A model generated the notes under the pieces. That model was not told the origin of the DNA, did no database searches, and saw nothing but the letters and a program-made list of their open reading frames with translations. Below are positions 1 to 64,000 of a DNA stretch of 64,000 nucleotides, in pieces. Source of the stretch: an uncultured Trichococcus sp. (GTDB lineage Bacteria > Bacillota > Bacilli > Lactobacillales > Aerococcaceae). Position numbers and translations under genes: made by a program. Where the stretch lies: positions 812,501 to 876,500 of the forward strand of contig NZ_OY764015.1 in NCBI RefSeq assembly GCF_963667775.1, given 5' to 3'. Numbering within the stretch: position 1 is the first letter of the stretch; each line of letters begins with the position of its first letter.

Positions 1-44
1 AAACCGTACATGGAGCCATTGTTCAGGTTACCGAGCGAATGCCA
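1..44 (-). repeat. Probable DGR template repeat (TR), first 44 nt; runs off the window
   Basis: Read on the minus strand this stretch begins TGGCATTCGCTC, starts 54 nt after the stop codon of the receptor-binding gene, and continues past the window edge. It matches positions 196-239 inside that gene at 38 of 44 bases. All six mismatches are A in this copy (A to T once, A to G five times); none of the 35 non-A bases differs. The adenines are concentrated in AAC/AAT codons, as in template repeats of diversity-generating retroelements. No start codon with a ribosome binding site precedes it, so it does not look like the beginning of a gene. The reverse transcriptase is not visible and would have to lie beyond position 1. 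Confidence 0.8.
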
Positions 45-98
45 AGGAGCTGTGTCGTAAATCCTTTTTAAAACATGATGGGCTATGCCCCTCTTGGC

Positions 99-2579
99 TT
101 ACGCCAATTCACCCCGGCTGCGCCCGGTTGCAGAAAGGCGCCCCAGGATGAGCCAGCTCGAGTAACCAAGGCCATGGCCGCCAAGGACGCAGAAGAAACC
201 GTACACGGAGCCACTGCCCAGGCTACCGAGCGAAAGCCAGACGCGATAACCCGTTGTTGGTGCGTTTGTATAAACTCCGTCGGCAAAGCCTGTTGTACTT
301 GATGCAGCTGCGGCAACAGGAATTAGCGCGGTCGGATGATTCGGGTCGACGCCTAGCTTGCTGATGTACTGCCACGTATTGTTTGTTTGCGCCATCAGCA
401 CGCTTAATAGCTTGTAGTCCGCAGAAGGACTTCCGGCTTTGTACTGTTTGGCATCATAGCAAACGTATACCTTGATTTTGTAATCAAGCGGGTCGGTATT
501 GTCGTTGTAGATCATCAGGTTTTGGATGACTTCATATCCACCGACCATCGTTTCGATGCCGTTGATGATAAGCGGCTCTTTTCCGGATGTGTTACTGATC
601 GGCGAACCATCGTTCCCAAGTACGTTATCACACGCTCCGCTGCCCCACGGTACCGTTGTGATTGTCGTCGTGGCATTTGTATCAAAAGCAGGCGCATCCA
701 CGTTTACGGCTGAGTTTAACCCGTCCGGAAGCGCCACGATGCTTGTGATTTTGACACGGTTAGCAACGTTATGGACTAGCGCGTTTCCGCGATCATCCGT
801 TTTCGTGCCGCCGGCATAGTTACCGATCGAAACACGAGATCCGACTACCAGTGCATTTGCTTGCGCGTTGGTAAGTACGACACGGCTCACGCCCGACTCG
901 TAAATGGATGGTTGGTATTGCAAGTAATATGAAATACACCCTCTCATCACAGCTTCGGAGTTGGTTGTTGCGTATTTCAGGAATAGCATCAACTTCGTCC
1001 AAAAGTCGTCGTGGGTTGTTTTCCCGGAATATTGCTCCCCTTTTGCCTTGAATTTTGTGATTTGGCCATCATGCGACATGCTGTTGGATTCGGGATTAAC
1101 GCCGCTGATGGAGGCTAACTTGCCATCACCGCCCACTCCGGCGATGTATTTCGCGTGTAGCAAGAACGGACGAACGGTGCCGTCCGGTTTGACTGCCTCA
1201 GGCAGCACGGTGAAACCGGCATGCAATGTGTCGGAATACGAGTATCCCCATGTAGTTGGCGTGTCAAATCGCTTGATATAGCCAAGCATATTCATGATAT
1301 ACACGTCGCCGTTGGTTCCGTCGCGCTTGAAACGGGCATCACCCTTGATGGCGGTGATATGATAATCGTCGTTTGCGTCCACATAAGCGTTGACTTCCAC
1401 CGGTTTGAATAACCCGATGTTCGCGTAATCGTCTTGTCCGGCCACTAGATTCGTTGATGGCACGGCTACCAATCCGGCGTTAGCATCCTTTTTCGTTCCC
1501 GTTGGGGATGGGGAGACTTCGTAATTATTGAACTCGGTCGTGTAAATCTTTCCGTCACGATAAGCATCCCAATACTTCCCGACATTGACATATTCGCCTA
1601 GCGCTTTATCGTAGTGCATCGGTTCATCGTTTGATTCCAATTTCTTCACGCGGCCATCGAATGTTGTGACAATCGCGCTGTCTGCTTCTGCGCGCGTATG
1701 GTCAGCCTCTGCACGCGTGCGGTCGTTTGAAGCGGCCGTCCTGTCACTCGCTGCAGCCGTTCGGTCTTCCGCCGCCTTTGTGCGGTCTTGGCCAGCTAGC
1801 GTATGATCGGTGTCAGCCCTAGCGTGGTCGGTGTCTGCGCGGGAATGATCCTCATCGTAACCGGATTGCCTCAGGGCCTCCGCTGCACCAAAGTCGGTAT
1901 CCCTAGCGGATTCCGCGGCAGTATAGGCGTTCTGCCTAGCGGTTTGCGCATCGCTAAACGCCTTCGTTCGGTTCGTTTGATCTGTGTTAAAATTCTGTGT
2001 CCGACTTGTTTGATCTGCGTTAAACGCATCTGTTCGGCCTGTTTGCCCGGCCAGAAACGCGACGTTCCGGTCAAATTCGTTGTTATCGAACTCGGCTTCC
2101 CTGAGTATTTCGTTAGCCGCGAACTCGTCGATGTACGCGCGCGCCTCTCTTGTGAGCGTGGTCCAGTCGTGTATCATGATCTGTTGCGCTACTTGTGTTT
2201 CCAGTCCGTTAACGATCTCGAAGTCATAAAGTTGACTAGGGAAGTTTTGCTCATCTTCCAAACCTTCATTAAAGCGAACAACAAGTTGTATTCTCGCAAT
2301 CCCGGCATGATTACCCTCGTCCTCTTTTAACAAATAACTAAATGTAGTTCCTGTTAATTCAACATCCTCTTTCGGATTTTGGAAGAAAGAACCATCCCGC
2401 ATGTATAGCAGCGTTGTAGCCGTTGCGCCTGAAAGTTCGCCAGCCTGCATGTCCGTTACTTGGAACTGAAATTCGGCCGACCTTAAGTCATTCGTGTATA
2501 CAATAGGTCTAACTAGACTTCTTTCTATAGTTGTTGATCGAAGTTTTACTTGATACGGTATAATTTTCGGCGTTGCCAT
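99..2579 (-). CDS. BppU-type baseplate / receptor-binding protein, DGR target
   Basis: 826 aa. Residues 1 to about 150 resemble the N-terminal domain of BppU-family upper baseplate proteins, which anchor receptor-binding parts to siphovirus tails. Residues of about 155-320 are a long low-complexity coiled coil of short repeats (DQTxRTxxF, then RADTDH and AxDRTAA units). The C-terminal half is globular and ends with an INGIET..GGYEVI segment, an SSTTGFADGVYTN segment, and the motif SLGSLGSGSVYGFF followed by W..LGRLS. I associate this pattern with DGR-diversified C-terminal domains of Firmicutes phages. It is the last complete gene of the late operon in the window. The final 46 codons carry the variable repeat. 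The ATG at 2579 follows a good AGGAGTG site. BppU homology is firm for the N-terminus; the C-terminal ligand is unknown. Confidence 0.8.
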   Translation of the reverse strand: MATPKIIPYQVKLRSTTIERSLVRPIVYTNDLRSAEFQFQVTDMQAGELSGATATTLLYMRDGSFFQNPKEDVELTGTTFSYLLKEDEGNHAGIARIQLVVRFNEGLEDEQNFPSQLYDFEIVNGLETQVAQQIMIHDWTTLTREARAYIDEFAANEILREAEFDNNEFDRNVAFLAGQTGRTDAFNADQTSRTQNFNTDQTNRTKAFSDAQTARQNAYTAAESARDTDFGAAEALRQSGYDEDHSRADTDHARADTDHTLAGQDRTKAAEDRTAAASDRTAASNDRTRAEADHTRAEADSAIVTTFDGRVKKLESNDEPMHYDKALGEYVNVGKYWDAYRDGKIYTTEFNNYEVSPSPTGTKKDANAGLVAVPSTNLVAGQDDYANIGLFKPVEVNAYVDANDDYHITAIKGDARFKRDGTNGDVYIMNMLGYIKRFDTPTTWGYSYSDTLHAGFTVLPEAVKPDGTVRPFLLHAKYIAGVGGDGKLASISGVNPESNSMSHDGQITKFKAKGEQYSGKTTHDDFWTKLMLFLKYATTNSEAVMRGCISYYLQYQPSIYESGVSRVVLTNAQANALVVGSRVSIGNYAGGTKTDDRGNALVHNVANRVKITSIVALPDGLNSAVNVDAPAFDTNATTTITTVPWGSGACDNVLGNDGSPISNTSGKEPLIINGIETMVGGYEVIQNLMIYNDNTDPLDYKIKVYVCYDAKQYKAGSPSADYKLLSVLMAQTNNTWQYISKLGVDPNHPTALIPVAAAASSTTGFADGVYTNAPTTGYRVWLSLGSLGSGSVYGFFCVLGGHGLGYSSWLILGRLSATGRSRGELA
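196..239 (-). repeat. Probable DGR variable repeat (VR), matched part
   Basis: This is the part of the 3' end of the receptor-binding gene that can be aligned with the template copy at 1-44. It encodes residues 781-795, starting at a Trp codon. The rest of the variable region should run on towards the stop codon at 99, but its template lies outside the window. Upstream of the Trp codon, nucleotide similarity to the downstream copy is lost, which marks one repeat boundary. The location in the last 46 codons of a host-contact protein is the usual place for a DGR variable region. Confidence 0.8.
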
Positions 2580-2614
2580 CTAATCACTCCTTTTAATTCG
2601 TTTGTTTGACATGC

Positions 2615-3151
2615 TTATTTCCATCTTCCTTTACCTTGGTAGTGCACGCCCATATAACTCTGTGTTGATGCCGCAAATTCACATCGCACATGGCCGAAAA
2701 AGCCATTAACATTTGAACCGTTGCGATACGCACCCGCTCTGAAATCGCTAAAAGCTCCGGATCCGTCGTACATGGAGCCTGTCAATACAACTTGGACAGG
2801 GTTGACGCAAGAGAACGGGAGAGTCTTTGTGAATGTCGCAACGCTGCCGGTTGAAAATGTTCCGTTTAGGTCTATTTTCCCCCAAAATTCTATATCTCCA
2901 TTCCCATACTTGGTGTAATAACCGTCCGTTTCATTACCTCCGCTTTCAACGATGGCCCTTTCGGAAAGCTGCACTCCAATCGCTATTGAATCAGTCTCCA
3001 ATTTATCGAAGGTTAATTTATCAACTGCATTAGCGATACCGTTTTCCATGTGATTCATTCTGTCCGCCGTAACTACAGCTCCATCAGCTGCGTTCTGCGC
3101 CTCTGACTTCGTATCATCGTAATCTCCCCAACTTTGCTTTATATATGCCAT
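2615..3151 (-). CDS. Small tail/baseplate fibre protein
   Basis: 178 aa. The N-terminus (W.DYDDTKSEAQNAADGAVVTADRMNHMENGI) is the short connector often seen at the start of Gram-positive phage tail fibre proteins. The C-terminal 100 residues are Gly/Ser/Phe rich and predicted beta-rich (FWGKIDLNGTF, VVLTGSMYDGSGAF), like small baseplate or receptor-binding accessory domains. The gene starts 2 bp after the stop of the Tal-like gene and precedes the BppU-type gene, so it belongs to the baseplate module. No catalytic motif is seen; a carbohydrate-binding role is possible but inferred. Confidence 0.6.
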   Translation of the reverse strand: MAYIKQSWGDYDDTKSEAQNAADGAVVTADRMNHMENGIANAVDKLTFDKLETDSIAIGVQLSERAIVESGGNETDGYYTKYGNGDIEFWGKIDLNGTFSTGSVATFTKTLPFSCVNPVQVVLTGSMYDGSGAFSDFRAGAYRNGSNVNGFFGHVRCEFAASTQSYMGVHYQGKGRWK

Positions 3152-3153
3152 TA

Positions 3154-5511
3154 TTAAACATCTCCTCCGGCCGCGGCGCCGTTATCGGCTACTAATTTTT
3201 CCAAAGCGCTCAGGCGCCTATTCATATTAGTGTTTTCCGCTTTTAATTCATCAATAGTTTGAAGCATCTTTTGTAGCGCCATGCTATTGATATTTACTTG
3301 TTTTCCCATGTCGATGCTCAGATAATTCGAACCCTGGTCTTTAACAGCCAAAAATGGCGCATATTGTGCTTCCATCCCGAACTGCTCGCCAGTCGGTTTT
3401 TTGTCGTTGTAAGGATTTGTTGCATCCCATTCAAAATTGATAAAACGCATTTTCTCAATGACGGAAAAAGGATCCACAACCGCATCCACAACTTTGTCTT
3501 TCAGGCGAATATCTGACTGATTCGTGATGACATTCCCGTTCATGTTCAGCGTTCCAAACGCCCTTAGTTCTCGATATAGCAATTGCAAAACAGTTGTGAT
3601 TACACCATTTGTGTCTAACCATCCTAGACTGGTGCTGTTATATCCGCCCAATGCCAAGATGCCATTATTATCAAATATCCTTCCGCCAGGAGATGTAGAC
3701 GTTCCTTGCATCCAAATATTATTGACGTACCTAATTTCTTGGTGTTTCATGTTTAAAATTCTCGGGATTTCAATAACATCTTCGTTGAAAGGTATTTTCA
3801 AAAATGTTTCATAAATTCCGGTTGACTCGTTCTTTCTTGAAATGCTGAAAGATTTTCCGGGTTCTACGAAAACCGCAACTCCATATGACCCTTCTGACAC
3901 TACGTACCCTGACTCAATCGACCCGGTACGCGATCCGGTTTTTGTGAAAAATCGCATGCCTCCTTCTTCTACAACAGAGTATTCTCCACTTGCGGCGACT
4001 GCCTTCAATCCATTTGGAGTCATACTTACGCCTTGCGCAATACCGTTAAATCCCGCTTGTATAATTCCGGCGTTCAATATCCCTGTGTCGATAAAATCAG
4101 CTACAATATGCCCATCGATCGTTATCGCTACCCCAAAAGGTCCGTTATAACCGTTTTGGGAAAAGCCGATTCCCTCTTGATTCAACCTGATAACATTTGT
4201 GGCCGAATTGATATCTTCCGTGTCCATTACCAGGAATTCATAAGGTTTGCCGTTTTCGTCGTAACGAGCCGTTAGGTAACCGCCTCGATTTCCGGTTATT
4301 TTTTCATTAGCTTCTTCGAATGCATCTTTCAAGCTACTGCTTTCTTCTTTTATCTTTGACAGAGTTTTGTTTATCTGCTGTTGCAGCGTTGGTCTTCCGG
4401 AAGGTTTCACGTCGGTCCTGCTCTTTGTTTCAGCTTCGCTCGTAGCCTTTAGACCACCGTTATACACCAATTTGTAACCCAAGTTAGGAACCTTCAAAGG
4501 AGATCCTGAAGCGTCTTGTATCGTGAATAAGTCGCCAGCCTCCAACGATGGATTACCCCTCCACTCCAACGCGTATGGATAAAAATCCACATCTGCCAAC
4601 TTTTCGTACACATCGTTTAATATCTCTTGTGTCATTACGTCGTTTTCCAAATTGATTTGAGGTCCGGTATCCCTACCGACCTTAAGAGTCAGTGTCTCTT
4701 CGTCTTTGTTGACCGTACAAGTAATGCCTCCAACCCTGTAACGAATCCCCTTTTTAACTAATCCTTTCGAATAGTATTCATCCATCGAAATGTTGTAATC
4801 GGAGTCTTGGAGGGTTCTTATTTGCAATTTACCCGTTCGGCTAAAAGTGACGAATCCGGCTTCAATTTGTGCAATTAACCCCAGCGCTTGACGATGCGTG
4901 TACCCTTTTGGCTCTTCGATTGTAGTGGCGCTCAGGTTCCCGATGTACTTATAATCTATTTCCACGCCCGCTTGGTTAGCTATTTCCGTAACGACATCCC
5001 TTATATCTGCAGGGTATTTTAATTGCGAGTTGTAGTCATTTTCTAAAAAAATCATTTGATCTTTGCAAACGATAGTTGTTTTCTTTTCGTTATAGTCGAT
5101 ATCAACATGATCGGATATATAGAATTCACCCAGCGGCACATACTCGATGTCGCTATCCGGATTCCATGAGTTTAACCTCGTTCCGCCAACCCTAGCTGTT
5201 CCGACTTTCGTATTTAGCATTTTTCTTAACTCGGGAGATAAATCCCCCCTAACTACACCGATTTCGATAGTCACGCGGTCTAGGGATACTACGGTTTCAA
5301 TGATTTCGGAAAATACAATCGTGGCCGCATTGGTTATGGCAGATCCGATTGCGTACTCTTCACCAGCCATACTCCCCAAATCTGCATTAATAGATACAAG
5401 GGTTTCGTCATCATAAATAATGTTATTAATTTTTACTCTCGCGCGAATGTCCCTTAAGCTTGATTTCATCGCATCGATAAACAAAGAGCTGTTTTTTAGC
5501 AAATGTTTCAC
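3154..5511 (-). CDS. Tail-associated protein (Tal-like) with C-terminal S74 chaperone domain
   Basis: 785 aa with a GTG start. Residues 1-380 resemble the conserved N-terminal hub region of phage minor structural/tail endopeptidase proteins, which form the baseplate hub below the tape measure. Near residue 665 the motif SDIRLKD opens a Peptidase S74 intramolecular chaperone domain (then FEWDATNPYNDKKPTGEQFGMEAQ split over short segments), followed by a coiled coil at about 735-775. In this family the Ser of SDxRLK is the autocleavage site that releases the chaperone after trimerisation. The gene follows the distal-tail gene with no gap. No peptidoglycan hydrolase domain is evident here; that activity may instead sit in the tape measure protein. 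Confidence 0.8.
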   Translation of the reverse strand: MKHLLKNSSLFIDAMKSSLRDIRARVKINNIIYDDETLVSINADLGSMAGEEYAIGSAITNAATIVFSEIIETVVSLDRVTIEIGVVRGDLSPELRKMLNTKVGTARVGGTRLNSWNPDSDIEYVPLGEFYISDHVDIDYNEKKTTIVCKDQMIFLENDYNSQLKYPADIRDVVTEIANQAGVEIDYKYIGNLSATTIEEPKGYTHRQALGLIAQIEAGFVTFSRTGKLQIRTLQDSDYNISMDEYYSKGLVKKGIRYRVGGITCTVNKDEETLTLKVGRDTGPQINLENDVMTQEILNDVYEKLADVDFYPYALEWRGNPSLEAGDLFTIQDASGSPLKVPNLGYKLVYNGGLKATSEAETKSRTDVKPSGRPTLQQQINKTLSKIKEESSSLKDAFEEANEKITGNRGGYLTARYDENGKPYEFLVMDTEDINSATNVIRLNQEGIGFSQNGYNGPFGVAITIDGHIVADFIDTGILNAGIIQAGFNGIAQGVSMTPNGLKAVAASGEYSVVEEGGMRFFTKTGSRTGSIESGYVVSEGSYGVAVFVEPGKSFSISRKNESTGIYETFLKIPFNEDVIEIPRILNMKHQEIRYVNNIWMQGTSTSPGGRIFDNNGILALGGYNSTSLGWLDTNGVITTVLQLLYRELRAFGTLNMNGNVITNQSDIRLKDKVVDAVVDPFSVIEKMRFINFEWDATNPYNDKKPTGEQFGMEAQYAPFLAVKDQGSNYLSIDMGKQVNINSMALQKMLQTIDELKAENTNMNRRLSALEKLVADNGAAAGGDV

Positions 5512-5877
5512 CTACTTCTCTATAAAATTCATAGACAGACCTTGCCATTTTATCGCTCCGAATTTTTCGTTCCACGAATACAATGGTGCCGTCCGGTCCC
5601 CTACATAGAATGTTTTTGTGGCCATACCTCCGGTTTTTGGGTTAGGGTAAGTAACATCAAAAAAAGCGGAATCCACCGCGTTCAGGATGTCGAATATCTC
5701 TCCATCGCTCAGCGGACCCCACTTGATTTCCAATTTCACTTTTTCCGATATGATATCCCGCACCATTGTGCCACTAGCATTTCTTCCGCTTGTGTCGGCA
5801 TCGATCGTTTGGTATCCCACGCTAAACTCTTGGGGGGCCTTTACGTAACGCCCACCCACTAACAGTAATTCATCCAT
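5512..5877 (-). CDS. Distal tail-like protein (DUF6711-like)
   Basis: 121 aa, directly between the tape measure and the Tal-like gene, which is the place of the distal tail protein in siphoviruses. The sequence (LLVGGRYVKAPQEFSVGYQTID, then IKWGPLSDGEIFDILNAV in parts) resembles the short DUF6711 family that occupies this slot in enterococcal and related phages. It is about half the length of a classical Dit protein, so it would be a minimal N-terminal-type ring protein without the galectin-like C-terminal domain. Family assignment is from memory of the pattern, not from a search. Confidence 0.6.
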   Translation of the reverse strand: MDELLLVGGRYVKAPQEFSVGYQTIDADTSGRNASGTMVRDIISEKVKLEIKWGPLSDGEIFDILNAVDSAFFDVTYPNPKTGGMATKTFYVGDRTAPLYSWNEKFGAIKWQGLSMNFIEK

Positions 5878-5888
5878 TCGGACCCCTC

Positions 5889-8800
5889 CTAGATATTTAT
5901 AGGGATTGCTCCCGTACGATCGATAATCTCGTTGATTTCGTTGATTACGATTTTTCCGATCTTCTGACCATCCATTACTAGCGTTACCTCCATCGGACCG
6001 CTCGCTTTATTACCCGACGCAGCATACATAGCTAACGCGTTCGAAATCGATTCCGACATACCCGTAAGTCCTCCGCCCGCCTCTCTCGTAGATATTGGCA
6101 TATCCAATCGCTGCATAGGCGTTTCTAAAAATAGATCAGGCATTTGTAGCGAGCTAGTATCGGAGACGCCTAAATAGTCTTTTGCTATTTCAAGCAATTC
6201 AAGTGCTCTGTTGCGTTTTTCAAGAGGGATGACCATTTCCTTCTTGTTTCCTTCCGCGAGTCTGTAGTAGCCCTCATTTGACACTACGCCACCATTTTCG
6301 TAACCATGGCCGTTTCCGATGACACTCAGCATGCCAGTTGCGCCATATCGGCTCTTGGCGTAATTGATACCAGCTAACAAACTGTCCAGACCGTTTAACC
6401 GGTTGTCGTGGCCAGGGAATTTATACGCATTGAAAGTTGCTCCGATGACTTGGACCAAACCTTTGGCCAAATCCCCCGTCTTGTTATTGATATCGCCGAT
6501 GTTCCCTTGGATTGCTTTCTCGTTACCGCCTGATTCAGACTGAATTTGACGCAACCAAGCATTTACATAAGAGTCTGTCGTTGGCAGTCCATTCATGGAT
6601 AGCGCCCTGATGACGGTAGGTCTCCATCTTTCTACGCCGGTTCCGACAGGAGACTCTGAGCCTTTTTCGAGCATCCCTTTGATAAAGTTCGTCGCACTTC
6701 CTGCAACCGTACTAATTCCACCCTTGGCAATAGCCAGAGCCGGGTTTACCGCGCCTGACAAGTTAACAAATTTGCTGATTGCGATATCCAGCAATTCGCT
6801 TGGGTTCGATAGATAATCCCAGACTGTTCCGGCCATTTCTTTCGCTCCGTTATAAGCTTTGCTAAACCAATCACCGATCCCATTCGCATAACGAGGAACA
6901 CCTCCGTACATGCTGTTTGTTCTTTCTCCGTCAAGCACTTTCGCGCCTCTCGGTAGATTAACCAACATGTTTCTTTGGTTCGGGAATAAGCCGACTTGGC
7001 CACCAGGTAGTTGGAAAGCTTCGCGATAATTCTTACCGCTGCCGTCATTGACCATTGCCAAGCCGCCCGGATGCGCATTTGTCCCTTGCGCATATGTCGG
7101 TACAGCCCAAGTAGATAGTTTGTTGCCACCCGCTCCGACTTTATCCAATATCCAGTTAATCCCGCCAATTACGCCGTTAACAGCTTTACCAATAACGCCG
7201 ACTATGCCGTTAGCGATTGATGCCGCTGCCGATTTAACAGAATCAAGCCCCTTTCGTAGCCCTTCAGCAATTTTCGAACCCAAACCGGTAGCCCATCCAG
7301 TAACTTTGTCGAATGTTGTACTTGCAGTTGATTGGATACTCGACAAGTATTCGCCTACCTTGGTTTTCATGGTAGAAAAGGCATTAATAGCTCCGTTTTT
7401 GGCTTCGTTAGCTTTGGTGGACACTTTCGTTGAAACATTTCCCCACGCTTCAGACGTAGCGGTTTTTATTCCGGACCACTTCTCAGATATCCAGCCACCT
7501 AATTGACTAGCCTTCTCCTTGATCGTATCCCAATTTTTCCAAAGCAATACACCTACAGCGATGGCAGCTCCGATTGCTATGGCCCATGGTCCGCCTAGGA
7601 AAGTAACGACGCCTCCTACTGCTGTTCCAATGCCACCTAGAACCCCGCTCAGACCACCTATGGAAGATAACCAACCAAACACGCCTGATAAAATCCCTGT
7701 TAGTGTTTTGAGTCCGCTAATGACTTTAAGTGCTCCGGCAAACGAGGCGAACGCAACTACAAAATTACTGAATCCCACTTGGTGCTCCGATACGAAATCA
7801 CCAATACCGCTTAACGATGAGGCCAAACCTTCCAAAATGCTAACGATTACGCCGCCTGTCCATGCTGCTATTGGTGCCAAGAAATCATCCCATAACCATT
7901 GGAAAGTCGGTTGTAGAGCCTCTGTTATTTCATTCAGAAATTTCAACGCACCGGAAAGAGCATCTAGAAATGCAGGTAAAGCATCCTCGATCGCCCAACC
8001 AGCCAAAGGCAGCAAAACTTCTCGATAGAGCCAAGATAAGCCGGCTCCGATGTTGTCCGTCAGAGGGGCTAAGGCTTTCAACAGTGTGTCTATGGAAGTC
8101 ATCAGAGGTGTAAAATCAAGGGATTCCGTCCAATCCTCTGTGGCCTTTGCCATATCTCTGAAGTGTCCCGTCAATATTTCGATGATCCCTAAGATCGTTG
8201 TGAAGATGCTTACTCCTAAGTCGTTCGTTTCCCAAGCTTCTCTAAGTCCGTTTGCGAGGTTTCCGACCGAAGTAAGGATGCTCGCTATAATCTGAAGGAT
8301 GTTTCCTAATATTCGTTCGCCACTTCCGCCCGTCCACACTTCCATGAAAGATCGACCGATTGATTTGGTCAGCTCCCAAACTTCGGTTAAAGCGAATTTG
8401 GCGGCATCCATTACGGATTTTCCGTATTTATTCCAGGCAGCTTGAACTGGTTCGAATAATTGCGAAAGAATATTCCGTGCATTATCCGCAAATTTAGATA
8501 ACCATGCCGGCGTCGAATAGTCAGGAGTATTGAAATCGATGCCAGGGGTACCGGCTCCCGATCCAGAACCCGCTCCTGCGTCAGCATCCGAATTGACATC
8601 CAGACCTATCCTGTTGATCTCGTCGAAGCCCATCAAAGAACGTTGTAACTCTTTGATTTTGTCTTTCGCATCCGTTGCGCCTGTTCCCGTATCTTCCAAG
8701 GCTTTCACGTTGTCATACAATCCGCTTGCACCTTGTTTTGCCGCCTCGTACGTCGATCCGAAGATATTGGCTATAAATGAAGCGATATAGCCTGTAGCCT

Positions 8801-10127
8801 TCGCCAATGCGCTCATAAGCGCGTTTATAGCTGGTAGCGCGGCTTGATAGATTGGATAGAAGGCAGTCAACAGATTCACTTTTATCTGATTCAGCGAGTT
8901 TGCGAATTCTTGGTTAGTTTTGAGCGAGTTCCATAGACCTTGCCCTAAAGCCATTATTCCGCGATACAGGAAAGTGAACACAATCAGCTGATTCCCCAAC
9001 ATCCAGATTGTTTTGCGCCATCCGCCTACATACTTACCTAAAGCGCTGTTGCTTTGTGACAACCCTTTATTCATGCGGCTGCCCGATTGGTTGAACATAG
9101 AGAAGAAGCTGCCCAATTTTTTACCAACCGACTTAGTGCCGTGTGCAATATTATTGGAAACGCGGTTGAACAGGCCACCGAATCGCGACCAGGTATTACC
9201 CGCTTTTGCAGATGCATTTGAAATACTCTTTACCCCAGAAGCCGCATTCCCCGTTTGAATACTAGACTTATCAAGCGTGTCTCCAAGCCCAAAAAGAGCA
9301 GTTCTGAGAGCCTTTGCCCTGTCTTCCGTCGTTGCATAAGCCTGTTGCAAAGCGTCGTTAGAACTTATTAATTTGTTCATTTTAGCCGTTTGCACTTGTA
9401 TCTTTTGCATGGTGTCTACTGATTTGTCGGAATCTACTGTACTAAAGCCGGAGTCGAATGAACCGACCGTTTTTCTCTGTGACTCATACACCTTCTGCAT
9501 ATTTGCAATCTTGGAACGCAACGTTTCGAGTTTGCTTTCATTTTGCTCCATTGTAGTCGCTATTCTCTTCAGGCTAGCAGGAACGGCATCGAACTCAGCC
9601 TTCATTGTCCGGGCCATTTCGCGCGCTTTGTTTCGGTAACTCGTCATTTTTTGTTCAGCGCTAGCAATTTGCTCGTCGTACTTCACCACAGCACCTGTGT
9701 CGTTGTCTTTTACAGCTGATGTACGCTTAGCCGCCAGATGGGCAATCTTGTTCTGAGCCGCTCTAGCTTGACCCATTTTCGAGTTGATATCCTTGACCAT
9801 CAAATCGATCTCTTTGCCAGCCCTAGCGCGCGTCTGTTTAAACCCTTGCTCCAGATTGCGGGATGTTGCATCAGTCTTGCTTTTGGATAACTCTTCCATC
9901 CGGTCCATTTGTTGGCTGAACTTCTTGATGAAATCGCCGAGTGTGTTTTCTACTTTTTTCGTAGCATCGCTCATATCCAGATTCTGCTCGATTTTTTCAC
10001 CACTCTGACCAGTGGCGCTTTCGATTTTTTTCAAAAGACCGTTAATTTGCGGTAAAACACGGTTGATAGACTCTTGGACGTTCTTCGTGTTTACCTCGAG
10101 CAGAACCTCCAGTTTTTCTAACTCCAT
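5889..10127 (-). CDS. Tail tape measure protein with lytic transglycosylase-like domain
   Basis: 1412 aa, the largest gene. The first 300 residues are coiled coil (QSINRVLPQINGLLKKIES, many Lys/Gln/Glu heptads). Hydrophobic segments occur near residues 380-410 (MLGNQLIVFTFLYRGIMAL) and about 840-870 (WAIAIGAAIAVGVLLW). Residues of about 1190-1260 contain QSESGGNEKAIQ, then TGDLAKGLVQVI and PGHDNRLNG, typical of a soluble lytic transglycosylase/lysozyme fold with the Glu of SESGG as candidate catalytic acid. It sets tail length and likely helps cross the cell wall during DNA entry. At about 0.15 nm per residue a tail near 210 nm would be expected (rule of thumb). It lies between the tail chaperone and distal tail genes, as usual. 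Confidence 0.93.
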   Translation of the reverse strand: MELEKLEVLLEVNTKNVQESINRVLPQINGLLKKIESATGQSGEKIEQNLDMSDATKKVENTLGDFIKKFSQQMDRMEELSKSKTDATSRNLEQGFKQTRARAGKEIDLMVKDINSKMGQARAAQNKIAHLAAKRTSAVKDNDTGAVVKYDEQIASAEQKMTSYRNKAREMARTMKAEFDAVPASLKRIATTMEQNESKLETLRSKIANMQKVYESQRKTVGSFDSGFSTVDSDKSVDTMQKIQVQTAKMNKLISSNDALQQAYATTEDRAKALRTALFGLGDTLDKSSIQTGNAASGVKSISNASAKAGNTWSRFGGLFNRVSNNIAHGTKSVGKKLGSFFSMFNQSGSRMNKGLSQSNSALGKYVGGWRKTIWMLGNQLIVFTFLYRGIMALGQGLWNSLKTNQEFANSLNQIKVNLLTAFYPIYQAALPAINALMSALAKATGYIASFIANIFGSTYEAAKQGASGLYDNVKALEDTGTGATDAKDKIKELQRSLMGFDEINRIGLDVNSDADAGAGSGSGAGTPGIDFNTPDYSTPAWLSKFADNARNILSQLFEPVQAAWNKYGKSVMDAAKFALTEVWELTKSIGRSFMEVWTGGSGERILGNILQIIASILTSVGNLANGLREAWETNDLGVSIFTTILGIIEILTGHFRDMAKATEDWTESLDFTPLMTSIDTLLKALAPLTDNIGAGLSWLYREVLLPLAGWAIEDALPAFLDALSGALKFLNEITEALQPTFQWLWDDFLAPIAAWTGGVIVSILEGLASSLSGIGDFVSEHQVGFSNFVVAFASFAGALKVISGLKTLTGILSGVFGWLSSIGGLSGVLGGIGTAVGGVVTFLGGPWAIAIGAAIAVGVLLWKNWDTIKEKASQLGGWISEKWSGIKTATSEAWGNVSTKVSTKANEAKNGAINAFSTMKTKVGEYLSSIQSTASTTFDKVTGWATGLGSKIAEGLRKGLDSVKSAAASIANGIVGVIGKAVNGVIGGINWILDKVGAGGNKLSTWAVPTYAQGTNAHPGGLAMVNDGSGKNYREAFQLPGGQVGLFPNQRNMLVNLPRGAKVLDGERTNSMYGGVPRYANGIGDWFSKAYNGAKEMAGTVWDYLSNPSELLDIAISKFVNLSGAVNPALAIAKGGISTVAGSATNFIKGMLEKGSESPVGTGVERWRPTVIRALSMNGLPTTDSYVNAWLRQIQSESGGNEKAIQGNIGDINNKTGDLAKGLVQVIGATFNAYKFPGHDNRLNGLDSLLAGINYAKSRYGATGMLSVIGNGHGYENGGVVSNEGYYRLAEGNKKEMVIPLEKRNRALELLEIAKDYLGVSDTSSLQMPDLFLETPMQRLDMPISTREAGGGLTGMSESISNALAMYAASGNKASGPMEVTLVMDGQKIGKIVINEINEIIDRTGAIPINI

Positions 10128-10487
10128 TTATTTCACCTCCTGTTTTTTCGCCTTCCTAGCCCTTGTAGCTTTTATGGCTTGCGCCATTATCATCATGCGT
10201 TGTTGATCTTCTTCCATTTCCTTCACAAGTCGTTCCTCTTCTGTGATTTCCTCCACTTTCCCAGCGAATGGATAGGCTGATTCGAAGCTTGGCATCTTAG
10301 ATGGCTCATTCATCGCGTAAGCCATTAGTTGAGCTAGGCGATAGTTTAGGTTAGCTTCTTGCTTGATATCTTCTTCTTTGATGCGTTGGTTCGCATCCAC
10401 TTGCACGATAATTTCTTCAAATGTTTTTGACCAATACTCATCCGAAGGGATTCCATTTTGAACTGCCGGAAGATACATATCGTTCAA
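10128..10487 (-). CDS. Tail assembly chaperone, downstream (T) part, probably made by -1 frameshift
   Basis: The standalone reading frame could begin at a TTG at 10487 (119 aa), but the frame is open and protein-like well upstream, without a stop, back to the slippery sequence at 10595-10601 in the preceding gene. A -1 shift there would give a 263-residue fusion from 10918 to 10128. The sequence is charged and helical (IQVDANQRIKEEDIKQEAN, KEMEEDQQRMM, and a Lys/Arg-rich tail). In siphoviruses the G and GT chaperone proteins coat the tape measure protein during tail assembly, and this pair sits directly upstream of it. A separate internal start remains possible but has no good ribosome binding site. 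Confidence 0.75.
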   Translation of the reverse strand: MNDMYLPAVQNGIPSDEYWSKTFEEIIVQVDANQRIKEEDIKQEANLNYRLAQLMAYAMNEPSKMPSFESAYPFAGKVEEITEEERLVKEMEEDQQRMMIMAQAIKATRARKAKKQEVK

Positions 10488-10519
10488 GAGTTCGGTAAGA
10501 GTTGTGTATTCTTTCCGAT

Positions 10520-10918
10520 TTACAAGATTGATTCCTCTTCCGTCGCGTTGTCCAGGGTCAGGTCTTCGCTTTCTGCCTTGTCTTTCGATTTCCCGAAAAA
10601 ACCTGCCTCGCCCAGAAGATCTTGAACGATTCCGAACAATTCCATAGAATTGCCGCCATCATCGATAAAGTTCTCAAAAGCTTTAACGACATCTGCTTCT
10701 TTCACGCCATGAACGGTATTTGACAGATGCAGAACGATCAGAACTTTGTTGGCAGGTGGAAGTTTCATCTCGCCTTCATTTTTAATGAAAAGACCCATCA
10801 AGGACTCGTCCAAACGTTTCTCGATATTCAAGATAGCCCTTCCGGTAAGGCGGCATTCAAGCGTAAGCCCTCCGAAGTTGACCGTTTTTGTAGTAGGCAT
10901 TTTTGTAATTTGTCCCAT
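10520..10918 (-). CDS. Tail assembly chaperone, upstream (G) part
   Basis: 132 aa; ATG preceded by GGAGGTTTATATAC. It resembles the DUF6096-type tail assembly chaperones that lie between the tail tube and tape measure genes of Gram-positive siphoviruses. The N-terminal half is a small folded domain (VNFGGLTLECRLTGRAILNIE); the C-terminal 25 residues are acidic (KAESEDLTLDNATEEESIL). The slippery heptamer overlaps codons 106-108 (Gly-Phe-Phe), so the acidic tail is present only in the unshifted form. Function by position and homologue pattern; not catalytic. Confidence 0.8.
   Translation of the reverse strand: MGQITKMPTTKTVNFGGLTLECRLTGRAILNIEKRLDESLMGLFIKNEGEMKLPPANKVLIVLHLSNTVHGVKEADVVKAFENFIDDGGNSMELFGIVQDLLGEAGFFGKSKDKAESEDLTLDNATEEESIL
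10595..10601 (-). promoter_or_regulatory. Slippery heptamer T TTT TTC for -1 frameshifting
   Basis: On the minus strand the G-gene codons GGT TTT TTC contain T TTT TTC in the zero frame, a canonical X XXY YYZ slip site. After a -1 shift the reading frame has no stop for 157 codons and joins the downstream chaperone frame. Position and gene context match the conserved tail-chaperone frameshift of dsDNA phages. No strong downstream stem-loop was found by eye. Confidence 0.75.
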
Positions 10919-10944
10919 GTATATAAACCTCCGATTTTTTTATG

Positions 10945-10980
10945 AAAAGAAAAAAGGGCAATCGCTTGGACTGCCCTTCA
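10945..10980 (-). terminator. Intrinsic terminator after the tail tube gene
   Basis: A 7-bp stem (AAGGGCA at 10972-10978 complementing TGCCCTT at 10954-10960 on the minus strand, 11-nt loop) is followed by a run of six T. It lies between the tail tube gene and the tail chaperone gene and probably lowers downstream expression relative to the abundant tube protein. Confidence 0.7.
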
Positions 10981-10986
10981 TTTTAG

Positions 10987-11424
10987 TTACACTACCGGCG
11001 CGAAGTCCGGACCGTCAGAAACTACGATAACCAATGTGAATTCAAGTGCTCCGTTGATTTCAGCGGCGCTGAACTTGAATTTTGGCACACCTTTGAAAGT
11101 GACTGCCATACCATCCGGATAAACCACTTTGAATTCCGTTTCCACTCCGGTTTCGACCAATGTGTGCACATCTGTGAAGTTTGCGGTTTGGTATACAATC
11201 GCGAATTCTAAGTTATCAGTATCTTCGATACCAGCGATATATTTTCTTTTTGCATCGGCTAGCGTAGTGACATCTACACGTTCCGGATCTCCACCTAATT
11301 GAGGGATCCCTTTGACACCGGCTAATTCTACGAATTCGGCTAATTTTTTGTACGAAAGAACTGTACCTTTTGTTAACAACCCCACGATTTCACCGGCGAA
11401 TTGTTGTAATTCCAATTTCTCCAT
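10987..11424 (-). CDS. Major tail tube protein
   Basis: 145 aa. Position (after the tail terminator gene, before the chaperone pair) and a beta-rich sequence (YIAGIEDTDNLEFAIVYQ, VVYPDGMAVTFKGVPKFKF) identify it as the tail tube subunit that polymerises around the tape measure. An intrinsic terminator directly follows, as is common for this highly expressed gene. The N-terminus reads EKLELQQFAGE, which resembles the LNLQxFA cleavage motif seen at the start of this phage's scaffold and capsid proteins; processing by the phage Prp-like protease is possible but less certain than for those two. Confidence 0.8.
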   Translation of the reverse strand: MEKLELQQFAGEIVGLLTKGTVLSYKKLAEFVELAGVKGIPQLGGDPERVDVTTLADAKRKYIAGIEDTDNLEFAIVYQTANFTDVHTLVETGVETEFKVVYPDGMAVTFKGVPKFKFSAAEINGALEFTLVIVVSDGPDFAPVV

Positions 11425-11437
11425 ATTCCTTTTCCTC

Positions 11438-11794
11438 CTATAAAAAAACTATTTTTGTTTTGTTGTCCACGATTGCCCTGCACTCAAGCACGATGCGCTT
11501 TAACCCGGCCACGTTGGCATCCTTATCGGATACCTTGAACCCAAGTTTTCTCATGCCGTCAGCAATATTTGCAGCAAGATCAGAAACGCTCTTTATTCCG
11601 TAAACTTCGATAACGACTGTCCATTTTGTTTGCAGCTCATTTCTGTACGCGTCGATTGCATGCCCTTCTGCGGCGGTACGATATATCGCACAAGGAAAAG
11701 TAGCCATTTCTTGCGGATAATCGGTGCTGAAGTCTTCAAGGCCATCAACCGAACTTAAGAGATATGCAATTTCTTGTTTCATATTGAACCTCAT
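11438..11794 (-). CDS. Tail terminator / minor tail protein
   Basis: 118 aa, between the HK97-gp10-like gene and the tail tube gene, the usual place of the tail terminator (joining tail to head). The fold is suggested by an alternating helix/strand pattern (MKQEIAYLLSSVDGLEDFSTD, then TKWTVVIEVYGIKSVSDLAAN). It overlaps the upstream gene by 4 bp. Low sequence conservation is normal for this family, so the call is mostly positional. Confidence 0.6.
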   Translation of the reverse strand: MRFNMKQEIAYLLSSVDGLEDFSTDYPQEMATFPCAIYRTAAEGHAIDAYRNELQTKWTVVIEVYGIKSVSDLAANIADGMRKLGFKVSDKDANVAGLKRIVLECRAIVDNKTKIVFL

Positions 11795-12339
11795 TGACCC
11801 AACCCCTTCCGCAAATTCTTCTGAACGTGCTCTTTGTATACTTCTTCAGCTTTATCGATACCTTCTTTGAATGCCGGATACATGAACGGTCTAGCAGGTT
11901 GTCCGCTCGTACGATAGAACTCCTTGCCTTGAATCGTTATTTTCCGCATGCCGTATATCGCCGTAAGATCGATATCGACAGCATCGACAGGGAAAAACCA
12001 AGCCTCTTTCGTGTAAACTGGGTTAACGCCTTCAGGCAGATCCTTCGGAGAAGCTTCACCGACCGGACCAGTACCAAATTCGCGAAACACCGAAACGGGA
12101 TCGTCATTCCACACGCGACCCACTATTTTTCCTTCGCTGTCCTTCACGACTTCGTTCTTATTGCTGCCAGCCAAACCGCCACGATTGTAGTAAATGCTTG
12201 AATTCAGCTTACTTTCTACTCTTCCTTGAATATCTTCGACTATCTCGAATGTCGCATCGAAAACCGCATCTTCAAGGGTCGTTGGCAGTTTTTTTAATTT
12301 TGCGTTAAGCCTATCCAATCCAGTTATCGTTACCTTCAT
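11791..12339 (-). CDS. HK97 gp10-family head-tail joining protein
   Basis: 182 aa. The start MKVTITGLDRLNAKLKKLP and the motif AKxxxxxxEFGTGP (here VFREFGTGPVGEASP) are typical of HK97-gp10-like neck proteins; C-terminal QPARPFMYPAF matches the family's ARPFLRPA region. It sits in the canonical order connector, adaptor, gp10, tail terminator, tube. It is slightly longer than the usual 130-150 aa because of an insertion around residues 90-130. Confidence 0.85.
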   Translation of the reverse strand: MKVTITGLDRLNAKLKKLPTTLEDAVFDATFEIVEDIQGRVESKLNSSIYYNRGGLAGSNKNEVVKDSEGKIVGRVWNDDPVSVFREFGTGPVGEASPKDLPEGVNPVYTKEAWFFPVDAVDIDLTAIYGMRKITIQGKEFYRTSGQPARPFMYPAFKEGIDKAEEVYKEHVQKNLRKGLGQ

Positions 12340-12340
12340 A

Positions 12341-12688
12341 TCAAGTCTCCTTAATCAACTTTTCAAGTTTTACATTGAGGTGGTCTGAGAAGGGTTCGAT
12401 TGACAAAATTTCATAATCAGGATCCGCCCCAGGATCTACGTAGAGGCAAATGCCATCCTTTTCGTTTTTGCCAGGAATAAGGCTTTCGCCTTGATACTTG
12501 CAAGTCTTGATATAGGGCAAACGTCCACCGTATATCTGAGCATTAACCACACCGCCTGCAGATTGCACATTCATGCGTAACAGTTCGGCGTCCCTGCTGT
12601 AAGAGATGGTTTTATCCCCCTCTTCGTCGCGTGTGACAATTCGCTTCTTCAGGTAAACTGTCTTTAGATCCCTTTCGCGTAACCTCAT
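12341..12688 (-). CDS. Head-tail adaptor / head closure protein
   Basis: 115 aa, MRLRERDLKTVYLKKR. Gene order (after the connector, before gp10) fits a head closure protein such as SPP1 gp16. It overlaps the preceding connector by 4 bp and the following gene starts 1 bp after its stop, so translation is coupled. Beta-rich (ICLYVDPGADPDYEILSIEPF). No catalytic residues expected. Confidence 0.65.
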   Translation of the reverse strand: MRLRERDLKTVYLKKRIVTRDEEGDKTISYSRDAELLRMNVQSAGGVVNAQIYGGRLPYIKTCKYQGESLIPGKNEKDGICLYVDPGADPDYEILSIEPFSDHLNVKLEKLIKET

Positions 12689-13029
12689 CTGACACGCCCC
12701 ATTCCCGCCACGCGGTATTTGTTTAGCTGAGAGCGTATCTTTCTCGGGATCCCATCTTCAAACGTCTGAGATACGCCGCCTTCTGATCTGGATAACTCAC
12801 CTTCAGAACCTTGCTGGTTGTACCTTATTTTGGCCAGGTCGCGGATGCATGTTGTCATACCGAAGTGAATATCATCCCGGTTGCAATAGCCCAGGGCCTC
12901 CATTACGGCATCATCATAGATGTCCTCTAAAAGCTTCTGTTCAGCAGCATCCATGCTCGACTTGCCAAGAAATCGGACGAACTTTTCAATCTCTATTGTG
13001 CGATCATACGATTGCAACACAATCACCAA
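12685..13029 (-). CDS. Head-tail connector protein (gp15/gp6-like)
   Basis: 114 aa, largely helical. It has the pattern of phage_connect_1/QLRG-type proteins: an N-terminal helical bundle (FLGKSSMDAAEQKLLEDIYDD), a DDIHFGMTTCIRDLAKIRYNQ helix, and a basic C-terminus (RKIRSQLNKYRV). It forms the ring below the portal. Located directly after the small genes following the capsid gene. A start at GTG within MVIVLQ is possible; the annotated start overlaps nothing. Confidence 0.7.
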   Translation of the reverse strand: MVIVLQSYDRTIEIEKFVRFLGKSSMDAAEQKLLEDIYDDAVMEALGYCNRDDIHFGMTTCIRDLAKIRYNQQGSEGELSRSEGGVSQTFEDGIPRKIRSQLNKYRVAGMGRVR

Positions 13030-13033
13030 CCCC

Positions 13034-13255
13034 TCAATCTGCGCTGTCCGATGCCTTTAACGCGTCGCTTTTATTTGCGCTTGCTTTGCGAGTGACTTTC
13101 TCTTTCGGAAGCTCTGAGCCTATGTGAACTTCTGACACTATACCTAGTTCCAAAAGTCTTTCTAGTTTTTCTTTATCGCCATTGATAACGGTACCTTTTT
13201 TTACAATTTCTTTGGATTCCGCGTCAACGTAGTCTCTTTTTGTTAAATAAGCCAT
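13034..13255 (-). CDS. Hypothetical small late protein
   Basis: 73 aa, strong AGGAGG site. Charged (YLTKRDYVDAESKEIVKKGT), ending in a Lys/Ala/Ser-rich tail. Small proteins of this kind between the capsid and connector genes are common in Gram-positive phages; some have a Rho-N-like or head-fibre function, but nothing diagnostic is seen. Same operon, 5 bp before the connector gene. Confidence 0.6.
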   Translation of the reverse strand: MAYLTKRDYVDAESKEIVKKGTVINGDKEKLERLLELGIVSEVHIGSELPKEKVTRKASANKSDALKASDSAD

Positions 13256-13274
13256 GATTTAACCTCCTCGGCGC

Positions 13275-13460
13275 CTATTCGCCATCTTCTCCGTCTTTTT
13301 TCGAATCATCTTCCAAGATCTCGAATAACTTTTCATCATAAGCTTCTTTTTTGATGGTTAGTGTTTCATTTTCAACATAACGCTTGCCGCTATATCGCAC
13401 AGGCATTTCCTTGACTCTTACTTTCATTTCTACACCTCCAAAAATAATAGGCGCCGACAA
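13275..13460 (-). CDS. Hypothetical small late protein
   Basis: 61 aa, good ribosome binding site (GGAGGTGT before the ATG of MKVRVKEMPVR, an internal start about 11 codons in; the longer start lies inside the terminator stem that precedes it). The likely product is therefore about 50 aa from 13427: MKVRVKEMPVRYSGKRYVEN and an acidic C-terminus DDSKKDGEDGE. It resembles short head-associated proteins that follow the capsid gene. No known domain. Confidence 0.55.
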   Translation of the reverse strand: MSAPIIFGGVEMKVRVKEMPVRYSGKRYVENETLTIKKEAYDEKLFEILEDDSKKDGEDGE

Positions 13461-13475
13461 TAGTCAGCGCCCGGC
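13441..13475 (-). terminator. Intrinsic terminator after the major capsid gene
   Basis: On the minus strand GGCGCTGAC pairs with GTCGGCGCC (9 bp with one G-U, 4-nt loop; positions 13450-13471), followed by TATTATTTTT. It begins immediately after the capsid stop codon and would partially reduce transcription into the head-tail joining genes. Confidence 0.65.
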
Positions 13476-13478
13476 AAA

Positions 13479-14534
13479 TTAAGCGATTGGTTGCGCTTGG
13501 AAAACTTCGTCTGCGGCAGCGAAGGAAGGTAGCGCCGTAGCGACTGCTTTTTCCCATGTTCCGACAGGGTCAAGGTTTTCCTCGTAAACCATCGCCAACA
13601 CGTTACCGACCATGGAGATGTCCACAGCGGCGCGGCGTACTAAACGTTCTTCCGGAGTTGGCCCGAATACTGTTTCACCCAGAATCTCATCATCAAACAT
13701 GACGAATTTGTTTTCAGGGAAATAACGCTTCGTTGTGTAGGTACCGTTCTTTTGTTGCTCTTTGTACTTATCGTCGTACGTTCGGATGATCGGCAAGCCA
13801 TTAGACTGCATGAAGGCATCCAATTCGTTACGAGTCAGAACCTTGCCGGTGTCGCTACCGAAAACAGAAGCCTTCACTTGCGGATGGCGCAACAATGCAT
13901 TGAGAATCTTTTTAGATGTCAGAGCGCGTGTCGGCGTAATGCTCATCGCTTCGATCCAGCGGTCGATATCCCCTAATGGATCTGATGTCGGATCTGTCCA
14001 TAGGTCCGTTCCACTTAGCGCTTCTTTGTGGTCGGCTGGAACTTGGTAGTCCACTGTGGCGTTAAGTCCGTTCTCGTTGATGGTAACTTGGCCATTAGCA
14101 AGAACATCCATACGCATCTTCTCAACACGGGCCATTACACCTCTGACCAGAACTTCGATATCGTTGTAGACTTGCTCCGTCAAATACGTTTGCTCTTCAG
14201 GAGTTCTAGGGTTTTCCAAAGCCATGATATCTTTTTCTTTCAACTGCATCTTACGCTTGATAAATGCCAATTCAAGCGTCGCTTTTGCAGCTTGACGAGA
14301 TCCAATTTCAGATTCAGTGTCAAATGCGTGGATGCTTGCGATGACAGGGATGCCGCCACCACCGGTAATTTGCTCTAATTCCAGGGATGTCGTTTTGCGA
14401 GATGGGAACAATTCATCGCCCAATAATGTTGGAAGATTCCGGTTTCTTAAGTAGTTAAGCACTTCTTTATGGCTGAATAAGTCAAGGATCGATGTGCCTG
14501 CGAACATTTGTAATTTCATTTCATTTTTTAACAT
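13479..14534 (-). CDS. Major capsid protein (phage cap E family)
   Basis: 351 aa. TSILDLFSHKEVLNYLRNR, then SLELEQITGGGGIPVIASIHAFD and EVLVRGVMARVEKMRMDVLANG (seen in parts), match the E-family capsid proteins (pfam03864 type) of Gram-positive siphoviruses. It follows scaffold and decoration genes, and a terminator follows it. The N-terminus MLKNEMKLQMFAGTS carries an LQMFA motif like the leader of ribosomal protein L27; in staphylococcal phage 80alpha the capsid and scaffold are cut at such a site by the host Prp protease. This phage carries its own Prp-like gene, so the first 12 or so residues are likely removed. Confidence 0.92.
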   Translation of the reverse strand: MLKNEMKLQMFAGTSILDLFSHKEVLNYLRNRNLPTLLGDELFPSRKTTSLELEQITGGGGIPVIASIHAFDTESEIGSRQAAKATLELAFIKRKMQLKEKDIMALENPRTPEEQTYLTEQVYNDIEVLVRGVMARVEKMRMDVLANGQVTINENGLNATVDYQVPADHKEALSGTDLWTDPTSDPLGDIDRWIEAMSITPTRALTSKKILNALLRHPQVKASVFGSDTGKVLTRNELDAFMQSNGLPIIRTYDDKYKEQQKNGTYTTKRYFPENKFVMFDDEILGETVFGPTPEERLVRRAAVDISMVGNVLAMVYEENLDPVGTWEKAVATALPSFAAADEVFQAQPIA

Positions 14535-14558
14535 ATGTCTATTCCTCCTGTTGTGTTA

Positions 14559-14870
14559 TTAACGGTATTTGATGCCGGTCATTGCCGTCTTAGCGGCTGC
14601 AATCGGTTGTGCAGGCAAACGCTCAGCGATGATATAGCCTTCTACGATCACGGAGGCTGGTTGTGGTCCATGTGTTACATCGACACCATTCAGCAAGATT
14701 CCCTTGGCTGTTGCATCATTCGCCGGCCAAATAGCACCTGCAGGCACTACCTTGATGCCATTAGTGGTTACCGTTTGCGCGTGAGTAGAGGCGACTTGTT
14801 CCGTGAACGCTTGGAATTTAGCACTTGCCAGAAAATTGATTTCTTCATATTTTTGCTTTTCAAAATACAT
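14559..14870 (-). CDS. Head decoration / capsid accessory protein
   Basis: 103 aa between scaffold and capsid genes, the position of lambda gpD-like decoration proteins in many siphoviruses. Sequence features agree: VVPAGAIWPANDATAKGILLNGVDV and PASVIVEGYI are similar to the beta-tulip decoration proteins with K.G...P.G...A.A.G......V. Assigned by order and pattern; direct homology was not tested. Confidence 0.65.
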   Translation of the reverse strand: MYFEKQKYEEINFLASAKFQAFTEQVASTHAQTVTTNGIKVVPAGAIWPANDATAKGILLNGVDVTHGPQPASVIVEGYIIAERLPAQPIAAAKTAMTGIKYR

Positions 14871-14881
14871 GTTTATTCCTC

Positions 14882-15514
14882 CTATTTACCCCAAAGAGAT
14901 TTTTTGTTTTCGCTTCGTTGGTTCATTTCTTTTGCGAATTGCTCGCTTTTTGTTGTAGGTTTTGCGGTCGTTCCGCCGGCAGGGATGTCAATAGATGCGG
15001 CTAAACGCTTGTCCACCTCTGCTTGCACAGCTTCGGAAAACGCTTCTGATACTACATCGATGTGCGCTTTAACTGTGTTTTCATCGGAATAATTGAGGAT
15101 GTCAGCCAGTTTAGTGGGAAGACCCTTCTCCGAAAGAATGTCACTCGCAGTGAATTTCAATTCGCGTTGGTTTAGGCGCCTCTCTTTTTCGTCGAGTTCT
15201 GCCAAACGTTGCCTTTCAGCTTCGGCTGCCTTTTCCTCTGCAGACATTTGTCCAAGTTTCTCAGCTTGTGTCTTAGCGGTTTCGATTTGCTCTTTCGTTT
15301 GTGTTTCCCAATCCTTCTTAGCGTTTGCCAAAGCAGTATTTACAGCTTTTCCGATCAAGCTATCTAATTCTGATTGCGATTGCGGACCTGTAAATTCCGG
15401 AGGGTTGCCACCTTCTCCGCCCTCTCCTCCATCGCCTTCAGCGAACATCTGTAAATTGAGCGCTTTTTTAGCCTGAAGCAGATAATCGTATTTAGCGTTT
15501 TCCGATAAATTCAT
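14882..15514 (-). CDS. Scaffold protein (DUF4355-like)
   Basis: About 210 aa. The start is set at the ATG 8 nt after AAAGGAG (MNLSENAKYDYL); an ATG at 15520 is too close to that site. The central region is a long charged coiled coil (QTKEQIETAKTQAEKLGQMS, AEEKAAEAERQRLAELDEKE) and the C-terminus is basic (NQRSENKKSLWGK), as in DUF4355 scaffolds that guide capsid assembly and are then lost. Residues 17-26 read KALNLQMFAE, almost identical to the L27 leader and to the Prp cleavage motif of phage 80alpha scaffold; cleavage after FA would leave a chain starting EGDGGEGGEGG. Confidence 0.85.
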   Translation of the reverse strand: MNLSENAKYDYLLQAKKALNLQMFAEGDGGEGGEGGNPPEFTGPQSQSELDSLIGKAVNTALANAKKDWETQTKEQIETAKTQAEKLGQMSAEEKAAEAERQRLAELDEKERRLNQRELKFTASDILSEKGLPTKLADILNYSDENTVKAHIDVVSEAFSEAVQAEVDKRLAASIDIPAGGTTAKPTTKSEQFAKEMNQRSENKKSLWGK

Positions 15515-15734
15515 TTTCATTTCTCCTTTGCCCAATCAAGTCCCGCCTACTCGAACTGAAATCACGCAAAATAAGCCATCCAAGTAAGTGCCTAAGCCCA
15601 AACGAGTACAACTCCATGTGTCGCTATCCAGTTGTTTCAAAAAGCCAAGAGAGTGCGTTTAATTGCCGATTTCGGAGGCACCGCGATAAGTTTAGTGTCG
15701 TTCGAGGACAGTGGTTGACAATTTAATTAATTGT
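15515..15734. other. Non-coding gap inside the late operon
   Basis: About 220 bp between the Tad2-like gene and the scaffold gene, the largest gap in the otherwise tightly packed head operon. A small inverted repeat CAATT-AATTA-AATTG lies at the Tad2 stop. No consensus promoter or T-run terminator is convincing on the minus strand. A 41-codon frame exists but has no ribosome binding site. Its function is not evident; a leader or a remnant of a lost gene is possible. Confidence 0.4.
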
Positions 15735-15992
15735 TTAGATGATTTCCCAATCATTTGATAGCATGTCAGATTGAGAGGCCAACCATCCGATTTGGATATG
15801 GTTGCTTGTGGTCTTTATAGCGAGGACATCTACAATGGTAGGCTCCCCTTCATACTCGCCGTAACCGTATTGGAGACCTCTTTGAAGTTGTTCGCCGGTA
15901 ATTAAATACACGAACTGCCCTTTGCCGTTCCAACCTTTGCGCGCTACTTTTTTACCTTCTTTTAATGCCTCGATAGCTTGCCCGAAATTCAT
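15735..15992 (-). CDS. Tad2-like anti-Thoeris protein (DUF2829)
   Basis: 85 aa. MNFGQAIEALKEGKKVARKGWNG at the start (first 20 shown in part), the central TIVDVLAIKTTSNH, and the C-terminal GWLASQSDMLSNDWEII are the hallmarks of DUF2829, now known as Tad2. Tad2 proteins bind and sequester the cyclic ADP-ribose-type signal made by ThsB, so the Thoeris abortive defence is not triggered. Length matches the family. It overlaps the metalloprotease gene by 1 bp (ATGA-type junction) and lies in the late head operon rather than with early anti-defence genes. Activity against a particular Thoeris type is inferred. Confidence 0.8.
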   Translation of the reverse strand: MNFGQAIEALKEGKKVARKGWNGKGQFVYLITGEQLQRGLQYGYGEYEGEPTIVDVLAIKTTSNHIQIGWLASQSDMLSNDWEII

Positions 15993-16291
15993 TATGCAGC
16001 TCCCTCCTGAATAAAAAAGAAATCATTATCCTTTAAAACCTGATAAAGCACTTTACCTACTCTGTCGGCCATTTCTTCTTCGTGTTCGTTGTATCCTGCC
16101 TCTATCAATATAGCGTGTGTCATTTCGTGAATAAGCGTTTGGTTGGTGAGTTGTGGATTCAGGTTGTCATCTATGCGTATTTTGGTTTCTTTATACGCGA
16201 TATGCCCCCAATTCCCTTCCTTCCCTTGCAAATCTTTTGTGACTTCGACGCCATAAACAAGGCCACCTATTTTTATTGTTCTCGGAAACAT
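15992..16291 (-). CDS. ImmA/IrrE-like zinc metalloprotease in the head operon
   Basis: 99 aa. Contains QTLIHEMTHAILIEAG, an HExxH zinc-binding motif, with a downstream Glu/Asp-rich helix (EHEEEMADRVGKVL) supplying a possible third ligand, as in ImmA/IrrE-type and SprT-like small proteases. N-terminal KIGGLVYGVEVTKDL and KIRIDDNLNPQ suggest the preceding beta strands of that fold. Unlike ordinary ImmA, it is not beside a repressor but between the minor head protein and Tad2. Its substrate is unknown; it may act on a host regulator or on another virion protein. Confidence 0.7.
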   Translation of the reverse strand: MFPRTIKIGGLVYGVEVTKDLQGKEGNWGHIAYKETKIRIDDNLNPQLTNQTLIHEMTHAILIEAGYNEHEEEMADRVGKVLYQVLKDNDFFFIQEGAA

Positions 16292-16303
16292 CCCGAACCC
16301 CCT

Positions 16304-17671
16304 CTACTTCCGTATTGCTTTGGCATATAAATCCTTCAGCTTTTCATAAACGCTCGGATCGGCATACTTTACGTTTTGGAAATCATCCACTGTCTTATAC
16401 GTGAATTCATCACCCAGTGCGGCTTTATAGCGATTAAATTGCTTGATATCCGCAGTCAGGTTCTTCACCTTCTTGCGGAAAGCTTCAATTTCCTCTTTTC
16501 CGTGCCGCTTTGTTAGCATTTCTTCCCATTCTTTGTAATTCGTTCGCTGATCAATCTCAAAAGTCTTCTTGGCCAGAGGATCGTTAGCGGTTCGTTTGCC
16601 GTCAAGAGTGCGCTCCCCGAAGTAAGCAGCAGGTATTGTCCTGCACCACGGATGGAACGGAGGATAATTCCCGTCCTTGCCATTGCACACAGCCTTTTCG
16701 ACATCGTAAATCTTCCCGTCGATGGAGCGGCATATGGCGGATGTCCGAAAGTCCAATACGGCAATAAGGATGTACTTATCAACCCCATGCGCCTTCCAGG
16801 ATCTCAACTTTGCTTGTCCGGCCATGTAGTTTGCTTCCGTGCGAACTAGCCGCCTAGCCACGTACATGGATGTATCGAATTCGTTGGCCAGAATCTTTGC
16901 CATCTCGCTCTCTGACATTCCCGTTAAGTTTTTTACGGTGAAAAGTTCTTCTAAACGCTTGGCCAATAAGTCTGTATCGCCCCAAATACGCTTGGAGTAG
17001 TTCGACCCTTTCCATTCGCTTTCAAGAATGTTCTTCACGTACGTGGTTGACATCTCTTTGAATTCAGGCACCTCGGGATCGGGCTGTAATACGACTTTTT
17101 TAACCACTTTTTCCGTTTGAATATCCCTGATCTGTAATACTTCTTGGGATTTTGTGGCTACGAACTTAGGGTACTGACCCTCTTTAATTGTAATTTTCTG
17201 CTCCGTTTGTCCCACAATCGCCTCAGTTGCCGCTTCTTCGTAGGCTTCGCGGATTGTATCGATATAGAAGTCTGTCTGTGTGTCCAGTTGAACGTTTGCG
17301 ATTTGTTTGGCTACTAGGTAGGCTTTGGCTTTCAATGTCTCTAATAGGCTAATACGGTGCTTTGCAGCTAACCCGTTTAAATACGCTTTGACATCACTTT
17401 GGATCTCCTTATCCGTCAAACTTTTGGATAGGCGCTGCAGTTCTGCGAGGTCTGTTAAGCTAGCTGAAGTATTGAGGATTTTCCTGACTTCCGCTTCATC
17501 CAACCCCGACTTATTCAGATAACGATCGTATATTTTTTTTACTTGCTTGTTTAAATAGTCTTGGGCTTGTATGTATGATTCAAGCATAACCGCCTCTTTT
17601 GCATCCAAATTGCGATGCATGGCTTCCTCGTTTTCGATGTTGCGTTTAAGGAAGTAGCTTTCAGCTGCCAT
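16304..17671 (-). CDS. Minor head protein (SPP1 gp7 / Mu F family)
   Basis: 455 aa. The C-terminal half has the Phage Mu F signature: ARRLVRTEANYMAGQAKLRS, then VLDFRTSAICRSIDGKIYDV, and PPFHPWCRTIPAAYFGE. These proteins bind the portal and are packaged in small numbers; SPP1 gp7 affects DNA ejection. The N-terminal 200 residues are helical. It follows the portal gene and the Prp-like gene. Cys residues in SAICRS, AVCNG and WCRT may bind metal, as in family members. Length is typical. Confidence 0.9.
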   Translation of the reverse strand: MAAESYFLKRNIENEEAMHRNLDAKEAVMLESYIQAQDYLNKQVKKIYDRYLNKSGLDEAEVRKILNTSASLTDLAELQRLSKSLTDKEIQSDVKAYLNGLAAKHRISLLETLKAKAYLVAKQIANVQLDTQTDFYIDTIREAYEEAATEAIVGQTEQKITIKEGQYPKFVATKSQEVLQIRDIQTEKVVKKVVLQPDPEVPEFKEMSTTYVKNILESEWKGSNYSKRIWGDTDLLAKRLEELFTVKNLTGMSESEMAKILANEFDTSMYVARRLVRTEANYMAGQAKLRSWKAHGVDKYILIAVLDFRTSAICRSIDGKIYDVEKAVCNGKDGNYPPFHPWCRTIPAAYFGERTLDGKRTANDPLAKKTFEIDQRTNYKEWEEMLTKRHGKEEIEAFRKKVKNLTADIKQFNRYKAALGDEFTYKTVDDFQNVKYADPSVYEKLKDLYAKAIRK

Positions 17672-17675
17672 CTCA

Positions 17676-17987
17676 TCACTCCATCTCTACACTGACATGC
17701 TCCGGATACTGTTCCGCCAATGTGGTAGCCCCCAGCTCGAACACACCTGTTATCAAATGGCTTTCTCGGGTTGGGTTGCCTATTTCGATAGATCCGACAC
17801 CGTAGTATTCAAAATCGACTTGTGTCATCGTTTCTTCTCTTCCGATAAGGGAATAGCCTACCGTTTGCAGAAGCGTGCTGACAGCGGCACAAACGATGTC
17901 TTGACCCCTCGGCGCATAGTTCGCATGGCCAGACACTCGGATGGATTGGATGTTATGCATCAAATCTTTCTTGATTCTCACTCTGAT
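17676..17987 (-). CDS. Phage-encoded ribosomal-processing cysteine protease (Prp-like)
   Basis: 103 aa from the ATG 9 nt after AGGAGG (MIRVRIKKDLMHN). SGHANYAPRGQDIVCAAVST carries the two catalytic elements of Prp: His in SGHA and Cys in DIVCAAVS. The C-terminus GVFELGATTLAEQYPEHV matches the family's last helix. Host Prp removes the N-terminal extension of ribosomal protein L27 after a LNLQxFA motif, and in phage 80alpha host Prp also cuts capsid and scaffold. Here a phage copy sits between the portal and minor head genes, and LNLQMFA/MKLQMFA occur at the start of scaffold and capsid. The gene overlaps the end of the portal gene by 35 bp. Very likely a virion maturation protease. Confidence 0.85.
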   Translation of the reverse strand: MRVRIKKDLMHNIQSIRVSGHANYAPRGQDIVCAAVSTLLQTVGYSLIGREETMTQVDFEYYGVGSIEIGNPTRESHLITGVFELGATTLAEQYPEHVSVEME

Positions 17988-19398
17988 CATCTGCATCGTC
18001 CTCCTCTTCCATCTCCACATCGCTATGGCTATTCGCCGTGCCCATAGCCTTTTGATTCAGCTTGATCTCCTCTTCTTTTTGCGCCCGTAGCATTTCAAGT
18101 ATTTCCTCCGGATCATCTATATCATCTAGCCATCCTAGTGATACCAGCAGCGGGATGAACTCCTGGCTGTCGCTGATTTGTTTAATGATGTCGCTGCGGT
18201 TGATTGGAAGATTTGGTTTAAAGGTAATCTTGACGCCTTCCACATCCACCGTTTCACCCTTCAGGCTCACGATATTCGCAAGCAGTCGCAGGCGCTCAAT
18301 CAGTCCGTCCTCCATGTATCCGATCTTTGTGGCCAGAACTAACAGCAGACCAAACAGCTTGTATTTCATCGCTTCACCCGAAACATTGCCGCTGAAATTC
18401 TCATCATTTAAGTTCGGTACGTAGGAAGTCTTGTGGAAATCATCTATCAAGGCATCCGCTAGCACCTGCACGCCGTTTTCGTCGAAGGTGTTCACAAGAA
18501 ACTCAGCATCGCCGCCGTCTTCTTTAGCGGGCGCATTAAGCACCATGTTGCCGTTCAGTTCTTCGGGTCGTTCATCCGGCAATGAGAACCCGTACAGGAC
18601 CATGACGGCCTTAATGAAATTCTCTTTGTCCCGGATCCGGTCAGTCATTAACTTGTTGTATCCATCGATCTGCGGGATTTGTTGCTCAAAGTCCCCCTGT
18701 TTTTCTTCGTTGTTGCGGTATTCGGTAACCGGCACGTCTTTGTAGTAGTGAAGTACCACCTTTGGCCTGTCATCCATCAAGCTACTTTGTGTCAGTCGCA
18801 TTTCCTTGCTGCGGTATGTGATCACTGCTTTTTTGGTATAGATATTGAATTCCCATGTACGCACACCCTTGATGCTCTGTCGCTCCTTGTAGCGTACTGC
18901 AAACAGCTTTTCGCGCTCTACAGTGTCATCCACGACTACAAACATCCCTCTCGGGTCGATTGCCGCTATTTTCGGCACCGTCTTAAGCGGATTGTCCGGA
19001 TGTCGTGATAGATACTGCAGTTCCAGACCGATGCCGTAGACTGATATGTCTTTGGCCAGCTCCTTGTCATGCTTCCGGATGCGCATGGCATCCAATGCGT
19101 CTATAATCGGATCGATGTTCCCGGCTTTTGGCGGCGCGTATGATATCGGAGCACCTACGGCAAACCCCACCATCATATCCGTGACATATTTAGCATTATT
19201 CACATAGATTTCGTCTTTCTCGTGCGGCGTGCGCATGTCAGCAAGCTCGTTCGGCTTGTGCGGTCGCCCGTCGTAGTAGTCGCTGAGCATCTGCAGCCTA
19301 GACAGCTCTTTCTGATGCTCTTGCACACACCAGTTGATTACCTCAAACGAGGGATTAGAGATATCTCCCGCCTCTTCTCGGTCGATTGCTATTGCCAT
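17953..19398 (-). CDS. Portal protein (SPP1 gp6 family)
   Basis: About 481 aa from an ATG with a strong GAGAGGAGGA site (MAIAIDREEAG). Motifs DYYDGRPHKPNELADMRTPH and NNAKYVTDMMVGFAVGAPI at the N-terminus and NGNMVLNAP, SGEAMKYKLFGL in the centre are typical of SPP1-type portals. It forms the dodecameric ring through which terminase pumps DNA. The C-terminus is acidic (VEMEEEDDADDQSENQERF). It starts 41 bp after terL ends and overlaps the Prp-like gene. Confidence 0.93.
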   Translation of the reverse strand: MAIAIDREEAGDISNPSFEVINWCVQEHQKELSRLQMLSDYYDGRPHKPNELADMRTPHEKDEIYVNNAKYVTDMMVGFAVGAPISYAPPKAGNIDPIIDALDAMRIRKHDKELAKDISVYGIGLELQYLSRHPDNPLKTVPKIAAIDPRGMFVVVDDTVEREKLFAVRYKERQSIKGVRTWEFNIYTKKAVITYRSKEMRLTQSSLMDDRPKVVLHYYKDVPVTEYRNNEEKQGDFEQQIPQIDGYNKLMTDRIRDKENFIKAVMVLYGFSLPDERPEELNGNMVLNAPAKEDGGDAEFLVNTFDENGVQVLADALIDDFHKTSYVPNLNDENFSGNVSGEAMKYKLFGLLLVLATKIGYMEDGLIERLRLLANIVSLKGETVDVEGVKITFKPNLPINRSDIIKQISDSQEFIPLLVSLGWLDDIDDPEEILEMLRAQKEEEIKLNQKAMGTANSHSDVEMEEEDDADDQSENQERFDA

Positions 19399-19438
19399 GT
19401 TGTTCCTCCTCTCTTGTTTTTGGCACAAAAATAGCCGG

Positions 19439-20740
19439 CTATGATAGCCAGCTTGGTTTTTTTGATAAAGTTGTCTGCTTTCTGTAGATGACCTTGAACA
19501 CGAAGTATCTCAATGCATCCATTGCGTGGTCGTGCTCCTTGATCGGCTTATCTTCCCCTTTTAAAGAGGCTTTAGCGTCCCATGTGTAAGATCCAAACTC
19601 TTGTATCAAGTTTTTGCATGTCCGGCTAAACTTGATAGCACCCTCGTTCATGGCTGCAGCGGTTGCGCGTATGCCGTCTATCACGTCATTTTTAGCCTTG
19701 TCCACCGTGTATCCCTCGTTTTTGAGGGCTGTGATGAAGGATGCTGCAGACGGATCCACGATGATAGTGACAGATTTCTTGTCCAAGCCGTGCTTTTCTA
19801 CAAACTTGTTCATTTCTTCCACATATTCCGCGTCTGTCTTCTGCCTCTGCGTCTTCCGGCCCGAGTAGTAATACTCATCCCGCGCGTACCAGGTTTTTAA
19901 GTTCCTGCCCCACAGGAGGAAGGCGGTCGGGTTCAGTGTCCCGTAGTCGACAGATATATAGTGCTTGTCAAACAGCATGTCATCCGGTATGTCCAGCACC
20001 ATGGTTTCCGGATCGAAGTTATCATAGATAATCCCCTCGGACATCACCCATAAGCCCAGGATAAACCGCTTGAAGAAGACTCCTGAATACATCCGCTTGT
20101 AACGATTCTTGACCTTTTCCGTCAAGCTCGGATTGTCGTCCATCGTAAAATGGATATGCAATGCCAGTTTTTCGGCGGCTTTGTCTATCCACTCAGTCTT
20201 AAACCAGTGATAGGGTCCTTCCGGGTTCATATTAAACCACAGTTTCGAACCGTCCACGCTACACCGTGCCGTTGCTTGATTGACAAACGACTGCGGCATT
20301 AAGGCAGCCTCGTCGAAGAAGAAGCCTGCCAGCGTGATCCCTTGCACCAGGTCTTGGGAACTCTCATCTTTCCCGCCAAAAACGAAGAAATAGTTCGTTT
20401 TCCCGCCTTTGGAGATGGTCAAGATATTATCCGATCGATTATCATGCACTTTGTAGCCGCGGCCCCATAGGATGATTTTGAGCGTCCGCAGCACGTTCCG
20501 GCGGAATGATCCGATTGTTTTCCCGGCCATACCGAATTGCTGACCATCGAACTCCGTCATCGCCCACAGGATATAGCTGAGCGACATGATGAGTGTCTTC
20601 CCGGCCCGTACCGATCCATCACAGATAATGGCTTCTAGTTCCTTTAGTTTTGGATGCCGCCACCAGGTGAGCACCTGCATTTGTTTGTTGCTAAAAGGAG
20701 TGAATTTAAACGATACCTTAGAGCGTCCGACCCTACTCAT
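19439..20740 (-). CDS. terL: Terminase large subunit
   Basis: 433 aa from the ATG whose ATGAGTAG overlaps the terS stop codon. The ATPase domain has Walker A ICDGSVRAGKTLIMS and Walker B-like GFFFDEAALMPQSF; the nuclease domain shows SVDYGTLNPTAFLLW, IIVDPSAASF and the C-terminal HDHAMDALRYFVF. Pattern is the PBSX/SPP1 (Terminase_3/6) group. It cuts concatemers and drives DNA into the prohead together with TerS and portal. Confidence 0.95.
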   Translation of the reverse strand: MSRVGRSKVSFKFTPFSNKQMQVLTWWRHPKLKELEAIICDGSVRAGKTLIMSLSYILWAMTEFDGQQFGMAGKTIGSFRRNVLRTLKIILWGRGYKVHDNRSDNILTISKGGKTNYFFVFGGKDESSQDLVQGITLAGFFFDEAALMPQSFVNQATARCSVDGSKLWFNMNPEGPYHWFKTEWIDKAAEKLALHIHFTMDDNPSLTEKVKNRYKRMYSGVFFKRFILGLWVMSEGIIYDNFDPETMVLDIPDDMLFDKHYISVDYGTLNPTAFLLWGRNLKTWYARDEYYYSGRKTQRQKTDAEYVEEMNKFVEKHGLDKKSVTIIVDPSAASFITALKNEGYTVDKAKNDVIDGIRATAAAMNEGAIKFSRTCKNLIQEFGSYTWDAKASLKGEDKPIKEHDHAMDALRYFVFKVIYRKQTTLSKKPSWLS

Positions 20741-21665
20741 CCAGTTCACCCCAGACGGCATCAAGCGATTGATCGATGGCGCTCAGGAATCCATCATCAT
20801 CCACCCCATCATCACCGCCCAGCGCGTTGGCTTTCGCCTCTGCTAGTTCAAGGCGCGCTTTTTCGATTTGGATTTGCAACATGTCCGCTTTGTGAGCGTC
20901 GCCGCCTGACATCAGTTTAAGAAGAGTATCCAGCGCACGCTGCTTGTCGTAAAGCTTAATTGATACGCCGTCTTTACCTTTTTTTACCTCTTGGATAATT
21001 GTTCCATCCACTTGGTTCGAGTCCTTGAAATGCACCTCGTTGCGATAAATGGGGATCATTTCTCCGAACTCGTCAAGTTTCGGCATACCTTCGTCGTCTT
21101 TGGCGTAATCCACAAACACGGGTCTGAACTCAACATAATCAGTGATGTCGCTGAAGGCCATCTTTAGCCATTCTTGGATGATCGTGCCATCATCTATTAA
21201 CCAGTCTTTGCTGCGGGCTTCCCTGATGCGTTTCAACTCTTCTTGTATCCCACGTTTTCCCACGAGTTCCCAAGCGTGGGCATTTGCTGTCTGCCAGCTA
21301 CAACCGTACGCTTTTAAATATGCCTTCGTGGCATTTGGATATCTCGAATACTCAAGGCAGAATTGCTTTTGCTGCTCACTGAGCGTTTCGTTCTCTTCGA
21401 GTTCTTCGACTGCTTTTTTTGTTGCAACATTTCTGGGTTGTTGCGTGTTGCGTGTTGCAACATTTTTCTTTGGTGTTGCATCCTTTTTGATCGGCGTTGC
21501 AGCCCGTTCCTTTTTGGTAGAACTCTTCTTCTTTTCTTTCTCCCATCCCTCGCGGCTCTTCCGGCTGCGGGCGGTGGCATACTTGACGCCATACTTTTCG
21601 GCCAGATCCTTGAGCGTTGCATCTGTCTCCTCAAATTCTCGCTTTAAGCCATCCCAATCAATCAA
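20733..21665 (-). CDS. terS: Terminase small subunit with N-terminal helix-turn-helix
   Basis: About 310 aa from a TTG at 21665, which lies 8 nt after GAGG; a GTG at 21671 is the alternative, and longer starts would lie inside the terminator at 21706-21742. Residues 10-40 form a helix-turn-helix (LKDLAEKYGVKYATARSR). A low-complexity Lys/Ala/Thr linker follows (KKDATPKKNVATRNTQQP). Residues of about 95-170 match the TerS core (LSEQQKQFCLEYSRYPNATK, AYLKAYGCSWQTANAHAWEL). It recognises the packaging site, probably near its own gene. The linker length makes it longer than typical 150-250 aa subunits. Confidence 0.85.
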   Translation of the reverse strand: MIDWDGLKREFEETDATLKDLAEKYGVKYATARSRKSREGWEKEKKKSSTKKERAATPIKKDATPKKNVATRNTQQPRNVATKKAVEELEENETLSEQQKQFCLEYSRYPNATKAYLKAYGCSWQTANAHAWELVGKRGIQEELKRIREARSKDWLIDDGTIIQEWLKMAFSDITDYVEFRPVFVDYAKDDEGMPKLDEFGEMIPIYRNEVHFKDSNQVDGTIIQEVKKGKDGVSIKLYDKQRALDTLLKLMSGGDAHKADMLQIQIEKARLELAEAKANALGGDDGVDDDGFLSAIDQSLDAVWGELDE

Positions 21666-21699
21666 CCTCACCACCTCACATGCTTTTACATTTTGGACG

Positions 21700-21742
21700 C
21701 AAAAAAACCACCCCGCGACGTCGATAGTCATGAGGTGGGCAT
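21700..21742 (-). terminator. Intrinsic terminator between the terS promoter and terS
   Basis: The minus-strand RNA would fold CCACCTCATGAC against GTCGCGGGGTGG (11-12 pairs with G-U pairs and one mismatch, 7-nt loop), followed directly by seven T. It stands about 35 nt upstream of the terS start, downstream of a consensus promoter, so it must be read through for late gene expression. Confidence 0.75.
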
Positions 21743-21795
21743 TTGCTTATTAATTTTTGTTAGCCGCTTGCGTACTTTTGGCTACTATACCACAT

Positions 21796-21830
21796 ATTAT
21801 CCTTGACAGATGCGATTATGTCAAGGATAA
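21796..21830 (-). promoter_or_regulatory. Putative late promoter upstream of terS, within a perfect inverted repeat
   Basis: Minus strand TTGACA (21819-21824), 17 bp, GATAAT (21796-21801). The whole element is embedded in a perfect 12-bp inverted repeat, TTATCCTTGACA at 21797-21808 and TGTCAAGGATAA at 21819-21830, separated by 10 bp. A weaker promoter-like array is therefore also present on the plus strand. Transcripts starting near 21789 would stop at the terminator near 21700, giving an RNA of about 90 nt unless antitermination occurs. The palindrome could be an operator or part of the packaging site. Confidence 0.65.
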
Positions 21831-21897
21831 CAGCGTTGCCATAATATCCCGCCGATTGCTTGTGTTTGGCTCGTCTCTTTTTATATTTATTTCTTTA

Positions 21898-21936
21898 TAT
21901 AAAGTACTTTACATTATATAAAGTACGTGATATACT
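21898..21936 (+). promoter_or_regulatory. Cassette promoter P1 with two operator copies
   Basis: TTTACA (21908-21913), 17 bp, TATACT (21931-21936). Two near-palindromes, TATAAAGTACTTTACA (21898-21913) and TATAAAGTACGTGATA (21917-21932), start 19 bp apart. The second fills the spacer and ends in the -10 box. The same 16-bp element occurs at the same offset in promoters at 22864 and 23827. It drives the first genes of the reverse-strand cassette. Confidence 0.7.
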
Positions 21937-21967
21937 TTAATCAAGTTAAGAGAGAGGGGAAATTAAA

Positions 21968-22204
21968 ATGATTAAAACAGAATGCATCAAACGTGATTGG
22001 AATGGCGCGAACGTATATGAGGAAATCTTGATCAGCGAGGAACTGAAGTCCCGTTTAGAGCAATCCGCAGACATGAACAAGCTTTTCGCTGATTTAATGA
22101 CCATCAAAAGAGATTACCGCATCACGGGCATCAAGTTTTACGATGAATTCCCCTTGATCAATCACTATGTTTTATCTGTACAATACACAAACCCATTTCA
22201 ATAA
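21968..22204 (+). CDS. Hypothetical cassette protein 1
   Basis: 78 aa, GAGAGGGGAAATTAAA before the ATG. Mixed helix/strand (TECIKRDWNGANVYEEILIS, LMTIKRDYRITGIKFYDEF). First gene of the plus-strand cassette, under P1. No recognised domain. The orientation, opposite to both flanking operons, and a terminator right after it suggest an independently regulated accessory gene expressed in the lysogen or very early. Confidence 0.65.
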   Translation: MIKTECIKRDWNGANVYEEILISEELKSRLEQSADMNKLFADLMTIKRDYRITGIKFYDEFPLINHYVLSVQYTNPFQ

Positions 22205-22207
22205 GAC

Positions 22208-22236
22208 GCCTGGGCGGCTCGTCCGCCCTTTCGTTT
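22208..22236 (+). terminator. Terminator-like hairpin after cassette gene 1
   Basis: GGGCGG-CTCGT-CCGCCC followed by TTTCGTTTT just downstream of the stop codon. Compact stem of 6 GC-rich pairs; probably attenuates transcription into the next small gene. Confidence 0.6.
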
Positions 22237-22257
22237 TAAATCAAGGAGGTACCTGAC

Positions 22258-22428
22258 ATGCATACCAAAGAAAAGAACACACTTGAAAAAATGATTCGCG
22301 AATTCAGTTTGGTTGACTCAGAAAAGCGAATGATCGAGAAATACCAATGGTTTTCCCTCGCAAGCGGCATCCGTGATGAGGCTCTTACTTTAAAACTCAT
22401 GTTGCAAATTTTCGCAGAACGTCATTAA
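22258..22428 (+). CDS. Hypothetical cassette protein 2 (56 aa)
   Basis: Short frame with an excellent CAAGGAGGTACCTGAC site before ATG. Product begins MHTKEKNTLEKMIREFSLVD and ends QIFAERH; it is predicted to be two helices. Its stop codon overlaps the AAGGAGGA site of the next gene, so the two are probably translated together. No known family. Confidence 0.65.
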   Translation: MHTKEKNTLEKMIREFSLVDSEKRMIEKYQWFSLASGIRDEALTLKLMLQIFAERH

Positions 22429-22441
22429 GGAGGATTTTGAA

Positions 22442-22849
22442 ATGAAATACTGGTATGAATTGATTCACAGACCCATCGACCTGCACACCCAACCATCCGG
22501 CTACACCGATATCGATCGGGACCACCTTAATCGCAGTGGTTTCCCGTTCGGAAAGGTGGCTTATGATCACCCGCTATCCCAGCAGGATCTTTTCCATTAC
22601 GACATGGCGCCGCTGCCCTTATCTGATTATGTATGCATCGAGAATATGAAACCGTCCTTCTTTTCAGCCAACCGGATCAAGATGACCATCGACGTGCTCA
22701 ACTACTTGGTTCAAAACGAGTTGCTGACAGCCATCTACATCGAGGGCCACCACGGCTTGCATGTCAATATAGAAGAGATGAAGGAATACGCTCGGGCCAA
22801 CTTCGATGATCTGAAGGTAATTTACAAAGAATTGAAAAAATCTAAGTAA
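22442..22849 (+). CDS. Hypothetical cassette protein 3
   Basis: 135 aa, TAAGGAGGATTTTGAA before ATG. Contains NRSGFPFGKVAYDHPLSQQD and DYVCIENMKPSFFSANRIK; rich in Asp, His and Tyr. The C-terminal part is helical (NIEEMKEYARANFDDLKVIY). Not recognised. Location in a separately controlled accessory cassette makes an immunity or anti-defence role plausible, but nothing in the sequence proves it. Confidence 0.6.
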   Translation: MKYWYELIHRPIDLHTQPSGYTDIDRDHLNRSGFPFGKVAYDHPLSQQDLFHYDMAPLPLSDYVCIENMKPSFFSANRIKMTIDVLNYLVQNELLTAIYIEGHHGLHVNIEEMKEYARANFDDLKVIYKELKKSK

Positions 22850-22854
22850 ATCAC

Positions 22855-22883
22855 TTGCGTATATATAAAGAACGGTATATAAT
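22855..22883 (+). promoter_or_regulatory. Cassette promoter P2 with operator
   Basis: TTGCGT (22855-22860), 17 bp, TATAAT (22878-22883). The spacer holds TATAAAGAACGGTATA (22864-22879), the most divergent of the four copies of the shared palindrome. A GAAA-tetraloop hairpin with a perfect 6-bp CGCCGG stem (22912-22927) follows in the leader, before the AGGAGG site of the next gene. Confidence 0.7.
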
Positions 22884-22950
22884 GTAATTAAGATAAAGAA
22901 ACGAAGTAAGCCGCCGGGAAACCGGCGCACACATTGAGGAGGAAAATAAA

Positions 22951-23493
22951 ATGTTGAAATTAAGCGTTGTAAATCATGGGGAAGTCGATTTCGAAAAGGA
23001 ATTCGCGGCCACTGCTGGCATTATTACTTACCTGAACGAGAACACGGAAGAGCTTTTTGGATGGATCCTGGAGAACGAACCGGATGCGGTTTTACCAGAT
23101 TTCTCGGAAGCCTCCACATTGGATCAAGTTGAACGAATTTTGAAGGATTATGACTACAGCTGGTGGACAGTGCAGATCGAAGAGGAGGAAGCTACAATGT
23201 TAAACGAAAATCAAAGTTTGGAACAAATCATCGAACTGAAGGAATTGCTTGACCGCAGCCGCCGCGGATTCCCTGCCATTACGATCTGGGAAAACAAAGC
23301 CGAGGTACTCAAGACGCTTGAAGCAAATGGCGAGGAAGTTGACGGCCCGACCTGGGCGGAATACGTAGCGGATGCCTACTCAGATTTTGAGGATGATGAA
23401 AAAATCATTGAGGTCAATCTCGGCAATGGCCTTCCTGAGAAATTCCACGCTCACGAATTCAAGGCGATTGACGAGTACATAGATCAGAAATAG
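22951..23493 (+). CDS. Acidic hypothetical cassette protein 4
   Basis: 180 aa, TTGAGGAGGAAAATAAA before ATG. Very acidic: 44 Asp/Glu against about 15 Lys/Arg. Segments such as WTVQIEEEEATMLNENQ and YVADAYSDFEDDEKIIEV show the charge. Trp-rich patch DYSWWTV near residue 70. The size and charge would suit a DNA-mimic or other inhibitor of a host nuclease, as for ArdA or Ocr, but no family motif is visible, so this remains an inference. It is first in the P2 transcript and followed by a terminator. Confidence 0.6.
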   Translation: MLKLSVVNHGEVDFEKEFAATAGIITYLNENTEELFGWILENEPDAVLPDFSEASTLDQVERILKDYDYSWWTVQIEEEEATMLNENQSLEQIIELKELLDRSRRGFPAITIWENKAEVLKTLEANGEEVDGPTWAEYVADAYSDFEDDEKIIEVNLGNGLPEKFHAHEFKAIDEYIDQK

Positions 23494-23497
23494 CAAG

Positions 23498-23520
23498 CAA
23501 GGGGGCTTTGCCCTCTTTTT
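23498..23520 (+). terminator. Terminator after cassette gene 4
   Basis: AGGGGGC-TTT-GCCCTCT followed by TTTTTG, directly after the stop codon. The next gene's ribosome binding site begins a few bases later, so that gene depends on read-through or on its own weak promoter. Confidence 0.65.
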
Positions 23521-23542
23521 GCATCAGAGAGGAATGGCGAAC

Positions 23543-23740
23543 ATGGAAAGCGAAACAATGCGGGAATTGATCAAAAAACTTTTGGATAGCGATGTCAGCG
23601 CGTACCGAATCGGTAAAGAAGCCGACATAGCGACAGCCATCATCTTGAATCTCAGAAACGGCAAACGTGATGTTGACAACATTTCTCTTGCTACAGCCGA
23701 AAAAATGGCAGCTTATCAGCAAAAGCTAGAAAAATCATGA
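23543..23740 (+). CDS. Small XRE-type helix-turn-helix protein of the cassette
   Basis: 65 aa from the ATG after AGAGAGGAATGGCGAAC (an ATG at 23534 is too close to the site). SAYRIGKEADIATAIILNLRNGK followed by ISLATAEKMAAYQQ is a compact Cro/C1-type helix-turn-helix (first part shown within limit). It is the only DNA-binding protein encoded in the cassette, and the palindrome shared by the three cassette promoters is a reasonable target for it. That link is inferred; a repressor elsewhere could equally bind. Confidence 0.65.
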   Translation: MESETMRELIKKLLDSDVSAYRIGKEADIATAIILNLRNGKRDVDNISLATAEKMAAYQQKLEKS

Positions 23741-23764
23741 TCATCTATAAAGCTCGTGCTTTAG

Positions 23765-23793
23765 CCGTCCTTCTGGGCGGTTTTTTTATTTAT
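23765..23793 (+). terminator. Terminator after the helix-turn-helix gene
   Basis: GCCGTCC-TTCT-GGGCGGT followed by TTTTTTT; a 6-bp stem including one G-U pair. It separates this transcription unit from promoter P3. Confidence 0.75.
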
Positions 23794-23817
23794 TTGCGGA
23801 TAAATCGGTGTTATTCG

Positions 23818-23846
23818 TTGACTTTGTATAAAGTACGTTATATAAT
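23818..23846 (+). promoter_or_regulatory. Cassette promoter P3 with operator
   Basis: TTGACT (23818-23823), 17 bp, TATAAT (23841-23846): the best promoter of the cassette. The spacer contains TATAAAGTACGTTATA (23827-23842), a near-perfect palindrome around GTAC, placed exactly as in P1 and P2 relative to the -10 box. Confidence 0.8.
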
Positions 23847-23894
23847 AAAGGTGTAAATAAGAGGTCATAGCACCCAGGATAAGGAGTGGTCAAC

Positions 23895-24287
23895 ATGAAC
23901 ATGGCAGAAATGAACGAATTGATCGCAGCAGCATACGAGGAACTGAAAGAAGAATACTGGTTTGTGGGTTTGAGGTTTGAGGATGCCGATCGCGAGGTTG
24001 GCGACATCTGTAACAACAGCCGCAATAACATCGATCGCGAAGACGAACGCGAATTTCCTGATTTTAACACTCCTGAATACGAAGAGATGGACGAAGTGAA
24101 TGGATCATCTGCGTGGAACCTGAACTGTTACCGCTACGACACAAGCGAAATCGAAGATGTCACGACCTATTATCGACAAGCGCACTGCTACATTGTTGCA
24201 TCGGATCACGCCGACGAGTCAGTCGAGTTATTGGATGACGGCGAAATCGTCATCACAGATGCAAAAGTAATGGTTAAGGTATTCTGA
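23895..24287 (+). CDS. Acidic hypothetical cassette protein 5
   Basis: 130 aa from the ATG 8 nt after AAGGAG. Strongly acidic: 34 Asp/Glu against about 11 Lys/Arg, with stretches such as IDREDEREFPDFNTPEYEEM. Tyr-rich middle (NCYRYDTSEIEDVTTYYRQA). Unknown family. Like cassette protein 4, it has the charge expected of a DNA mimic, without a diagnostic motif. Its stop codon overlaps the start of the AP2 gene (TGATG). Confidence 0.6.
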   Translation: MNMAEMNELIAAAYEELKEEYWFVGLRFEDADREVGDICNNSRNNIDREDEREFPDFNTPEYEEMDEVNGSSAWNLNCYRYDTSEIEDVTTYYRQAHCYIVASDHADESVELLDDGEIVITDAKVMVKVF

Positions 24288-24796
24288 TGGACGGGCGGCA
24301 CAAAACACCGCCCAACGTGCTTGATTTGGCCGGAAAGAGATTCGGCAAGCTGGTAGCCATCGAGCGTGCAGGGAAGACGAAAAAAGACAACGCGTTATGG
24401 CTTTGCCAATGCGACTGCGGCAATACCACAATAGCCAACGCTACCAGCTTACGCGTCGGGGACATTATTTCATGCGGCTGCAGCAAAAAAGAGCGAATTG
24501 ATCACGCGCGCCAGGTGCTAATAGATGATATGACCATCGATGGCGTCATGGTGCCACTGCTCACCAAAAAGACACGTTCGGACAGCGTTACGGGTCATAA
24601 AGGCGTGGCCAAACGCGTGCGGAAAGGCGTTACCAGGTACGAAGTCAGCATAACGGTCAAAGGTAAGCGCATCTACCTGGGATCTTACAAAGACATTGAT
24701 GATGCCGTTGCTGCCAGAAAAGCCGCAGAAGCACAATATTTTGAGCCTTACATAAAAGCTTTGCAAGATAAGAACAAAAAACCCTCGCTCGATTAA
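24287..24796 (+). CDS. AP2-domain DNA-binding protein without HNH nuclease
   Basis: 169 aa. Residues 13-65 (DLAGKRFGKLVAIERAG, LWLCQCDCGNTTIANATSLR, GDIISCGCS) are the Cys-rich N-terminal module seen in many phage AP2/HNH proteins; the four Cys in CQCDCG and CGC may bind zinc. Residues of about 105-150 are an AP2-like fold (GVAKRVRKGVTRYEVSITVK, IYLGSYKDIDDAVAARKAAE). Phage AP2 proteins usually carry an HNH homing endonuclease between these parts; none is present, so it may act as a regulator or be a decayed mobile gene. Translationally coupled to the gene before it. Confidence 0.75.
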   Translation: MDGRHKTPPNVLDLAGKRFGKLVAIERAGKTKKDNALWLCQCDCGNTTIANATSLRVGDIISCGCSKKERIDHARQVLIDDMTIDGVMVPLLTKKTRSDSVTGHKGVAKRVRKGVTRYEVSITVKGKRIYLGSYKDIDDAVAARKAAEAQYFEPYIKALQDKNKKPSLD

Positions 24797-24815
24797 GAGT
24801 GGGGCTTTTTTGCGT
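24782..24815. terminator. Bidirectional terminator between convergent cassette and early operon
   Basis: AAAAAACCC-C-CTC / GAG-G-GGGCTTTTTT around a short loop: an imperfect stem flanked by A and T runs on both sides, so it can stop both the plus-strand cassette and the leftward early operon. Confidence 0.7.
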
Positions 24816-24903
24816 GCGTATTTTTTTATGTTCCTAAATCATTTTTTATTTTATGTTGTTGCAACAACCGCCAGCAACGGCAACACCGCAACAACGGCAA
24901 CGA

Positions 24904-25311
24904 TCAGCCCATCAATTTTAATTTTCGCGCCAATCGTTTCAAAAATGCATTCTCGCTTACTCTTATCGCAGCAACGGTCAGCCCCAACTGCTTTGAAACA
25001 TCCGCTTGACAAAGCTGCTCAAAGTATCTCAACCTCACGACGTCTTGCACCTCTTTGTTAAAGTGGCTCAACGTTAAGTCGATCGCATTTTTATGATTTA
25101 ATAAATTGTTAATCTCCTCATCGTCAGCAATCTTTACAGCAACGGCCTCAACGGGCCTCCCCACTTCGCTTCCGCGTATACCTCCAGTGTTTTCGTCCGC
25201 GCTTTGGTTGTCAGGGTTTAAAATAGCTTCTTTCCTCTTCTTGATTTCGTTGCTCAACGATGGGTATTCTCGTAAGACACCCTTCAAATAATCTCTCGTG
25301 TAGTTCTTCAC
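24904..25311 (-). CDS. ArpU-type late transcription regulator
   Basis: 135 aa, GTG start after CAGGAGGGACAGG. The C-terminal half (LSHFNKEVQDVVRLRYFEQL, then SKQLGLTVAAIRVSENAFLK) is a sigma-70 region-4-like helix-turn-helix typical of ArpU/RinA-type regulators of Gram-positive phages. The last gene of the early operon, it is placed like other late activators, just before the late genes (with the accessory cassette inserted between). It is the best candidate for activating or antiterminating transcription into terS. Confidence 0.8.
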   Translation of the reverse strand: MKNYTRDYLKGVLREYPSLSNEIKKRKEAILNPDNQSADENTGGIRGSEVGRPVEAVAVKIADDEEINNLLNHKNAIDLTLSHFNKEVQDVVRLRYFEQLCQADVSKQLGLTVAAIRVSENAFLKRLARKLKLMG

Positions 25312-25405
25312 CCTGTCCCTCCTGATTCATGCCCTTTTTCGGACTGTTTTAATGGTCTTTCTCGTAAGGGCATCTACCCGATTGGGAACTCTAGTTCGTC
25401 ACGCG

Positions 25406-25600
25406 TCATGCAACCACCCTTTCGAAGTCTTCCCGGCTCATGTACCCGATGTATTCCAGTTCTACCGACTTGTCCAACGTTTGGTAATCCAATTCATTTA
25501 CAAAGCCGTAGAATTTTGCATCAGCTATACTGTGGCAGAATATCCAATCTAATTGACTGTGGTATAGTTTTTTCTTTCGCTCCCGATAGATATGATACAT
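25406..25600 (-). CDS. Hypothetical early protein
   Basis: 64 aa with AAGGAGTGATTGC before ATG. Sequence rich in Tyr and charged residues (YHIYRERKKKLYHSQLDWIF, DFERVVA at the end). No known domain. The ribosome binding site lies within the end of the upstream small membrane gene. Confidence 0.55.
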   Translation of the reverse strand: MYHIYRERKKKLYHSQLDWIFCHSIADAKFYGFVNELDYQTLDKSVELEYIGYMSREDFERVVA

Positions 25601-25604
25601 GCAA

Positions 25605-25754
25605 TCACTCCTTTTCCTTGAGCCATGCTTTCAGTTCTTCTTTTGTCATTTGTATATGCTCCGGTTCATCTGAATAGTACATATCTCCCAAACGATCTAG
25701 AATGGCGAATAGTACAACGATGACGATGCCTAGCAGGATATTTGTCACTAGCAT
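25605..25754 (-). CDS. Small membrane protein (49 aa)
   Basis: Short frame with AAGGAGGAACCAAC before ATG. MLVTNILLGIVIVVLFAILD is one transmembrane helix; the remainder is a charged cytoplasmic tail (QMTKEELKAWLKEKE). The stop overlaps the next gene's ribosome binding site, and the start lies inside the end of the gene before. One of several tiny membrane proteins in this operon. Confidence 0.6.
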   Translation of the reverse strand: MLVTNILLGIVIVVLFAILDRLGDMYYSDEPEHIQMTKEELKAWLKEKE

Positions 25755-25990
25755 GTTGGTTCCTCCTTATGTTCGCGATTTAACCTGTCTAATTCTGCAA
25801 CGATTTCCAGCAGGCAGGCACCGTCAAAAACATTTCCAAAATTTGTGTGAAATGTGTATTTCCTCAAAGATGCAAACCATCTGATCTGACCTAGTGCGGA
25901 TCCGGTCGCCTCGTTTACAACACTTATAATTTTGGTCTTCCCGCTTGCGCTTTGACCGATTTCGCGAAACTCCAGATATTTAGGTTTCAT
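25748..25990 (-). CDS. Conserved hypothetical early protein
   Basis: 80 aa. YLEFREIGQSASGKTKIISV followed by TGSALGQIRWFASLRKYTF resembles a short beta-rich protein found in early regions of lactobacillal and enterococcal prophages (the LGQIRW..WRKYTF pattern). Function unknown. The start overlaps the stop of the preceding gene region by 4 bp. Confidence 0.6.
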   Translation of the reverse strand: MKPKYLEFREIGQSASGKTKIISVVNEATGSALGQIRWFASLRKYTFHTNFGNVFDGACLLEIVAELDRLNREHKEEPTC

Positions 25991-26256
25991 TCTTCTGCCT
26001 CCAATTCTCCTGTTTTCACATTTTTATAAATCGTCATAACCGGGTATACCGCCTCTTCACCTTGAGCAGCCCTTTCTATTTTTTCTAAGTTTTCCGCTAT
26101 GAACTTGATGTAACCGGAGTTCCATCTAGAAGAATGAAAACCCTCTAACGTTCTCTTTGCCTTTTCTTCAAAACTAGGCTCTTTTTGCGTGTAACTGTTC
26201 CAGCCTAGCTGATCCACATATTCAACAATTTTTTTGGTTAAAACAAGCTTTTTCAT
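25987..26256 (-). CDS. Hypothetical early protein
   Basis: About 89 aa from the ATG after CAGGAGGATCGGGAAA (MKKLVLTKKIVEYVDQL). Helical, with FEEKAKRTLEGFHSSRWNSG; the C-terminus VMTIYKNVKTGELEAEE is strand-like and acidic. A longer upstream frame exists but lacks a site. Function unknown. Confidence 0.6.
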   Translation of the reverse strand: MKKLVLTKKIVEYVDQLGWNSYTQKEPSFEEKAKRTLEGFHSSRWNSGYIKFIAENLEKIERAAQGEEAVYPVMTIYKNVKTGELEAEE

Positions 26257-26333
26257 TTTCCCGATCCTCCTGCCATGCCTAAAAAAACAAATGAAACCAT
26301 AAGCAAAATTACATAAACTCGAACAGCCATCAT
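26253..26333 (-). CDS. Tiny membrane peptide (26 aa)
   Basis: MMAVRVYVILLMVSFVFLGM followed by AGGSGK, with GGGAGGTAATTGA before the ATG and an ATGA overlap into the next gene. Almost entirely one transmembrane helix. The good ribosome binding site and tight coupling on both sides support translation, though so short a frame is never certain. Confidence 0.5.
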   Translation of the reverse strand: MMAVRVYVILLMVSFVFLGMAGGSGK

Positions 26334-26482
26334 TCAATTACCTCCCACGGATACCGCTCCACTTTTTCGCTCCTCAGATACCTGTAACCGTTTACTATCA
26401 ATTCTTGCTCCTGCAACGGACTTTCGAACGCCAGTTCTTGCGCATCGCCTACCTGTGTCGCATAGTAATAGATCCACTTCAT
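26330..26482 (-). CDS. Small early protein, paralogue of the gene at 33806
   Basis: 50 aa from the ATG after CAGGAGGGGCACGCC: MKWIYYYATQVGDAQELAFE, then ELIVNGYRYLRSEKVERY. The protein at 33806-33946 shares IYYY, EELI.NGYR.LRSEK and a similar C-terminus, so the phage encodes two members of this tiny family. Function unknown. Confidence 0.6.
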   Translation of the reverse strand: MKWIYYYATQVGDAQELAFESPLQEQELIVNGYRYLRSEKVERYPWEVIE

Positions 26483-26559
26483 GGCGTGCCCCTCCTGAAA
26501 GCCACGAGAAGGATTATCAGCAACGCAGCTGCAACCTCGCTGAAAATCGTTTCTGTCAT
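26479..26559 (-). CDS. Tiny membrane peptide (26 aa)
   Basis: MTETIFSEVAAALLIILLVA followed by FRRGTP; one transmembrane helix with a positively charged end. CCGGAGGTGCGGG precedes the ATG, and ATGA overlaps link it to both neighbours. Unrelated in sequence to the peptide at 26253 but similar in size and context. Confidence 0.5.
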   Translation of the reverse strand: MTETIFSEVAAALLIILLVAFRRGTP

Positions 26560-27014
26560 CCCGCACCTCCGGAAACTCTTGGCCCTCTCCCGTAGTGGTG
26601 CACAGCGCGTTTATCCGGCGCCTGACCATAACCCTCAACCTGCGACCGATTGAAGCCCTGTGCGTGTTTTTTGTCCCGTTTGGCAATCTTCTTACCGATG
26701 CGCTCATTTCTTACAACGTGCTGCCTGCCATCCGTTCCCTCGACGATTACCGTGTTGATGTTTTCCTTGATGATGCGACCCTTGATTTTTTCGCCGTATA
26801 TACTTACCGTTTCAATTACATCCGCCAATTCTTTTCCCCACTCTCCGATTAGTTCTTTTTCCGCCTGGTCAATAACCAACAATGCCACCTCTGCGGCACT
26901 GCATCCAAGCCGCTCCGCTATATCCGGAATCGGCATCCGCGACATCCACATGGATCGGAACGCTTGTACATCAGCGCCCGTCCATTCCAATTTCAGTTGT
27001 TCGAGAATTCTCAT
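26556..27014 (-). CDS. Hypothetical protein with helix-turn-helix-like N-terminus
   Basis: 152 aa. Residues 22-48 (SMWMSRMPIPDIAERLGCSA, then AEVALLVIDQ) look like a sigma-type helix-turn-helix. The middle (EGTDGRQHVVRNERIGKKIA) and the Arg/His/Gly-rich end are not recognised. It may bind DNA or RNA. Part of the tightly packed early operon. Confidence 0.55.
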   Translation of the reverse strand: MRILEQLKLEWTGADVQAFRSMWMSRMPIPDIAERLGCSAAEVALLVIDQAEKELIGEWGKELADVIETVSIYGEKIKGRIIKENINTVIVEGTDGRQHVVRNERIGKKIAKRDKKHAQGFNRSQVEGYGQAPDKRAVHHYGRGPRVSGGAG

Positions 27015-27442
27015 TCTACTGGTTCCTTTTCAAACCCCGTGATGTCCATTTCTGCGATTTCTGATTCGGTGAAGATTTTTTTGAACCCTTCATACTCCAT
27101 TGGACTATATGACGTATCTGGACTTCCGTCGATGCGCCTAATGACAACGTATGATGGTTTTGCTTGTACTGTTCTCAATAATGGTGGCACGACCAATCGC
27201 AACCGATACTGCTTCTCGCGGTCTGCGAGCGGTGTTTCTGCAAGCATCGCCATAGCCTCAAACGCTTTAGCAACATAAACATCCGGGAATTGACTTAACC
27301 CTTCGTAGTAAGTTGACATCGTGTAGCGTTGTAATCTATCGACTTTTCCGATCGTAACCCCATCGTAATAAATAAAGACGTCACTTTCTGTATACTGCAA
27401 TTCAAAGTCAGCCATTTTTTTATTAAACTCACTGTATTTCAT
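27011..27442 (-). CDS. Conserved phage protein of unknown function
   Basis: 143 aa; strand-rich first half (DVFIYYDGVTIGKVDRLQRY) followed by a helix (YVAKAFEAMAMLAETPLADR). Similar proteins are frequent beside RusA and SSB genes in Gram-positive prophages. No catalytic motif seen. Overlaps both neighbours by 4 bp. Confidence 0.6.
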   Translation of the reverse strand: MKYSEFNKKMADFELQYTESDVFIYYDGVTIGKVDRLQRYTMSTYYEGLSQFPDVYVAKAFEAMAMLAETPLADREKQYRLRLVVPPLLRTVQAKPSYVVIRRIDGSPDTSYSPMEYEGFKKIFTESEIAEMDITGFEKEPVE

Positions 27443-27678
27443 TCCGTTACCCCTTCCTGCTTCATGCCCCTGACAATGCCTTCGATATCCTTCAGCGCTC
27501 GACAGTACCCTCTCGGCTCGCCTTTGCCGCTCTTGTGTTTCGCAACGCTATAATGATTTTCGTGCATCAGCTGTATTTGCATCAGCAACAGATCCGCATC
27601 GATCCGGTTATCCGGTTTCGCCGGCTCGACCACTTCCAGAACTTCCGGATTCTTGCGTTTAAAGAAATTAAATGCCAT
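27439..27678 (-). CDS. Hypothetical early protein
   Basis: 79 aa, N-terminus MAFNFFKRKNPEVLEVVEPA, C-terminal helix with RGYCRALKDIEGIVRGMKQE. Overlaps the RusA stop by 11 bp. Not recognised. Confidence 0.55.
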   Translation of the reverse strand: MAFNFFKRKNPEVLEVVEPAKPDNRIDADLLLMQIQLMHENHYSVAKHKSGKGEPRGYCRALKDIEGIVRGMKQEGVTE

Positions 27679-28102
27679 CGATTTCCCTCACTTTCACGAC
27701 TGCGCGCGGGTTCATGCTGTAGAACTTCCGCAATAGCAACTCAACCACTTGACTGTCATCCTTCCAGATGATTCCGGTGCATGCATCTGTCACGCTCTTG
27801 ACGTAGTTGTCTGCATCGGGCTTTGTAATGGGGCGCATCGTCTCATTTTTAAGCGATGCGCGGTTTTTTACTCTGTCCGATATAGATTTAGGCGGATTCT
27901 TGAAAATGTCGATATGGACGATTAAAGCGCCTTTCAGCATATCCGGCGGTTTGCTTCTTCTCGCGTAGAAGCGCACCAACTTTTTATAGTTGCGGGACTT
28001 GTCAGGATCTCGGGCCGTTTTTGTTTTGCTGCTGAAGATTGGGCGTCCTTGCGGCACTGGTTCGCCAGGAACTTCGAACCAAACAAGAAAGTCGTTTTTC
28101 AT
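27668..28102 (-). CDS. rusA: RusA-family Holliday junction resolvase
   Basis: 144 aa from the ATG after AGAGGAAACGAA (MKNDFLVWFEVPGEPVPQGR). The family core is present: PKSISDRVKNRASL, RPITKPDADNYVKSVTDACT with the conserved Asp residues of KPDxDN..K..xD, and IIWKDDSQVVEL. RusA dimers cut four-way junctions during phage recombination and before packaging. Length is typical (about 120-145 aa). Confidence 0.9.
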   Translation of the reverse strand: MKNDFLVWFEVPGEPVPQGRPIFSSKTKTARDPDKSRNYKKLVRFYARRSKPPDMLKGALIVHIDIFKNPPKSISDRVKNRASLKNETMRPITKPDADNYVKSVTDACTGIIWKDDSQVVELLLRKFYSMNPRAVVKVREIDGI

Positions 28103-28458
28103 TTCGTTTCCTCTTTCTCCGAAAGCGGTCCATAAAGCAGGTATGCCGCAACTTCCAACTCTCGCATATTGCGCAGGCGATTCCTCCACAATTTAAAATC
28201 TTCTGAAGGCGGAAGCCAGTCGTCGCCCATACCCCACTCGAATTCTTTTTTACACTCTTCTTCGTCATCAGCAAGTATGAACTTCAGGCACCCGAGAAAC
28301 GATAGTCCGTACTCTTGAAATTCCCAAAAGTGAGCGATTCGATCTTTTGCGCACTGCGGCATAATCATTTCTGGAGGAGTTGCTTCACTGCCAACTACCT
28401 TCCATGCGTATACGTTTTTCAAGCTTGTTTCTATTTCAAACATAGTATCCTCATTCAT
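28099..28458 (-). CDS. Hypothetical early protein
   Basis: 119 aa, ATG after GGGGGAAACGAA. Acidic middle region (LADDEEECKKEFEWGMGDDW) and a helical C-terminus (RNMRELEVAAYLLYGPL). Overlaps RusA by 4 bp. Function unknown. Confidence 0.55.
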   Translation of the reverse strand: MNEDTMFEIETSLKNVYAWKVVGSEATPPEMIMPQCAKDRIAHFWEFQEYGLSFLGCLKFILADDEEECKKEFEWGMGDDWLPPSEDFKLWRNRLRNMRELEVAAYLLYGPLSEKEETK

Positions 28459-28473
28459 TTCGTTTCCCCCTTA

Positions 28474-28941
28474 TCAGAACGGCAGGTCATCATCACTAAT
28501 ATCAATAGACTCGCCATGGCCACTAAATGGATCCGGCGTATTGTTGAAATCATTGAAGTTATTCCGCTTCTGCTCCTGTTGGCGTTCCCGCGTGCTTTCC
28601 CTTGGCCGCTGTTCTGTTGTTTGCTTCGGCTCTAGTAAAGTGAAGTTGTCCGCAACGACTTCTGTCACGTATACGCGTTTTCCGTCATTACCTTCATAGT
28701 TCCGCGTCTGGATTCTTCCAGTGATACCAACCAGCGCACCTCTGCGTGTGAAGTTCGCGAAGTTCTCGGCTGACTTTCTCCAAATTACGCAGTTGATGAA
28801 GTCCGCTTCCCGTTCCCCTGCTTGATTCGTGAATTGTCGATTGACGGCAAGGGTAAATGTCCCCACCGCCGTGCCGCTTGATGTGTACTTTAAATCGCAA
28901 TCTTTCGTAAGTCTGCCCACAAGGACAACATTGTTGATCAT
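28474..28941 (-). CDS. ssb: Single-stranded DNA-binding protein
   Basis: 155 aa. OB fold with the SSB signature [40 protein letters not shown] and [20 protein letters not shown]; Gln/Arg-rich linker; acidic tip DDDLPF that docks partner proteins. Serves phage replication and recombination with ERF and RusA. Length and order typical. Confidence 0.95.
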
Positions 28942-29150
28942 TCCGATACCTCCACTCCGATGGTTTCCGGCAACTTATCCATTTGAACGAAAATCCTCGC
29001 GTTTTTCAAAACCTCTTCCATCTCGTGTTCCGTCAGTCCGTACTCATCACCAACCCACTTCTTGTCCTCGTCCCTCATATCGACATTGAGATACTTTCGG
29101 ACATCTTCCAGACCGGAGAATAAATCTATTGTGTTTACTTTGGCTTTCAT
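28938..29150 (-). CDS. Hypothetical early protein
   Basis: 70 aa from the ATG after AAGGAGCTGCGACC ([20 protein letters not shown]). Ends with [14 protein letters not shown]. Small, helical, acidic; overlaps ssb by 4 bp. Not recognised. Confidence 0.55.
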
Positions 29151-29350
29151 GGTCGCAGCTCCTTCCAATTTGTAATGATGATTTCTCCTTCTACATTAGG
29201 CGTATTTTTATGTATGTGTGATGCAATTTCACTCAAAACCCGTGAGTTCACACCTTTATAGTTTTTCAGCCGGATTGTTATGTATCCTGAACCGTTTTTA
29301 AATGTGTAAGCAACGAATAACCGCATGGCGCTTTTTCTTCCGTAGATCAT
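29147..29350 (-). CDS. Hypothetical early protein
   Basis: 67 aa. MRLFVAYTFKNGSGYITIRL and a C-terminal strand VEGEIIITNWKEL suggest a small alpha/beta fold. ATGA overlaps with both neighbours. Function unknown. Confidence 0.55.
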   Translation of the reverse strand: MIYGRKSAMRLFVAYTFKNGSGYITIRLKNYKGVNSRVLSEIASHIHKNTPNVEGEIIITNWKELRP

Positions 29351-29610
29351 TCCGCTTCCTCCTTATGTCTAAAAGCATCGGACAAGTCCTGAAAAAAGTC
29401 GGCAAGCTCGTTCCTCACCCCGTTAACTGCTGCTTCGATTATTTTGGGCATCCCAGCAAAGAAGCTATTAAAACCGTCAACCTCTTTCTTCGTATGGTAG
29501 TACCCACCGTAGTGACGCATGTAATGCCTGTCTTCCAGACTCATGAATCGACCGTTCTCTTTCTTAAGCTTTGCGCGCTTTACCCTCTTTTTTATCTGAC
29601 GCTTATTCAT
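29347..29610 (-). CDS. Basic hypothetical early protein
   Basis: 87 aa. Very basic N-terminus (MNKRQIKKRVKRAKLKKENG) followed by a helical acidic C-terminus. Shares the MNKRQ start with the gene at 30244, but the rest differs. May bind nucleic acid. Unknown. Confidence 0.5.
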   Translation of the reverse strand: MNKRQIKKRVKRAKLKKENGRFMSLEDRHYMRHYGGYYHTKKEVDGFNSFFAGMPKIIEAAVNGVRNELADFFQDLSDAFRHKEEAE

Positions 29611-29999
29611 TATTGGACCCCTTTCAGATAACCGATATCAGCTGCAAACGATCTTATTTCCACCATTTCAGATGCTAGATATCCCCAATGCTTGCAATAC
29701 AAACCGCCATAACCATTTTTCCCATTGACACATCTGCCTGTACGTATAAATTCGCTGAATTCCAAGATTAGAGACTGCATCGTCCCTCCGTGGGAAAAAC
29801 CGTTTTCGAAATATTTTGGGCCATAGGCATAAATAGATTGCCTAGTGTAGTCATCTACAAAATAGATGCGGTTCTTTTTCAATTTAAAACAGGCAACAAA
29901 TCCATTATTTTCGTTGTAGAAAAACCTTCTGCCTACTGATGATATTTTAGTTATTAATTTATTAACCGTTTCCATTCGCTGCTCTTTGGTTTCATTCAC
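29610..29999 (-). CDS. Hypothetical early protein
   Basis: 129 aa. YNENNGFVACFKLKKNRIYF and SIYAYGPKYFENGFSHGGTM are followed by RTGRCVNGKNGYGGLYCKHW. Similar small proteins occur in early regions of Lactobacillales phages. Two Cys near residues 95 and 107. Function unknown. Confidence 0.55.
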   Translation of the reverse strand: MNETKEQRMETVNKLITKISSVGRRFFYNENNGFVACFKLKKNRIYFVDDYTRQSIYAYGPKYFENGFSHGGTMQSLILEFSEFIRTGRCVNGKNGYGGLYCKHWGYLASEMVEIRSFAADIGYLKGVQ

Positions 30000-30247
30000 C
30001 TCTCCACCTCCAACATTTCTTTTTGCAACATCAAGCGGATGCGATTCAGTTCAGCTTTTGGAACGCGGCGGCCGCGATAATAATCGTAGTATCTTCTGAG
30101 CCTATCGCCGCCATCCTTTTTATCTTCAATCCGAAGTTGCTCCGCTCGCTGGTAGTACGCTTCTTTCCACACCTTTTCAGCTTCGTACGCCTGCAACGCT
30201 GCTTTGTACTCGTCCATGAAATGCGTGATTAACTCTGTTTTGTTCAT
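29996..30247 (-). CDS. Hypothetical early protein
   Basis: 83 aa, nearly all helical and highly charged (KAALQAYEAEKVWKEAYYQR, RIEDKKDGGDRLRRYYDYYR). Coupled by ATGA overlaps. Unknown function. Confidence 0.5.
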   Translation of the reverse strand: MNKTELITHFMDEYKAALQAYEAEKVWKEAYYQRAEQLRIEDKKDGGDRLRRYYDYYRGRRVPKAELNRIRLMLQKEMLEVER

Positions 30248-30603
30248 GTCGCTTGTCCTCCAATTCGTTCCAAAAACTCTTTTTCCGTCTGAAACCGCAA
30301 AGGATTATACAAATCGATTCCCGTCCAACCCTCACCGGTTCCCTCATCCTCATCAAAATCGTAATACATAAATTCATACGGGTCCTTTTTACTTCCACAT
30401 GGCACCATAGCCGAATAAGAGTTATATGTCGGTATACCCTTGAAAGTGTAGGTCTGTGGCATGTAATCGACTATCTCGTCAGTTAATTCGCCATTTTCAT
30501 CCGCTGCGTACAACGGTCCCGCGTAACGCATTATGCCATCCGTGTTGTCCCAAAGAATTGGGCCGCGCTGTTTGATTTTTTTCCACAACTGTCGTTTGTT
30601 CAT
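30244..30603 (-). CDS. Hypothetical early protein
   Basis: 119 aa. Tyr/Asp/Gly-rich body (MRYAGPLYAADENGELTDEI, YYDFDEDEGTGEGWTGIDLY). Not recognised; coupled to both neighbours. Confidence 0.5.
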   Translation of the reverse strand: MNKRQLWKKIKQRGPILWDNTDGIMRYAGPLYAADENGELTDEIVDYMPQTYTFKGIPTYNSYSAMVPCGSKKDPYEFMYYDFDEDEGTGEGWTGIDLYNPLRFQTEKEFLERIGGQAT

Positions 30604-30803
30604 TTCGCTTCCTCCTCCGGCTTGAATTCTTCGTAAAATATATAGGCATGGTGTTCTGCTCTTTCGTTATCGAGCAACGTTGTATTGACCTTAATATCAG
30701 TTATGTTTTTCCTTGGGTCATCGATGAAATCATTCACCATCTTTTGGAAATACGGCTGCACACTTGAAATTAACTTCACTTTCGGAACTATTCTCATTTT
30801 CAT
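30600..30803 (-). CDS. Hypothetical early protein
   Basis: 67 aa (MKMRIVPKVKLISSVQPYFQ, then NITDIKVNTTLLDNERAEHH). Mixed alpha/beta. Overlaps the gene at 30244 by 4 bp. Unknown. Confidence 0.5.
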   Translation of the reverse strand: MKMRIVPKVKLISSVQPYFQKMVNDFIDDPRKNITDIKVNTTLLDNERAEHHAYIFYEEFKPEEEAK

Positions 30804-30817
30804 TCTGCTTCCCCCAT

Positions 30818-31198
30818 CTATTTATCAATGCTGAACGGAACAAATTCAGGCATTTTCCCGAATTTCATTTCATGCTCAGACTTGCGACGTGCTGCTACGC
30901 GGTCCCATTCGCCTGGATAAACAACTTCCGCAACCTTTGCAGCGTATTCAGAAAATAGTAATAGCGTTCCTTCTTTTGTGCTGCTCAGCATGAGATCCCT
31001 AGGAGTTAAGCTTATTTCAGTAAATTTAGCCCCACTACTCAATTCGGAAATTAGTACTTTTGGATGCTTTGGGTCGTACGGGACAAAAGAAAATTTGACA
31101 CCTTGAATCGTAACGATGAACCCGCCCGCTTTTTTCCAACCATCTTTACGCGCAAGCCAAACGTTGTATTCTTGTGTACCTACTGTTATGTTGCTCAT
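30818..31198 (-). CDS. Hypothetical early protein
   Basis: 126 aa from the ATG after GGGAGGAAGCGGA (MSNITVGTQEYNVWLARKDG). Beta-rich centre (GFIVTIQGVKFSFVPYDPKH), helical C-terminus (YAAKVAEVVYPGEWDRVAAR). Function unknown. Confidence 0.55.
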   Translation of the reverse strand: MSNITVGTQEYNVWLARKDGWKKAGGFIVTIQGVKFSFVPYDPKHPKVLISELSSGAKFTEISLTPRDLMLSSTKEGTLLLFSEYAAKVAEVVYPGEWDRVAARRKSEHEMKFGKMPEFVPFSIDK

Positions 31199-31551
31199 TC
31201 CGCTTCCTCCCAGCATTCCGGTGCTTCCTCCAAGATTTTTCCGCATTGAGGACAATAATTCATGTTATTTGCTTTTGGCGTTTCTTCGTTGTCAAATTCC
31301 CACAGCAAACCGCAGTCGGATCTCCAAACATCATCTGATTCTCTTGACCATTCGCATTTTTCGTCTACTTTCAAATTCAGGAAGTCCTCTTTCGAAGCGT
31401 CCGCTAAAACTAACCAAAACGCAGGTTCTGCCATCTCATGCGAATAAACGGGACGACCAAGTTTTTCTTCTGTGTACGCATGGAAGCTATCAAAACTCCC
31501 ACAAAGATAAGTTGTATAGGATGTTACGATTGCCGCTTCTCTAGGTGTCAT
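31195..31551 (-). CDS. Hypothetical protein with C-terminal zinc ribbon
   Basis: 118 aa. Helical N-terminus (AIVTSYTTYLCGSFDSFHAY) and a C-terminal NYCPQCGKILEEAPECW that may form a small zinc ribbon with the C in DVWRSDCG. No further assignment. Confidence 0.55.
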   Translation of the reverse strand: MTPREAAIVTSYTTYLCGSFDSFHAYTEEKLGRPVYSHEMAEPAFWLVLADASKEDFLNLKVDEKCEWSRESDDVWRSDCGLLWEFDNEETPKANNMNYCPQCGKILEEAPECWEEAE

Positions 31552-31865
31552 CCCTCTGCCTCCTTCAAATCGCTTTCCTTCACGAATACGCCGTTAATCA
31601 TCTTGCCTTTGCGGTCTTTTATTTCCTGATAAGCCTTGAATACGCAGTCCTCGATATCTAACCTAAGCTGCATGGACAGTATCGTCATCACAACGTACAT
31701 ATCCCCGATTGAGTCCTCAATCTGATCAGGTTTGTTCTTAGCCATGCCTTGGCATAATTCCCCGAATTCCTCGCCTAGTTTCAGCATTTGCTTATCCGGA
31801 TCTGCTGTGTGCAGGTTCCTCTCTTTTGCCCATTCTTCGATTAATGTCGTTAGCGCTGTTATCAT
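31548..31865 (-). CDS. MazG-like nucleotide pyrophosphohydrolase
   Basis: 105 aa. KQMLKLGEEFGELCQGMAKN and DQIEDSIGDMYVVMTILSMQ give the EExxE...ExxD pattern of the all-alpha NTP-PPase (MazG-like) fold, which binds Mg and hydrolyses noncanonical or regulatory nucleoside triphosphates. Phage copies may buffer nucleotide pools or lower (p)ppGpp. Length matches single-domain members. Confidence 0.85.
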   Translation of the reverse strand: MITALTTLIEEWAKERNLHTADPDKQMLKLGEEFGELCQGMAKNKPDQIEDSIGDMYVVMTILSMQLRLDIEDCVFKAYQEIKDRKGKMINGVFVKESDLKEAEG

Positions 31866-32041
31866 TCTGATTTCTCCCTTACGTCAATTTTTTGAACTAC
31901 CATATCGCCTTCGGTTTCCTCGCTGACTCTGTGGCATATTTCCCAGTTGAAAAACGTTGTGACTATTTCGTTCTGAAAGTCCTCATTATCGGGGATTTCA
32001 ACCGTTAGCACGACTTCGACCGTTCTTTTCTTGTTTTTCAT
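31862..32041 (-). CDS. Hypothetical early protein (59 aa)
   Basis: Short frame starting ATG at 32041 after GGAGGTAGAGGC: MKNKKRTVEVVLTVEIPDNE, then FFNWEICHRVSEE and a charged C-terminus VVQKIDVREKSE. The stop overlaps the MazG start (ATGA). Beta-strand then helix. Unknown function; coding support is the ribosome binding site and coupling. Confidence 0.6.
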   Translation of the reverse strand: MKNKKRTVEVVLTVEIPDNEDFQNEIVTTFFNWEICHRVSEETEGDMVVQKIDVREKSE

Positions 32042-32054
32042 GCCTCTACCTCCA

Positions 32055-33401
32055 TCATGATTTTTGTTTTTTCAACCAACCTAACCAACTATCGGCAGCC
32101 TCCTTCACTTCAGGCGGCGCAACTTGATTGTGCTTCCCTCTCAGCTGGATAATAGTTTCGTTCTTCAGCTCCAAGGTGTAAAACGGATTTGCGATAGCTT
32201 CTTTCTGGCGAATGAAGACGATGGTTGTTTTTCCTTGTTTGTGCTTATCGATGTAACTGCTGCCGCCTACGCAGTGATGAAGCGCCTTGCCTTCTGCCAC
32301 CAATTCGTTCAGGTCTTTCGGGACCAAGAATGCGCAATCTCCTACGACGGTTTCGTATTTCAAAATAGCCTTCAGGCGTTTTTCGTACATTTTTTCATTC
32401 ACTTCGCGCTGCATCTGATTCAGAAGGTCCACCGCGTTGTCATGCGCCTTCTTCAGATCTTTAGGGAGTATGAGGTTTTCATCCAACTCGATCCCCAAAT
32501 CCTTCAACAAGGATAAATAATCAAGGTAATACTTGAAATTCACCTTATTTTTTATCATCCAATTTTGGAACCTAATGATTCCTACGCCCTTAGGCACTTT
32601 GTTGATATCCCGGTAATCAAGGTATCTTTCAATCCCCGGCACGATTTTGCCATTCCGCTCCTTGATTCTTTTCTCAAGTTCATACTCGAGGAAAGTGCGA
32701 TCGGAGTTTTTGAAAAACTGCTTGTTTTTCCTGAGCCAATTCTCGTTGATCGTCCGCATGTCCACACTTTTTCGGAACTGGCCAAAAGGATTACTTGCGT
32801 ATTCCGGGAACATCACCTGGTTGGCCAAAGCGTTCGCGTTTATTTTCTGCAGGAACTCTATTTCTTTTCTGTATTTATAAATGTTCTCGATATCGAAAGC
32901 GGAAAGCTGTTCGATTCTTAGATAGCGCAATTCCGATATGTTGCCAATCTTATCCGCCCACCCGTTCGCATACAGCTTAACGCCGGCATACGGGCCGCCA
33001 AACGGCTTGTTTGGGGTTAATCCGAAGACGGGGCGCCCATTATCTAAACGCGTCACCATGACGTGCTTGCCGCCCACGAATTGCTCGAAGTTCGTCAACT
33101 CGCATTCGATCGTTTGCTTGCCTTCTGTAACCCTTGACCAAAAGCCATAGGACTGTATTTCAATCCGCTTTGATGTGACCAGCACGATTGCGAAAGAGTA
33201 AAACTTGTCAAAGAAAGTCAGGTTGGATTGCTTTGTCAGCCGCCTCTCGATAACGAAGCAATCCGACCTTTCAGATGCTAGGATGGTTTTTTGCTTGTTG
33301 GACCATTTGAACGTCGATATTTGAGAATAGCACCAATCAAAGAATGCTTTAGGTGGCTTCAATTTGTTGTCAATGTAATATCTCGGCTCCTTATTAGTCA
33401 T
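32055..33401 (-). CDS. PcfJ-like protein
   Basis: 448 aa. The C-terminal third has the PcfJ signature: LPKDLKKAHDNAVDLLNQM, EGKALHHCVGGSSYIDKHKQ, GKTTIVFIRQKEAIANPFYT, LELKNETIIQLRGKHNQVA. The N-terminal half contains a region seen in plasmid and phage PcfJ proteins (YGFWSRVTEGKQTIECELT). PcfJ is named after the enterococcal plasmid pCF10; its biochemical role is not established. It overlaps the PcfK-like gene by 4 bp, as in plasmids. Confidence 0.85.
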   Translation of the reverse strand: MTNKEPRYYIDNKLKPPKAFFDWCYSQISTFKWSNKQKTILASERSDCFVIERRLTKQSNLTFFDKFYSFAIVLVTSKRIEIQSYGFWSRVTEGKQTIECELTNFEQFVGGKHVMVTRLDNGRPVFGLTPNKPFGGPYAGVKLYANGWADKIGNISELRYLRIEQLSAFDIENIYKYRKEIEFLQKINANALANQVMFPEYASNPFGQFRKSVDMRTINENWLRKNKQFFKNSDRTFLEYELEKRIKERNGKIVPGIERYLDYRDINKVPKGVGIIRFQNWMIKNKVNFKYYLDYLSLLKDLGIELDENLILPKDLKKAHDNAVDLLNQMQREVNEKMYEKRLKAILKYETVVGDCAFLVPKDLNELVAEGKALHHCVGGSSYIDKHKQGKTTIVFIRQKEAIANPFYTLELKNETIIQLRGKHNQVAPPEVKEAADSWLGWLKKQKS

Positions 33402-33802
33402 AAGAAATCAAGCAGACTCAGCTGCTCTTGCTCCTTCGGATTGACTGCGGTTTCTTTGCGTTTGCGTTCTTTTTTCGCTTTCGGTTCCGGTTTAGGGCCA
33501 ACAGTAACAACCGCGCTGGTCTCTTTGGTTTCGATTTTCTCGTCAGACACAAAATAACTTCTCACCCAAGAAAAAACCGTTTGATCATCAACCATGGCAG
33601 CATTCCCTGTTTTCTGCTTTCTTGCTAGCGATACACAATGTTGCATAGCGCCTTTGATGGTGCGCCCCTCTTCTAATATTCCTTGCAATAGCCTTTCATC
33701 ATCTTGCTCGCATAACCAGTTATGAATGGCATCTTCAGCACCGGTGTGCTCACTATTCATCTCTTTCAGCATCTTGGCGTGTGCCTGTTTTTTTATGTTC
33801 AT
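33398..33802 (-). CDS. PcfK-like protein with possible clamp-binding tail
   Basis: 134 aa. TGAEDAIHNWLCEQDDERLL and KGAMQHCVSLARKQ followed by VFSWVRSYF are typical of PcfK-like proteins, always paired with PcfJ. A basic linker (KPEPKAKKERKRKE) leads to the C-terminal EQEQLSLLDFL, which resembles the QL(S/D)LF beta-clamp-binding motif. If so, the pair would be tethered to the replication clamp. The tail interpretation is an inference. Confidence 0.8.
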   Translation of the reverse strand: MNIKKQAHAKMLKEMNSEHTGAEDAIHNWLCEQDDERLLQGILEEGRTIKGAMQHCVSLARKQKTGNAAMVDDQTVFSWVRSYFVSDEKIETKETSAVVTVGPKPEPKAKKERKRKETAVNPKEQEQLSLLDFL

Positions 33803-33805
33803 CTT

Positions 33806-33946
33806 CTACACCTCCTGGTGATAGTGATCGATTTTTTCGCTTCTCAAAAATCTATATCCATTTGCAATAAGCTCTTCTTTTGTTAAGGGGTAGGAGAAAA
33901 AATGCTCCATCCCCGTTTCATCGATGTAATAGTAAATCCTTTTCAA
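33806..33946 (-). CDS. Small early protein, paralogue of the gene at 26330 (46 aa)
   Basis: TTG start overlapping the YopX stop, with GGAGGTGTGTCG before it. MKRIYYYIDETGMEHFFSYP and EELIANGYRFLRSEKIDHY parallel the protein at 26330-26482 along most of its length. It is too short for routine ORF calling, but the paralogy supports it as a real gene. Its ending AGGAGGTG supplies the PcfK ribosome binding site. Confidence 0.65.
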   Translation of the reverse strand: MKRIYYYIDETGMEHFFSYPLTKEELIANGYRFLRSEKIDHYHQEV

Positions 33947-34347
33947 CGACACACCTCCAACAATTCAGGGTTGTCGTACACGTTTCCGATCACTTCCGCC
34001 TTGTGTCGATAGGGAAAGAGGGGCAATCTCGTTCGGTAGCTACGATTGTGTTCGGGGTGCCCTTCCGCCATCCACATGCCATTTCCCTTTTGGTACACTC
34101 TGCAGATGTGCGTTATATCTGTGCCGTTTATCGTTCTCTCTCTCAAACGCACGATATCTCCGTCATAAATTCTGCGGTCACCCGCTCCTTTTATCCTGGT
34201 GTATTGTCCAACCGTTTTTTTATCAATTAGGTGAACGGAGTTTTCGTCGATCGGATCAACGATGGCATATTGGCTAAACATAAAAGTTAGCAGCCCGTAC
34301 TTCCATTCACCTTTTAAACCATTGCCCCTAAACTTAATATCATTCAC
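33943..34347 (-). CDS. YopX-family protein
   Basis: 134 aa from a GTG 8 nt after AAGGAG (VNDIKFRGNGLKGEWKYGLL). Contains VHLIDKKTVGQYTRIKGAGD, RRIYDGDIVRLRE and the C-terminal KAEVIGNVYDNPELLEV, the YopX (SPBc2-type) pattern IYEGDIV...IGN.YDNPELL. YopX proteins are common in early regions of Gram-positive phages; function unknown. Confidence 0.85.
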   Translation of the reverse strand: MNDIKFRGNGLKGEWKYGLLTFMFSQYAIVDPIDENSVHLIDKKTVGQYTRIKGAGDRRIYDGDIVRLRERTINGTDITHICRVYQKGNGMWMAEGHPEHNRSYRTRLPLFPYRHKAEVIGNVYDNPELLEVCR

Positions 34348-34352
34348 CGCTA

Positions 34353-34493
34353 TCACTCCTTCACAAATTCCCAAGTGACTGTTTTCAGTTGCTCCTCACG
34401 CGCATAATTCAGCGCATCTTGCATCGTTTTGAATCTGCCTACAGCTTTGTTGCGCGCGATGTCAAACAGGATGCAATCGTATTTTTTAGCCAT
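34353..34493 (-). CDS. Hypothetical early protein (46 aa)
   Basis: ATG after CAGGAGGAAGCGA. MAKKYDCILFDIARNKAVGR, then KTMQDALNYAREEQLKTVTW. A short alpha/beta unit; the stop lies within the YopX ribosome binding site. Unknown function. Confidence 0.6.
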   Translation of the reverse strand: MAKKYDCILFDIARNKAVGRFKTMQDALNYAREEQLKTVTWEFVKE

Positions 34494-34507
34494 TCGCTTC
34501 CTCCTGG

Positions 34508-34870
34508 TTACTCATTGATATATTCGATGTCTTCGAAACTTACGCGTCTCAAACAATTCATGCGTGTCGCTACGAGGTATGCTTTTACCGTTTTTTCATC
34601 CATCTGCCTGATGCCAACATCGAGGGTGCCTTCATCGAAAACGTAAGTCACGCCGTAATTGACCTTGAATTCCCTCATTCCGCAGATATAACCAACTTCT
34701 TCGATTGGCTCCTTTTTGAATTTGTTGAGGTGCATGCAGTCGCCTGCCATTTCATCTGACATCAAATGGTCTTCCAGATCCGAAATTCCCATCCGTTCCA
34801 GCTGCTCTGTCTGGTTTTGCCTTTTCCAATATTTTTTGATTCGCACTCTATCGCCTAATTCGTACTTCAT
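34508..34870 (-). CDS. Hypothetical early protein
   Basis: 120 aa from the ATG after GGGAGGCATCAAA (MKYELGDRVRIKKYWKRQNQ). The start resembles small SH3-like/KOW proteins (GDRVRIKK). FEDIEYINE ends the chain. Unknown function; ATGA overlap with the zinc-ribbon gene upstream. Confidence 0.55.
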   Translation of the reverse strand: MKYELGDRVRIKKYWKRQNQTEQLERMGISDLEDHLMSDEMAGDCMHLNKFKKEPIEEVGYICGMREFKVNYGVTYVFDEGTLDVGIRQMDEKTVKAYLVATRMNCLRRVSFEDIEYINE

Positions 34871-35037
34871 TTTGATGCCTCCCCGCTGCAATGCGGGCAA
34901 GCCTTGAAGGTTATGCCCCAAGAATCCGTCTCGATGTAGATGAACCCTTTATCGCAATTCTCGCATCCGATATCTTTCCGGCTTGACCGCAGATTTGCAA
35001 TCCGTTCGTTGATTTCGTTTTTTTCAGCCGTCGTCAT
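34867..35037 (-). CDS. Small zinc-ribbon protein (56 aa)
   Basis: ATG after CTAGGAGGCACACC. MTTAEKNEINERIANLRSSR then GCENCDKGFIYIETDSWG and ACPHCSGEASK: two CxxC pairs 27 residues apart, a likely zinc ribbon. Overlaps its neighbour by ATGA. Possibly a nucleic-acid-binding accessory of the replication genes just upstream. Confidence 0.65.
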   Translation of the reverse strand: MTTAEKNEINERIANLRSSRKDIGCENCDKGFIYIETDSWGITFKACPHCSGEASK

Positions 35038-35047
35038 GGTGTGCCTC

Positions 35048-35860
35048 CTAGAATTTAATGCGTCTATCCCTATCGGCTTTGAACTTCAGAATGTTCCCGC
35101 CTAAGTTCTTATAAAGCCTGCTGATTACCTTGCTATCGTACATAGCAGAAACCTGGTCGCTGCTTAAGTTTGTTGTGATTATCGTCGATTTGTCTTGCCT
35201 GCGGTTCATCAGCGTGTACAACATCCGTTGTGTGAAGTTTGTTGCACTCTTGTCCGTTCCGATGGGTCCGGTTTCGGCGCCCAGGTCATCAATAACAAGC
35301 AAGTCAACTACCGCGACACGATCGATTAGTGAGCGTTCATCTTCCTGCGTAATTTTGTCGTTGTAGGTGCTGCGGATATCCAGAAGAAATTCGTCCAAAG
35401 AAAGGAATAAACAACTCATGTACGGATCCGCATGTTCGTTTACAGCCTTCAGGATGCTCATGGCCAAATGGCTCTTTCCTGCTCCTGCGGTTCCCGTAAG
35501 CAGCGTGTTGAAAACTTCGCCTCTCATATACCTGCCTGCAATGAACCTTGCCGCCAACTTGTTTCTTTCCGACTCTTCGTCATCTACCACGAAATTATCA
35601 AATTTTGCCTCTCTAAGCGTGTGGTCGCCTACGATGGAGTCTTTGTATAGCCTGTCGAACGTAATGCGCTTATGGTGTCTTTTTGTGAGGTTTTGAATCA
35701 ATTCTTCGTCTTCCTTCTGAACTTTCTCCCGTTGGCACTTCTGACAAGCGATATGGCCTCGATATTGATGCATCGGTTCGTTGTGAACTTCGCAAACTTG
35801 GTCACTCTCGAGGAGGAGATTCCCCAATAAGCCCATACTGCTAGTAAACGATTCCTCCAT
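35048..35860 (-). CDS. DnaC/IstB-type helicase loader
   Basis: 270 aa. An N-terminal CxxC pair region (HNEPMHQYRGHIACQKCQRE) precedes an AAA+ domain with Walker A LLTGTAGAGKSHLAMSIL, Walker B DLLVIDDLGAETG, sensor TIITTNLSSDQVS and arginine finger region SKVISRLYKNLGG. It loads the host replicative helicase at the phage origin together with the initiator encoded just upstream, with which it overlaps by 20 bp. Confidence 0.92.
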   Translation of the reverse strand: MEESFTSSMGLLGNLLLESDQVCEVHNEPMHQYRGHIACQKCQREKVQKEDEELIQNLTKRHHKRITFDRLYKDSIVGDHTLREAKFDNFVVDDEESERNKLAARFIAGRYMRGEVFNTLLTGTAGAGKSHLAMSILKAVNEHADPYMSCLFLSLDEFLLDIRSTYNDKITQEDERSLIDRVAVVDLLVIDDLGAETGPIGTDKSATNFTQRMLYTLMNRRQDKSTIITTNLSSDQVSAMYDSKVISRLYKNLGGNILKFKADRDRRIKF

Positions 35861-36617
35861 AGTTGTCCGGCCCCTTTCGTGGTTTTGGCGGTCCTTGGTT
35901 GAGATATTGATCGAATTTTGTTCCGAACAAGGTGCTAGGCTGCAGGTATTTGTTCATTTTTTCGTCTTGCAACCAATCAGCGCACTTGTTGTCAATGACT
36001 TTTTTAAAATCGTCCACTCTGTATCCTTCATTCCATCTTGCTCTGATGTTCTTCTTGTGGGACTCAACAGGCTTGAATGACCGCTCTGTTTTTTCGTTCA
36101 GGTAAGAGATGATTTCCGAGAAAGGGATGGAGGGTTCGGCATCGCCGGACAATATCTCTTTATTACCCTTACCTAACCTATCCTTACCTAACCTAACCTG
36201 TGTATCCCATCCGTCTACCTTTGGTGTGTCATCTGGTATGACATTTGGTATGACATTTGGTATGACATTTTGCGGACCGAACACATAACGGCCGTTATCA
36301 CTAACCGAAAGTTGCTTTTTCTCCTCTAGGTACACCGTTTCTGCATATCTATCTGACCGAATGTAGTTGTGAATTTTCCAATCCTTAATGACGACAACGC
36401 CGCTTTCAAAAGGAATGACGAACTCTTTGGCCATCAATAGCTTTAGATCGTCGTCACTCGCACCTATCATTCGCTTGGCTGTCTTCACGTTACCTATGAA
36501 TCCGTCGTCGTCTGCATTCATATTCAGGTGGAAGTACAAGCATTGCGTTGACATCGGCATGTCCAGAAATAAATCTGTTTCCGTTATTTTTTTGCTGAAC
36601 ATTCTTCTTTGAGCCAC
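35841..36617 (-). CDS. Phage replication initiator
   Basis: 258 aa. N-terminal winged helix of replisome-organiser type (QRRMFSKKITETDLFLDMPM, STQCLYFHLNMNADDDGFIG, KIHNYIRSDRY). A linker whose codons form DNA repeats (VIPNVIPNVIP and VRLGKDRLGKG) separates it from a C-terminal domain of the Phg_2220_C kind (ISYLNEKTERSFKPVESHKK, IRARWNEGYRVDDFKKVIDN). The protein should bind the origin within its own gene and recruit the DnaC-type loader. Confidence 0.88.
   Translation of the reverse strand: MAQRRMFSKKITETDLFLDMPMSTQCLYFHLNMNADDDGFIGNVKTAKRMIGASDDDLKLLMAKEFVIPFESGVVVIKDWKIHNYIRSDRYAETVYLEEKKQLSVSDNGRYVFGPQNVIPNVIPNVIPDDTPKVDGWDTQVRLGKDRLGKGNKEILSGDAEPSIPFSEIISYLNEKTERSFKPVESHKKNIRARWNEGYRVDDFKKVIDNKCADWLQDEKMNKYLQPSTLFGTKFDQYLNQGPPKPRKGPDNYGGIVY
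36167..36269. repeat. Iteron-like repeats inside the initiator gene, putative phage origin
   Basis: Two perfect 14-bp copies of CCTTACCTAACCTA lie at 36167-36180 and 36182-36195. Some 40 bp further are three exact tandem copies of TGGTATGACATT at 36234-36245, 36246-36257 and 36258-36269, with a diverged fourth at 36222-36233. Both sets fall in the linker region of the initiator. Many Gram-positive and lambdoid phages replicate from iterons inside the initiator gene, so this is the likely origin. Confidence 0.7.
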
Positions 36618-36621
36618 ACGC

Positions 36622-37284
36622 TCACGCTCCTATCTTGAATTCTTTTATTTGTTGCGGAGATAACTTGATCGGTACGATTACATATTTCTTCATGAATGTT
36701 TGTAAGCCTATCTGATGCTGCTCTTGGTGGTGCTTACGGCAAAGGCGCATATAGCGGTGTTTACTGTGGTCTATCGAACCTCTGTCGCGCCCCATCCCGA
36801 CAGCTTCATAGTGCGCTGCATCTGATTTTGGCTTTCCGCAACAGAAGCAAGCGCCGTGTTTCATGTACAGGAACAGCACGCGGGTGATATCGCTACTAAG
36901 GTGGAATTTCTGGTACTTGAACGGTATTTCTTGCTCAAAGCAGAATTCGATCATGTACTCAATAAACTCTCCGGCAAAAACTTGGCTGATGCCGTAACCC
37001 TCCATGCTGAAATCCTCGATGCTCTTATAAGCCGAAAACATAGCCTTCATGAGTTCTTTGATGTAATCCGGCGGATAACCCGTATAAATAGAAATATCTT
37101 TAAACAGGCCATAAATCATGCCAAATTGAGCCTTTGTGATGGCTCTGTCGTCAATCGGTTTGATAACGACACGCGGATAACCCGAAACGGATAGCCGATT
37201 TGCTTCCGCAAGGTCGAAGTCACGATCTAATTTGAAGGTAACTTCATCCCCACGCGCCTTAATTAATTTCCCTTCATATTCCAT
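36622..37284 (-). CDS. Putative HNHc nuclease (phage, HNHc_6 type)
   Basis: 220 aa. The C-terminal domain shows GACFCCGKPKSDAAHYEAVG, GRDRGSIDHSKHRYMRLCRK, HHQEQHQIGLQTFMKKY: Cys pairs, an AH...D...H and a final HH..H typical of the HNHc_6 proteins adjoining phage recombination genes. The N-terminal 130 residues are the usual family extension (KAQFGMIYGLFKDISIYTGY). It probably acts with ERF and SSB in recombination; not a homing endonuclease. Confidence 0.85.
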   Translation of the reverse strand: MEYEGKLIKARGDEVTFKLDRDFDLAEANRLSVSGYPRVVIKPIDDRAITKAQFGMIYGLFKDISIYTGYPPDYIKELMKAMFSAYKSIEDFSMEGYGISQVFAGEFIEYMIEFCFEQEIPFKYQKFHLSSDITRVLFLYMKHGACFCCGKPKSDAAHYEAVGMGRDRGSIDHSKHRYMRLCRKHHQEQHQIGLQTFMKKYVIVPIKLSPQQIKEFKIGA

Positions 37285-37295
37285 TTTTTCGACCT

Positions 37296-38339
37296 TCAGA
37301 ACGGAAGTTCGTCTGCGTATGCCCAGTCAAAATCATCTTCCATGTAACCCGGCTCCGGCTCTTCAAAACCTACATGCACAGGTTCTTCTATGTCCAAAGG
37401 GATATCTACCGCTTCGGTTTTTATACCGTTGGCTGCGATGAAGTTTTTCAAGCTAACCATCTGCGCCATGGTTCCGCTGACTCGGATAAGCGTTGTAACG
37501 ATTGGCTCTATTTCTGGTAACGCAGTTTCTTCGGCAGGAGGGTTAGCAGGTTCTAATTTCGGAACCTCAACAAATTCCGCTTCTTTTATCGCCGCTAATT
37601 CTTCGGCTTTTTTTGCAAGCATGGCTTCGTGCTCAGCGGCTCGCTTTTCCTGCTCTGCGGCAAGGCGGGCTTTGCGCTCCTTGTCCATATTGATCAGTTC
37701 AATGACTTCCATTGCATTGCGGTGGTCCAGCTGTGAAACCCATCCGGCCGGATCGATATCCTGCGCATTGCAGAACTCAGTCAGAATATCCACTTGCATC
37801 TCGCGTGTTTTCTTTTCCTTAACAGCATCGGCGATTGCCTTGTCGATTTCCTCGTTCAATTTTGTTGACGGGTTCAACTTGCTGGTCCACATCGTTTTGT
37901 TTAACCAATTAGCCGGAGTCACTATTTCTATGCCGATTCCTTCCAGTTTGATTCCCAAAACTTTGTTGAGCGCCTCCACGCGTTCTTCGCGCTCAGCCTC
38001 TTCGATTTCCTTCAATCCGTCGCGGATCTCGTTTAGCGGCACTTCAATCAGACTTTTCAGTTCCTTGAGATCTGATTCATAAGCAATCAACGGTTCGTTA
38101 TAGGCTTTCTTGATTATTTTTCTTTCTTTCTCGAACTTGGCTATAACTTCCAATAGTTTCGAACGGACCTCTTCCGCGCCCTTTTTGTCTGCGCGTGTAA
38201 AAGCAAGCCCCTTATATTTATCAGCAAGCCCCTGAACAAGTTGCTTCATTTCTTCGAATTTGTGCATTTCAAGCGTGGCGGGTTCGTAAATCGTTCCCAA
38301 AGTGCTTTCTTGGATAATTTCTAGTTCGTTTGACATCAT
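37296..38339 (-). CDS. DUF1351 protein of the recombination module
   Basis: About 347 aa from the ATG after GGGGGACAAT (MMSNELEIIQE). A long coiled-coil region (EVRSKLLEVIAKFEKERKII, GLKEIEEAEREERVEALNKV, RKARLAAEQEKRAAEHEAML) is typical of DUF1351, which is found beside ERF or RecT genes. C-terminal region is acidic and Pro-rich, ending FDWAYADELPF, similar to an SSB tip and perhaps a protein-docking tail. Function unknown. Confidence 0.8.
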   Translation of the reverse strand: MMSNELEIIQESTLGTIYEPATLEMHKFEEMKQLVQGLADKYKGLAFTRADKKGAEEVRSKLLEVIAKFEKERKIIKKAYNEPLIAYESDLKELKSLIEVPLNEIRDGLKEIEEAEREERVEALNKVLGIKLEGIGIEIVTPANWLNKTMWTSKLNPSTKLNEEIDKAIADAVKEKKTREMQVDILTEFCNAQDIDPAGWVSQLDHRNAMEVIELINMDKERKARLAAEQEKRAAEHEAMLAKKAEELAAIKEAEFVEVPKLEPANPPAEETALPEIEPIVTTLIRVSGTMAQMVSLKNFIAANGIKTEAVDIPLDIEEPVHVGFEEPEPGYMEDDFDWAYADELPF

Positions 38340-39355
38340 ATTGTCCCCCAATTCACTGGTTGTGTTGTTCTGCCTTCAAGAAGGTTTTCTTGCTGCGCCT
38401 TTTGCGGCTCTTGTTGCCGTTTGTTCTGGCGTTTATTTTCATCGTTTTTAAGTTTCGTATAGCGCGCTTTTAAGTGGCCAAGCACCCTAATCTTGTCGGC
38501 ATCGCGAATTTCGCTGACGCCTTCCATTCGGGCGATTTCAGCATATAAATGATCGATATCCAATCCGGCATTTTGAATGGCAGAAGCATATTTGTCGATT
38601 GCGTCGTCCGTGCTCGGAATCTGCTGCACTTTCTCATGTTGCGGTTCTTGTTGTGCAGTTTGTTTCTCTGCCGATCCATTTTTTTTGCTGTGATTTGAAA
38701 TCAAATTCCGAAACGCTTTAATGGCTTCGTCCGCTTGCTCAGCGCTGGCATCATCGAGGCTGTTTAGTTCCAGTTGTTCCGCCGCCCACTTCAGGGCTTG
38801 GTTGGTGGCGTCCTCGCCGTGCATTCCTCGCAATTCAGCGTATTCTTCAGCAAGGTCAAACAGCTTCTTGTTTTGATCCCGTGAAATTTTGGCTATAGGT
38901 TTCTTGGAATCGATTTTGTCTTGGAAAGTATCTGGATCGTCCTTGTCGGTTGCAATGTTAAAGAATTTCAGCAAGAAATATTTTTCGCCGTAAGTCAGCG
39001 CTTTTCCTACCCCTTTTTCCCCCGCAAGATCAACTCCCTGCGCATACCAGGAAACTTTCACGGCATCGTTTGGATCATCGACATTGACCCACGTCATCGT
39101 CATATCCAGTTCGGTAAAGTATTCGTTTGAAGGTGTTCCTTTCGCATTCATGCGCTCAAACGTCGTCAAGTGGTGACCCACTACTTCCGGAACCAACATC
39201 AGGCCAACTTCGTTGATTTTTTCGTGTAAGGAACCCAACACATCGGATGAACCGACATAGTTATACTGCTTTCCTTGTTGTTCTTTTTTTAGGTAAGGAA
39301 CGGCCTTCCTGACTTCTGCAAGCCGTTGATACACATTTAATATTTTTTCAGCCAT
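38336..39355 (-). CDS. erf: ERF-family single-strand annealing protein
   Basis: 339 aa. N-terminal ERF core: NVYQRLAEVRKAVPYLKKEQ, then YNYVGSSDVLGSLHEKINEV and WYAQGVDLAGEKGVGKALTY, EKYFLLKFFNIATDKDDPD. The rest is a variable Gln/Lys-rich tail (NKRQNKRQQEPQKAQQENLL). ERF proteins anneal complementary single strands in phage circularisation and recombination. Followed by DUF1351, HNHc and SSB genes as partners. Confidence 0.92.
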   Translation of the reverse strand: MAEKILNVYQRLAEVRKAVPYLKKEQQGKQYNYVGSSDVLGSLHEKINEVGLMLVPEVVGHHLTTFERMNAKGTPSNEYFTELDMTMTWVNVDDPNDAVKVSWYAQGVDLAGEKGVGKALTYGEKYFLLKFFNIATDKDDPDTFQDKIDSKKPIAKISRDQNKKLFDLAEEYAELRGMHGEDATNQALKWAAEQLELNSLDDASAEQADEAIKAFRNLISNHSKKNGSAEKQTAQQEPQHEKVQQIPSTDDAIDKYASAIQNAGLDIDHLYAEIARMEGVSEIRDADKIRVLGHLKARYTKLKNDENKRQNKRQQEPQKAQQENLLEGRTTQPVNWGTI

Positions 39356-39361
39356 CAGCGC

Positions 39362-39571
39362 TCACCCTCTTCCTGCCGTTTTCAGTGTGTAATGTTCGTT
39401 CAAATAATCGCGCAAGGCATCTATCTCATTGATAACAAACTCGCCGTCTATATCGAAATATTCCTCGTTCTCATAGACGGGTTCGCCATCCCATGTTTCA
39501 GCTACTGGTTCCTGCTCCATTTCTTGCAAGTAGGAGGAATGAGCCGCTGATAACGCTTGATTGTTGTTCAT
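39362..39571 (-). CDS. Hypothetical early protein
   Basis: 69 aa, AAGGAGAATCCAA before ATG. Strongly acidic (MEQEPVAETWDGEPVYENEE, YFDIDGEFVINEIDALRDYL). Not recognised. Directly upstream of erf. Confidence 0.55.
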   Translation of the reverse strand: MNNNQALSAAHSSYLQEMEQEPVAETWDGEPVYENEEYFDIDGEFVINEIDALRDYLNEHYTLKTAGRG

Positions 39572-39589
39572 TTGGATTCTCCTTTATGG

Positions 39590-39644
39590 TAAAATGACAG
39601 TAGAATGTTTGTTCATGCCGCCTATTGCTGTAGGTGGCTTTTTT
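39590..39644 (+). terminator. Plus-strand terminator (with promoter-like box) inside the leftward operon
   Basis: GCCGCCTA (39617-39624) pairs with TAGGTGGC (39631-39638), 6-nt loop, followed by TTTTTT, in the plus direction. An extended -10-like TGGTAAAAT ends at 39595. Both lie between two leftward genes. Together they could define a very short antisense RNA or stop rightward read-through. The promoter half is weak evidence. Confidence 0.5.
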
Positions 39645-39873
39645 ATTTCAAAAATGCAGTAGCTTCGATTTTCCCCTTTGCCGCCGTTGTCCAAACGTGA
39701 GTGTCTACCCGGTGCACTTCGCTCGTCACTTTCACCAGATCAGTAAAAGCAAAACAATCGAGTGCATTCGCTTCATCCAATTTGTAAAATTTCACATTGT
39801 CACATTCGCGATATAGTTCCAGGACTTTCTTTTCATCCTCGGTTAGATACTTCTTTCTGATGCGTTTATTCAT
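39643..39873 (-). CDS. Hypothetical early protein
   Basis: 76 aa. MNKRIRKKYLTEDEKKVLEL, then YRECDNVKFYKLDEANALDC. Helical, charged. Unknown. A plus-strand terminator hairpin follows its stop codon. Confidence 0.55.
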   Translation of the reverse strand: MNKRIRKKYLTEDEKKVLELYRECDNVKFYKLDEANALDCFAFTDLVKVTSEVHRVDTHVWTTAAKGKIEATAFLK

Positions 39874-39889
39874 TTATCACTTCAACCTC

Positions 39890-40495
39890 CTAGAAATCCG
39901 TTCTTACTGGCGTTATTAGGTATTCGTATTTTTCGAAAACCAATTTGAATGGCTTGTTTTTTGTGGTGAACTTAACAGTCGCGCAGCCGTTGTTAAACTT
40001 TTTCTCGTTTATGGCATCATTCATAAATTCCAGCGCATTTATGAGATATTCAACATTTACCGACAGAAGCATTTCGCCTTCGCAATCCTCTAAAGGCATT
40101 TTTATTTCGTAATCGGGCCATCCGTCTTTAGTGAGCACGACCGCTTTGTTTTTGATATCCATCTTTATCAGATTGTTGAAGTGTGTTTTCTCCATGAATG
40201 GCCTCACAGACTTCAAAAGCGTTCCGACATGGACGTTCATTTCACAGCTGATATTTTCGAATTCGAAAAATTTCCAGACTTCAGGGTACTTTCCATCTTC
40301 CGGCGGCATCATCGTAAAAATATTTAAGACGAAATCAGTTGGGTTGGTATGAAATTCAGAAACCTTAACCGCAACACGAGAATCTGTAGCATATAGATTT
40401 CCGTCATTTGAATAATTGATGCATTGCAGCATTGGCCGGGTAGAGAATTTGCTGACAGCCTTTTTTAAGTGTTTATTTAATTGATTAGCTTTCAA
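39890..40495 (-). CDS. Small beta-sliding-clamp-like protein
   Basis: 201 aa. KKAVSKFSTRPMLQCINYSN, GNLYATDSRVAVKVSEF resembles the first DnaN strands (.TRPIL..I.......ATDS.RLA), and the end YLINALEFMNDA, VKFTTKNKPFKLVFEKYEYL, ITPVRTDF matches the last DnaN strands (...Y.I.PVR). It is about half the length of a bacterial clamp subunit (about 370 aa), so it could be a two-domain subunit forming a higher-order ring, or a clamp decoy. It lies upstream of ERF in the replication operon. Confidence 0.65.
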   Translation of the reverse strand: MKANQLNKHLKKAVSKFSTRPMLQCINYSNDGNLYATDSRVAVKVSEFHTNPTDFVLNIFTMMPPEDGKYPEVWKFFEFENISCEMNVHVGTLLKSVRPFMEKTHFNNLIKMDIKNKAVVLTKDGWPDYEIKMPLEDCEGEMLLSVNVEYLINALEFMNDAINEKKFNNGCATVKFTTKNKPFKLVFEKYEYLITPVRTDF

Positions 40496-40522
40496 TTCGA
40501 AACCTCCATTACATGTCTACTT

Positions 40523-40738
40523 CTATTCAAATGTTTCTAAGGCATTTTCCAAACTTTTCATAAGTCCTTGTTTGGCCAACGCTTCATCTATCCCAGCTTG
40601 CACAAGATATTTTTTTATTTGATTCGTCATTTCGCACAGCAGAAAAATAATAGCCGTCGACTGACCCTCTAATTCAAAGTGGATGCCTCCGCCTTCTCCA
40701 ACACTTGCTTTGATAAACGTTCCTTCTTCAATTTCCAT
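40523..40738 (-). CDS. Hypothetical early protein
   Basis: 71 aa. Begins MEIEEGTFIKASVGEGGGIH and continues with a helix TAIIFLLCEMTNQIKKYLVQ. Similar short proteins occur near phage clamps and recombinases. Unknown function. Confidence 0.55.
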   Translation of the reverse strand: MEIEEGTFIKASVGEGGGIHFELEGQSTAIIFLLCEMTNQIKKYLVQAGIDEALAKQGLMKSLENALETFE

Positions 40739-40755
40739 CTTCTATTCCTCCGTTT

Positions 40756-40881
40756 CTAAAATAAAAGCCCTTGTTCGATGCCACCCACGATGCCGATGAT
40801 TAGTAATGCGATACTAACCACTACCGTAGTACCTATAAAGTTGACCAATTTTTCTTCAAATTCGTTCGTGAAGATTTTCAT
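40756..40881 (-). CDS. Small membrane protein (41 aa)
   Basis: ATG after TGAGGAGGTAACTGC. MKIFTNEFEEKLVNFIGTTV then VVSIALLIIGIVGGIEQGLL: an amphipathic start and one transmembrane helix. Well-formed site; unknown function. Confidence 0.55.
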   Translation of the reverse strand: MKIFTNEFEEKLVNFIGTTVVVSIALLIIGIVGGIEQGLLF

Positions 40882-40893
40882 GCAGTTACCTCC

Positions 40894-40971
40894 TCAGAAA
40901 TTTAGTACCCACAGCAATTCGCCAAAGCAAAAACAAAGGTAGAAATACACAGTTAGCCAAACGATCCTCAT
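40894..40971 (-). CDS. Possible tiny membrane peptide (25 aa)
   Basis: MRIVWLTVYFYLCFCFGELL then WVLNF; ATG overlaps the stop of the excisionase-like gene (ATGA). Its stop supplies the AGGAGG of the next gene. No independent ribosome binding site beyond AAAGGGGATGAAGAT, so support is modest. Confidence 0.4.
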   Translation of the reverse strand: MRIVWLTVYFYLCFCFGELLWVLNF

Positions 40972-41153
40972 ATCTTCATCCCCTTTATCAGCCATTGCTC
41001 CAACGCTTGTTTATGGAACCGCCAATCATTACCAATTCTCCTACCCGGTATGCGCATTTCCTCGTCTTTTGATTTAGCATAGGCATACAAGCTATTTCTA
41101 GATATCCGAAGGAAGGCAGCCGCTTCCTTCGCGGTTAGAACATCGTGCTCCAT
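40968..41153 (-). CDS. Excisionase-like helix-turn-helix protein
   Basis: 61 aa. LTAKEAAAFLRISRNSLYAY and IPGRRIGNDWRFHKQALEQW are the MerR-like fold of the DNA-binding excisionase family (binding of the EAA.FL.IS..TLY.. type). Located right after the antirepressor gene, as first early genes often are. It could be the excisionase or an early regulator; the integrase gene is not adjacent. Confidence 0.75.
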   Translation of the reverse strand: MEHDVLTAKEAAAFLRISRNSLYAYAKSKDEEMRIPGRRIGNDWRFHKQALEQWLIKGMKI

Positions 41154-41155
41154 AG

Positions 41156-41926
41156 CTAAACCTCCATTTCTCTCTTGTATACGCCGTACTTAATCGCAAA
41201 TTCCTTCACTACAGCCACGTATATTTCAACGATCTTCTTGTCATCGGAAATGACATCCACTTTCGTTAGGTTGTCACGCTTGGACTTGCTGACACCTTCG
41301 TCAGCCATCCGGCGGCGCTTGTTCGTGAGTCGTGTTTCCAATTGGACGCCACCTCGACGATCGACCTCTTTGAAGATTGCGGACCTTATTTCCTTGTGCG
41401 CTTCTGGAGTATTGCCCATAACGCGGACGACTTTGTTGATCAGCGCGTTGGCATCCTTGCGCCAATCGGTCGTGTTGAGAGATACGATGTCAGAAATGTT
41501 GTCGATCTTTGTTTCAAGCTGCTTCTGAGCTAACTCCTGTTTGGCCATGTTATTTACTAGATTTGCCATCAGCTGTAATTCAGGACTGAGGCTTGACATG
41601 TCCATCTGCTGTTTGATGTGATTTTCCATGGCGTTGAAGGCTTCGATATATTTCAATTTGAATTCAAGAACTTTCCCTGTATTGCTGAAGCCCAATACCG
41701 CTAACGTGAATCCATCCCGATTCATATAAATCATTCGGTATGGTTGTTTATTCTGCGGATGAATGTAGGTATCTTCCCAGAATAGGTCTGCATATTTTTG
41801 TGCAAGCCCCTCTTTCAGGTCATCGACTGCTTTCAAAACAACGCGGTGCTCCTTTTCGAAAACATCTGCTATTTGAAGACTAGTCGTTACAGCCTGCTGT
41901 TCTTTCATAACTACTAAATTATCCAT
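41156..41926 (-). CDS. Rha-family antirepressor/regulator
   Basis: 256 aa. N-terminal Rha domain: TSLQIADVFEKEHRVVLKAV, YRMIYMNRDGFTLAVLGFSN, KYIEAFNAMENH. The C-terminal domain (DANALINKVVRVMGNTPEAH, EIRSAIFKEVDRRGGVQLET) is like the DNA-binding/antirepressor C-termini of ORF6C type. First gene of the main early operon, transcribed away from a plus-strand promoter at 41956-41984. Likely modulates the lysis-lysogeny choice. Confidence 0.85.
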   Translation of the reverse strand: MDNLVVMKEQQAVTTSLQIADVFEKEHRVVLKAVDDLKEGLAQKYADLFWEDTYIHPQNKQPYRMIYMNRDGFTLAVLGFSNTGKVLEFKLKYIEAFNAMENHIKQQMDMSSLSPELQLMANLVNNMAKQELAQKQLETKIDNISDIVSLNTTDWRKDANALINKVVRVMGNTPEAHKEIRSAIFKEVDRRGGVQLETRLTNKRRRMADEGVSKSKRDNLTKVDVISDDKKIVEIYVAVVKEFAIKYGVYKREMEV

Positions 41927-41954
41927 AACTAAATTTCCTCCCTTTTAAAATCTT

Positions 41955-41984
41955 CTTTCATAAATGATGAAAGTTCCGTATAAT
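41955..41984 (+). promoter_or_regulatory. Plus-strand promoter with 7-bp operator palindrome
   Basis: TTTCAT (41956-41961), 17 bp, TATAAT (41979-41984), with the inverted repeat CTTTCAT-AAATG-ATGAAAG at 41955-41973 spanning the -35 and spacer. It points away from the Rha gene, towards the terminator at 42330. The -35 is poor, so it may need activation. Confidence 0.5.
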
Positions 41985-42361
41985 GGTCTTACCTGCACGT
42001 TTCACCCAAATCCATGCAGGTGTTGGAGCTGATGTAATTTGTCAGAGTTTTTGAAGGGTGCTGTTTTGCAGTAAGTTAGGCAATCACAATGGATTTCACT
42101 TTCGATCCCGACCTGGACAGCAGGAATAAAAATGTGAAGATTATATTTGGCATTCGCGTGTCTGATGTTAGCCGCATCGACACAATCGCAAACTCGGCTG
42201 AAAGCGTAGAATGACTCGTATGATCCTAGAAAGTAGTGATTGGTGATTTATTTTTTTCGCAGTACTGGGCGCGATACCAGAAATGAAAAAAGGTAACTGC
42301 TACTTGCTTGCAAATTAAAATTTCGTAAAAGTGTTTCCCGTAGCAGGGGAAGCACTTTTTT
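41985..42361 (+). other. Gap of 420 bp holding a possible plus-strand RNA and 41-codon frame
   Basis: Between the Rha gene and the first regulator gene. A plus-strand promoter at its left and a strong plus-strand terminator at its right frame a transcript of about 370 nt. Near its start ACCTGCA and TGCAGGT can pair (7 bp, 15-nt loop). A frame at 42089-42214 would encode MDFTFDPDLDSRNKNVKIIF and 21 further residues, but it has only a weak GTTAGG site. This may be a small RNA, a decayed gene or a short protein; I cannot decide. Confidence 0.45.
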
Positions 42362-42363
42362 TA
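42330..42363 (+). terminator. Strong intrinsic terminator, plus direction
   Basis: AGTGTTTCCC (42330-42339) pairs fully with GGGAAGCACT (42347-42356, one G-U), 7-nt loop, followed by seven T. On the minus strand only four T follow, so it would stop leftward transcription from the Cro-like genes less efficiently. Confidence 0.85.
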
Positions 42364-42552
42364 TTTAAAGAAATCATTAGCATCCACTTCCGGAAAAGTA
42401 TTCTTAACTTTCTGGATAAAATTAAAACTCGGAGTCTTAAAGCCGCCTTCTGTTTTTGTGTAATCGGAAATAGAGACTTTTATCCGTTTTGCCATTTCGA
42501 CCTGAGTTAAACTATATTTTTCTCGTAGTTTTACTAGCACTTTCAAACGCAT
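42361..42552 (-). CDS. Small XRE-family regulator
   Basis: 63 aa. LVKLREKYSLTQVEMAKRIK and SISDYTKTEGGFKTPSFNFI form a helix-turn-helix of the XRE type. Second gene of the leftward lytic transcript. It could be a second Cro-like or CII-like regulator of early genes. Its stop overlaps the terminator stem region. Confidence 0.75.
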   Translation of the reverse strand: MRLKVLVKLREKYSLTQVEMAKRIKVSISDYTKTEGGFKTPSFNFIQKVKNTFPEVDANDFFK

Positions 42553-42566
42553 GTAGCCGCTCCCTT

Positions 42567-42758
42567 CTATTTGATCCCCAATACTTTCACAATTGTCAGC
42601 AGCATTTCATTTGCCTTAGGACCTGTTTTCTTTCCGCTCAGAACCTCACTCAAATATTGAGGGTTCACATTAATTAGCAGCGCCAAATTACGTTGACTAA
42701 TTTCCTTCTCTTGCAAGTGCTCTAAAATCTTGTTTCGTAGCGGTAATGTTTCTGGCAT
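42567..42758 (-). CDS. Cro-like XRE regulator
   Basis: 63 aa. ILEHLQEKEISQRNLALLIN, PQYLSEVLSGKKTGPKANEM, LTIVKVLGIK: a compact helix-turn-helix, divergent from the repressor gene. As the first gene of the leftward promoter it takes the Cro position. AGGAGAGAGGAAATGCC provides the ribosome binding site. Confidence 0.8.
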   Translation of the reverse strand: MPETLPLRNKILEHLQEKEISQRNLALLINVNPQYLSEVLSGKKTGPKANEMLLTIVKVLGIK

Positions 42759-43070
42759 TTCCTCTCTCCTCCTTAATTCGTTTAAAAAATAAGCTAAAAA
42801 GTTATCTAATCGGCTAATGATAATTGACCTTGAATAACTTATATGATATTATCAGGACATAGTTAAATAAGACTTATAAAACCTGATAATTCAACCTTTG
42901 ATTACGTTCCCCAACGTCATTTGGATTTAATTTAATTAGGTCTATCAAGTTGCCTTTAGCTAACTAATTAGCTTATGGACATAGTATATTATCAAATATG
43001 ATATTTGTCAACGAATTAAATAGTTTATTTGATATCTTTATTTTCCATGGGCTTCGAAAGGTTGATATAA
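42759..43070. promoter_or_regulatory. Lysogeny switch region with leftward promoter and operator palindrome
   Basis: 312 bp between the divergent Cro-like and repressor genes. The minus strand has a consensus promoter, TTGACA (43006-43011), 17 bp, TATACT (42983-42988), whose spacer contains the perfect palindrome CAAATAT-G-ATATTTG (42993-43007). Related half-sites, such as TTTGATA near 43027 and TGATATTATCA near 42851, suggest further operators. AT-rich throughout. The rightward repressor promoter probably uses TTGTCA at 43005, but its -10 is unclear. Confidence 0.75.
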
Positions 43071-43394
43071 GTGAGTTTAGTTGGAAATATAAAACAACTT
43101 TGTAGCGGAAGAGGTATTACAATTGCGGAATTAGAAAGAAGAGTTGGTATCTCGAATGGGCAAATAAGAAAGTGGGATACTTCTACTCCCGGTTTGGACA
43201 AAGTGAAGTTGGTAGCTGATTACTTTGGAGTGTCAGTGGACTATTTGATAAACGGAGGCCATCAGTCTCGATTCGTCGAAACGGATTTAGCTAAAATGGT
43301 TGACAATGCGATGAGTTTTGATGGAAAGCCGATTGATGAACACGACAGAGAGGTTATTTTGGCTTTCTTGAAAGGAAAATACGGAGTTGGTTAG
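43071..43394 (+). CDS. CI-like phage repressor (XRE)
   Basis: 107 aa, GTG start after AAAGGTTGATATAA. IKQLCSGRGITIAELERRVG, ISNGQIRKWDTSTPGLDKVK and VADYFGVSVDYLINGG are a classic XRE DNA-binding domain. The C-terminal 40 residues are short and helical (EVILAFLKGKYGVG), with no LexA-like peptidase, so it must be inactivated by other means such as the ImmA-like protease downstream, as for ImmR. Confidence 0.88.
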   Translation: MSLVGNIKQLCSGRGITIAELERRVGISNGQIRKWDTSTPGLDKVKLVADYFGVSVDYLINGGHQSRFVETDLAKMVDNAMSFDGKPIDEHDREVILAFLKGKYGVG

Positions 43395-43405
43395 AAGGTG
43401 AGTAA

Positions 43406-43771
43406 ATGCAGCGTGTTTTATCTGAAGCAAAAGAGCTTGGGATAGATGTCCATTTTATAGAATTAAAAAAGGACGGCTACTCCTTGATAGAGTTAAAAAT
43501 GATATTTATTAATCAAGATCTTCACGAAGAAAAAGCTATTGAGGTTTTGATCCATGAGCTAGCTCATTTTAAATTACATTCCGAATATTCAATTCTGTAT
43601 AAAATGAGCGTTCCTCATCTAAAGATGGAACAAGAGGCAATTAATTATGCCGTCGAACAGATAATCGAAGATAACGATGGAGTTTACAACTACACCCAAT
43701 TGATCGAAGAGTTCAAAATCGGCATGGGTTCAGATGTTCGTTTCGCGAATTATGAAATAAAAAAACTCTAA
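43406..43771 (+). CDS. ImmA-like metalloprotease (anti-repressor)
   Basis: 121 aa. EVLIHELAHFKLHSEYSILY has the HExxH zinc motif, with EQEAINYAVEQIIED supplying the downstream ligand helix of ImmA/IrrE peptidases. It follows the repressor by 11 bp (same transcript), as immR-immA in ICEBs1 and many phages; there ImmA cleaves ImmR on induction. Slightly shorter than typical. Confidence 0.88.
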   Translation: MQRVLSEAKELGIDVHFIELKKDGYSLIELKMIFINQDLHEEKAIEVLIHELAHFKLHSEYSILYKMSVPHLKMEQEAINYAVEQIIEDNDGVYNYTQLIEEFKIGMGSDVRFANYEIKKL

Positions 43772-43891
43772 CACTGCTACCAACAGCGCTAGAGAATGTG
43801 TTTCTATCCAAATAAAATATAACAATATTCCGAGTATTATGAAAGTCTTTTATTTTAATACTCACGATATTGTAGAAATGAGGAAAATGAA

Positions 43892-44572
43892 ATGAGTGCA
43901 TTAGTTGGTGTTGGTGGTTTCTTTGTTTTTATATTCGGAGTTTTATCGTTTTTCTTTTATTTTAAAAAACCGGAGAAAAGGAAGAATTCAAAGTACATTG
44001 TGTTAGCTGGGATAGTTTTATTCATCGTAGGGTTAATGATCCCGTCTCCGGAACCGCAACCAGAAGATAGTGTCGCTATCGCGCAAGAAGAAGCTAGTTC
44101 GGAAATTATTCTTAATGATCCGGAAAGCGAAGTCGTTGAAGAAACCGCGCCAGTAGAGGTAGAATCTTTTTCAATTGGCGAAGAAGTCACCGTCGGAGAC
44201 GTTTCGTACGTGGTTAATGGTGTATCTTCCGCTGAAACGCTGGGTGGGGAATATTTAAACAAAACTGCGCAAGGTATATTTTTGGTTGTAAACGTTACTG
44301 TTATCAATAAAGGAAATGAGTCTTTAGATGTTTCGAATACGTTTTTTACGCTAGTGGACGGAGAGAAGCAATATGATTCAGATAGCGCCGCTTCCTTGTA
44401 CGCAAACGAATCCGGGCAATCATTCTTTGTTAACTCAATAAACCCCGACTTATCTCTGACAAGTAATGTTGCGTTTGACGTAACTCAAGCGATCGTTGAT
44501 TCCCAAACGAAACAATTACAAGTTCAGACCGGAGTATGGGGAACTGAAAAAGGCTTGATAAATTTGCAATGA
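43892..44572 (+). CDS. Membrane-anchored DUF4352-type protein, likely lysogenic gene
   Basis: 226 aa. Two hydrophobic segments (residues 6-25, VGGFFVFIFGVLSFFFYF; residues 38-52, VLAGIVLFIVGLMI) precede an acidic linker (DSVAIAQEEASSEI, NDPESEVVEETAPVEV) and an extracellular beta-sandwich domain with the DUF4352 pattern (GDVSYVVNGVSSAETLGG, GIFLVVNVTVINKGNESLDV). Such proteins next to phage repressors are often expressed in the lysogen and may affect superinfection or the envelope. A role is inferred from position only. Confidence 0.75.
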   Translation: MSALVGVGGFFVFIFGVLSFFFYFKKPEKRKNSKYIVLAGIVLFIVGLMIPSPEPQPEDSVAIAQEEASSEIILNDPESEVVEETAPVEVESFSIGEEVTVGDVSYVVNGVSSAETLGGEYLNKTAQGIFLVVNVTVINKGNESLDVSNTFFTLVDGEKQYDSDSAASLYANESGQSFFVNSINPDLSLTSNVAFDVTQAIVDSQTKQLQVQTGVWGTEKGLINLQ

Positions 44573-44639
44573 TTGAAAAGTAAAAAAACACCTTGCTCCC
44601 CCAGTTTGGCGACCGAGAAGCGAGGTGTGGCAACAGAGT

Positions 44640-44675
44640 ACGAAACGTTGAATAACTCAACGTCTTTTTTTGTAC
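44640..44675 (+). terminator. Terminator before the integrase gene
   Basis: ACGTTGA-ATAAC-TCAACGT followed by CTTTTTTT, 7-bp perfect stem. It ends the repressor-ImmA-DUF4352 transcript. Confidence 0.8.
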
Positions 44676-44707
44676 CTGTATGCCCTATTTTAACATAAAA
44701 AGAGGGT

Positions 44708-45841
44708 ATGGACATGGGAAGTATAGAGAAACGCGGAAAAAAATACATCATGCGGACGGTGGTTGGATACAAGTCGAACGGCAACCCAATCCGCAAAAGC
44801 AAGACGGCAGCTGCTACAAATAAGCGTGATGCTACGAAGGAATTAGCCTTGTGGGAAATCGCTTTGGAAAGCGAAACGAGCATCAAAGAGGAATTGCCCA
44901 CCCTATCCGAATTTGTGGATGAATGGTTGCACAAATATGCACACGAAGTCCTGAAGATACAGACCGTCGCGCGATATGTCGAAGTATTGAACGGGCGTTA
45001 TTTGCCCATTTTGGGAGGCAAACGACTAAATGAGATAACTCCTTTGGATATTCAAAAAATCATCAGCGCGGCGCGGAATCTGCGTACTGGCGAAGAATTG
45101 ACGCAACGAAGTAAGGTTATCATCAAGTCGGCCATCAAGAGCGTGTTTGATGCGGCATTGGATTGGGAACTGGTGGATCGGAACCCGTGCGACCGCGCCA
45201 AGATTGGCAAAGGTAAGCCGGCAGCCAAGCAGAATGAACCGTACTCCGAAATCGAATTGATTGATATCTTCGAGAAATTAGAAGATGAACGCATCCGCAC
45301 ACGGGTTATTATCACGCTTGCTATCGTGACCGGAGGGCGGGCCGGGGAAATCGGCGCCCTGCAGAATAAACATATCAATTACGCAGACAGGAAGATAACC
45401 TTTGAGCAGACAGTCGTAAACACACACGGCGAAGGTTATCGAATCCAAAGCGAAACGAAAACGAACACGGTCAAGGAAATGTATCTGCCCGATTCGGTGC
45501 TTGACCTGCTGCAAGCCTTCGATGCACAAATGCACTCCGGAAATTTGTCCAGGAGTCTGGGCGATCGGGACGGCTACCTATTCGGAGAATTCTTGTCGGC
45601 CGCTATTGTCGGGAACGTCTTCCGGAACTTCGTAAAGAAACACAATCTGCGCGAAATACGATTCCACGACCTGCGGCACACCTCGGCATCGTACTTGTAT
45701 AATCAGGGTGTGGCATTGAAAGAGATCCAAAATATGTTGGGCCACAAAAATATTAATACCACGGCATCAATTTACACGCATACGAACGAGGAGAAGAAGC
45801 GAATAACTGCGGAAATTTTCGGAAACGTCATGAAAAAGTGA
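44708..45841 (+). CDS. int: Phage tyrosine integrase
   Basis: 377 aa. N-terminal arm-binding region (MGSIEKRGKKYIMRTVVGYK), SAM-like core-binding domain (LSEFVDEWLHKYAHEVLKIQ), and catalytic domain with Arg in TGGRAGEIGAL, HDLRHTSASYLYNQG, LGHKNINTTASIYTHT (Tyr nucleophile in IYTHT). It integrates the phage, with its attachment site expected just downstream. It is the last prophage gene before the chromosome, 245 bp from plsY. Two ATG starts six bases apart are possible. Confidence 0.95.
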   Translation: MDMGSIEKRGKKYIMRTVVGYKSNGNPIRKSKTAAATNKRDATKELALWEIALESETSIKEELPTLSEFVDEWLHKYAHEVLKIQTVARYVEVLNGRYLPILGGKRLNEITPLDIQKIISAARNLRTGEELTQRSKVIIKSAIKSVFDAALDWELVDRNPCDRAKIGKGKPAAKQNEPYSEIELIDIFEKLEDERIRTRVIITLAIVTGGRAGEIGALQNKHINYADRKITFEQTVVNTHGEGYRIQSETKTNTVKEMYLPDSVLDLLQAFDAQMHSGNLSRSLGDRDGYLFGEFLSAAIVGNVFRNFVKKHNLREIRFHDLRHTSASYLYNQGVALKEIQNMLGHKNINTTASIYTHTNEEKKRITAEIFGNVMKK

Positions 45842-46086
45842 GCTTCTGCCACTGATTCTGCCACTAAATAAATAAAGAAGCTTAAGAAACGCTTTGTACG
45901 GCGTTTTCTAAAGCTTCTTTTTTGATATACGATAGAACATCTATTCTATCATACTGTATAACTTTCACTTTGAAAAGTATAAAAAATGAGACAGAATTCT
46001 GCCCCCTATAGGAAAAATGCGGATTAAATGGTAAAATGAACTGGAATTGTTTTATATTGGAGTTTCAACTTAGGAGTGAAGTGAGT
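45842..46086. other. Prophage-chromosome junction (attR expected here)
   Basis: 245 bp without genes between the integrase and plsY. Contains the 9-bp repeat TTCTGCCACT twice (45844-45865 region) and a related ATTCTGCCCCC near 45995, then a terminator and the plsY promoter region. The att core cannot be fixed because the other prophage end is outside the window. Integration into an intergenic site, with no tRNA gene visible, is what the sequence shows. Confidence 0.55.
45872..45926. terminator. Large bidirectional terminator after the integrase
   Basis: GAAGCTTAAGAAACGC pairs with GCGTTTTCTAAAGCTTC across a 7-9-nt loop (about 15 pairs), with A run before and TTTTTT after. It can stop both integrase transcription and leftward read-through. 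Confidence 0.85.
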
Positions 46087-46692
46087 ATGACAGCAGTCGT
46101 CATCGTCCTGGCCTATCTTTTGGGTTCCATCCCTTCAGGCATTTGGATCGGAAAATATTTTTATCATACAGACATCCGCAAATACGGCAGCGGGAACAGC
46201 GGAACAACCAATACCTTCCGCGTGTTGGGCAAAAAAGCCGGCATCATCGTCCTGATCATGGACATGCTGAAAGGCTCGGCGGCGACCCTATTGCCGATTT
46301 GGCTAGGAACTGAAATTCATCCGTTGTTGGCCGGTGTTGTTGCAGCATTAGGGCATACCTATCCACTTTTTGCAGGTTTCAAAGGTGGCAAGGCAGTCGC
46401 TACAAGCGGCGGCATCATTTTGGCTTATAACCCCCTTTTTTTTACAGAAGCCATCATCGCTTTCGTCATCTATCTTTATTTCTCCAGAATGGTCAGCCTG
46501 TCCAGCATACTGGTTTGTTTTACGGCAGTCTTCCTTTCTTTCTTTTTTGAGGATTGGCCATTGACGATCGTTACGGTCCTTTTGACGATCTTCATCATCT
46601 ATCGCCACCGTTCCAACATTTACCGGATCAAAAACGGGACGGAAAGCAAAGTGCCTTTCGGCTACAAATCGAAGAGCGCTAAAGAAAAATAA
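46087..46692 (+). CDS. plsY: Acyl-phosphate glycerol-3-phosphate acyltransferase PlsY
   Basis: 201 aa from the ATG 10 nt after AGGAG ([20 protein letters not shown]). All three conserved loops are present: [20 protein letters not shown] and [13 protein letters not shown]. Multi-pass membrane enzyme that makes lysophosphatidic acid from acyl-phosphate and glycerol-3-phosphate, the first step of membrane lipid synthesis in Firmicutes. A TGGTAAAAT extended -10 box lies about 55 bp upstream. It is a chromosomal gene directly beside the prophage end; it is intact. Confidence 0.96.
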
Positions 46693-46694
46693 CA

Positions 46695-46744
46695 GAATAA
46701 GGCGGGGCCGTAAATCGTTTCTGATTTACGGCCCCGCCTTATTC
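46695..46744. terminator. Perfect 22-bp inverted repeat between convergent genes
   Basis: GAATAAGGCGGGGCCGTAAATC (arm 46695-46716, given here in part as GAATAAGGCGGGGCC) and its exact complement at 46723-46744, with a 6-nt loop GTTTCT. It lies between convergent plsY and the epimerase gene. Both arms end in AATAA/TTATT rather than long T runs, yet the stability suggests a bidirectional terminator. Confidence 0.8.
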
Positions 46745-46786
46745 AGGCCCACATACAAACGCTGTTGGGTTATCCTGGCGAATAAT

Positions 46787-47659
46787 CTAGAAGAACTCGA
46801 CCCGATGAACATAATAACGTTTATTTCCCGGCTCAAGCGATTGGATGGCTGTTTTCCGTTCCAGTATCCCGTCCGAATCAGACCGGTCAGCCAGTCCGCA
46901 CCAAGGTTCCAAGCAGACATAAGTGGCGTCTTTCTGAGGCTTCGTCCAGATGCCCAAGTAGTCAAAATCTTCATAGGACATCGTGACCCCATGTTCGCCT
47001 TTATTGGATGCCAATGTCACACTTGTCGGTTCTGGCGTTTTGAAAATAATGGCATCATTCAGGAAGAGATTCCTTTGCAACGGGAATTGGCTCTGTTCCA
47101 CTTCACCCGTTTTGTCCGCGGCTAAGTACGGCCCCTCCAGGAACAAGCGCTGACGGGAAGTTTCAGGAGTCAGTTTGATGTAATAGTCCTCGAATGCTTC
47201 TCCTTTTGTCAACGGCACATTAAAGCCTGGATGCCCTCCGATCGAGAAATACATCTTGTCCTCATCAAGGTTCTTAACTTTATAGCTGACTGACAATTGG
47301 TTCTCAAACAGTTGATAAGTCAACTGCAGTTCGAACAAAAATGGATAAACATGTTTGAAATCACCGTTCGGCGCAAGGATGAACGTGATACTGTCGGACA
47401 AACGCTCATGAACCGAAAATTTTGAATCACGCGCAAAACCGTGCTGCCCCATGGTGTAAGTTTTGTCGTTATGATGAAAAGCATCATCCTTCAGGCGTCC
47501 GACGAACGGAAAAAGGATGGGTGCATGTCTGTTCCATACTTTTTCATCAGCCTGCCAAATATATTCGATACCGGTTTTTTTTGAGATGACACTGGTGATT
47601 TCTGCACCCATATCTTTTACGGTTACCGTAAGGTGCTGGTTTTCGATTACAAACTCCAT
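46787..47659 (-). CDS. Aldose 1-epimerase family protein (LacX-like)
   Basis: 290 aa. NRHAPILFPFVGRLKDDAFH, MGQHGFARDSKF and FSIGGHPGFNVPLTKGE are the conserved His/Asp/Glu motifs of LacX-like galactose mutarotase homologues; QSLEPGNKRYYVHRVEF closes the domain. Substrate unknown: members act on aldoses or hexose-6-phosphates. Single gene downstream of codY, separated by 36 bp, so it may be its cotranscribed neighbour. Confidence 0.9.
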   Translation of the reverse strand: MEFVIENQHLTVTVKDMGAEITSVISKKTGIEYIWQADEKVWNRHAPILFPFVGRLKDDAFHHNDKTYTMGQHGFARDSKFSVHERLSDSITFILAPNGDFKHVYPFLFELQLTYQLFENQLSVSYKVKNLDEDKMYFSIGGHPGFNVPLTKGEAFEDYYIKLTPETSRQRLFLEGPYLAADKTGEVEQSQFPLQRNLFLNDAIIFKTPEPTSVTLASNKGEHGVTMSYEDFDYLGIWTKPQKDATYVCLEPWCGLADRSDSDGILERKTAIQSLEPGNKRYYVHRVEFF

Positions 47660-47695
47660 TACATTTCCCCCTATTTTGGCTTTACACCATTTTGC

Positions 47696-48514
47696 TTACT
47701 GATCGTTCTTTGGATACAAAGCCTGCCTTAAAGCATCAAGCAATTCTGCAGAAACGACTCTGATGAACGTTCCTTTCATACCAAGCGATCTCGTCTCGAG
47801 AATACCGGCTGATTCCAGTTTTCTTAGAGCATTCACTATGACGGAGCGTGTTATATTTTTTTCTGCCGCAATTTTTGACGCAGTGATGCGTTCCTCTAAG
47901 GATGGAAAAGTCTCAAAGATCGCTTTTACCGCCTCCATTTCGCTGAAAGACAGTGATTTTATGGCAATCTGGATCAGTGTGGTCACCCGTGTCGCCTCTT
48001 CCATGCGCAAATTGATGGTATGCAGCAACTCAATGCCGATAACTGTGGCACCGTGTTCGGCAAGTATCAAGTCGCTACTGTCAAAGGCCGGAAACATCCG
48101 CGCCAATATCAAACTACCCAAGCGCTTGCCGGAAGCGAAAATCGGAACGATTGTTGTGACACCGGTAATGAACAAATCTCTGCTCTCGATCGGAAAGGCA
48201 GTGAAATCAGATTCAATGCCAATATTAGCGGTCGTCTGGAATAGCGCGGACAGATTATGGGCATACTGCTCCGGAAATTTCTTGTCCTCAAGCATTTGTT
48301 TGATGCGGGCATTGTTGATATCGGTCGCCTCGCTGTAGCCCAAGAGATTACCGGACAGATCGATCAGATACGTATTGGCTCTTAAAATATCTGCCAGCAC
48401 GCTTGCCATTTCCGTAAAGGGCAGTGCTGTCCCATCACCAGTAACGGCAACAAAGCCGCCTTCTTTTTGGAGCATATAGTTGATTTTCCTCAACTTTTCT
48501 AATAATTCGTCCAT
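47696..48514 (-). CDS. codY: Global regulator CodY
   Basis: 272 aa from the ATG after GGGGGGAAAC (MDELLEKLRKINYMLQKEGG). The GAF domain that senses branched-chain amino acids spans residues 1-155 (SVLADILRANTYLIDLSGNL); residues of about 205-260 are the winged helix-turn-helix (EERITASKIAAEKNITRSVI, NALRKLESAGILETRSLGMK). Represses amino-acid, transport and competence genes when nutrients are plentiful. Downstream of hslVU, the standard order in Lactobacillales; slightly longer than the usual 260 aa. Confidence 0.96.
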   Translation of the reverse strand: MDELLEKLRKINYMLQKEGGFVAVTGDGTALPFTEMASVLADILRANTYLIDLSGNLLGYSEATDINNARIKQMLEDKKFPEQYAHNLSALFQTTANIGIESDFTAFPIESRDLFITGVTTIVPIFASGKRLGSLILARMFPAFDSSDLILAEHGATVIGIELLHTINLRMEEATRVTTLIQIAIKSLSFSEMEAVKAIFETFPSLEERITASKIAAEKNITRSVIVNALRKLESAGILETRSLGMKGTFIRVVSAELLDALRQALYPKNDQ

Positions 48515-48587
48515 GTTTCCCCCCATAAGATCATCCATCAGAAAATATCCGCAAGGCTCACCCGGCCTAAAAGGGGATTTTTTATGC

Positions 48588-49997
48588 TTATAGGATATAT
48601 CTTCTTAAATCTTTATTCTCGACAATTTTCTCAAGTTTTTCATCGACGTAATGTTCCGTTATCGTGATCTCTGTCCCCGGTATTTCGGAAGCTTCGAACA
48701 ACAGATCCTCCAATAATTTTTCCATGATTGTGTGCAGTCTTCTGGCACCGATGTTATCGGTTTCCTGATTGACTTCAGTCGCTATGATAGCCATTTTCCG
48801 GATGGCTTCCTGGGTGAAGGTGATGTCGACGTCTTCCGTTGCCAACAACGCGGTGTACTGCTTCAGCATCGCATTATTGGGTTCGGTAAGGATACGGACG
48901 AAATCATCTTCCGTCAGGTCATTCAATTCCACGCGGATCGGGAAACGACCTTGCAGTTCAGGGATCAGATCGCTCGGTTTGGAGACGTGGAACGCCCCGG
49001 ATGCTATAAAGAGGATGTGATCCGTTTGGATGGCCCCATATTTGGTGGAAACCTGGCTGCCTTCGACAATCGGAAGGATATCCCTTTGGACACCTTCCCG
49101 CGAAACTTCGCCTGAGTTTTGTGATTTGGAGGTGACTTTGTCGATTTCATCAATAAAGATGATACCATTGGTTTCGGCCAACTTCAGAGCCTCCTGCGAG
49201 ACATCATCTTTATTGACGAGCTTGTCAGTCTCTTCCTGCACGAGCACCTCAATGGCATCTTCGACCAAAAGTGTCCGTTGGATTTTCTTTTTCGGGGTCA
49301 TGGATTCAAAAGCTGACTGAAGCATCATCATTTGTTCGTTGTTCCCGCCTGCACCTAATGGATTGGTTGGTTTTTCCTCCACTTTTATGGAGACTTCATG
49401 TTTATTCAGAAGGCCTTTCCGCAATTGCTCGATGATTTCAGCTCTGCTTTTGGCGATTTCGGCAGTCACTTCTTCGGCTTCCTCTTCCTGACTTTCCGAC
49501 AGAGGCATCCCCAGGTTTTTGAACATGTTTTGCCAGTCATTCATGCCTTCCTGTTTTGGCTTCGCTTTTTTGGTTCCCGGCTTCATGACTTTGGCAAGTC
49601 GTTGCAAAGCCGCTTCATAGGCTTTGGCATACACATCGCCGCGCTTTTGTTTTTCAACAATCTGGATAGCGTTCTCCATCAGATCGCGGACCATCGATTC
49701 GACATCACGGCCTACATAGCCGACTTCCGTGAATTTAGTTGCCTCGACTTTGACGAAGGGTGCTTCGACCAACAATGCCAAGCGTCTCGCCAGCTCCGTC
49801 TTCCCTACTCCAGTCGGGCCGATCATCAGAATGTTTTTCGGAGTCACTTCTTTTTGCATGTCCACATCCAATTTTTGTCTCCGGTAGCGATTCCGCAAAG
49901 CGACAGCAATCGCTTTTTTTGCCGCATCCTGGCCAATAATGTAACGATCAAGCTCTTTGACGATTTCTCTGGGTGTTCTGTTTTGCTGTGCCTTCAT
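48588..49997 (-). CDS. hslU: ATP-dependent protease ATPase subunit HslU (ClpY)
   Basis: About 469 aa from the ATG 8 nt after AGGTGG ([20 protein letters not shown]). Walker [18 protein letters not shown], Walker [16 protein letters not shown], sensor residues and C-terminal [17 protein letters not shown] that inserts into HslV. The I domain (residues 110-230) contains the usual charged insertion. Unfolds substrates for HslV. The GTG at 50009 is an alternative start. Confidence 0.97.
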
Positions 49998-50013
49998 TAT
50001 GTTAGCCACCTAT

Positions 50014-50538
50014 CTAAAATTCTTCAACAATAATGTTGTCGTTAGTAAATACGCAGATTTCTGAGGCGATCTTAAGGCTTTCGTGGGCGATTTCTTTTGC
50101 GGAAAGATCGGAGCCCTTTCTTTTTAAGGCTCTTGCTGCGGCCAAGGCGTAATTCCCGCCCGATCCGATCGTCAAGATCCCATCATCGGGTTCGATGACT
50201 TCGCCACTCCCGGAAACAAGCAGCATCTGCTCCTTGTTCATGACGATCAATAAAGCCTCCAGCTTTTGAAGGGCGCGATCGCCCCGCCATTCCTTGGCGA
50301 CCTCGATGGAGGCGCGCAGCAGGTTCCCTTTGTGTTGATTGAGTTTCTCTTCAAACTTATCCTCTAAGGTGAACGCGTCCGCTACGCCGCCTGCGAAACC
50401 GACAATGACTTCATCATGATAGATGCGTCTGATTTTTTTCGCGGTCCCTTTCATGATGACGGATTGGCCCATCGTCACCTGGCCGTCCCCCGCCATGGCT
50501 GACCGTCCGTTGTGCTGCACTGCACAGATTGTTGTCAT
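50014..50538 (-). CDS. hslV: ATP-dependent protease peptidase subunit HslV (ClpQ)
   Basis: 174 aa. Begins [20 protein letters not shown]: Thr2 becomes the catalytic N-terminal residue after Met removal, as in proteasome-like Hsl[21 protein letters not shown] and [14 protein letters not shown] are conserved. Forms double hexameric rings with HslU. The ribosome binding site GAGGAATATCAA is good, and it lies 12 bp from xerC. Confidence 0.97.
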
Positions 50539-50550
50539 TTGATATTCCTC

Positions 50551-51468
50551 CTATTTTTTGCTGTCCCGTTTCGCCCTTGGATGGTATTGGTTGTAATTCC
50601 TTTGCAGGGCATCTTTCGTTACGTGTGTATATATTTGAGTGGATGACAGGCTGGCATGTCCCAGCAGTTCCTGAACGGTCCGCATGTCCGCTCCGTTATT
50701 GAGCATGTCTGTCGCAAATGTATGCCGCAGCATATGCGGATGCAGCGTCCCTGTCAATCCGGTTTTTTTCATGATCTGTTTCAGTATATACTCAATGCCG
50801 CCTGCCGTGAGCGGATCGCCTAAGCGATTCACAAAGAGAAAGTCATGACTGCGCTGGTGTTTTTTCATCAATTCCGATCGGGTCATCTCCAGATACTCCT
50901 GGATGGCTGCGGCAGCATAATGCCCGAACGGCACATACCGCTCTTTGTTCCCTTTTCCGAAAATCAATATGACGCCCAGCTCGAAGGAAATATCCTGCAG
51001 TTTGATATTCTTGCATTCGCTGACACGGATGCCTGTCGCATACAGCAATTCCACCAACGCCCGATTCCGGTAATCCAGTATCCCAGTCCCTTCGGCTGCA
51101 CGCAATAATTTTTCCAATTCTTCTTCGTAAAGGTATTGCGGCAAACGCAGCTGCTTTTTCTTGAAAGAGATGTAGGATAAAGGGTTTTCATCAAGGAGGT
51201 CATTGCGGATCAGGAAGTGATAGAACCCCCTCAGGCTGGACAATGTGCGCGAAATGGTGTTTCGGCTCAGTTTTTGCTCGTCCAAAAAACTCAAATATAG
51301 GCGGACATCATACAAGTGCACCGTCACCAAATCGCTGGTCCCACTTTCTTCAAGAAAGGATTCGAATTTTTTCAGGTCAAAAAGGTAGGCCTTGACCGTT
51401 TCATCGGAATAGCGCCTCTCAATGGCCAAATAGTTTATGAAACGATCGATTAATTCTTGATTATACAA
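50551..51468 (-). CDS. xerC: Tyrosine recombinase XerC
   Basis: 305 aa, TTG start after GGAGGGATTTTTT. Catalytic residues: Arg in LYATGIRVSECKNIKL, HMLRHTFATDMLNNGADMRT, and Tyr in SSTQIYTHVTKDALQ. Resolves chromosome dimers at dif with XerD/XerS-type partner. Standard neighbour of hslV in Bacilli. Its leader contains a hairpin overlapping the ribosome binding site (51477-51515). Confidence 0.96.
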   Translation of the reverse strand: MYNQELIDRFINYLAIERRYSDETVKAYLFDLKKFESFLEESGTSDLVTVHLYDVRLYLSFLDEQKLSRNTISRTLSSLRGFYHFLIRNDLLDENPLSYISFKKKQLRLPQYLYEEELEKLLRAAEGTGILDYRNRALVELLYATGIRVSECKNIKLQDISFELGVILIFGKGNKERYVPFGHYAAAAIQEYLEMTRSELMKKHQRSHDFLFVNRLGDPLTAGGIEYILKQIMKKTGLTGTLHPHMLRHTFATDMLNNGADMRTVQELLGHASLSSTQIYTHVTKDALQRNYNQYHPRAKRDSKK

Positions 51469-51476
51469 AAAAATCC

Positions 51477-51515
51477 CTCCAACATCTTATGACTAAATTT
51501 ATCACAATGTTGGAG
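51477..51515 (-). promoter_or_regulatory. Leader hairpin overlapping the xerC ribosome binding site
   Basis: CTCCAACAT pairs with ATGTTGGAG (9 bp, 21-nt loop); the 3' arm contains the GGAG of the xerC ribosome binding site and is followed by a T run that reaches the TTG start. It could sequester the site or act as a weak terminator between trmFO and xerC. Confidence 0.5.
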
Positions 51516-51539
51516 AGATTTCAATGTAAGGCGGCGAAC

Positions 51540-52850
51540 TTAAATCGTTTGCACGAATTCGTCCAGAGAAGCCAATGCTTTGTCGGCTATCATTTGGTTT
51601 TTGAGTTGTTTATCACGGATTTTCTTGCCGCCCAACGGTTCTATGATGCCGAAATTGGCATTCATCGGTTGAAAATGTTTGCTGTCCGTATTCGTTATGT
51701 AGTGCGACATGGCACCGATCATCGTCTCTTTCGGGAATACAACGCATTCCTGTCCTTTTGCCAATCTGGCGGCATTGAGGCCCGCCAACAAGCCGCTTGC
51801 GGCACTCTCGACATAGCCTTCAACCCCGGTCATCTGGCCGGCAAAGAACAGGTCGTCGCGTTTTTGGCTCTGATAGGTCGAGCGCAGGATTTTCGGAGAG
51901 TTCAGGAATGTATTCCGGTGCATGACGCCGTAACGCACGATTTCAACATTTTCCAAACCCGGAATCATTCGCAGGATGCGCTTCTGTTCTCCCCATTTCA
52001 GATGGGTCTGGAAACCGACGATGTTGTACAAGGATCCAGCAGCATTGTCCTGACGGAGTTGCACAACTGCATACGGTATCTTTCCGGTCTTCGGATCTTC
52101 CAGCCCGACCGGTTTCATCGGCCCGAACAGCAACGTTTTTTCGCCTCTTGAGGCCATCACTTCGAAAGGCATGCAGCCATCGAAGTACTTTTCCTCCTCG
52201 AATTCCTTCAGTGGTGCGACTTCAGCCGCAATCAGTTCGCGATAGAAAGTTTCGAATTCCTCTTTGGTCATCGGGCAGTTCAGGTAGGCAGCTTCGCCTT
52301 TGTCGTAACGCGACTTCAAGTAAACCTTCTCCATATCGATGCTGTCTTTTTCCAATACCGGTGCGGCGGCATCATAAAAGTACAAACCTTCCGTTTCGAT
52401 GAAATCTTGGATTGATTGGCTCAAAGGTTCCGAAGTCAAGGGTCCTGTCGCTACCACCGTAAGCCCTTCAGGCAATTCCGTCAGTTCATCCAGATGGATC
52501 GTGATATTGGGATGGTCCTCCAATGTTTTCGTCACATATGCTGAAAAGGTATCGCGATCGACGGCCAAAGCGCCCCCAGCCGGAAGCGCGGTCGCATCGG
52601 CTGCTTTGATGATCAGGGAATTCAGATGGCGCATTTCTTCCTTTATCAATCCAGCGGCGTTCGTGACTTGATTCGCGCGCAAAGAATTGGTGCAGACCAA
52701 TTCCGCGAAACCTGAAGTGTGGTGGGCAGGCGTCATCTTTTTGGGTCTCATCTCATAGAGATCGACATGGATGCCCTGCTCCGCTATTTGAAAAGCCGCT
52801 TCGCTTCCGGCCAGACCGGCTCCGATTACGGTAACTGTTTTGTGTGTCAT
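51540..52850 (-). CDS. trmFO: Methylenetetrahydrofolate-tRNA methyltransferase TrmFO
   Basis: 436 aa. FAD-binding [20 protein letters not shown], then [24 protein letters not shown]-equivalent [19 protein letters not shown] and [20 protein letters not shown]. Methylates U54 of tRNA using methylene-THF and FAD. It is between topA and xerC, the usual Lactobacillales order. Length typical. Confidence 0.97.
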
Positions 52851-52867
52851 AGTATGCCTCCATAACG

Positions 52868-54937
52868 TTATTTCTGTATATCTTCCTCATATTCACAATG
52901 ACTGCATTTCACTTGGATGCCGCCTTTGACCTTCTTCTCGACAAGATAATGTTGACATACCGGGCAGTCGCGGCCGATTGGTTTGTCCCATGAGATGAAT
53001 TCGCACTCTGGGTACTGATCGCAGCCATAGAATATCCGGTTCTTCTTGGACTTTCGTTCGATGACCTCGCCTTTGTGGCAAACAGGGCACGTCACGTTGA
53101 TTTTTTTCACGATTGGTTTAGTGTTACGGCATTCCGGGAAATTGCTGCACGCATAAAATTTCCCGAATCTGCCGATTTTGATGACCATCGGATGTCCGCA
53201 TAATTCGCAGTCGAATCCGGCAGGTTCATCCTTGATCTCGATTTTTTCGATTTCCACTTCCGCTTTCGACAACTCGTCGGCAAAAGGTTTATAAAAACGA
53301 TCAACGACTTTGACCCATTCCATCTTGCCTTCTTCGACACTGTCAAGATCCTTTTCCATCCCGGCGGTGAAAGAAATATTCACGATATCCGGAAAATAGG
53401 TGGAAATCAATCCGTTGACGATTGTACCCAATTCAGTCGGTTCGAAACGTTTTGCCGTCACTTTCACGTAGTAACGTTTCTGGATCGTTTCGATCGTCGG
53501 AGCGTAAGTCGAAGGTCTTCCGACACCATTCTCCTCCAAAGCCTTGATGAGCGTCGCTTCCGAATAACGGGCCGGCGGTTGTGAGAAATGCTGGTTCGGT
53601 TCAATGTCCTTCGAGAATACAGTATCGCCGACAGCCATTTCCGGCAGGAGGTTGTCTTTTTCCTTGGCATTGCCTTCCACGTATACTTTGCGGTAACCGG
53701 CAAAGTTCTCTTTCGACCCTGTCGCCCGGAACATGACATCATCATGCTTAAGATCGACCTTCATCGTATCGAAGATCGCCGGCATCATTTGACTCGCCAA
53801 AAAGCGCGACCAGATTAATTGGTATAGTTTGAACTGGTCCTTCGTCAAGAAAGCTTCGATTTCGCTTGGTACCCTTAATACGCTGGAAGGGCGGATGGCT
53901 TCATGCGCATCCTGTGACGATTGGGCTTTTTTATTCTCCCGTTGTTTCTCGATGGCATATTCCGGACCGTATGTGTCTGTGATGTACTCATGCGCTTCCT
54001 CGATCGAACCGGCGGATACACGGGTGGAATCCGTCCGCATGTAGGTGATCAAACCAACTGATCCTTCTTTGCCGAGAGCGATCCCTTCGTAGAGTTCCTG
54101 CGCGACCATCATCGTTTTCCGCGTGCGGAAATTCAATTTGTTGGCAGCTTCCTGTTGTAGGCTGGAAGTCGTAAACGGCTGAGCCGGATTGCGTTTCTGC
54201 TGTTTCTTCGTTACATCACTGATTTCAAAGACATTTGACGTAATCTTCTCGAAAACCGCATCTGCTTCCTCTTTGGTCTTCAACTTCAATTTTTTCCCGT
54301 CCAATCCGTAAAACGCTGCCTGAAAAACATGTTTGTCCTTCTGGAAAGTGCCATCAATTGTCCAGGATTCTACGGGCTCGAAACCGGCAATCTCCTCTTC
54401 GCGATTGATGATCAGCTTAAGCGCAACGGATTGAACCCGTCCAGCGCTTAAACCTTTTTTGACTTTCTTCCATAGTATTGGCGAAATGGAGTATCCGACC
54501 AAACGATCCAAGATTCTTCTTGCCTGTTGGGCCGAAACAAGATCCATGTTGATCGGTCTCGGGTTTTTTAACGCTTCTCTGACTGCATCTTTGGTTACTT
54601 CATTATAAACAACGCGGATATTGTCAGCGGGGTCCAATCCCAATAAGTGTGCGAGGTGCCACGAAATAGCTTCCCCTTCTCTATCCGGGTCGGAAGCTAG
54701 GTAGATTTTTTCTGCCTTATGAGCATATTTTTTTAATTCTTTAATCAGATCGCCCTTACCGCGTATGGAAATGTAATCCGGTTGGTAATCATTTTCAATA
54801 TCAACGGCCATCCGACTCTTGGGTAAATCGCGCAAGTGGCCCTTGCTGGCTACCACTTTATAGTTTCTGCCAAGATACTTTTCTATCGTCTTGGCTTTTG
54901 TAGGTGATTCCACGATGATTAAATATTTATAAGCCAA
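52868..54937 (-). CDS. topA: DNA topoisomerase I
   Basis: About 689 aa from a TTG 8 nt after GAGGAG ([20 protein letters not shown]). TOPRIM domain, [20 protein letters not shown]; active-site region [18 protein letters not shown] with the Tyr nucleophile; C-terminal three zinc-ribbon modules with CxxC pairs ([24 protein letters not shown]). Relaxes negative supercoils. Longer in-frame starts lack a site. Confidence 0.96.
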
Positions 54938-55052
54938 AGAAACGACTCCTCTCAACGAAATATTTTGTATGTATATTTCTGTCATCTAAATCGTTTCTCA
55001 TCTTATGCCATAAACTAGGTGTTTGTCAAATGGAAGTTATTTCGCAGATGCT

Positions 55053-55961
55053 TCACTTCCACTCCATTTTCATTTCTTCCAGCACGTCACTCGCACTCAA
55101 AACGCAAGCAGCACCGGCCTTTATCAATTGATTGGTACCGACGCTCAGCCGACTGGTAATATTTCCGGGAACCGCAAAAACATCCCTGTTTTCCTGCAGC
55201 GCCAAATTCGCGGTAATGAGGCTGCCGCTCTTTTCGGTTGCCTCGATCACCAGTGTTGCCTGCGAGAGGTTGGCAATCAATCGATTGCGCATCGGGAAAT
55301 GAAAACGTTCCGGTTTCGCGCCTAAGGGATATTCACTGATGACGAGCTGTTCTGCCATCATTTTCCGCTGCAGGGAAGCATTTTCCCTTGGGTAGCTGAC
55401 ATCCAGCCCAGTTCCGATGATGCCGATTGTGGTTCCGCTGTTACCAATTGCACAGGAATGAACCATTTGATCAATTCCTTTTGCGAGTCCGCTCACCAGC
55501 GTGACGCCTTCCGCAACCAACGTTGGAATCATTTCGCTTAAGACCGACTTCCCATAGTCTGTGGGACTTCGGCTGCCGACAACGCTCAAACATGGCTGCT
55601 CCAACAAACCGATATTGCCCGCACAGAACACTACAATCGGAGGAAGATAACTGTTCAGCCAGCCTACTGGATAGTCTTTGTCCAGGATGGTCAAAATCTG
55701 GATATCCTTGTTCCGATACACATCCTTAAGCTCTTCGTAAGACATCTTGCTGTACGCTGCTCCCAGTGCTGCCTTCAATTTATGCTGTTTACTTTCACTG
55801 CTCATCGGCACATAACTGTTTACGATCCCTTCCATTGAACACAACGGATTCTCGGACCAAGCCAAGTGCAGGTGCTTCATAAAATGCGGTGTGCACACTC
55901 CCAACATTGCATGATAAATCAACTTATCCCGGACCGCTAGATCCTCACGATTCAATTCCAT
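55053..55961 (-). CDS. dprA: DNA processing protein DprA (Smf)
   Basis: 302 aa from the ATG after AAAGGAGTTTTTTTT (MELNREDLAVRDKLIYHAML). Rossmann-like domain: LSVVGSRSPTDYGKSVLSEM, VTLVSGLAKGIDQMVHSCAI, GTTIGIIGTGLDVSYPRENA, NRLIANLSQATLVIEATEKS. Binds incoming ssDNA and loads RecA in natural transformation. Usual neighbour of topA. Competence itself is not proven by this gene. Confidence 0.95.
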   Translation of the reverse strand: MELNREDLAVRDKLIYHAMLGVCTPHFMKHLHLAWSENPLCSMEGIVNSYVPMSSESKQHKLKAALGAAYSKMSYEELKDVYRNKDIQILTILDKDYPVGWLNSYLPPIVVFCAGNIGLLEQPCLSVVGSRSPTDYGKSVLSEMIPTLVAEGVTLVSGLAKGIDQMVHSCAIGNSGTTIGIIGTGLDVSYPRENASLQRKMMAEQLVISEYPLGAKPERFHFPMRNRLIANLSQATLVIEATEKSGSLITANLALQENRDVFAVPGNITSRLSVGTNQLIKAGAACVLSASDVLEEMKMEWK

Positions 55962-56098
55962 AAAAAAAACTCCTTTGCGTACCATCTGTTAAGATAATAC
56001 GAAAGGAGTGGGCTATTGCTTTTTAATTGCGTAAATTTGATGAACTGGCGCACGTCATCCGGTGAAGACACCTTCTGCTTCACCAGCAACGACAATCT

Positions 56099-56875
56099 TC
56101 ATTGTCCTCTCAGCATGCTTTTGATCGGATCGAATGTCTTCCGGTGGATGGGGGTGATGCCATGATTTGCCAATCCCGACAAATGCAGTTGGGTTCCGTA
56201 ACCGGCATTTTTTTCAAATCCGTAATGCGGATATTGCAGGGCATACTCGGACATCAGGCGATCCCGGTATACTTTCGCGACAATGCTGGCGGCAGCGATG
56301 GAGACGGATTTGGCGTCGCCCTTGATGATGGATTGCTGTTCCACCGGCAACGGCAGCTTCATGGCATCGATCAGCAGACTGTCCGGTTCTTGCTTCAGAT
56401 TGGCGATCGCCTGCATCATCGCCAGTTTCGTGGCTTCATAAATATTCACGGCGTCGATTGTTTCTGGTGAAATCAAACCGATCCCGACATCGGCAATGGC
56501 CATGATCTGATCGTAAAGTTGCTCCCTTTTTTTTGCAGAGAGCTGTTTCGAATCGTTGACCGGAAAGAAAGGAAGCTCTGCCGGCAAAATGACAGCAGCA
56601 GCGACCACCGGGCCGGCTAACGGGCCTCTGCCGACTTCATCGATTCCTGCGATGGCAAGCCGGCCTTTCGACTTCAGTTCCTCTTCGAAGGCCATCATCT
56701 GGATTTGCCGCTCTTTTAAGGCGAGATTTAGTTGATAATTCCGCTCCCACGATTTAACTGCAGCTTGGACCCCTTTACGGGAGTCGGCTCGGATCATTGC
56801 CCAACGTGGATCTTCCGGCGATTGGATTTCCTGCAACTGTTCCTTGATGGCAGCGATGCTCAATGGTTTATTCAT
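56099..56875 (-). CDS. rnhB: Ribonuclease HII
   Basis: 258 aa. GIDEVGRGPLAGPVVAAAVI carries the first catalytic Asp-Glu pair; DSLLIDAMKLPL and SIIKGDAKSVSIAAASIVAK supply others. Residues 1-65 are the usual N-terminal extension. Removes RNA from RNA-DNA hybrids and misincorporated ribonucleotides. Its ATG overlaps the rbgA stop (ATGA). Confidence 0.96.
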   Translation of the reverse strand: MNKPLSIAAIKEQLQEIQSPEDPRWAMIRADSRKGVQAAVKSWERNYQLNLALKERQIQMMAFEEELKSKGRLAIAGIDEVGRGPLAGPVVAAAVILPAELPFFPVNDSKQLSAKKREQLYDQIMAIADVGIGLISPETIDAVNIYEATKLAMMQAIANLKQEPDSLLIDAMKLPLPVEQQSIIKGDAKSVSIAAASIVAKVYRDRLMSEYALQYPHYGFEKNAGYGTQLHLSGLANHGITPIHRKTFDPIKSMLRGQ

Positions 56876-57750
56876 TCCGAAAAACCCTCTCCAGCCTCCG
56901 CTGCCTTTACGGGAACCTGATCCAAAGTATACGGACCCAATTTACCGCCGCGGATGTCAAAAATAATTTTTTCGCTGGCTCGGCTGTAATCCTCGCCAAA
57001 ACGCAGTTTTGCGGTCAACTCCATCAACAGGTCCGGAACGGCGCCTTCAAAATCTTTTTCATCGACCTTGTAGAATGACTGCAATCTACCCGGATAATAC
57101 TGCATAAAATGACGCAACGCAAACAAAGCGACGTCATCCTTATGGAAAACGGTATCCTTGATCGCCCCAGTCAGGGCAAGCTTTTGCCCGATCAGCTGAT
57201 CCTCAAATTTGGGCCACAGAATTCCCGGCGTGTCCAGCAATTCAAAATCGCCGCCGATTTTCAACCATTGTTGTCCTTTGGTAACGCCGGGGCGATTGCC
57301 TGTCTGAGCGCGGTTCTTCTGCATCAGCTTGTTGATCAAGGTTGATTTCCCGACATTCGGGATACCGAGGATCATCAAGCGGATGGCGCGGGGTTTGACG
57401 CCTTTATCGATCATCGCCTGCGTTTTGTGTGCCATCATCGCCTTCAGTTCTTTTTTGATGTTCTCTACATCTTTATTGTTCAGCGTCGAAATCGAAACGG
57501 CACGCTGCGCTTTATTGTCCTGTTTAAAGTATTCAACCCACTCTTTTGTGGCTGTATTATCTGCAAGATCGGCCTTGTTCAGTACAATCAATCTTGGTTT
57601 GTTTCCGATGATGTCATCGATCAAAGGATTCCGGCTTGATTCCGGTATGCGCGCATCCAGCAATTCGATCACTAGATCGACCATCTTCAACTTTTCCAAT
57701 GCTTCACGTTTCGCTTTTGCCATGTGGCCTGGGAACCATTGTATTAACAT
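56872..57750 (-). CDS. rbgA: Ribosome biogenesis GTPase RbgA (YlqF)
   Basis: 292 aa. Circularly permuted GTPase: G4 LIVLNKADLADN comes before G1 MILGIPNVGKSTLINKLM and G3 ELLDTPGILWP. N-terminal IQWFPGHMAKAKREALEKL is the family signature. Acts in late 50S assembly. Order lepB-rbgA-rnhB is conserved in Lactobacillales. Confidence 0.96.
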   Translation of the reverse strand: MLIQWFPGHMAKAKREALEKLKMVDLVIELLDARIPESSRNPLIDDIIGNKPRLIVLNKADLADNTATKEWVEYFKQDNKAQRAVSISTLNNKDVENIKKELKAMMAHKTQAMIDKGVKPRAIRLMILGIPNVGKSTLINKLMQKNRAQTGNRPGVTKGQQWLKIGGDFELLDTPGILWPKFEDQLIGQKLALTGAIKDTVFHKDDVALFALRHFMQYYPGRLQSFYKVDEKDFEGAVPDLLMELTAKLRFGEDYSRASEKIIFDIRGGKLGPYTLDQVPVKAAEAGEGFSE

Positions 57751-57794
57751 ATTGACACTTCCTTTTCTGAGTAGATCCTTTTGCTTCTATTCAA

Positions 57795-57830
57795 GACAAA
57801 ACACAAGTGCAAATACACTTGTGTGCGGTT
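57795..57830 (-). terminator. Hairpin after the second signal peptidase gene
   Basis: On the minus strand ACACAAGTG-TATTTG-CACTTGTGT (57801-57824, 9-bp perfect stem) followed by TTTGTCTTG. Weak T run, so a partial terminator between lepB and rbgA. Confidence 0.6.
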
Positions 57831-57836
57831 GTCCCT

Positions 57837-58499
57837 TTATTCTTCTGCACCATTATCATCGATGATGCCGATTTTGTTCAGCGGCCACAACCTTAAATCA
57901 GCTGTTCCCTCGATCTGTGCTGCCGGGATGAACCCGAATTCGCGACTATCTTTAGAAAGTGCACGGTTGTCCCCCAAGACGAAATACGTATCTTCAGGAA
58001 CGGACGTTTCCCCAGTCATGTCAAATAAGGTTTCATCCAACATCAGCATTTGTCCTGAATCCTCTCTCAGCGGCTCCAGATAGTGCTCCTCGATTTTTTC
58101 GCCGTTGATGTACAGTTCATCCTGGAAATAAGTGATTTCGTCACCCGGCAGCCCGATGACGCGTTTCACATATTCTTCATCCGTCCCGTCAGGAGCAGGA
58201 AACACGACGATATCAAAACGATCAACTTCGGCCAATTTGTTCAGGATCAGCCGATCTCCCGTCTCCAAAGTGGGTACCATCGAATCACCGACAACCTGAA
58301 ACGGATAAAACAGATAAGTCCGGATGACAACGAACAACACAAAGGCGATCGCCACCGAAAGGATAAGATTCAGCGCTTCCCGCAAAAAACCGCCTCGGTT
58401 TTCCGGTTGGATTTCTTTCTTTTGATCGACTCCGAATCTTTCGTTCCTTGAAACAAAGCCAGAATCCTGGTCGTAATGATCTTTATTGCCAAATGACAT
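57837..58499 (-). CDS. lepB: Type I signal peptidase (second copy)
   Basis: 220 aa from the ATG after AAAGGGTGATTCG (MSFGNKDHYDQDSGF). One N-terminal transmembrane helix (LILSVAIAFVLFVVIRTYLF), catalytic Ser in QVVGDSMVPTLETGD, catalytic Lys in EEYVKRVIGLPGDEITY, and box E YFVLGDNRALSKDSREFGF. Cleaves signal peptides outside the membrane. Tandem with the signal peptidase gene just upstream. Confidence 0.95.
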   Translation of the reverse strand: MSFGNKDHYDQDSGFVSRNERFGVDQKKEIQPENRGGFLREALNLILSVAIAFVLFVVIRTYLFYPFQVVGDSMVPTLETGDRLILNKLAEVDRFDIVVFPAPDGTDEEYVKRVIGLPGDEITYFQDELYINGEKIEEHYLEPLREDSGQMLMLDETLFDMTGETSVPEDTYFVLGDNRALSKDSREFGFIPAAQIEGTADLRLWPLNKIGIIDDNGAEE

Positions 58500-58532
58500 C
58501 GAATCACCCTTTCTTATAAATACAGCCGACAC

Positions 58533-59081
58533 TTAATTTTCGATAAAGCCGAAATCCTCAAGTGGATAATACACCATTGCAGCTTTTCCGGCTATATCGG
58601 CCTGCGCGACAAAGCCGAATATCCGGCTATCCCTGCTACGGACACGATTGTCTCCCAACACAAAATAGCTGCCTTGCGGCACCGTCTCCATCCCTGTCAA
58701 GGACAGCAAATCAAAATCCGAAGTGAAAACATCCATCCCCTGTTGCTTCTCGGTCCCCAGAAACGGTTCTTCGATGGGCTCGCCATTCAGGTGCAGGCGA
58801 TCCTCGCTATAAGCAACGGAGTCGCCCGGCAAGCCGATGACCCGCTTAATCAGCGTTTCGCCTTCTTCATTGCTGAAGATGATGATGTCAAAGCGGTCAA
58901 TGTCCGAAAATGTCTCATATAAGATATAGTTGCCCTGCGCGAGTGTCGGGCTCATGGAGTCGCCTTCAACTTTCAGCGGAATGAACACAAAAAAACGGAT
59001 GATGATCACCAACAGCAGGGCAAAAATGATCGCCTTCATCCAATCCCAGAGACCATCCTGCATCTTTTTATCTACTTTCAT
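58533..59081 (-). CDS. lepB: Type I signal peptidase (first copy)
   Basis: 182 aa from the ATG after AAAGGTTGATACCG (MKVDKKMQDGLWDWMKAIIF). Transmembrane helix (AIIFALLLVIIIRFFVFIPL), Ser in KVEGDSMSPTLAQGN, Lys in ETLIKRVIGLPGDSVAY, box YFVLGDNRVRSRDSRIFGF. About half its residues match the second copy, so the pair arose by an old duplication. Substrate split between copies is unknown. Confidence 0.95.
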   Translation of the reverse strand: MKVDKKMQDGLWDWMKAIIFALLLVIIIRFFVFIPLKVEGDSMSPTLAQGNYILYETFSDIDRFDIIIFSNEEGETLIKRVIGLPGDSVAYSEDRLHLNGEPIEEPFLGTEKQQGMDVFTSDFDLLSLTGMETVPQGSYFVLGDNRVRSRDSRIFGFVAQADIAGKAAMVYYPLEDFGFIEN

Positions 59082-59106
59082 CGGTATCAACCTTTTTGGT
59101 TATAGT

Positions 59107-59141
59107 ATGTGCTAAAACAACACTCATAGTTTAGCACATTT
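59107..59141. repeat. Inverted repeat upstream of the signal peptidase genes
   Basis: ATGTGCTAAA and TTTAGCACAT (10 bp perfect) around a 12-nt spacer, between ctpA and lepB. No T run directly follows on the minus strand, so an operator or a leader stem is as likely as a terminator. Confidence 0.5.
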
Positions 59142-59191
59142 TACGCATAAAAAGAATCGCAACAGGTGCAAAAAAGAATCTTCCGAGCAAC

Positions 59192-59232
59192 ACCAAAAAG
59201 GTTTGGCACGTCGCAAGAGCTGCCAAACCTTT
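59192..59232 (-). terminator. Terminator after the CtpA-type protease gene
   Basis: AAAGGTTTGGCA (59221-59232 complement) pairs with TGCCAAACCTTT (59197-59208 complement), 12-nt loop, perfect 12-bp stem, followed on the minus strand by TTTT. Clear intrinsic terminator. Confidence 0.85.
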
Positions 59233-59236
59233 CGGA

Positions 59237-60709
59237 TTATTCGTTCCCCACCAATATTTCCACAGCTTTAGCGTACTGTGTATCGTTCTCCGTAAGGGCT
59301 TCGCGCAATTTTTCGACAAGCGCCAAGGCAGTGTCGCCCGTTACGATTCCTGTTGTGTCCAGCTCATTCGCAGCTTGGAATGAAGCTACCTGTCCGGCAG
59401 TATCTTCATCGTAATAACCATCTGCTTCGACTGCATAACCGATGGCGTTCAGCATCGCTTCCACATTTTTGACCGCTTCCGAGACAGTTCCTTGTTCATA
59501 GATTTCTGTGGAATCGATGATCGTCAACGTGGCGTACTCCGGAAGCGCGACTTCGTAGTCGACCGAAATGCCTTTTTCGTGGATCCAGTTGCCGTTCGGT
59601 GTCAGCCATTTGGCGACCGTCAATTTCAACTCGCTGCTTTCGGTCAACGGATACACTGTCTGCACAGTCCCCTTGCCGAAGGTTGTCGTCCCAACCAACG
59701 GTATCTCCGATGATTCCTGCAGTGCCCCCGCAACGATTTCTGACGCACTGGCGCTTCCTTCATCGACAAGCAGGACGGTTGGTTCCGTTATCTTGAAATC
59801 TCCGAACTCACTTTCGCTGGCTACGATTTTATTAGGCTCGGCATTCTTCTCTTGCGTCTGCATGATGATGTCCCCATCGTTGAGGAACATATTGCTGATC
59901 TTCAGGGCTTGATCTAGTAAACCGCCTGGATTCTGCCTGAAATCAAACACAAAGGCTGTGGCTCCCTGTGTACGCAGATCCGTCACAGCGCTGACGATAT
60001 CATCATAGGTCGGCGTGGAGAAACTGGAAACATGGACAAGGCCGATTTCCGGATGTTCTTCATCCAATTCAAACGTCACTGTTTCGATCGGAATCGTATC
60101 CCTGATGATATTCACCTTGAAAGTCTGATCTCCACGCGCTATTTCCAGAACAACTTCGCTGCCCTTTTCGCCCCTTATCAGCGCAACTGCTTCGCTGGCT
60201 GTCATACCTTGCAAGGCTTGGCCATCCGAACTGAGGATGATGTCATTCGGCAACAATCCCGCTTTTTCGGCTGGAGAGCCTTTGATCGGCGAAACAATGA
60301 CGATTTGCTGATTCAAGGACATGATTTCAGCTCCGATCCCTTCGAATGAGGCGGAAATCGTCTCATCCAAGTTGTCGCTCGCTTCTGTATTCAAGTATTG
60401 ACTGTAGGGATCGCCGACCGCTTCCACCATGCCGCTCAAGGCGCCTTCGATCAAAGCTTCTTCATCGACACCTTCGACATAGTTGTTAAGCAATGTCTGA
60501 TAGACGGCTCCGATGCGGTCCGCTGCAGCTGCATCCAACGTCGAACTGTTTGTTCCTTGGATGATCTCTCCAGTTGACGGGAGAGTGACGCTCCTACCGA
60601 TCCACGCATACGTCCCACCGATCGCCACAACCGCGACGATAAGCAGGGAAAGGAAATAAAAGGAGAGTTTAACTCCGCGTTTTTTTAGTTTATGCCCATT
60701 GTTGCCCAT
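59237..60709 (-). CDS. S41-family carboxy-terminal processing protease (CtpA-like)
   Basis: 490 aa. N-terminal transmembrane anchor (FYFLSLLIVAVVAIGGTYAW), PDZ domain (GIGAEIMSLNQQIVIVSPIK, GSPAEKAGLLPNDIILSSDG), S41 catalytic domain with Ser in LLVDEGSASASEIVAGALQ and Lys in TTFGKGTVQTVYPLTE, then a C-terminal peptidoglycan-binding-like domain (MLNAIGYAVEADGYYDEDTA). Extracytoplasmic protease trimming cell-wall or membrane proteins. Typical Lactobacillales architecture. Confidence 0.94.
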   Translation of the reverse strand: MGNNGHKLKKRGVKLSFYFLSLLIVAVVAIGGTYAWIGRSVTLPSTGEIIQGTNSSTLDAAAADRIGAVYQTLLNNYVEGVDEEALIEGALSGMVEAVGDPYSQYLNTEASDNLDETISASFEGIGAEIMSLNQQIVIVSPIKGSPAEKAGLLPNDIILSSDGQALQGMTASEAVALIRGEKGSEVVLEIARGDQTFKVNIIRDTIPIETVTFELDEEHPEIGLVHVSSFSTPTYDDIVSAVTDLRTQGATAFVFDFRQNPGGLLDQALKISNMFLNDGDIIMQTQEKNAEPNKIVASESEFGDFKITEPTVLLVDEGSASASEIVAGALQESSEIPLVGTTTFGKGTVQTVYPLTESSELKLTVAKWLTPNGNWIHEKGISVDYEVALPEYATLTIIDSTEIYEQGTVSEAVKNVEAMLNAIGYAVEADGYYDEDTAGQVASFQAANELDTTGIVTGDTALALVEKLREALTENDTQYAKAVEILVGNE

Positions 60710-60730
60710 TCACAGTACACCTCTTTAAAA

Positions 60731-61432
60731 TTATAAGATAGATTCCAATGCAACGAGCATCATGTCGTCGAATGTCGTTTCACGCTCTTCGGCAGTCGTC
60801 TCTTCCCCGGTCAGGATATGATCACTGATCGTCAACAAAGCCAGCGCTTTACGGTTGTATTTGGCGGCCAACAGGTACAGCCCGGCAGCTTCCATTTCTA
60901 CGGCCAGAACACCATAGTCGGCCAATTTCTGTTTGTCCAGCTCTTCGTTGTAGAAGCGGTCCGAGGACAGGACGTTGCCGACGTGGACGGATAGATTCCG
61001 TTCCTTCGCGACCGTATAGGCATTATGCATCAGTTCAAAGTTGCAGATCGGCGCAAAGTTGACTTGACCATGGAACGTATTGCTGACGACACTGGAATCC
61101 GTGGTTGCACCTTGGGCAATGACGATGTCGCGGACATGGATGTCTTTTTGGATCGCCCCTGCCGAACCGACACGGATCAGATTCTGCACGTTGTACTCAG
61201 TGATCAATTCGTTGGCGTAGATCATGATGGAGGGCAAACCCATACCGGTTCCTTGGACAGAAACACGTTTGCCTTTGTACGTCCCGGTGTATCCAAACAT
61301 ATTCCTTACCGAATTATACTGTTCGACATCCTCCAGGTACGTCTCGGCAATGTACTTCGCTCTCAATGGATCGCCCGGCAATAAGACTGTATCCGCGATT
61401 TGCCCCGGTTTTGCTGCGATATGTGTACTCAT
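60731..61432 (-). CDS. deoD: Purine-nucleoside phosphorylase
   Basis: 233 aa. [93 protein letters not shown]: the hexameric DeoD type. Phosphorolyses purine (deoxy)nucleosides for salvage. GAAAGAAGGAAATGAA provides the site. Confidence 0.96.
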
Positions 61433-61453
61433 TTCATTTCCTTCTTTCTTTAT

Positions 61454-61678
61454 CTAATTTCGGTTTCTCTCGACGTATATTTCGAACAACTCATCAAAGA
61501 CGGACATGAACTCCGTATACTCACCGCTCAACTCCAGGTAATCAGCAAGTTCGTGGTAGTCGGTCATTTGCTTCGGAAAACCGATATCCTCGGAAACCCG
61601 GTTCGCAAATGCTGTTTTGTCGTCCTTTTTGTATGGGTCTCGATACGTGAGGATGAACAGGTAAAAAGATTGTCTCAT
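61454..61678 (-). CDS. YozE-family (SAM-like) protein
   Basis: 74 aa. MRQSFYLFILTYRDPYKKDD and FANRVSEDIGFPKQMTDYHE, LADYLELSGEYTEFMSVFDE match the YozE/UPF0346 family, a small helical protein with a SAM-domain-like fold conserved in Bacilli. Function unknown. Confidence 0.92.
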   Translation of the reverse strand: MRQSFYLFILTYRDPYKKDDKTAFANRVSEDIGFPKQMTDYHELADYLELSGEYTEFMSVFDELFEIYVERNRN

Positions 61679-61693
61679 AAATTAAGCCTCTTT

Positions 61694-62317
61694 CTATTCT
61701 ATCAAATTTTCTGCTGGGATGCTTACTTCAAACGAATATTCTTTCGTCTCTTTATCGATCGAAAGCAGACGGATGGCACTTTCTTTCGGAAGGTCGATGC
61801 CGGACAAGTTCACCAGCACCGTTTCCGAGTCCGCATCCAAGCTAACGAAGGCAGGCAACGTCAAAAATTGGGCCAAAAGACTCAAGGCTTCTTTTTCGGG
61901 CAATGACAAACCGCCCAGGGAAATATCCGTCACTTTCAGTTGCAGATTGCCGTCCGTTGTCGCATGCGGCTCCCCGGATAAAGCAAACGGGATCGAAAAC
62001 CCCAGCAGTACGGTTTCACCCTTTAAAGTTGCTACATCCGTGATTTCCAGCGAATAACCGGCCGGTCTCTGCTCGGATTTCATATATTCATTGGCGATGA
62101 CCGCCAATTCGGTATTGTTCAAGGATAATCCGACCGAAAGCTGATCATTTGATTGAACGATGACTTGAGTATCTTCCGCAGATTGACCCGGCAGTTCCAT
62201 CGTGATTTTTGAGAACAGCCAACCTACCGCGATGACCAGTATGAGCGACAAGGTGATGAAAGCAATTTTCCATGGATTCGGGCTTTTTTTTGCACTTCTT
62301 TGTTGATTTTTACCCAT
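61694..62317 (-). CDS. YpmS-family membrane-anchored protein
   Basis: 207 aa. Basic N-terminus and one transmembrane helix (WKIAFITLSLILVIAVGWLF) followed by an extracellular domain with the YpmS pattern (VQSNDQLSVGLSLNNTELAV, LGFSIPFALSGEPHATTDGN, FLTLPAFVSLDADSETVLVN). AAAGGAGCGAATAGA precedes the ATG. Adjacent YozE gene is the usual partner. Function unknown. Confidence 0.9.
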   Translation of the reverse strand: MGKNQQRSAKKSPNPWKIAFITLSLILVIAVGWLFSKITMELPGQSAEDTQVIVQSNDQLSVGLSLNNTELAVIANEYMKSEQRPAGYSLEITDVATLKGETVLLGFSIPFALSGEPHATTDGNLQLKVTDISLGGLSLPEKEALSLLAQFLTLPAFVSLDADSETVLVNLSGIDLPKESAIRLLSIDKETKEYSFEVSIPAENLIE

Positions 62318-62403
62318 TCTATTCGCTCCTTTCGAAATGTTTTCCTGAAAACCACTATCGGTTTCGGGTGGAAGGGATAATATTATTTTCTAAATCTTAC
62401 CAT

Positions 62404-62418
62404 TTAATGTGATATAAT
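62404..62418 (+). promoter_or_regulatory. Extended -10 promoter of the hemolysin III gene
   Basis: TGATATAAT at 62410-62418 (TG extension plus TATAAT). No matching -35 at 17 bp, consistent with an extended -10 promoter. Transcript would start near 62425 and read into the AAGGAGG site of the gene. Confidence 0.6.
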
Positions 62419-62497
62419 GCATTCAGAAGGACGTTGTTGGAGATTGTTTTTTTCTTTGGCCAAAAAAATTGCTGACAGGCAATAAGGAGGAATGAAC

Positions 62498-63148
62498 GTG
62501 ACAACTTTTCCACAAACAGATGGTAGACGCAAAGTCATCATCAATGAAGTGTTGAATGCCGTAACCCATGGAATCGGAACCTTGCTAAGCATCGCAGGAT
62601 GCGTCTTACTCATTTTGAAGGGATCCCGATCAGGAAACGTTACCGAAGTCGTTGCTTATGCCATTTATGGTGCTTCAATGATTTTGCTTTTCCTTTCGTC
62701 GACTCTCTATCACAGTTTCAGTTTGACCCGCTTTCAGAAAATTTTCCGCTACATCGATCACGCAGCCATCTATTTGTTGATTGCAGGGACGTATACACCG
62801 TTTTGTTTGATCGCGGTGCGTAACGGCCAAAGCAGAGCCTTGTTCATTGCCGTTTGGGCAATCGCAATCATCGGTATTATCCTGAAGATCTTTTTCGTCG
62901 GAAAATTCAATGGAATTTCCACCATCTTGTACTTGGGTATGGGATGGATGGCGCTGTTCATCATTCAACCGATGTACCAGACACTCGGTCTGAACGGCAT
63001 TGTGCTTATCGGTTTGGGCGGGTTGAGTTACAGTTTGGGAACTATTTTTTACTCGAACAAAAAATACGGTTTTATGCATGTCATTTGGCATCTCTTTGTT
63101 ATGGCAGGCGCTGCCTTCATGTTCTTCGGCATCTTCTTGTATGTTTAA
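62498..63148 (+). CDS. trhA: Hemolysin III family membrane protein (TrhA)
   Basis: 216 aa from a GTG 7 nt after AAGGAGG; an ATG at 62492 is only one base from that site. Seven transmembrane helices with the conserved NAVTHGIGTLLSIAGCVLL, LFLSSTLYHSF, DHAAIYLLIAGTYTPF and GFMHVIWHLFVMAGAAFMFF, containing the zinc-binding-type Ser/Asp/His residues of the PAQR/hemolysin III superfamily. Linked to membrane lipid homeostasis in Bacillus; lytic activity is doubtful. Confidence 0.93.
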   Translation: MTTFPQTDGRRKVIINEVLNAVTHGIGTLLSIAGCVLLILKGSRSGNVTEVVAYAIYGASMILLFLSSTLYHSFSLTRFQKIFRYIDHAAIYLLIAGTYTPFCLIAVRNGQSRALFIAVWAIAIIGIILKIFFVGKFNGISTILYLGMGWMALFIIQPMYQTLGLNGIVLIGLGGLSYSLGTIFYSNKKYGFMHVIWHLFVMAGAAFMFFGIFLYV

Positions 63149-63167
63149 GAATGATCAGAAAGCAAAA

Positions 63168-63206
63168 ATTGGGCTGACTCTTTAATTGGAGTCAGCCCTT
63201 TTCTTA
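63168..63206. terminator. Bidirectional terminator between trhA and the dihydrofolate reductase gene
   Basis: GGGCTGACTC (63171-63180) and GAGTCAGCCC (63189-63198), perfect 10-bp stem, 8-nt loop, AAAAATT before and TTTTCTTATTT after. Stops both convergent genes. Confidence 0.9.
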
Positions 63207-63692
63207 TTTCACCCGTTTGAAGACTTTGAATTCATGTTCGTAGCTGTTTTTGTCATCGACAACACCTAAAGTTGACGAATCCAGTTCCCACTCGTTCCAG
63301 TCGAATGTAGGGAAGTAGGTGTCCCCGTCAAAATCGGCATGAATGACGGTCTGGTAAAGGATGTCCGCGAACGGCAGGAACAGCTCAAAAATTTCACTGC
63401 CTCCGATAATGAACAACGTATCCGCTTCGTTATCCAAAGCCAATACCTCATCCACTTCATGCAGGATGGTAACTCCCGCATGGGTGTAATCGGTTTGTCT
63501 CGTCAGAATAATGTTTTCCCTTCTCGGCAGCGGGCGTGAACCCATCCCCTCAAACGTTTTTCTGCCCATCACAATTTTGTGGTTCAGTGTCATTTCCTTG
63601 AAATATTTCAGATCATTCGGCAGGTGCCACGGGAGTGTGCCGCCCTTTCCGATTATTCCATTGTCGTCTTCAGCCCATAATAATGCGATCAT
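63204..63692 (-). CDS. folA: Dihydrofolate reductase
   Basis: 162 aa from the ATG giving MIALLWAEDDNGIIGKGGTL, the standard N-terminus. PWHLPNDLKYFKEMTLNHKI contains the conserved Trp and Asp of the folate site; VMGRKTFEGMGSRPLPRREN and LFIIGGSEIFELFLPFADIL complete the NADPH and closing motifs. Only a weak site precedes this ATG; the frame stays open upstream for about 35 codons (VPDRSGHWLGYAAKNE), where a strong AAGGAGG lies at about 63760 with no matching ATG, GTG or TTG in frame. Downstream of thyA as usual. Confidence 0.94.
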   Translation of the reverse strand: MIALLWAEDDNGIIGKGGTLPWHLPNDLKYFKEMTLNHKIVMGRKTFEGMGSRPLPRRENIILTRQTDYTHAGVTILHEVDEVLALDNEADTLFIIGGSEIFELFLPFADILYQTVIHADFDGDTYFPTFDWNEWELDSSTLGVVDDKNSYEHEFKVFKRVK

Positions 63693-63790
63693 CTCGTTTT
63701 TTGCCGCATAGCCAAGCCAATGCCCGGACCGATCAGGCACCTTGATGGCCCTGATGGCGGCAACCTCCTTTTCCTCATTTTGGTAAGTTC

Positions 63791-64000
63791 TTATACAGCA
63801 ATCGGCGCTTTGATGCCTGGGTGGCTCTTGTAGCCTTCCAGGACGATATCCTCTTTATCCATTTCAAAAATGGATTTCTCCGGATGCTTCAGCACCAACT
63901 TTGGCAAAGCGAAAGGCTCTCTGGAAAGTTGCAGTTCGATCTGTTCGATATGATTCAGATAAAGATGGGCGTCCCCGAACGTATGGATGAATTCCCCGAC
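63791..64000 (-). CDS. thyA: Thymidylate synthase, 3' end
   Basis: Last 69 residues only; the gene runs off the right edge. [20 protein letters not shown] is the dUMP-binding GD.H.Y.NH motif near the C-terminus, and [14 protein letters not shown] is the canonical ThyA ending. Makes dTMP from dUMP with methylene-THF, producing dihydrofolate that the adjacent reductase recycles. Confidence 0.96.

Follow-up and report, generated by a model that had tools for sequence, protein, structure and literature searches.

The DNA analysed here (the window) is a stretch of 64,000 nucleotides from an uncultured Trichococcus sp., corresponding to positions 812501-876500 of a genome available as a single contig of 3,315,642 bases; at its left edge lies a cassette in the order target-VR-TR-RT, that is, a phage tail gene ending in a variable repeat (VR), a template repeat (TR) and a reverse transcriptase (RT), the parts of a diversity-generating retroelement (DGR). 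Its features are the following, coordinates being those of the window unless the genome is named:

99..2579, minus strand: DGR target gene, encoding a tail/baseplate-type protein of 826 aa, with the VR in its last codons
131..239, minus strand: VR, 109 nt, in frame WLSLGSLGSGSVYGFFCVLGGHGLGYSSWLILGRLS (from BLAST and the repeat alignment)
131..148, minus strand: GC-rich, IMH-like 3' end of the VR, the IMH being assigned by position alone
76..115, minus strand: composite post-VR element (from pattern, covariation and model scores)
115-109, minus strand: GGGGTGA box of the element
107-94, minus strand: hairpin 1 of the element, TTGGC-GTAA-GCCAA, with the target stop codon in its loop
93-77, minus strand: hairpin 2 of the element, GAGGGGC-ATA-GCCCATC, with one mismatch
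1..44, minus strand: first 44 nt of the TR, the remaining 65 nt being genome 812436-812500, left of the window
genome ~812263-812304, left of the window: core of the TR-RT spacer, GTGGCTAGTAG...ACCGAACGTCAT, with a covarying helix
genome 812371-811073, minus strand (the strand of the target), left of the window: RT, an RVT_1 frame of 433 codons

A BLAST search of window positions 1-1200 against the genome itself, a detection which carries no A bias, returned a second copy of window 131-239 at genome 812436-812544 (109 nt, 83%); read on the minus strand, the VR runs from window 239 to 131 and the TR from 812544 to 812436 (window 44 to -64). An earlier note, made from the window alone, had compared two 44-nt minus-strand copies (1-44 and 196-239) and reported six differences, all of them at one of the nine A of the downstream copy (five A to G and one A to T), with odds of about 1 in 80,000; a recount returns the same figures, C(9,6)/C(44,6) being 1.19e-5, and the target stop codon at 101-99 does place the downstream copy 54 nt past it. 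The rest of the TR, which was expected to emerge on leftward extension, is indeed found there, the full repeat spanning the left edge of the window, and over the whole 109 nt the A-specific pattern of mutagenic homing persists: of 18 mismatches, 17 lie at a TR A and one at a TR C (position 104), with none at a VR A, a concentration (hypergeometric P = 1.8e-13) which rules out a chance repeat. Mismatches at non-A template positions had been named as what would speak against a DGR; the only one observed falls in the GC-rich, IMH-like 3' end, beyond which the similarity of TR and VR is lost. The substitutions from TR to VR are nine A to G, four A to T, four A to C and one C to T; all 18 are found at codon positions 1 and 2, AAY codons number nine in the TR, and the two repeats encode different residues at 13 of 36 places.

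The RT had been predicted just beyond position 1, and a DGR-type RT is present there, beside the TR; its frame is open, with the motifs RYFVKGDIQK, IGSYLSQ and FYMDD, and its N-terminal 80 residues form a helical region. A profile of 44 RTs retrieves 8ub7 first (E 4.7e-28) and then the group II intron protein LtrA (4.7e-17), while the top structural match of the focal RT, modelled with AlphaFold (mean pLDDT 94.2), is the same entry 8ub7, titled DGR ribonucleoprotein reverse transcriptase (E 2.6e-17); an RT of the group II intron type was rejected because 8ub7 outranks LtrA by profile and comes first by structure. At genome 812236, in alignment with the ATG which opens many homologues (MKRYC or similar), the codon is ATA, and an in-frame GTG is located three codons upstream, at 812245, about 190 nt beyond the TR, so that expression of the RT may be weak. 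This ATA, together with the imperfect hairpin 2 of the post-VR element, would fit a decayed DGR, formerly active and now devoid of functional RT expression; nevertheless, the RT frame is open over its 433 codons, the upstream GTG is in frame, and the ATA is common to the relatives L020 (without in-frame ATG, GTG or TTG upstream) and L022 (with a GTG), and decay is in our judgement distinctly unlikely. An ORF of 119 aa (4224-4583 of L008, left of the window) overlaps the end of the RT, and ORFs of 100-116 aa, of low identity, occupy the matching place in L013-L016; it is possibly an ordinary gene of the tail module.

The location of the VR in the last codons of a phage tail gene, as previously described, is borne out by the 826-aa tail protein, whose C-terminal part corresponds to PHROG 17147. 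The suggestion that its variable C-terminus is a DGR target domain agrees with the predicted fold of residues 335-826, a CLec-type variable domain at the 3' end of the target being recognized in the best match, the DGR variable protein TaqVP of Thermus aquaticus (5vf4); the likeness is one of predicted fold over the C-terminal 492 residues, at 15% identity, and the focal protein differs in its extra 334-residue N-terminal part. Searched against PDB sequences, the target profile gave no match below E 0.6.

When 76 genomes from the family of the host were scanned, RT matches at E 1e-20 were confined to the own genome, and RT scans with a single-protein query gave no match; five phage records from human faeces each carry an RT, a relative of the target and a TR/VR pair of their own, and an alignment of six RTs, used as the query, led to 96 viral relatives (80 kept) and to 12 genome loci with an RT, in assemblies titled Clostridia, Eubacteriales, Blautia and the like. 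Among these 97 related loci (80 viral, 12 genome and five phage records) a TR/VR pair was detected in 79, and 75 of the 79 have a target similar to the focal one (blastp); in most, the VR starts about 160-280 nt before the TR, and in most a further 125-230 nt separate the end of the TR from the RT match. Family-wide, 1165 of 1210 mismatches are at A, a total which is not an independent test, the TR/VR finder favouring A mismatches and dropping pairs with few of them. The comparison of VRs among related prophages, which the earlier note had proposed, involved 16 pairs, several of which share a member; in eight, identity over the longest match is 99% or more, and of these eight pairs two have identical VRs and six different ones, with 45 of 46 differences opposite a template A. 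L061 and L062 differ at 19 VR positions, all at A, and L028 and L029 (two viral records under one assembly number) at four, again all at A; in the other eight, less similar pairs, 76 of 102 VR differences are at A. VR turnover at A sites is seen between near-identical relatives.

A gene end duplicated for ordinary recombination, as in the switching of tail-fibre cassettes, with no reverse transcription involved, would be in keeping with two repeats adjoining a tail gene, but it is refuted by the confinement of 17 of the 18 differences to the A of one copy, by the adjoining DGR-type RT and by the recurrence of the arrangement in 79 related loci, and retains next to no probability. Since the A pattern over the full TR and its VR, the DGR-type RT, the target fold and the VR turnover of relatives agree, the focal cassette is a bona fide, complete DGR of a known kind, as the earlier note had read it; more precisely, it is almost certainly a prophage-borne DGR of the Avd-less target-VR-TR-RT type, whose cDNA would retarget the tail tip. 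In such a DGR the TR transcript, with its structured TR-RT spacer, would be copied by the RT with errors opposite adenines, and the cDNA would take the place of the VR in the last codons of the tail gene, thereby retargeting the receptor-binding surface; the composite element right after the VR would act as the 3' mark of the target site, as does the simpler hairpin/cruciform of BPP-1. We infer that the focal copy is active and that its reaction is independent of Avd.

The cassette lacks the avd gene which characterizes an Avd-dependent, BPP-1-like DGR: in the ORF listing, the interval from the target stop to the RT consists of the TR and the spacer, and its only frame, of 66 aa, lies on the minus strand across the TR. 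In complete genomes an Avd-like domain accompanies 62% of DGR RTs, according to the available part of PMC8934634; the Avd-less target-VR-TR-RT architecture is already published in the part available of PMC7290462, which cites lineage 3 of Wu et al. for the crAssphage LMMB DGR, and the order found here, without avd, is that of such 'lineage 3' DGRs, the likeness being one of gene order. As presented there, the crAssphage DGR has the same target-VR(IMH)-TR(IMH*)-RT order, no avd and a phage tail target, but it belongs to another phage group and has another target, and matches between the focal RT and RTs of the crAss type are at about 26-29%.

Besides the focal DGR, two more are present in the own genome. 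The second (L010, genome 210500-214500) has its VR at ~211279-211369, its TR at ~211807-211897, 12 of 12 mismatches at A, an RT at 212247 and, between VR and TR, an Avd-type gene, which is the single PF05635 match of the genome (211456-211761) and lies 600 kb away from the focal cassette. The third (L009, genome 602000-606500), with 16 of 16 mismatches at A, a 320-aa target and an RT at 603601, has no PF05635 gene and displays GGGGG-ACC-GGGGG-ATCTTT-CCCCC after its VR; a 108-aa ORF downstream resembles, by eye, a 112-aa ORF of the focal prophage. The PF05635 gene of the DGR at 212 kb could in principle supply Avd to the focal cassette in trans; against this, the VRs of relatives turn over although PF05635 was found in none of 24 relatives' records searched and in none of 31 records searched among the pattern-scan loci listed (many of both being fragments, with the hosts outside the search), and such a supply appears very unlikely. 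As the search for accessory proteins was for PF05635 only and virus records are often fragments, another accessory protein is possible.

The focal spacer between TR and RT and those of 17 relatives, 18 sequences in all, have in common a core built on an AGTA which never varies, mostly GTGG.TAGTAG ... ACCGAA ... AGAAAG. Its 5-bp helix shows both-side changes in 14 cells, where shuffles give 5.4 (0 of 500). Two of the five covariation measures are not clearly above shuffles: there are 3 pairs with a both-side change, shuffles giving 1.9 (85 of 500), and 9 pair types, shuffles giving 7.2 (23 of 500). According to the available part of PMC12875486, the BPP-1 spacer adopts a fold and brings in the RT-Avd complex, and by analogy the focal spacer may play a similar role without Avd.

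The small GGGC-ATA-GCCC hairpin which the earlier note had seen just after the stop codon is present at 80-90, but it turned out to be only the second half of a larger composite element. Of 80 loci (the 79 relatives and the focal one), 73 have a GGGTGA in the interval from VR to TR, 11-62 nt past the computed VR end, and 62 distinct copies display the layout GGGGTGA / stem 1 with its loop / GAGGGG / loop / CCCC. In 34 copies, stem 1 has both-side pair changes in 56 cells against 16.5 in shuffles (reached by 0 of 500), slid versions of the stem giving 2-14 such cells, and hairpin 2 varies very little; two of the five measures do not clearly exceed the shuffles, namely the stem 1 pairs with a both-side change, of which there are 4 (3.9 in shuffles), and the pair types, of which there are 16 (15.5 in shuffles). 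Model R1, which by construction matches the copies it was built from, gives the focal site 41.2 bits, the next best site of the own genome having 16.2, and 66 matches over 100 sources, the window and L008 counting one site twice and the match in L058 being likely due to chance; exactly one match (E 0.01) is found in 36 of 44 whole records and none in eight, four of which (L040, L042, L043 and L045) have by pattern a box or short-stem form. Model R2 was built from 28 copies, the focal one and five others of alignment A5 (L023, L053, L079, L092 and L104) being left out, some of which had aligned poorly; it nonetheless assigns 38.1 bits to the focal site and, among five near relatives outside the model, finds L021 and L022, L100 in part (11.8 bits) and neither L020 nor L023. 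The best Rfam match at the element, to a snoRNA family, has 17.2 bits (E 1.5) and is unconvincing. An intramolecular triplex, considered because GGGGTG mirrors GAGGGG, is unsupported, the G-run lengths not being clearly correlated (Spearman 0.21, p 0.055, 84 distinct elements); the GA / GA next to stem 1 might also suggest a kink-turn-like fold.

The focal DGR resembles that of the Bordetella phage BPP-1, as described in the available parts of PMC3240598 and PMC12875486, in its A-specific VR, its RT fold, its structured TR-RT spacer and a hairpin just 3' of the VR; it differs in that BPP-1 needs Avd, with avd upstream of the TR, whereas the focal cassette is without it, and in that BPP-1 has as its target signal a single hairpin of 8 bp closed by GAAA, whereas the focal one is a box followed by two hairpins. 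In the accessible text of Guo et al. (PMC3240598), hairpins of this type have a GC-rich stem of 7-10 bp and a GRNA loop, lie 4-34 bp past the VR and are required for efficient homing. Hairpin 2 of relatives, as in L042 (GAGGGGGC-GAAA-GCCCCCTC), has a stem and loop of the BPP-1 type; in the focal copy the loop of hairpin 2 is ATA and its stem contains one mismatch, hairpin 1 has a GTAA loop on 5 bp, and GGGC-ATA-GCCC would be a weaker version of the BPP-1-type hairpin. The archaeal DUSEL4 DGR (PMC4372165) also has its hairpin within the target gene, and the GRA loops, three bases long, recall some of the hairpin 1 loops found here, but the part of that paper available describes no GGGGTGA box or second G-run hairpin. 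In the literature on Avd-less DGRs and on the target hairpin, within the parts accessible to a search whose reach ended short of Wu et al. 2018 and Handa et al. 2025, the composite element is not described; the GGGGTGA box and hairpin 1 are apparently additions, new to us, to the known hairpin signal.

Two stem-loops at a stop codon, followed in the focal case at a short distance by TTTT, could also be a mere terminator or processing signal of the gene end rather than a homing signal. The sequences GGGGTGA and GAGGGG are, however, kept while stem 1 varies with compensation, few of the listed copies run (by eye) into a run of T, the element occurs exactly once in 36 of 44 whole records (and by model not at all in the other eight), and a terminator placed before the TR would be expected to sever the TR transcript from the late operon; this explanation is unlikely, though it keeps some weight. 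By analogy with the BPP-1 hairpin, the GGGGTGA / hairpin 1 / GAGGGG-CCCC element would mark the target site on its 3' side. The family is large and comprises many gut phages, in which VRs turn over with no Avd gene visible, although the BPP-1 model requires Avd; comparison within the family alone reveals at the target site a signal more elaborate than the one hairpin of BPP-1, and the element offers a compact sequence relevant to the question of how the VR is recognized.

Sequences resembling the element are also found outside DGRs. An order-wide scan with R1 (395 genomes) matched the own genome and two genomes of one genus, the four matches in the latter having 30-32 bits and lying on contigs 3-5 kb long; no TR/VR is present in L122-L124, two of which (L122 and L123) encode proteins which resemble, by eye, rolling-circle Rep. 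Small plasmids from Streptococcus and two other genomes (L122-L124, L243-L245 and L247) carry GGGTGAATT-hairpin-AAGAGGG-loop-CCCT, which in L123, L124, L243 and L244 directly precedes TCTTATCTTGATA, in small plasmids presumably the nick sequence of the pC194 family; in L246 no copy of the plasmid type was found by script. A phylum-wide scan with R2 (398 genomes) returned the own genome and six others, the latter at 23-28 bits; no RT and no TR/VR occur in the 3-kb loci around these six matches, which are therefore read as chance, and since chance matches reach 23-28 bits, the resemblance of the plasmid sequences is just slightly over the chance ceiling. It might be speculated, with little probability on our part, that the composite element is a recognition or priming site in single-stranded DNA, where the coding strand would fold at the replication fork and take up mutagenic cDNA without Avd, akin to the element of matching layout upstream of the presumed nick site in the small Streptococcus Rep plasmids, a shared host factor then serving both DGR homing and rolling-circle plasmids.

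A pattern scan of viral contigs gave, among the matches listed, 78 new loci, of which 50 have a DGR-type RT, 45 a VR directly before the element and 54 either; the other 24 of the listed loci include some at contig ends, some without a stem and a few well-formed ones (L132, L146, L160 and L174). These four display the same composite layout at sites without a DGR, and may represent a repeated intergenic element of the hosts; in L160 and L174 the copies sit, by eye, between terminase-like and portal-like phage genes.
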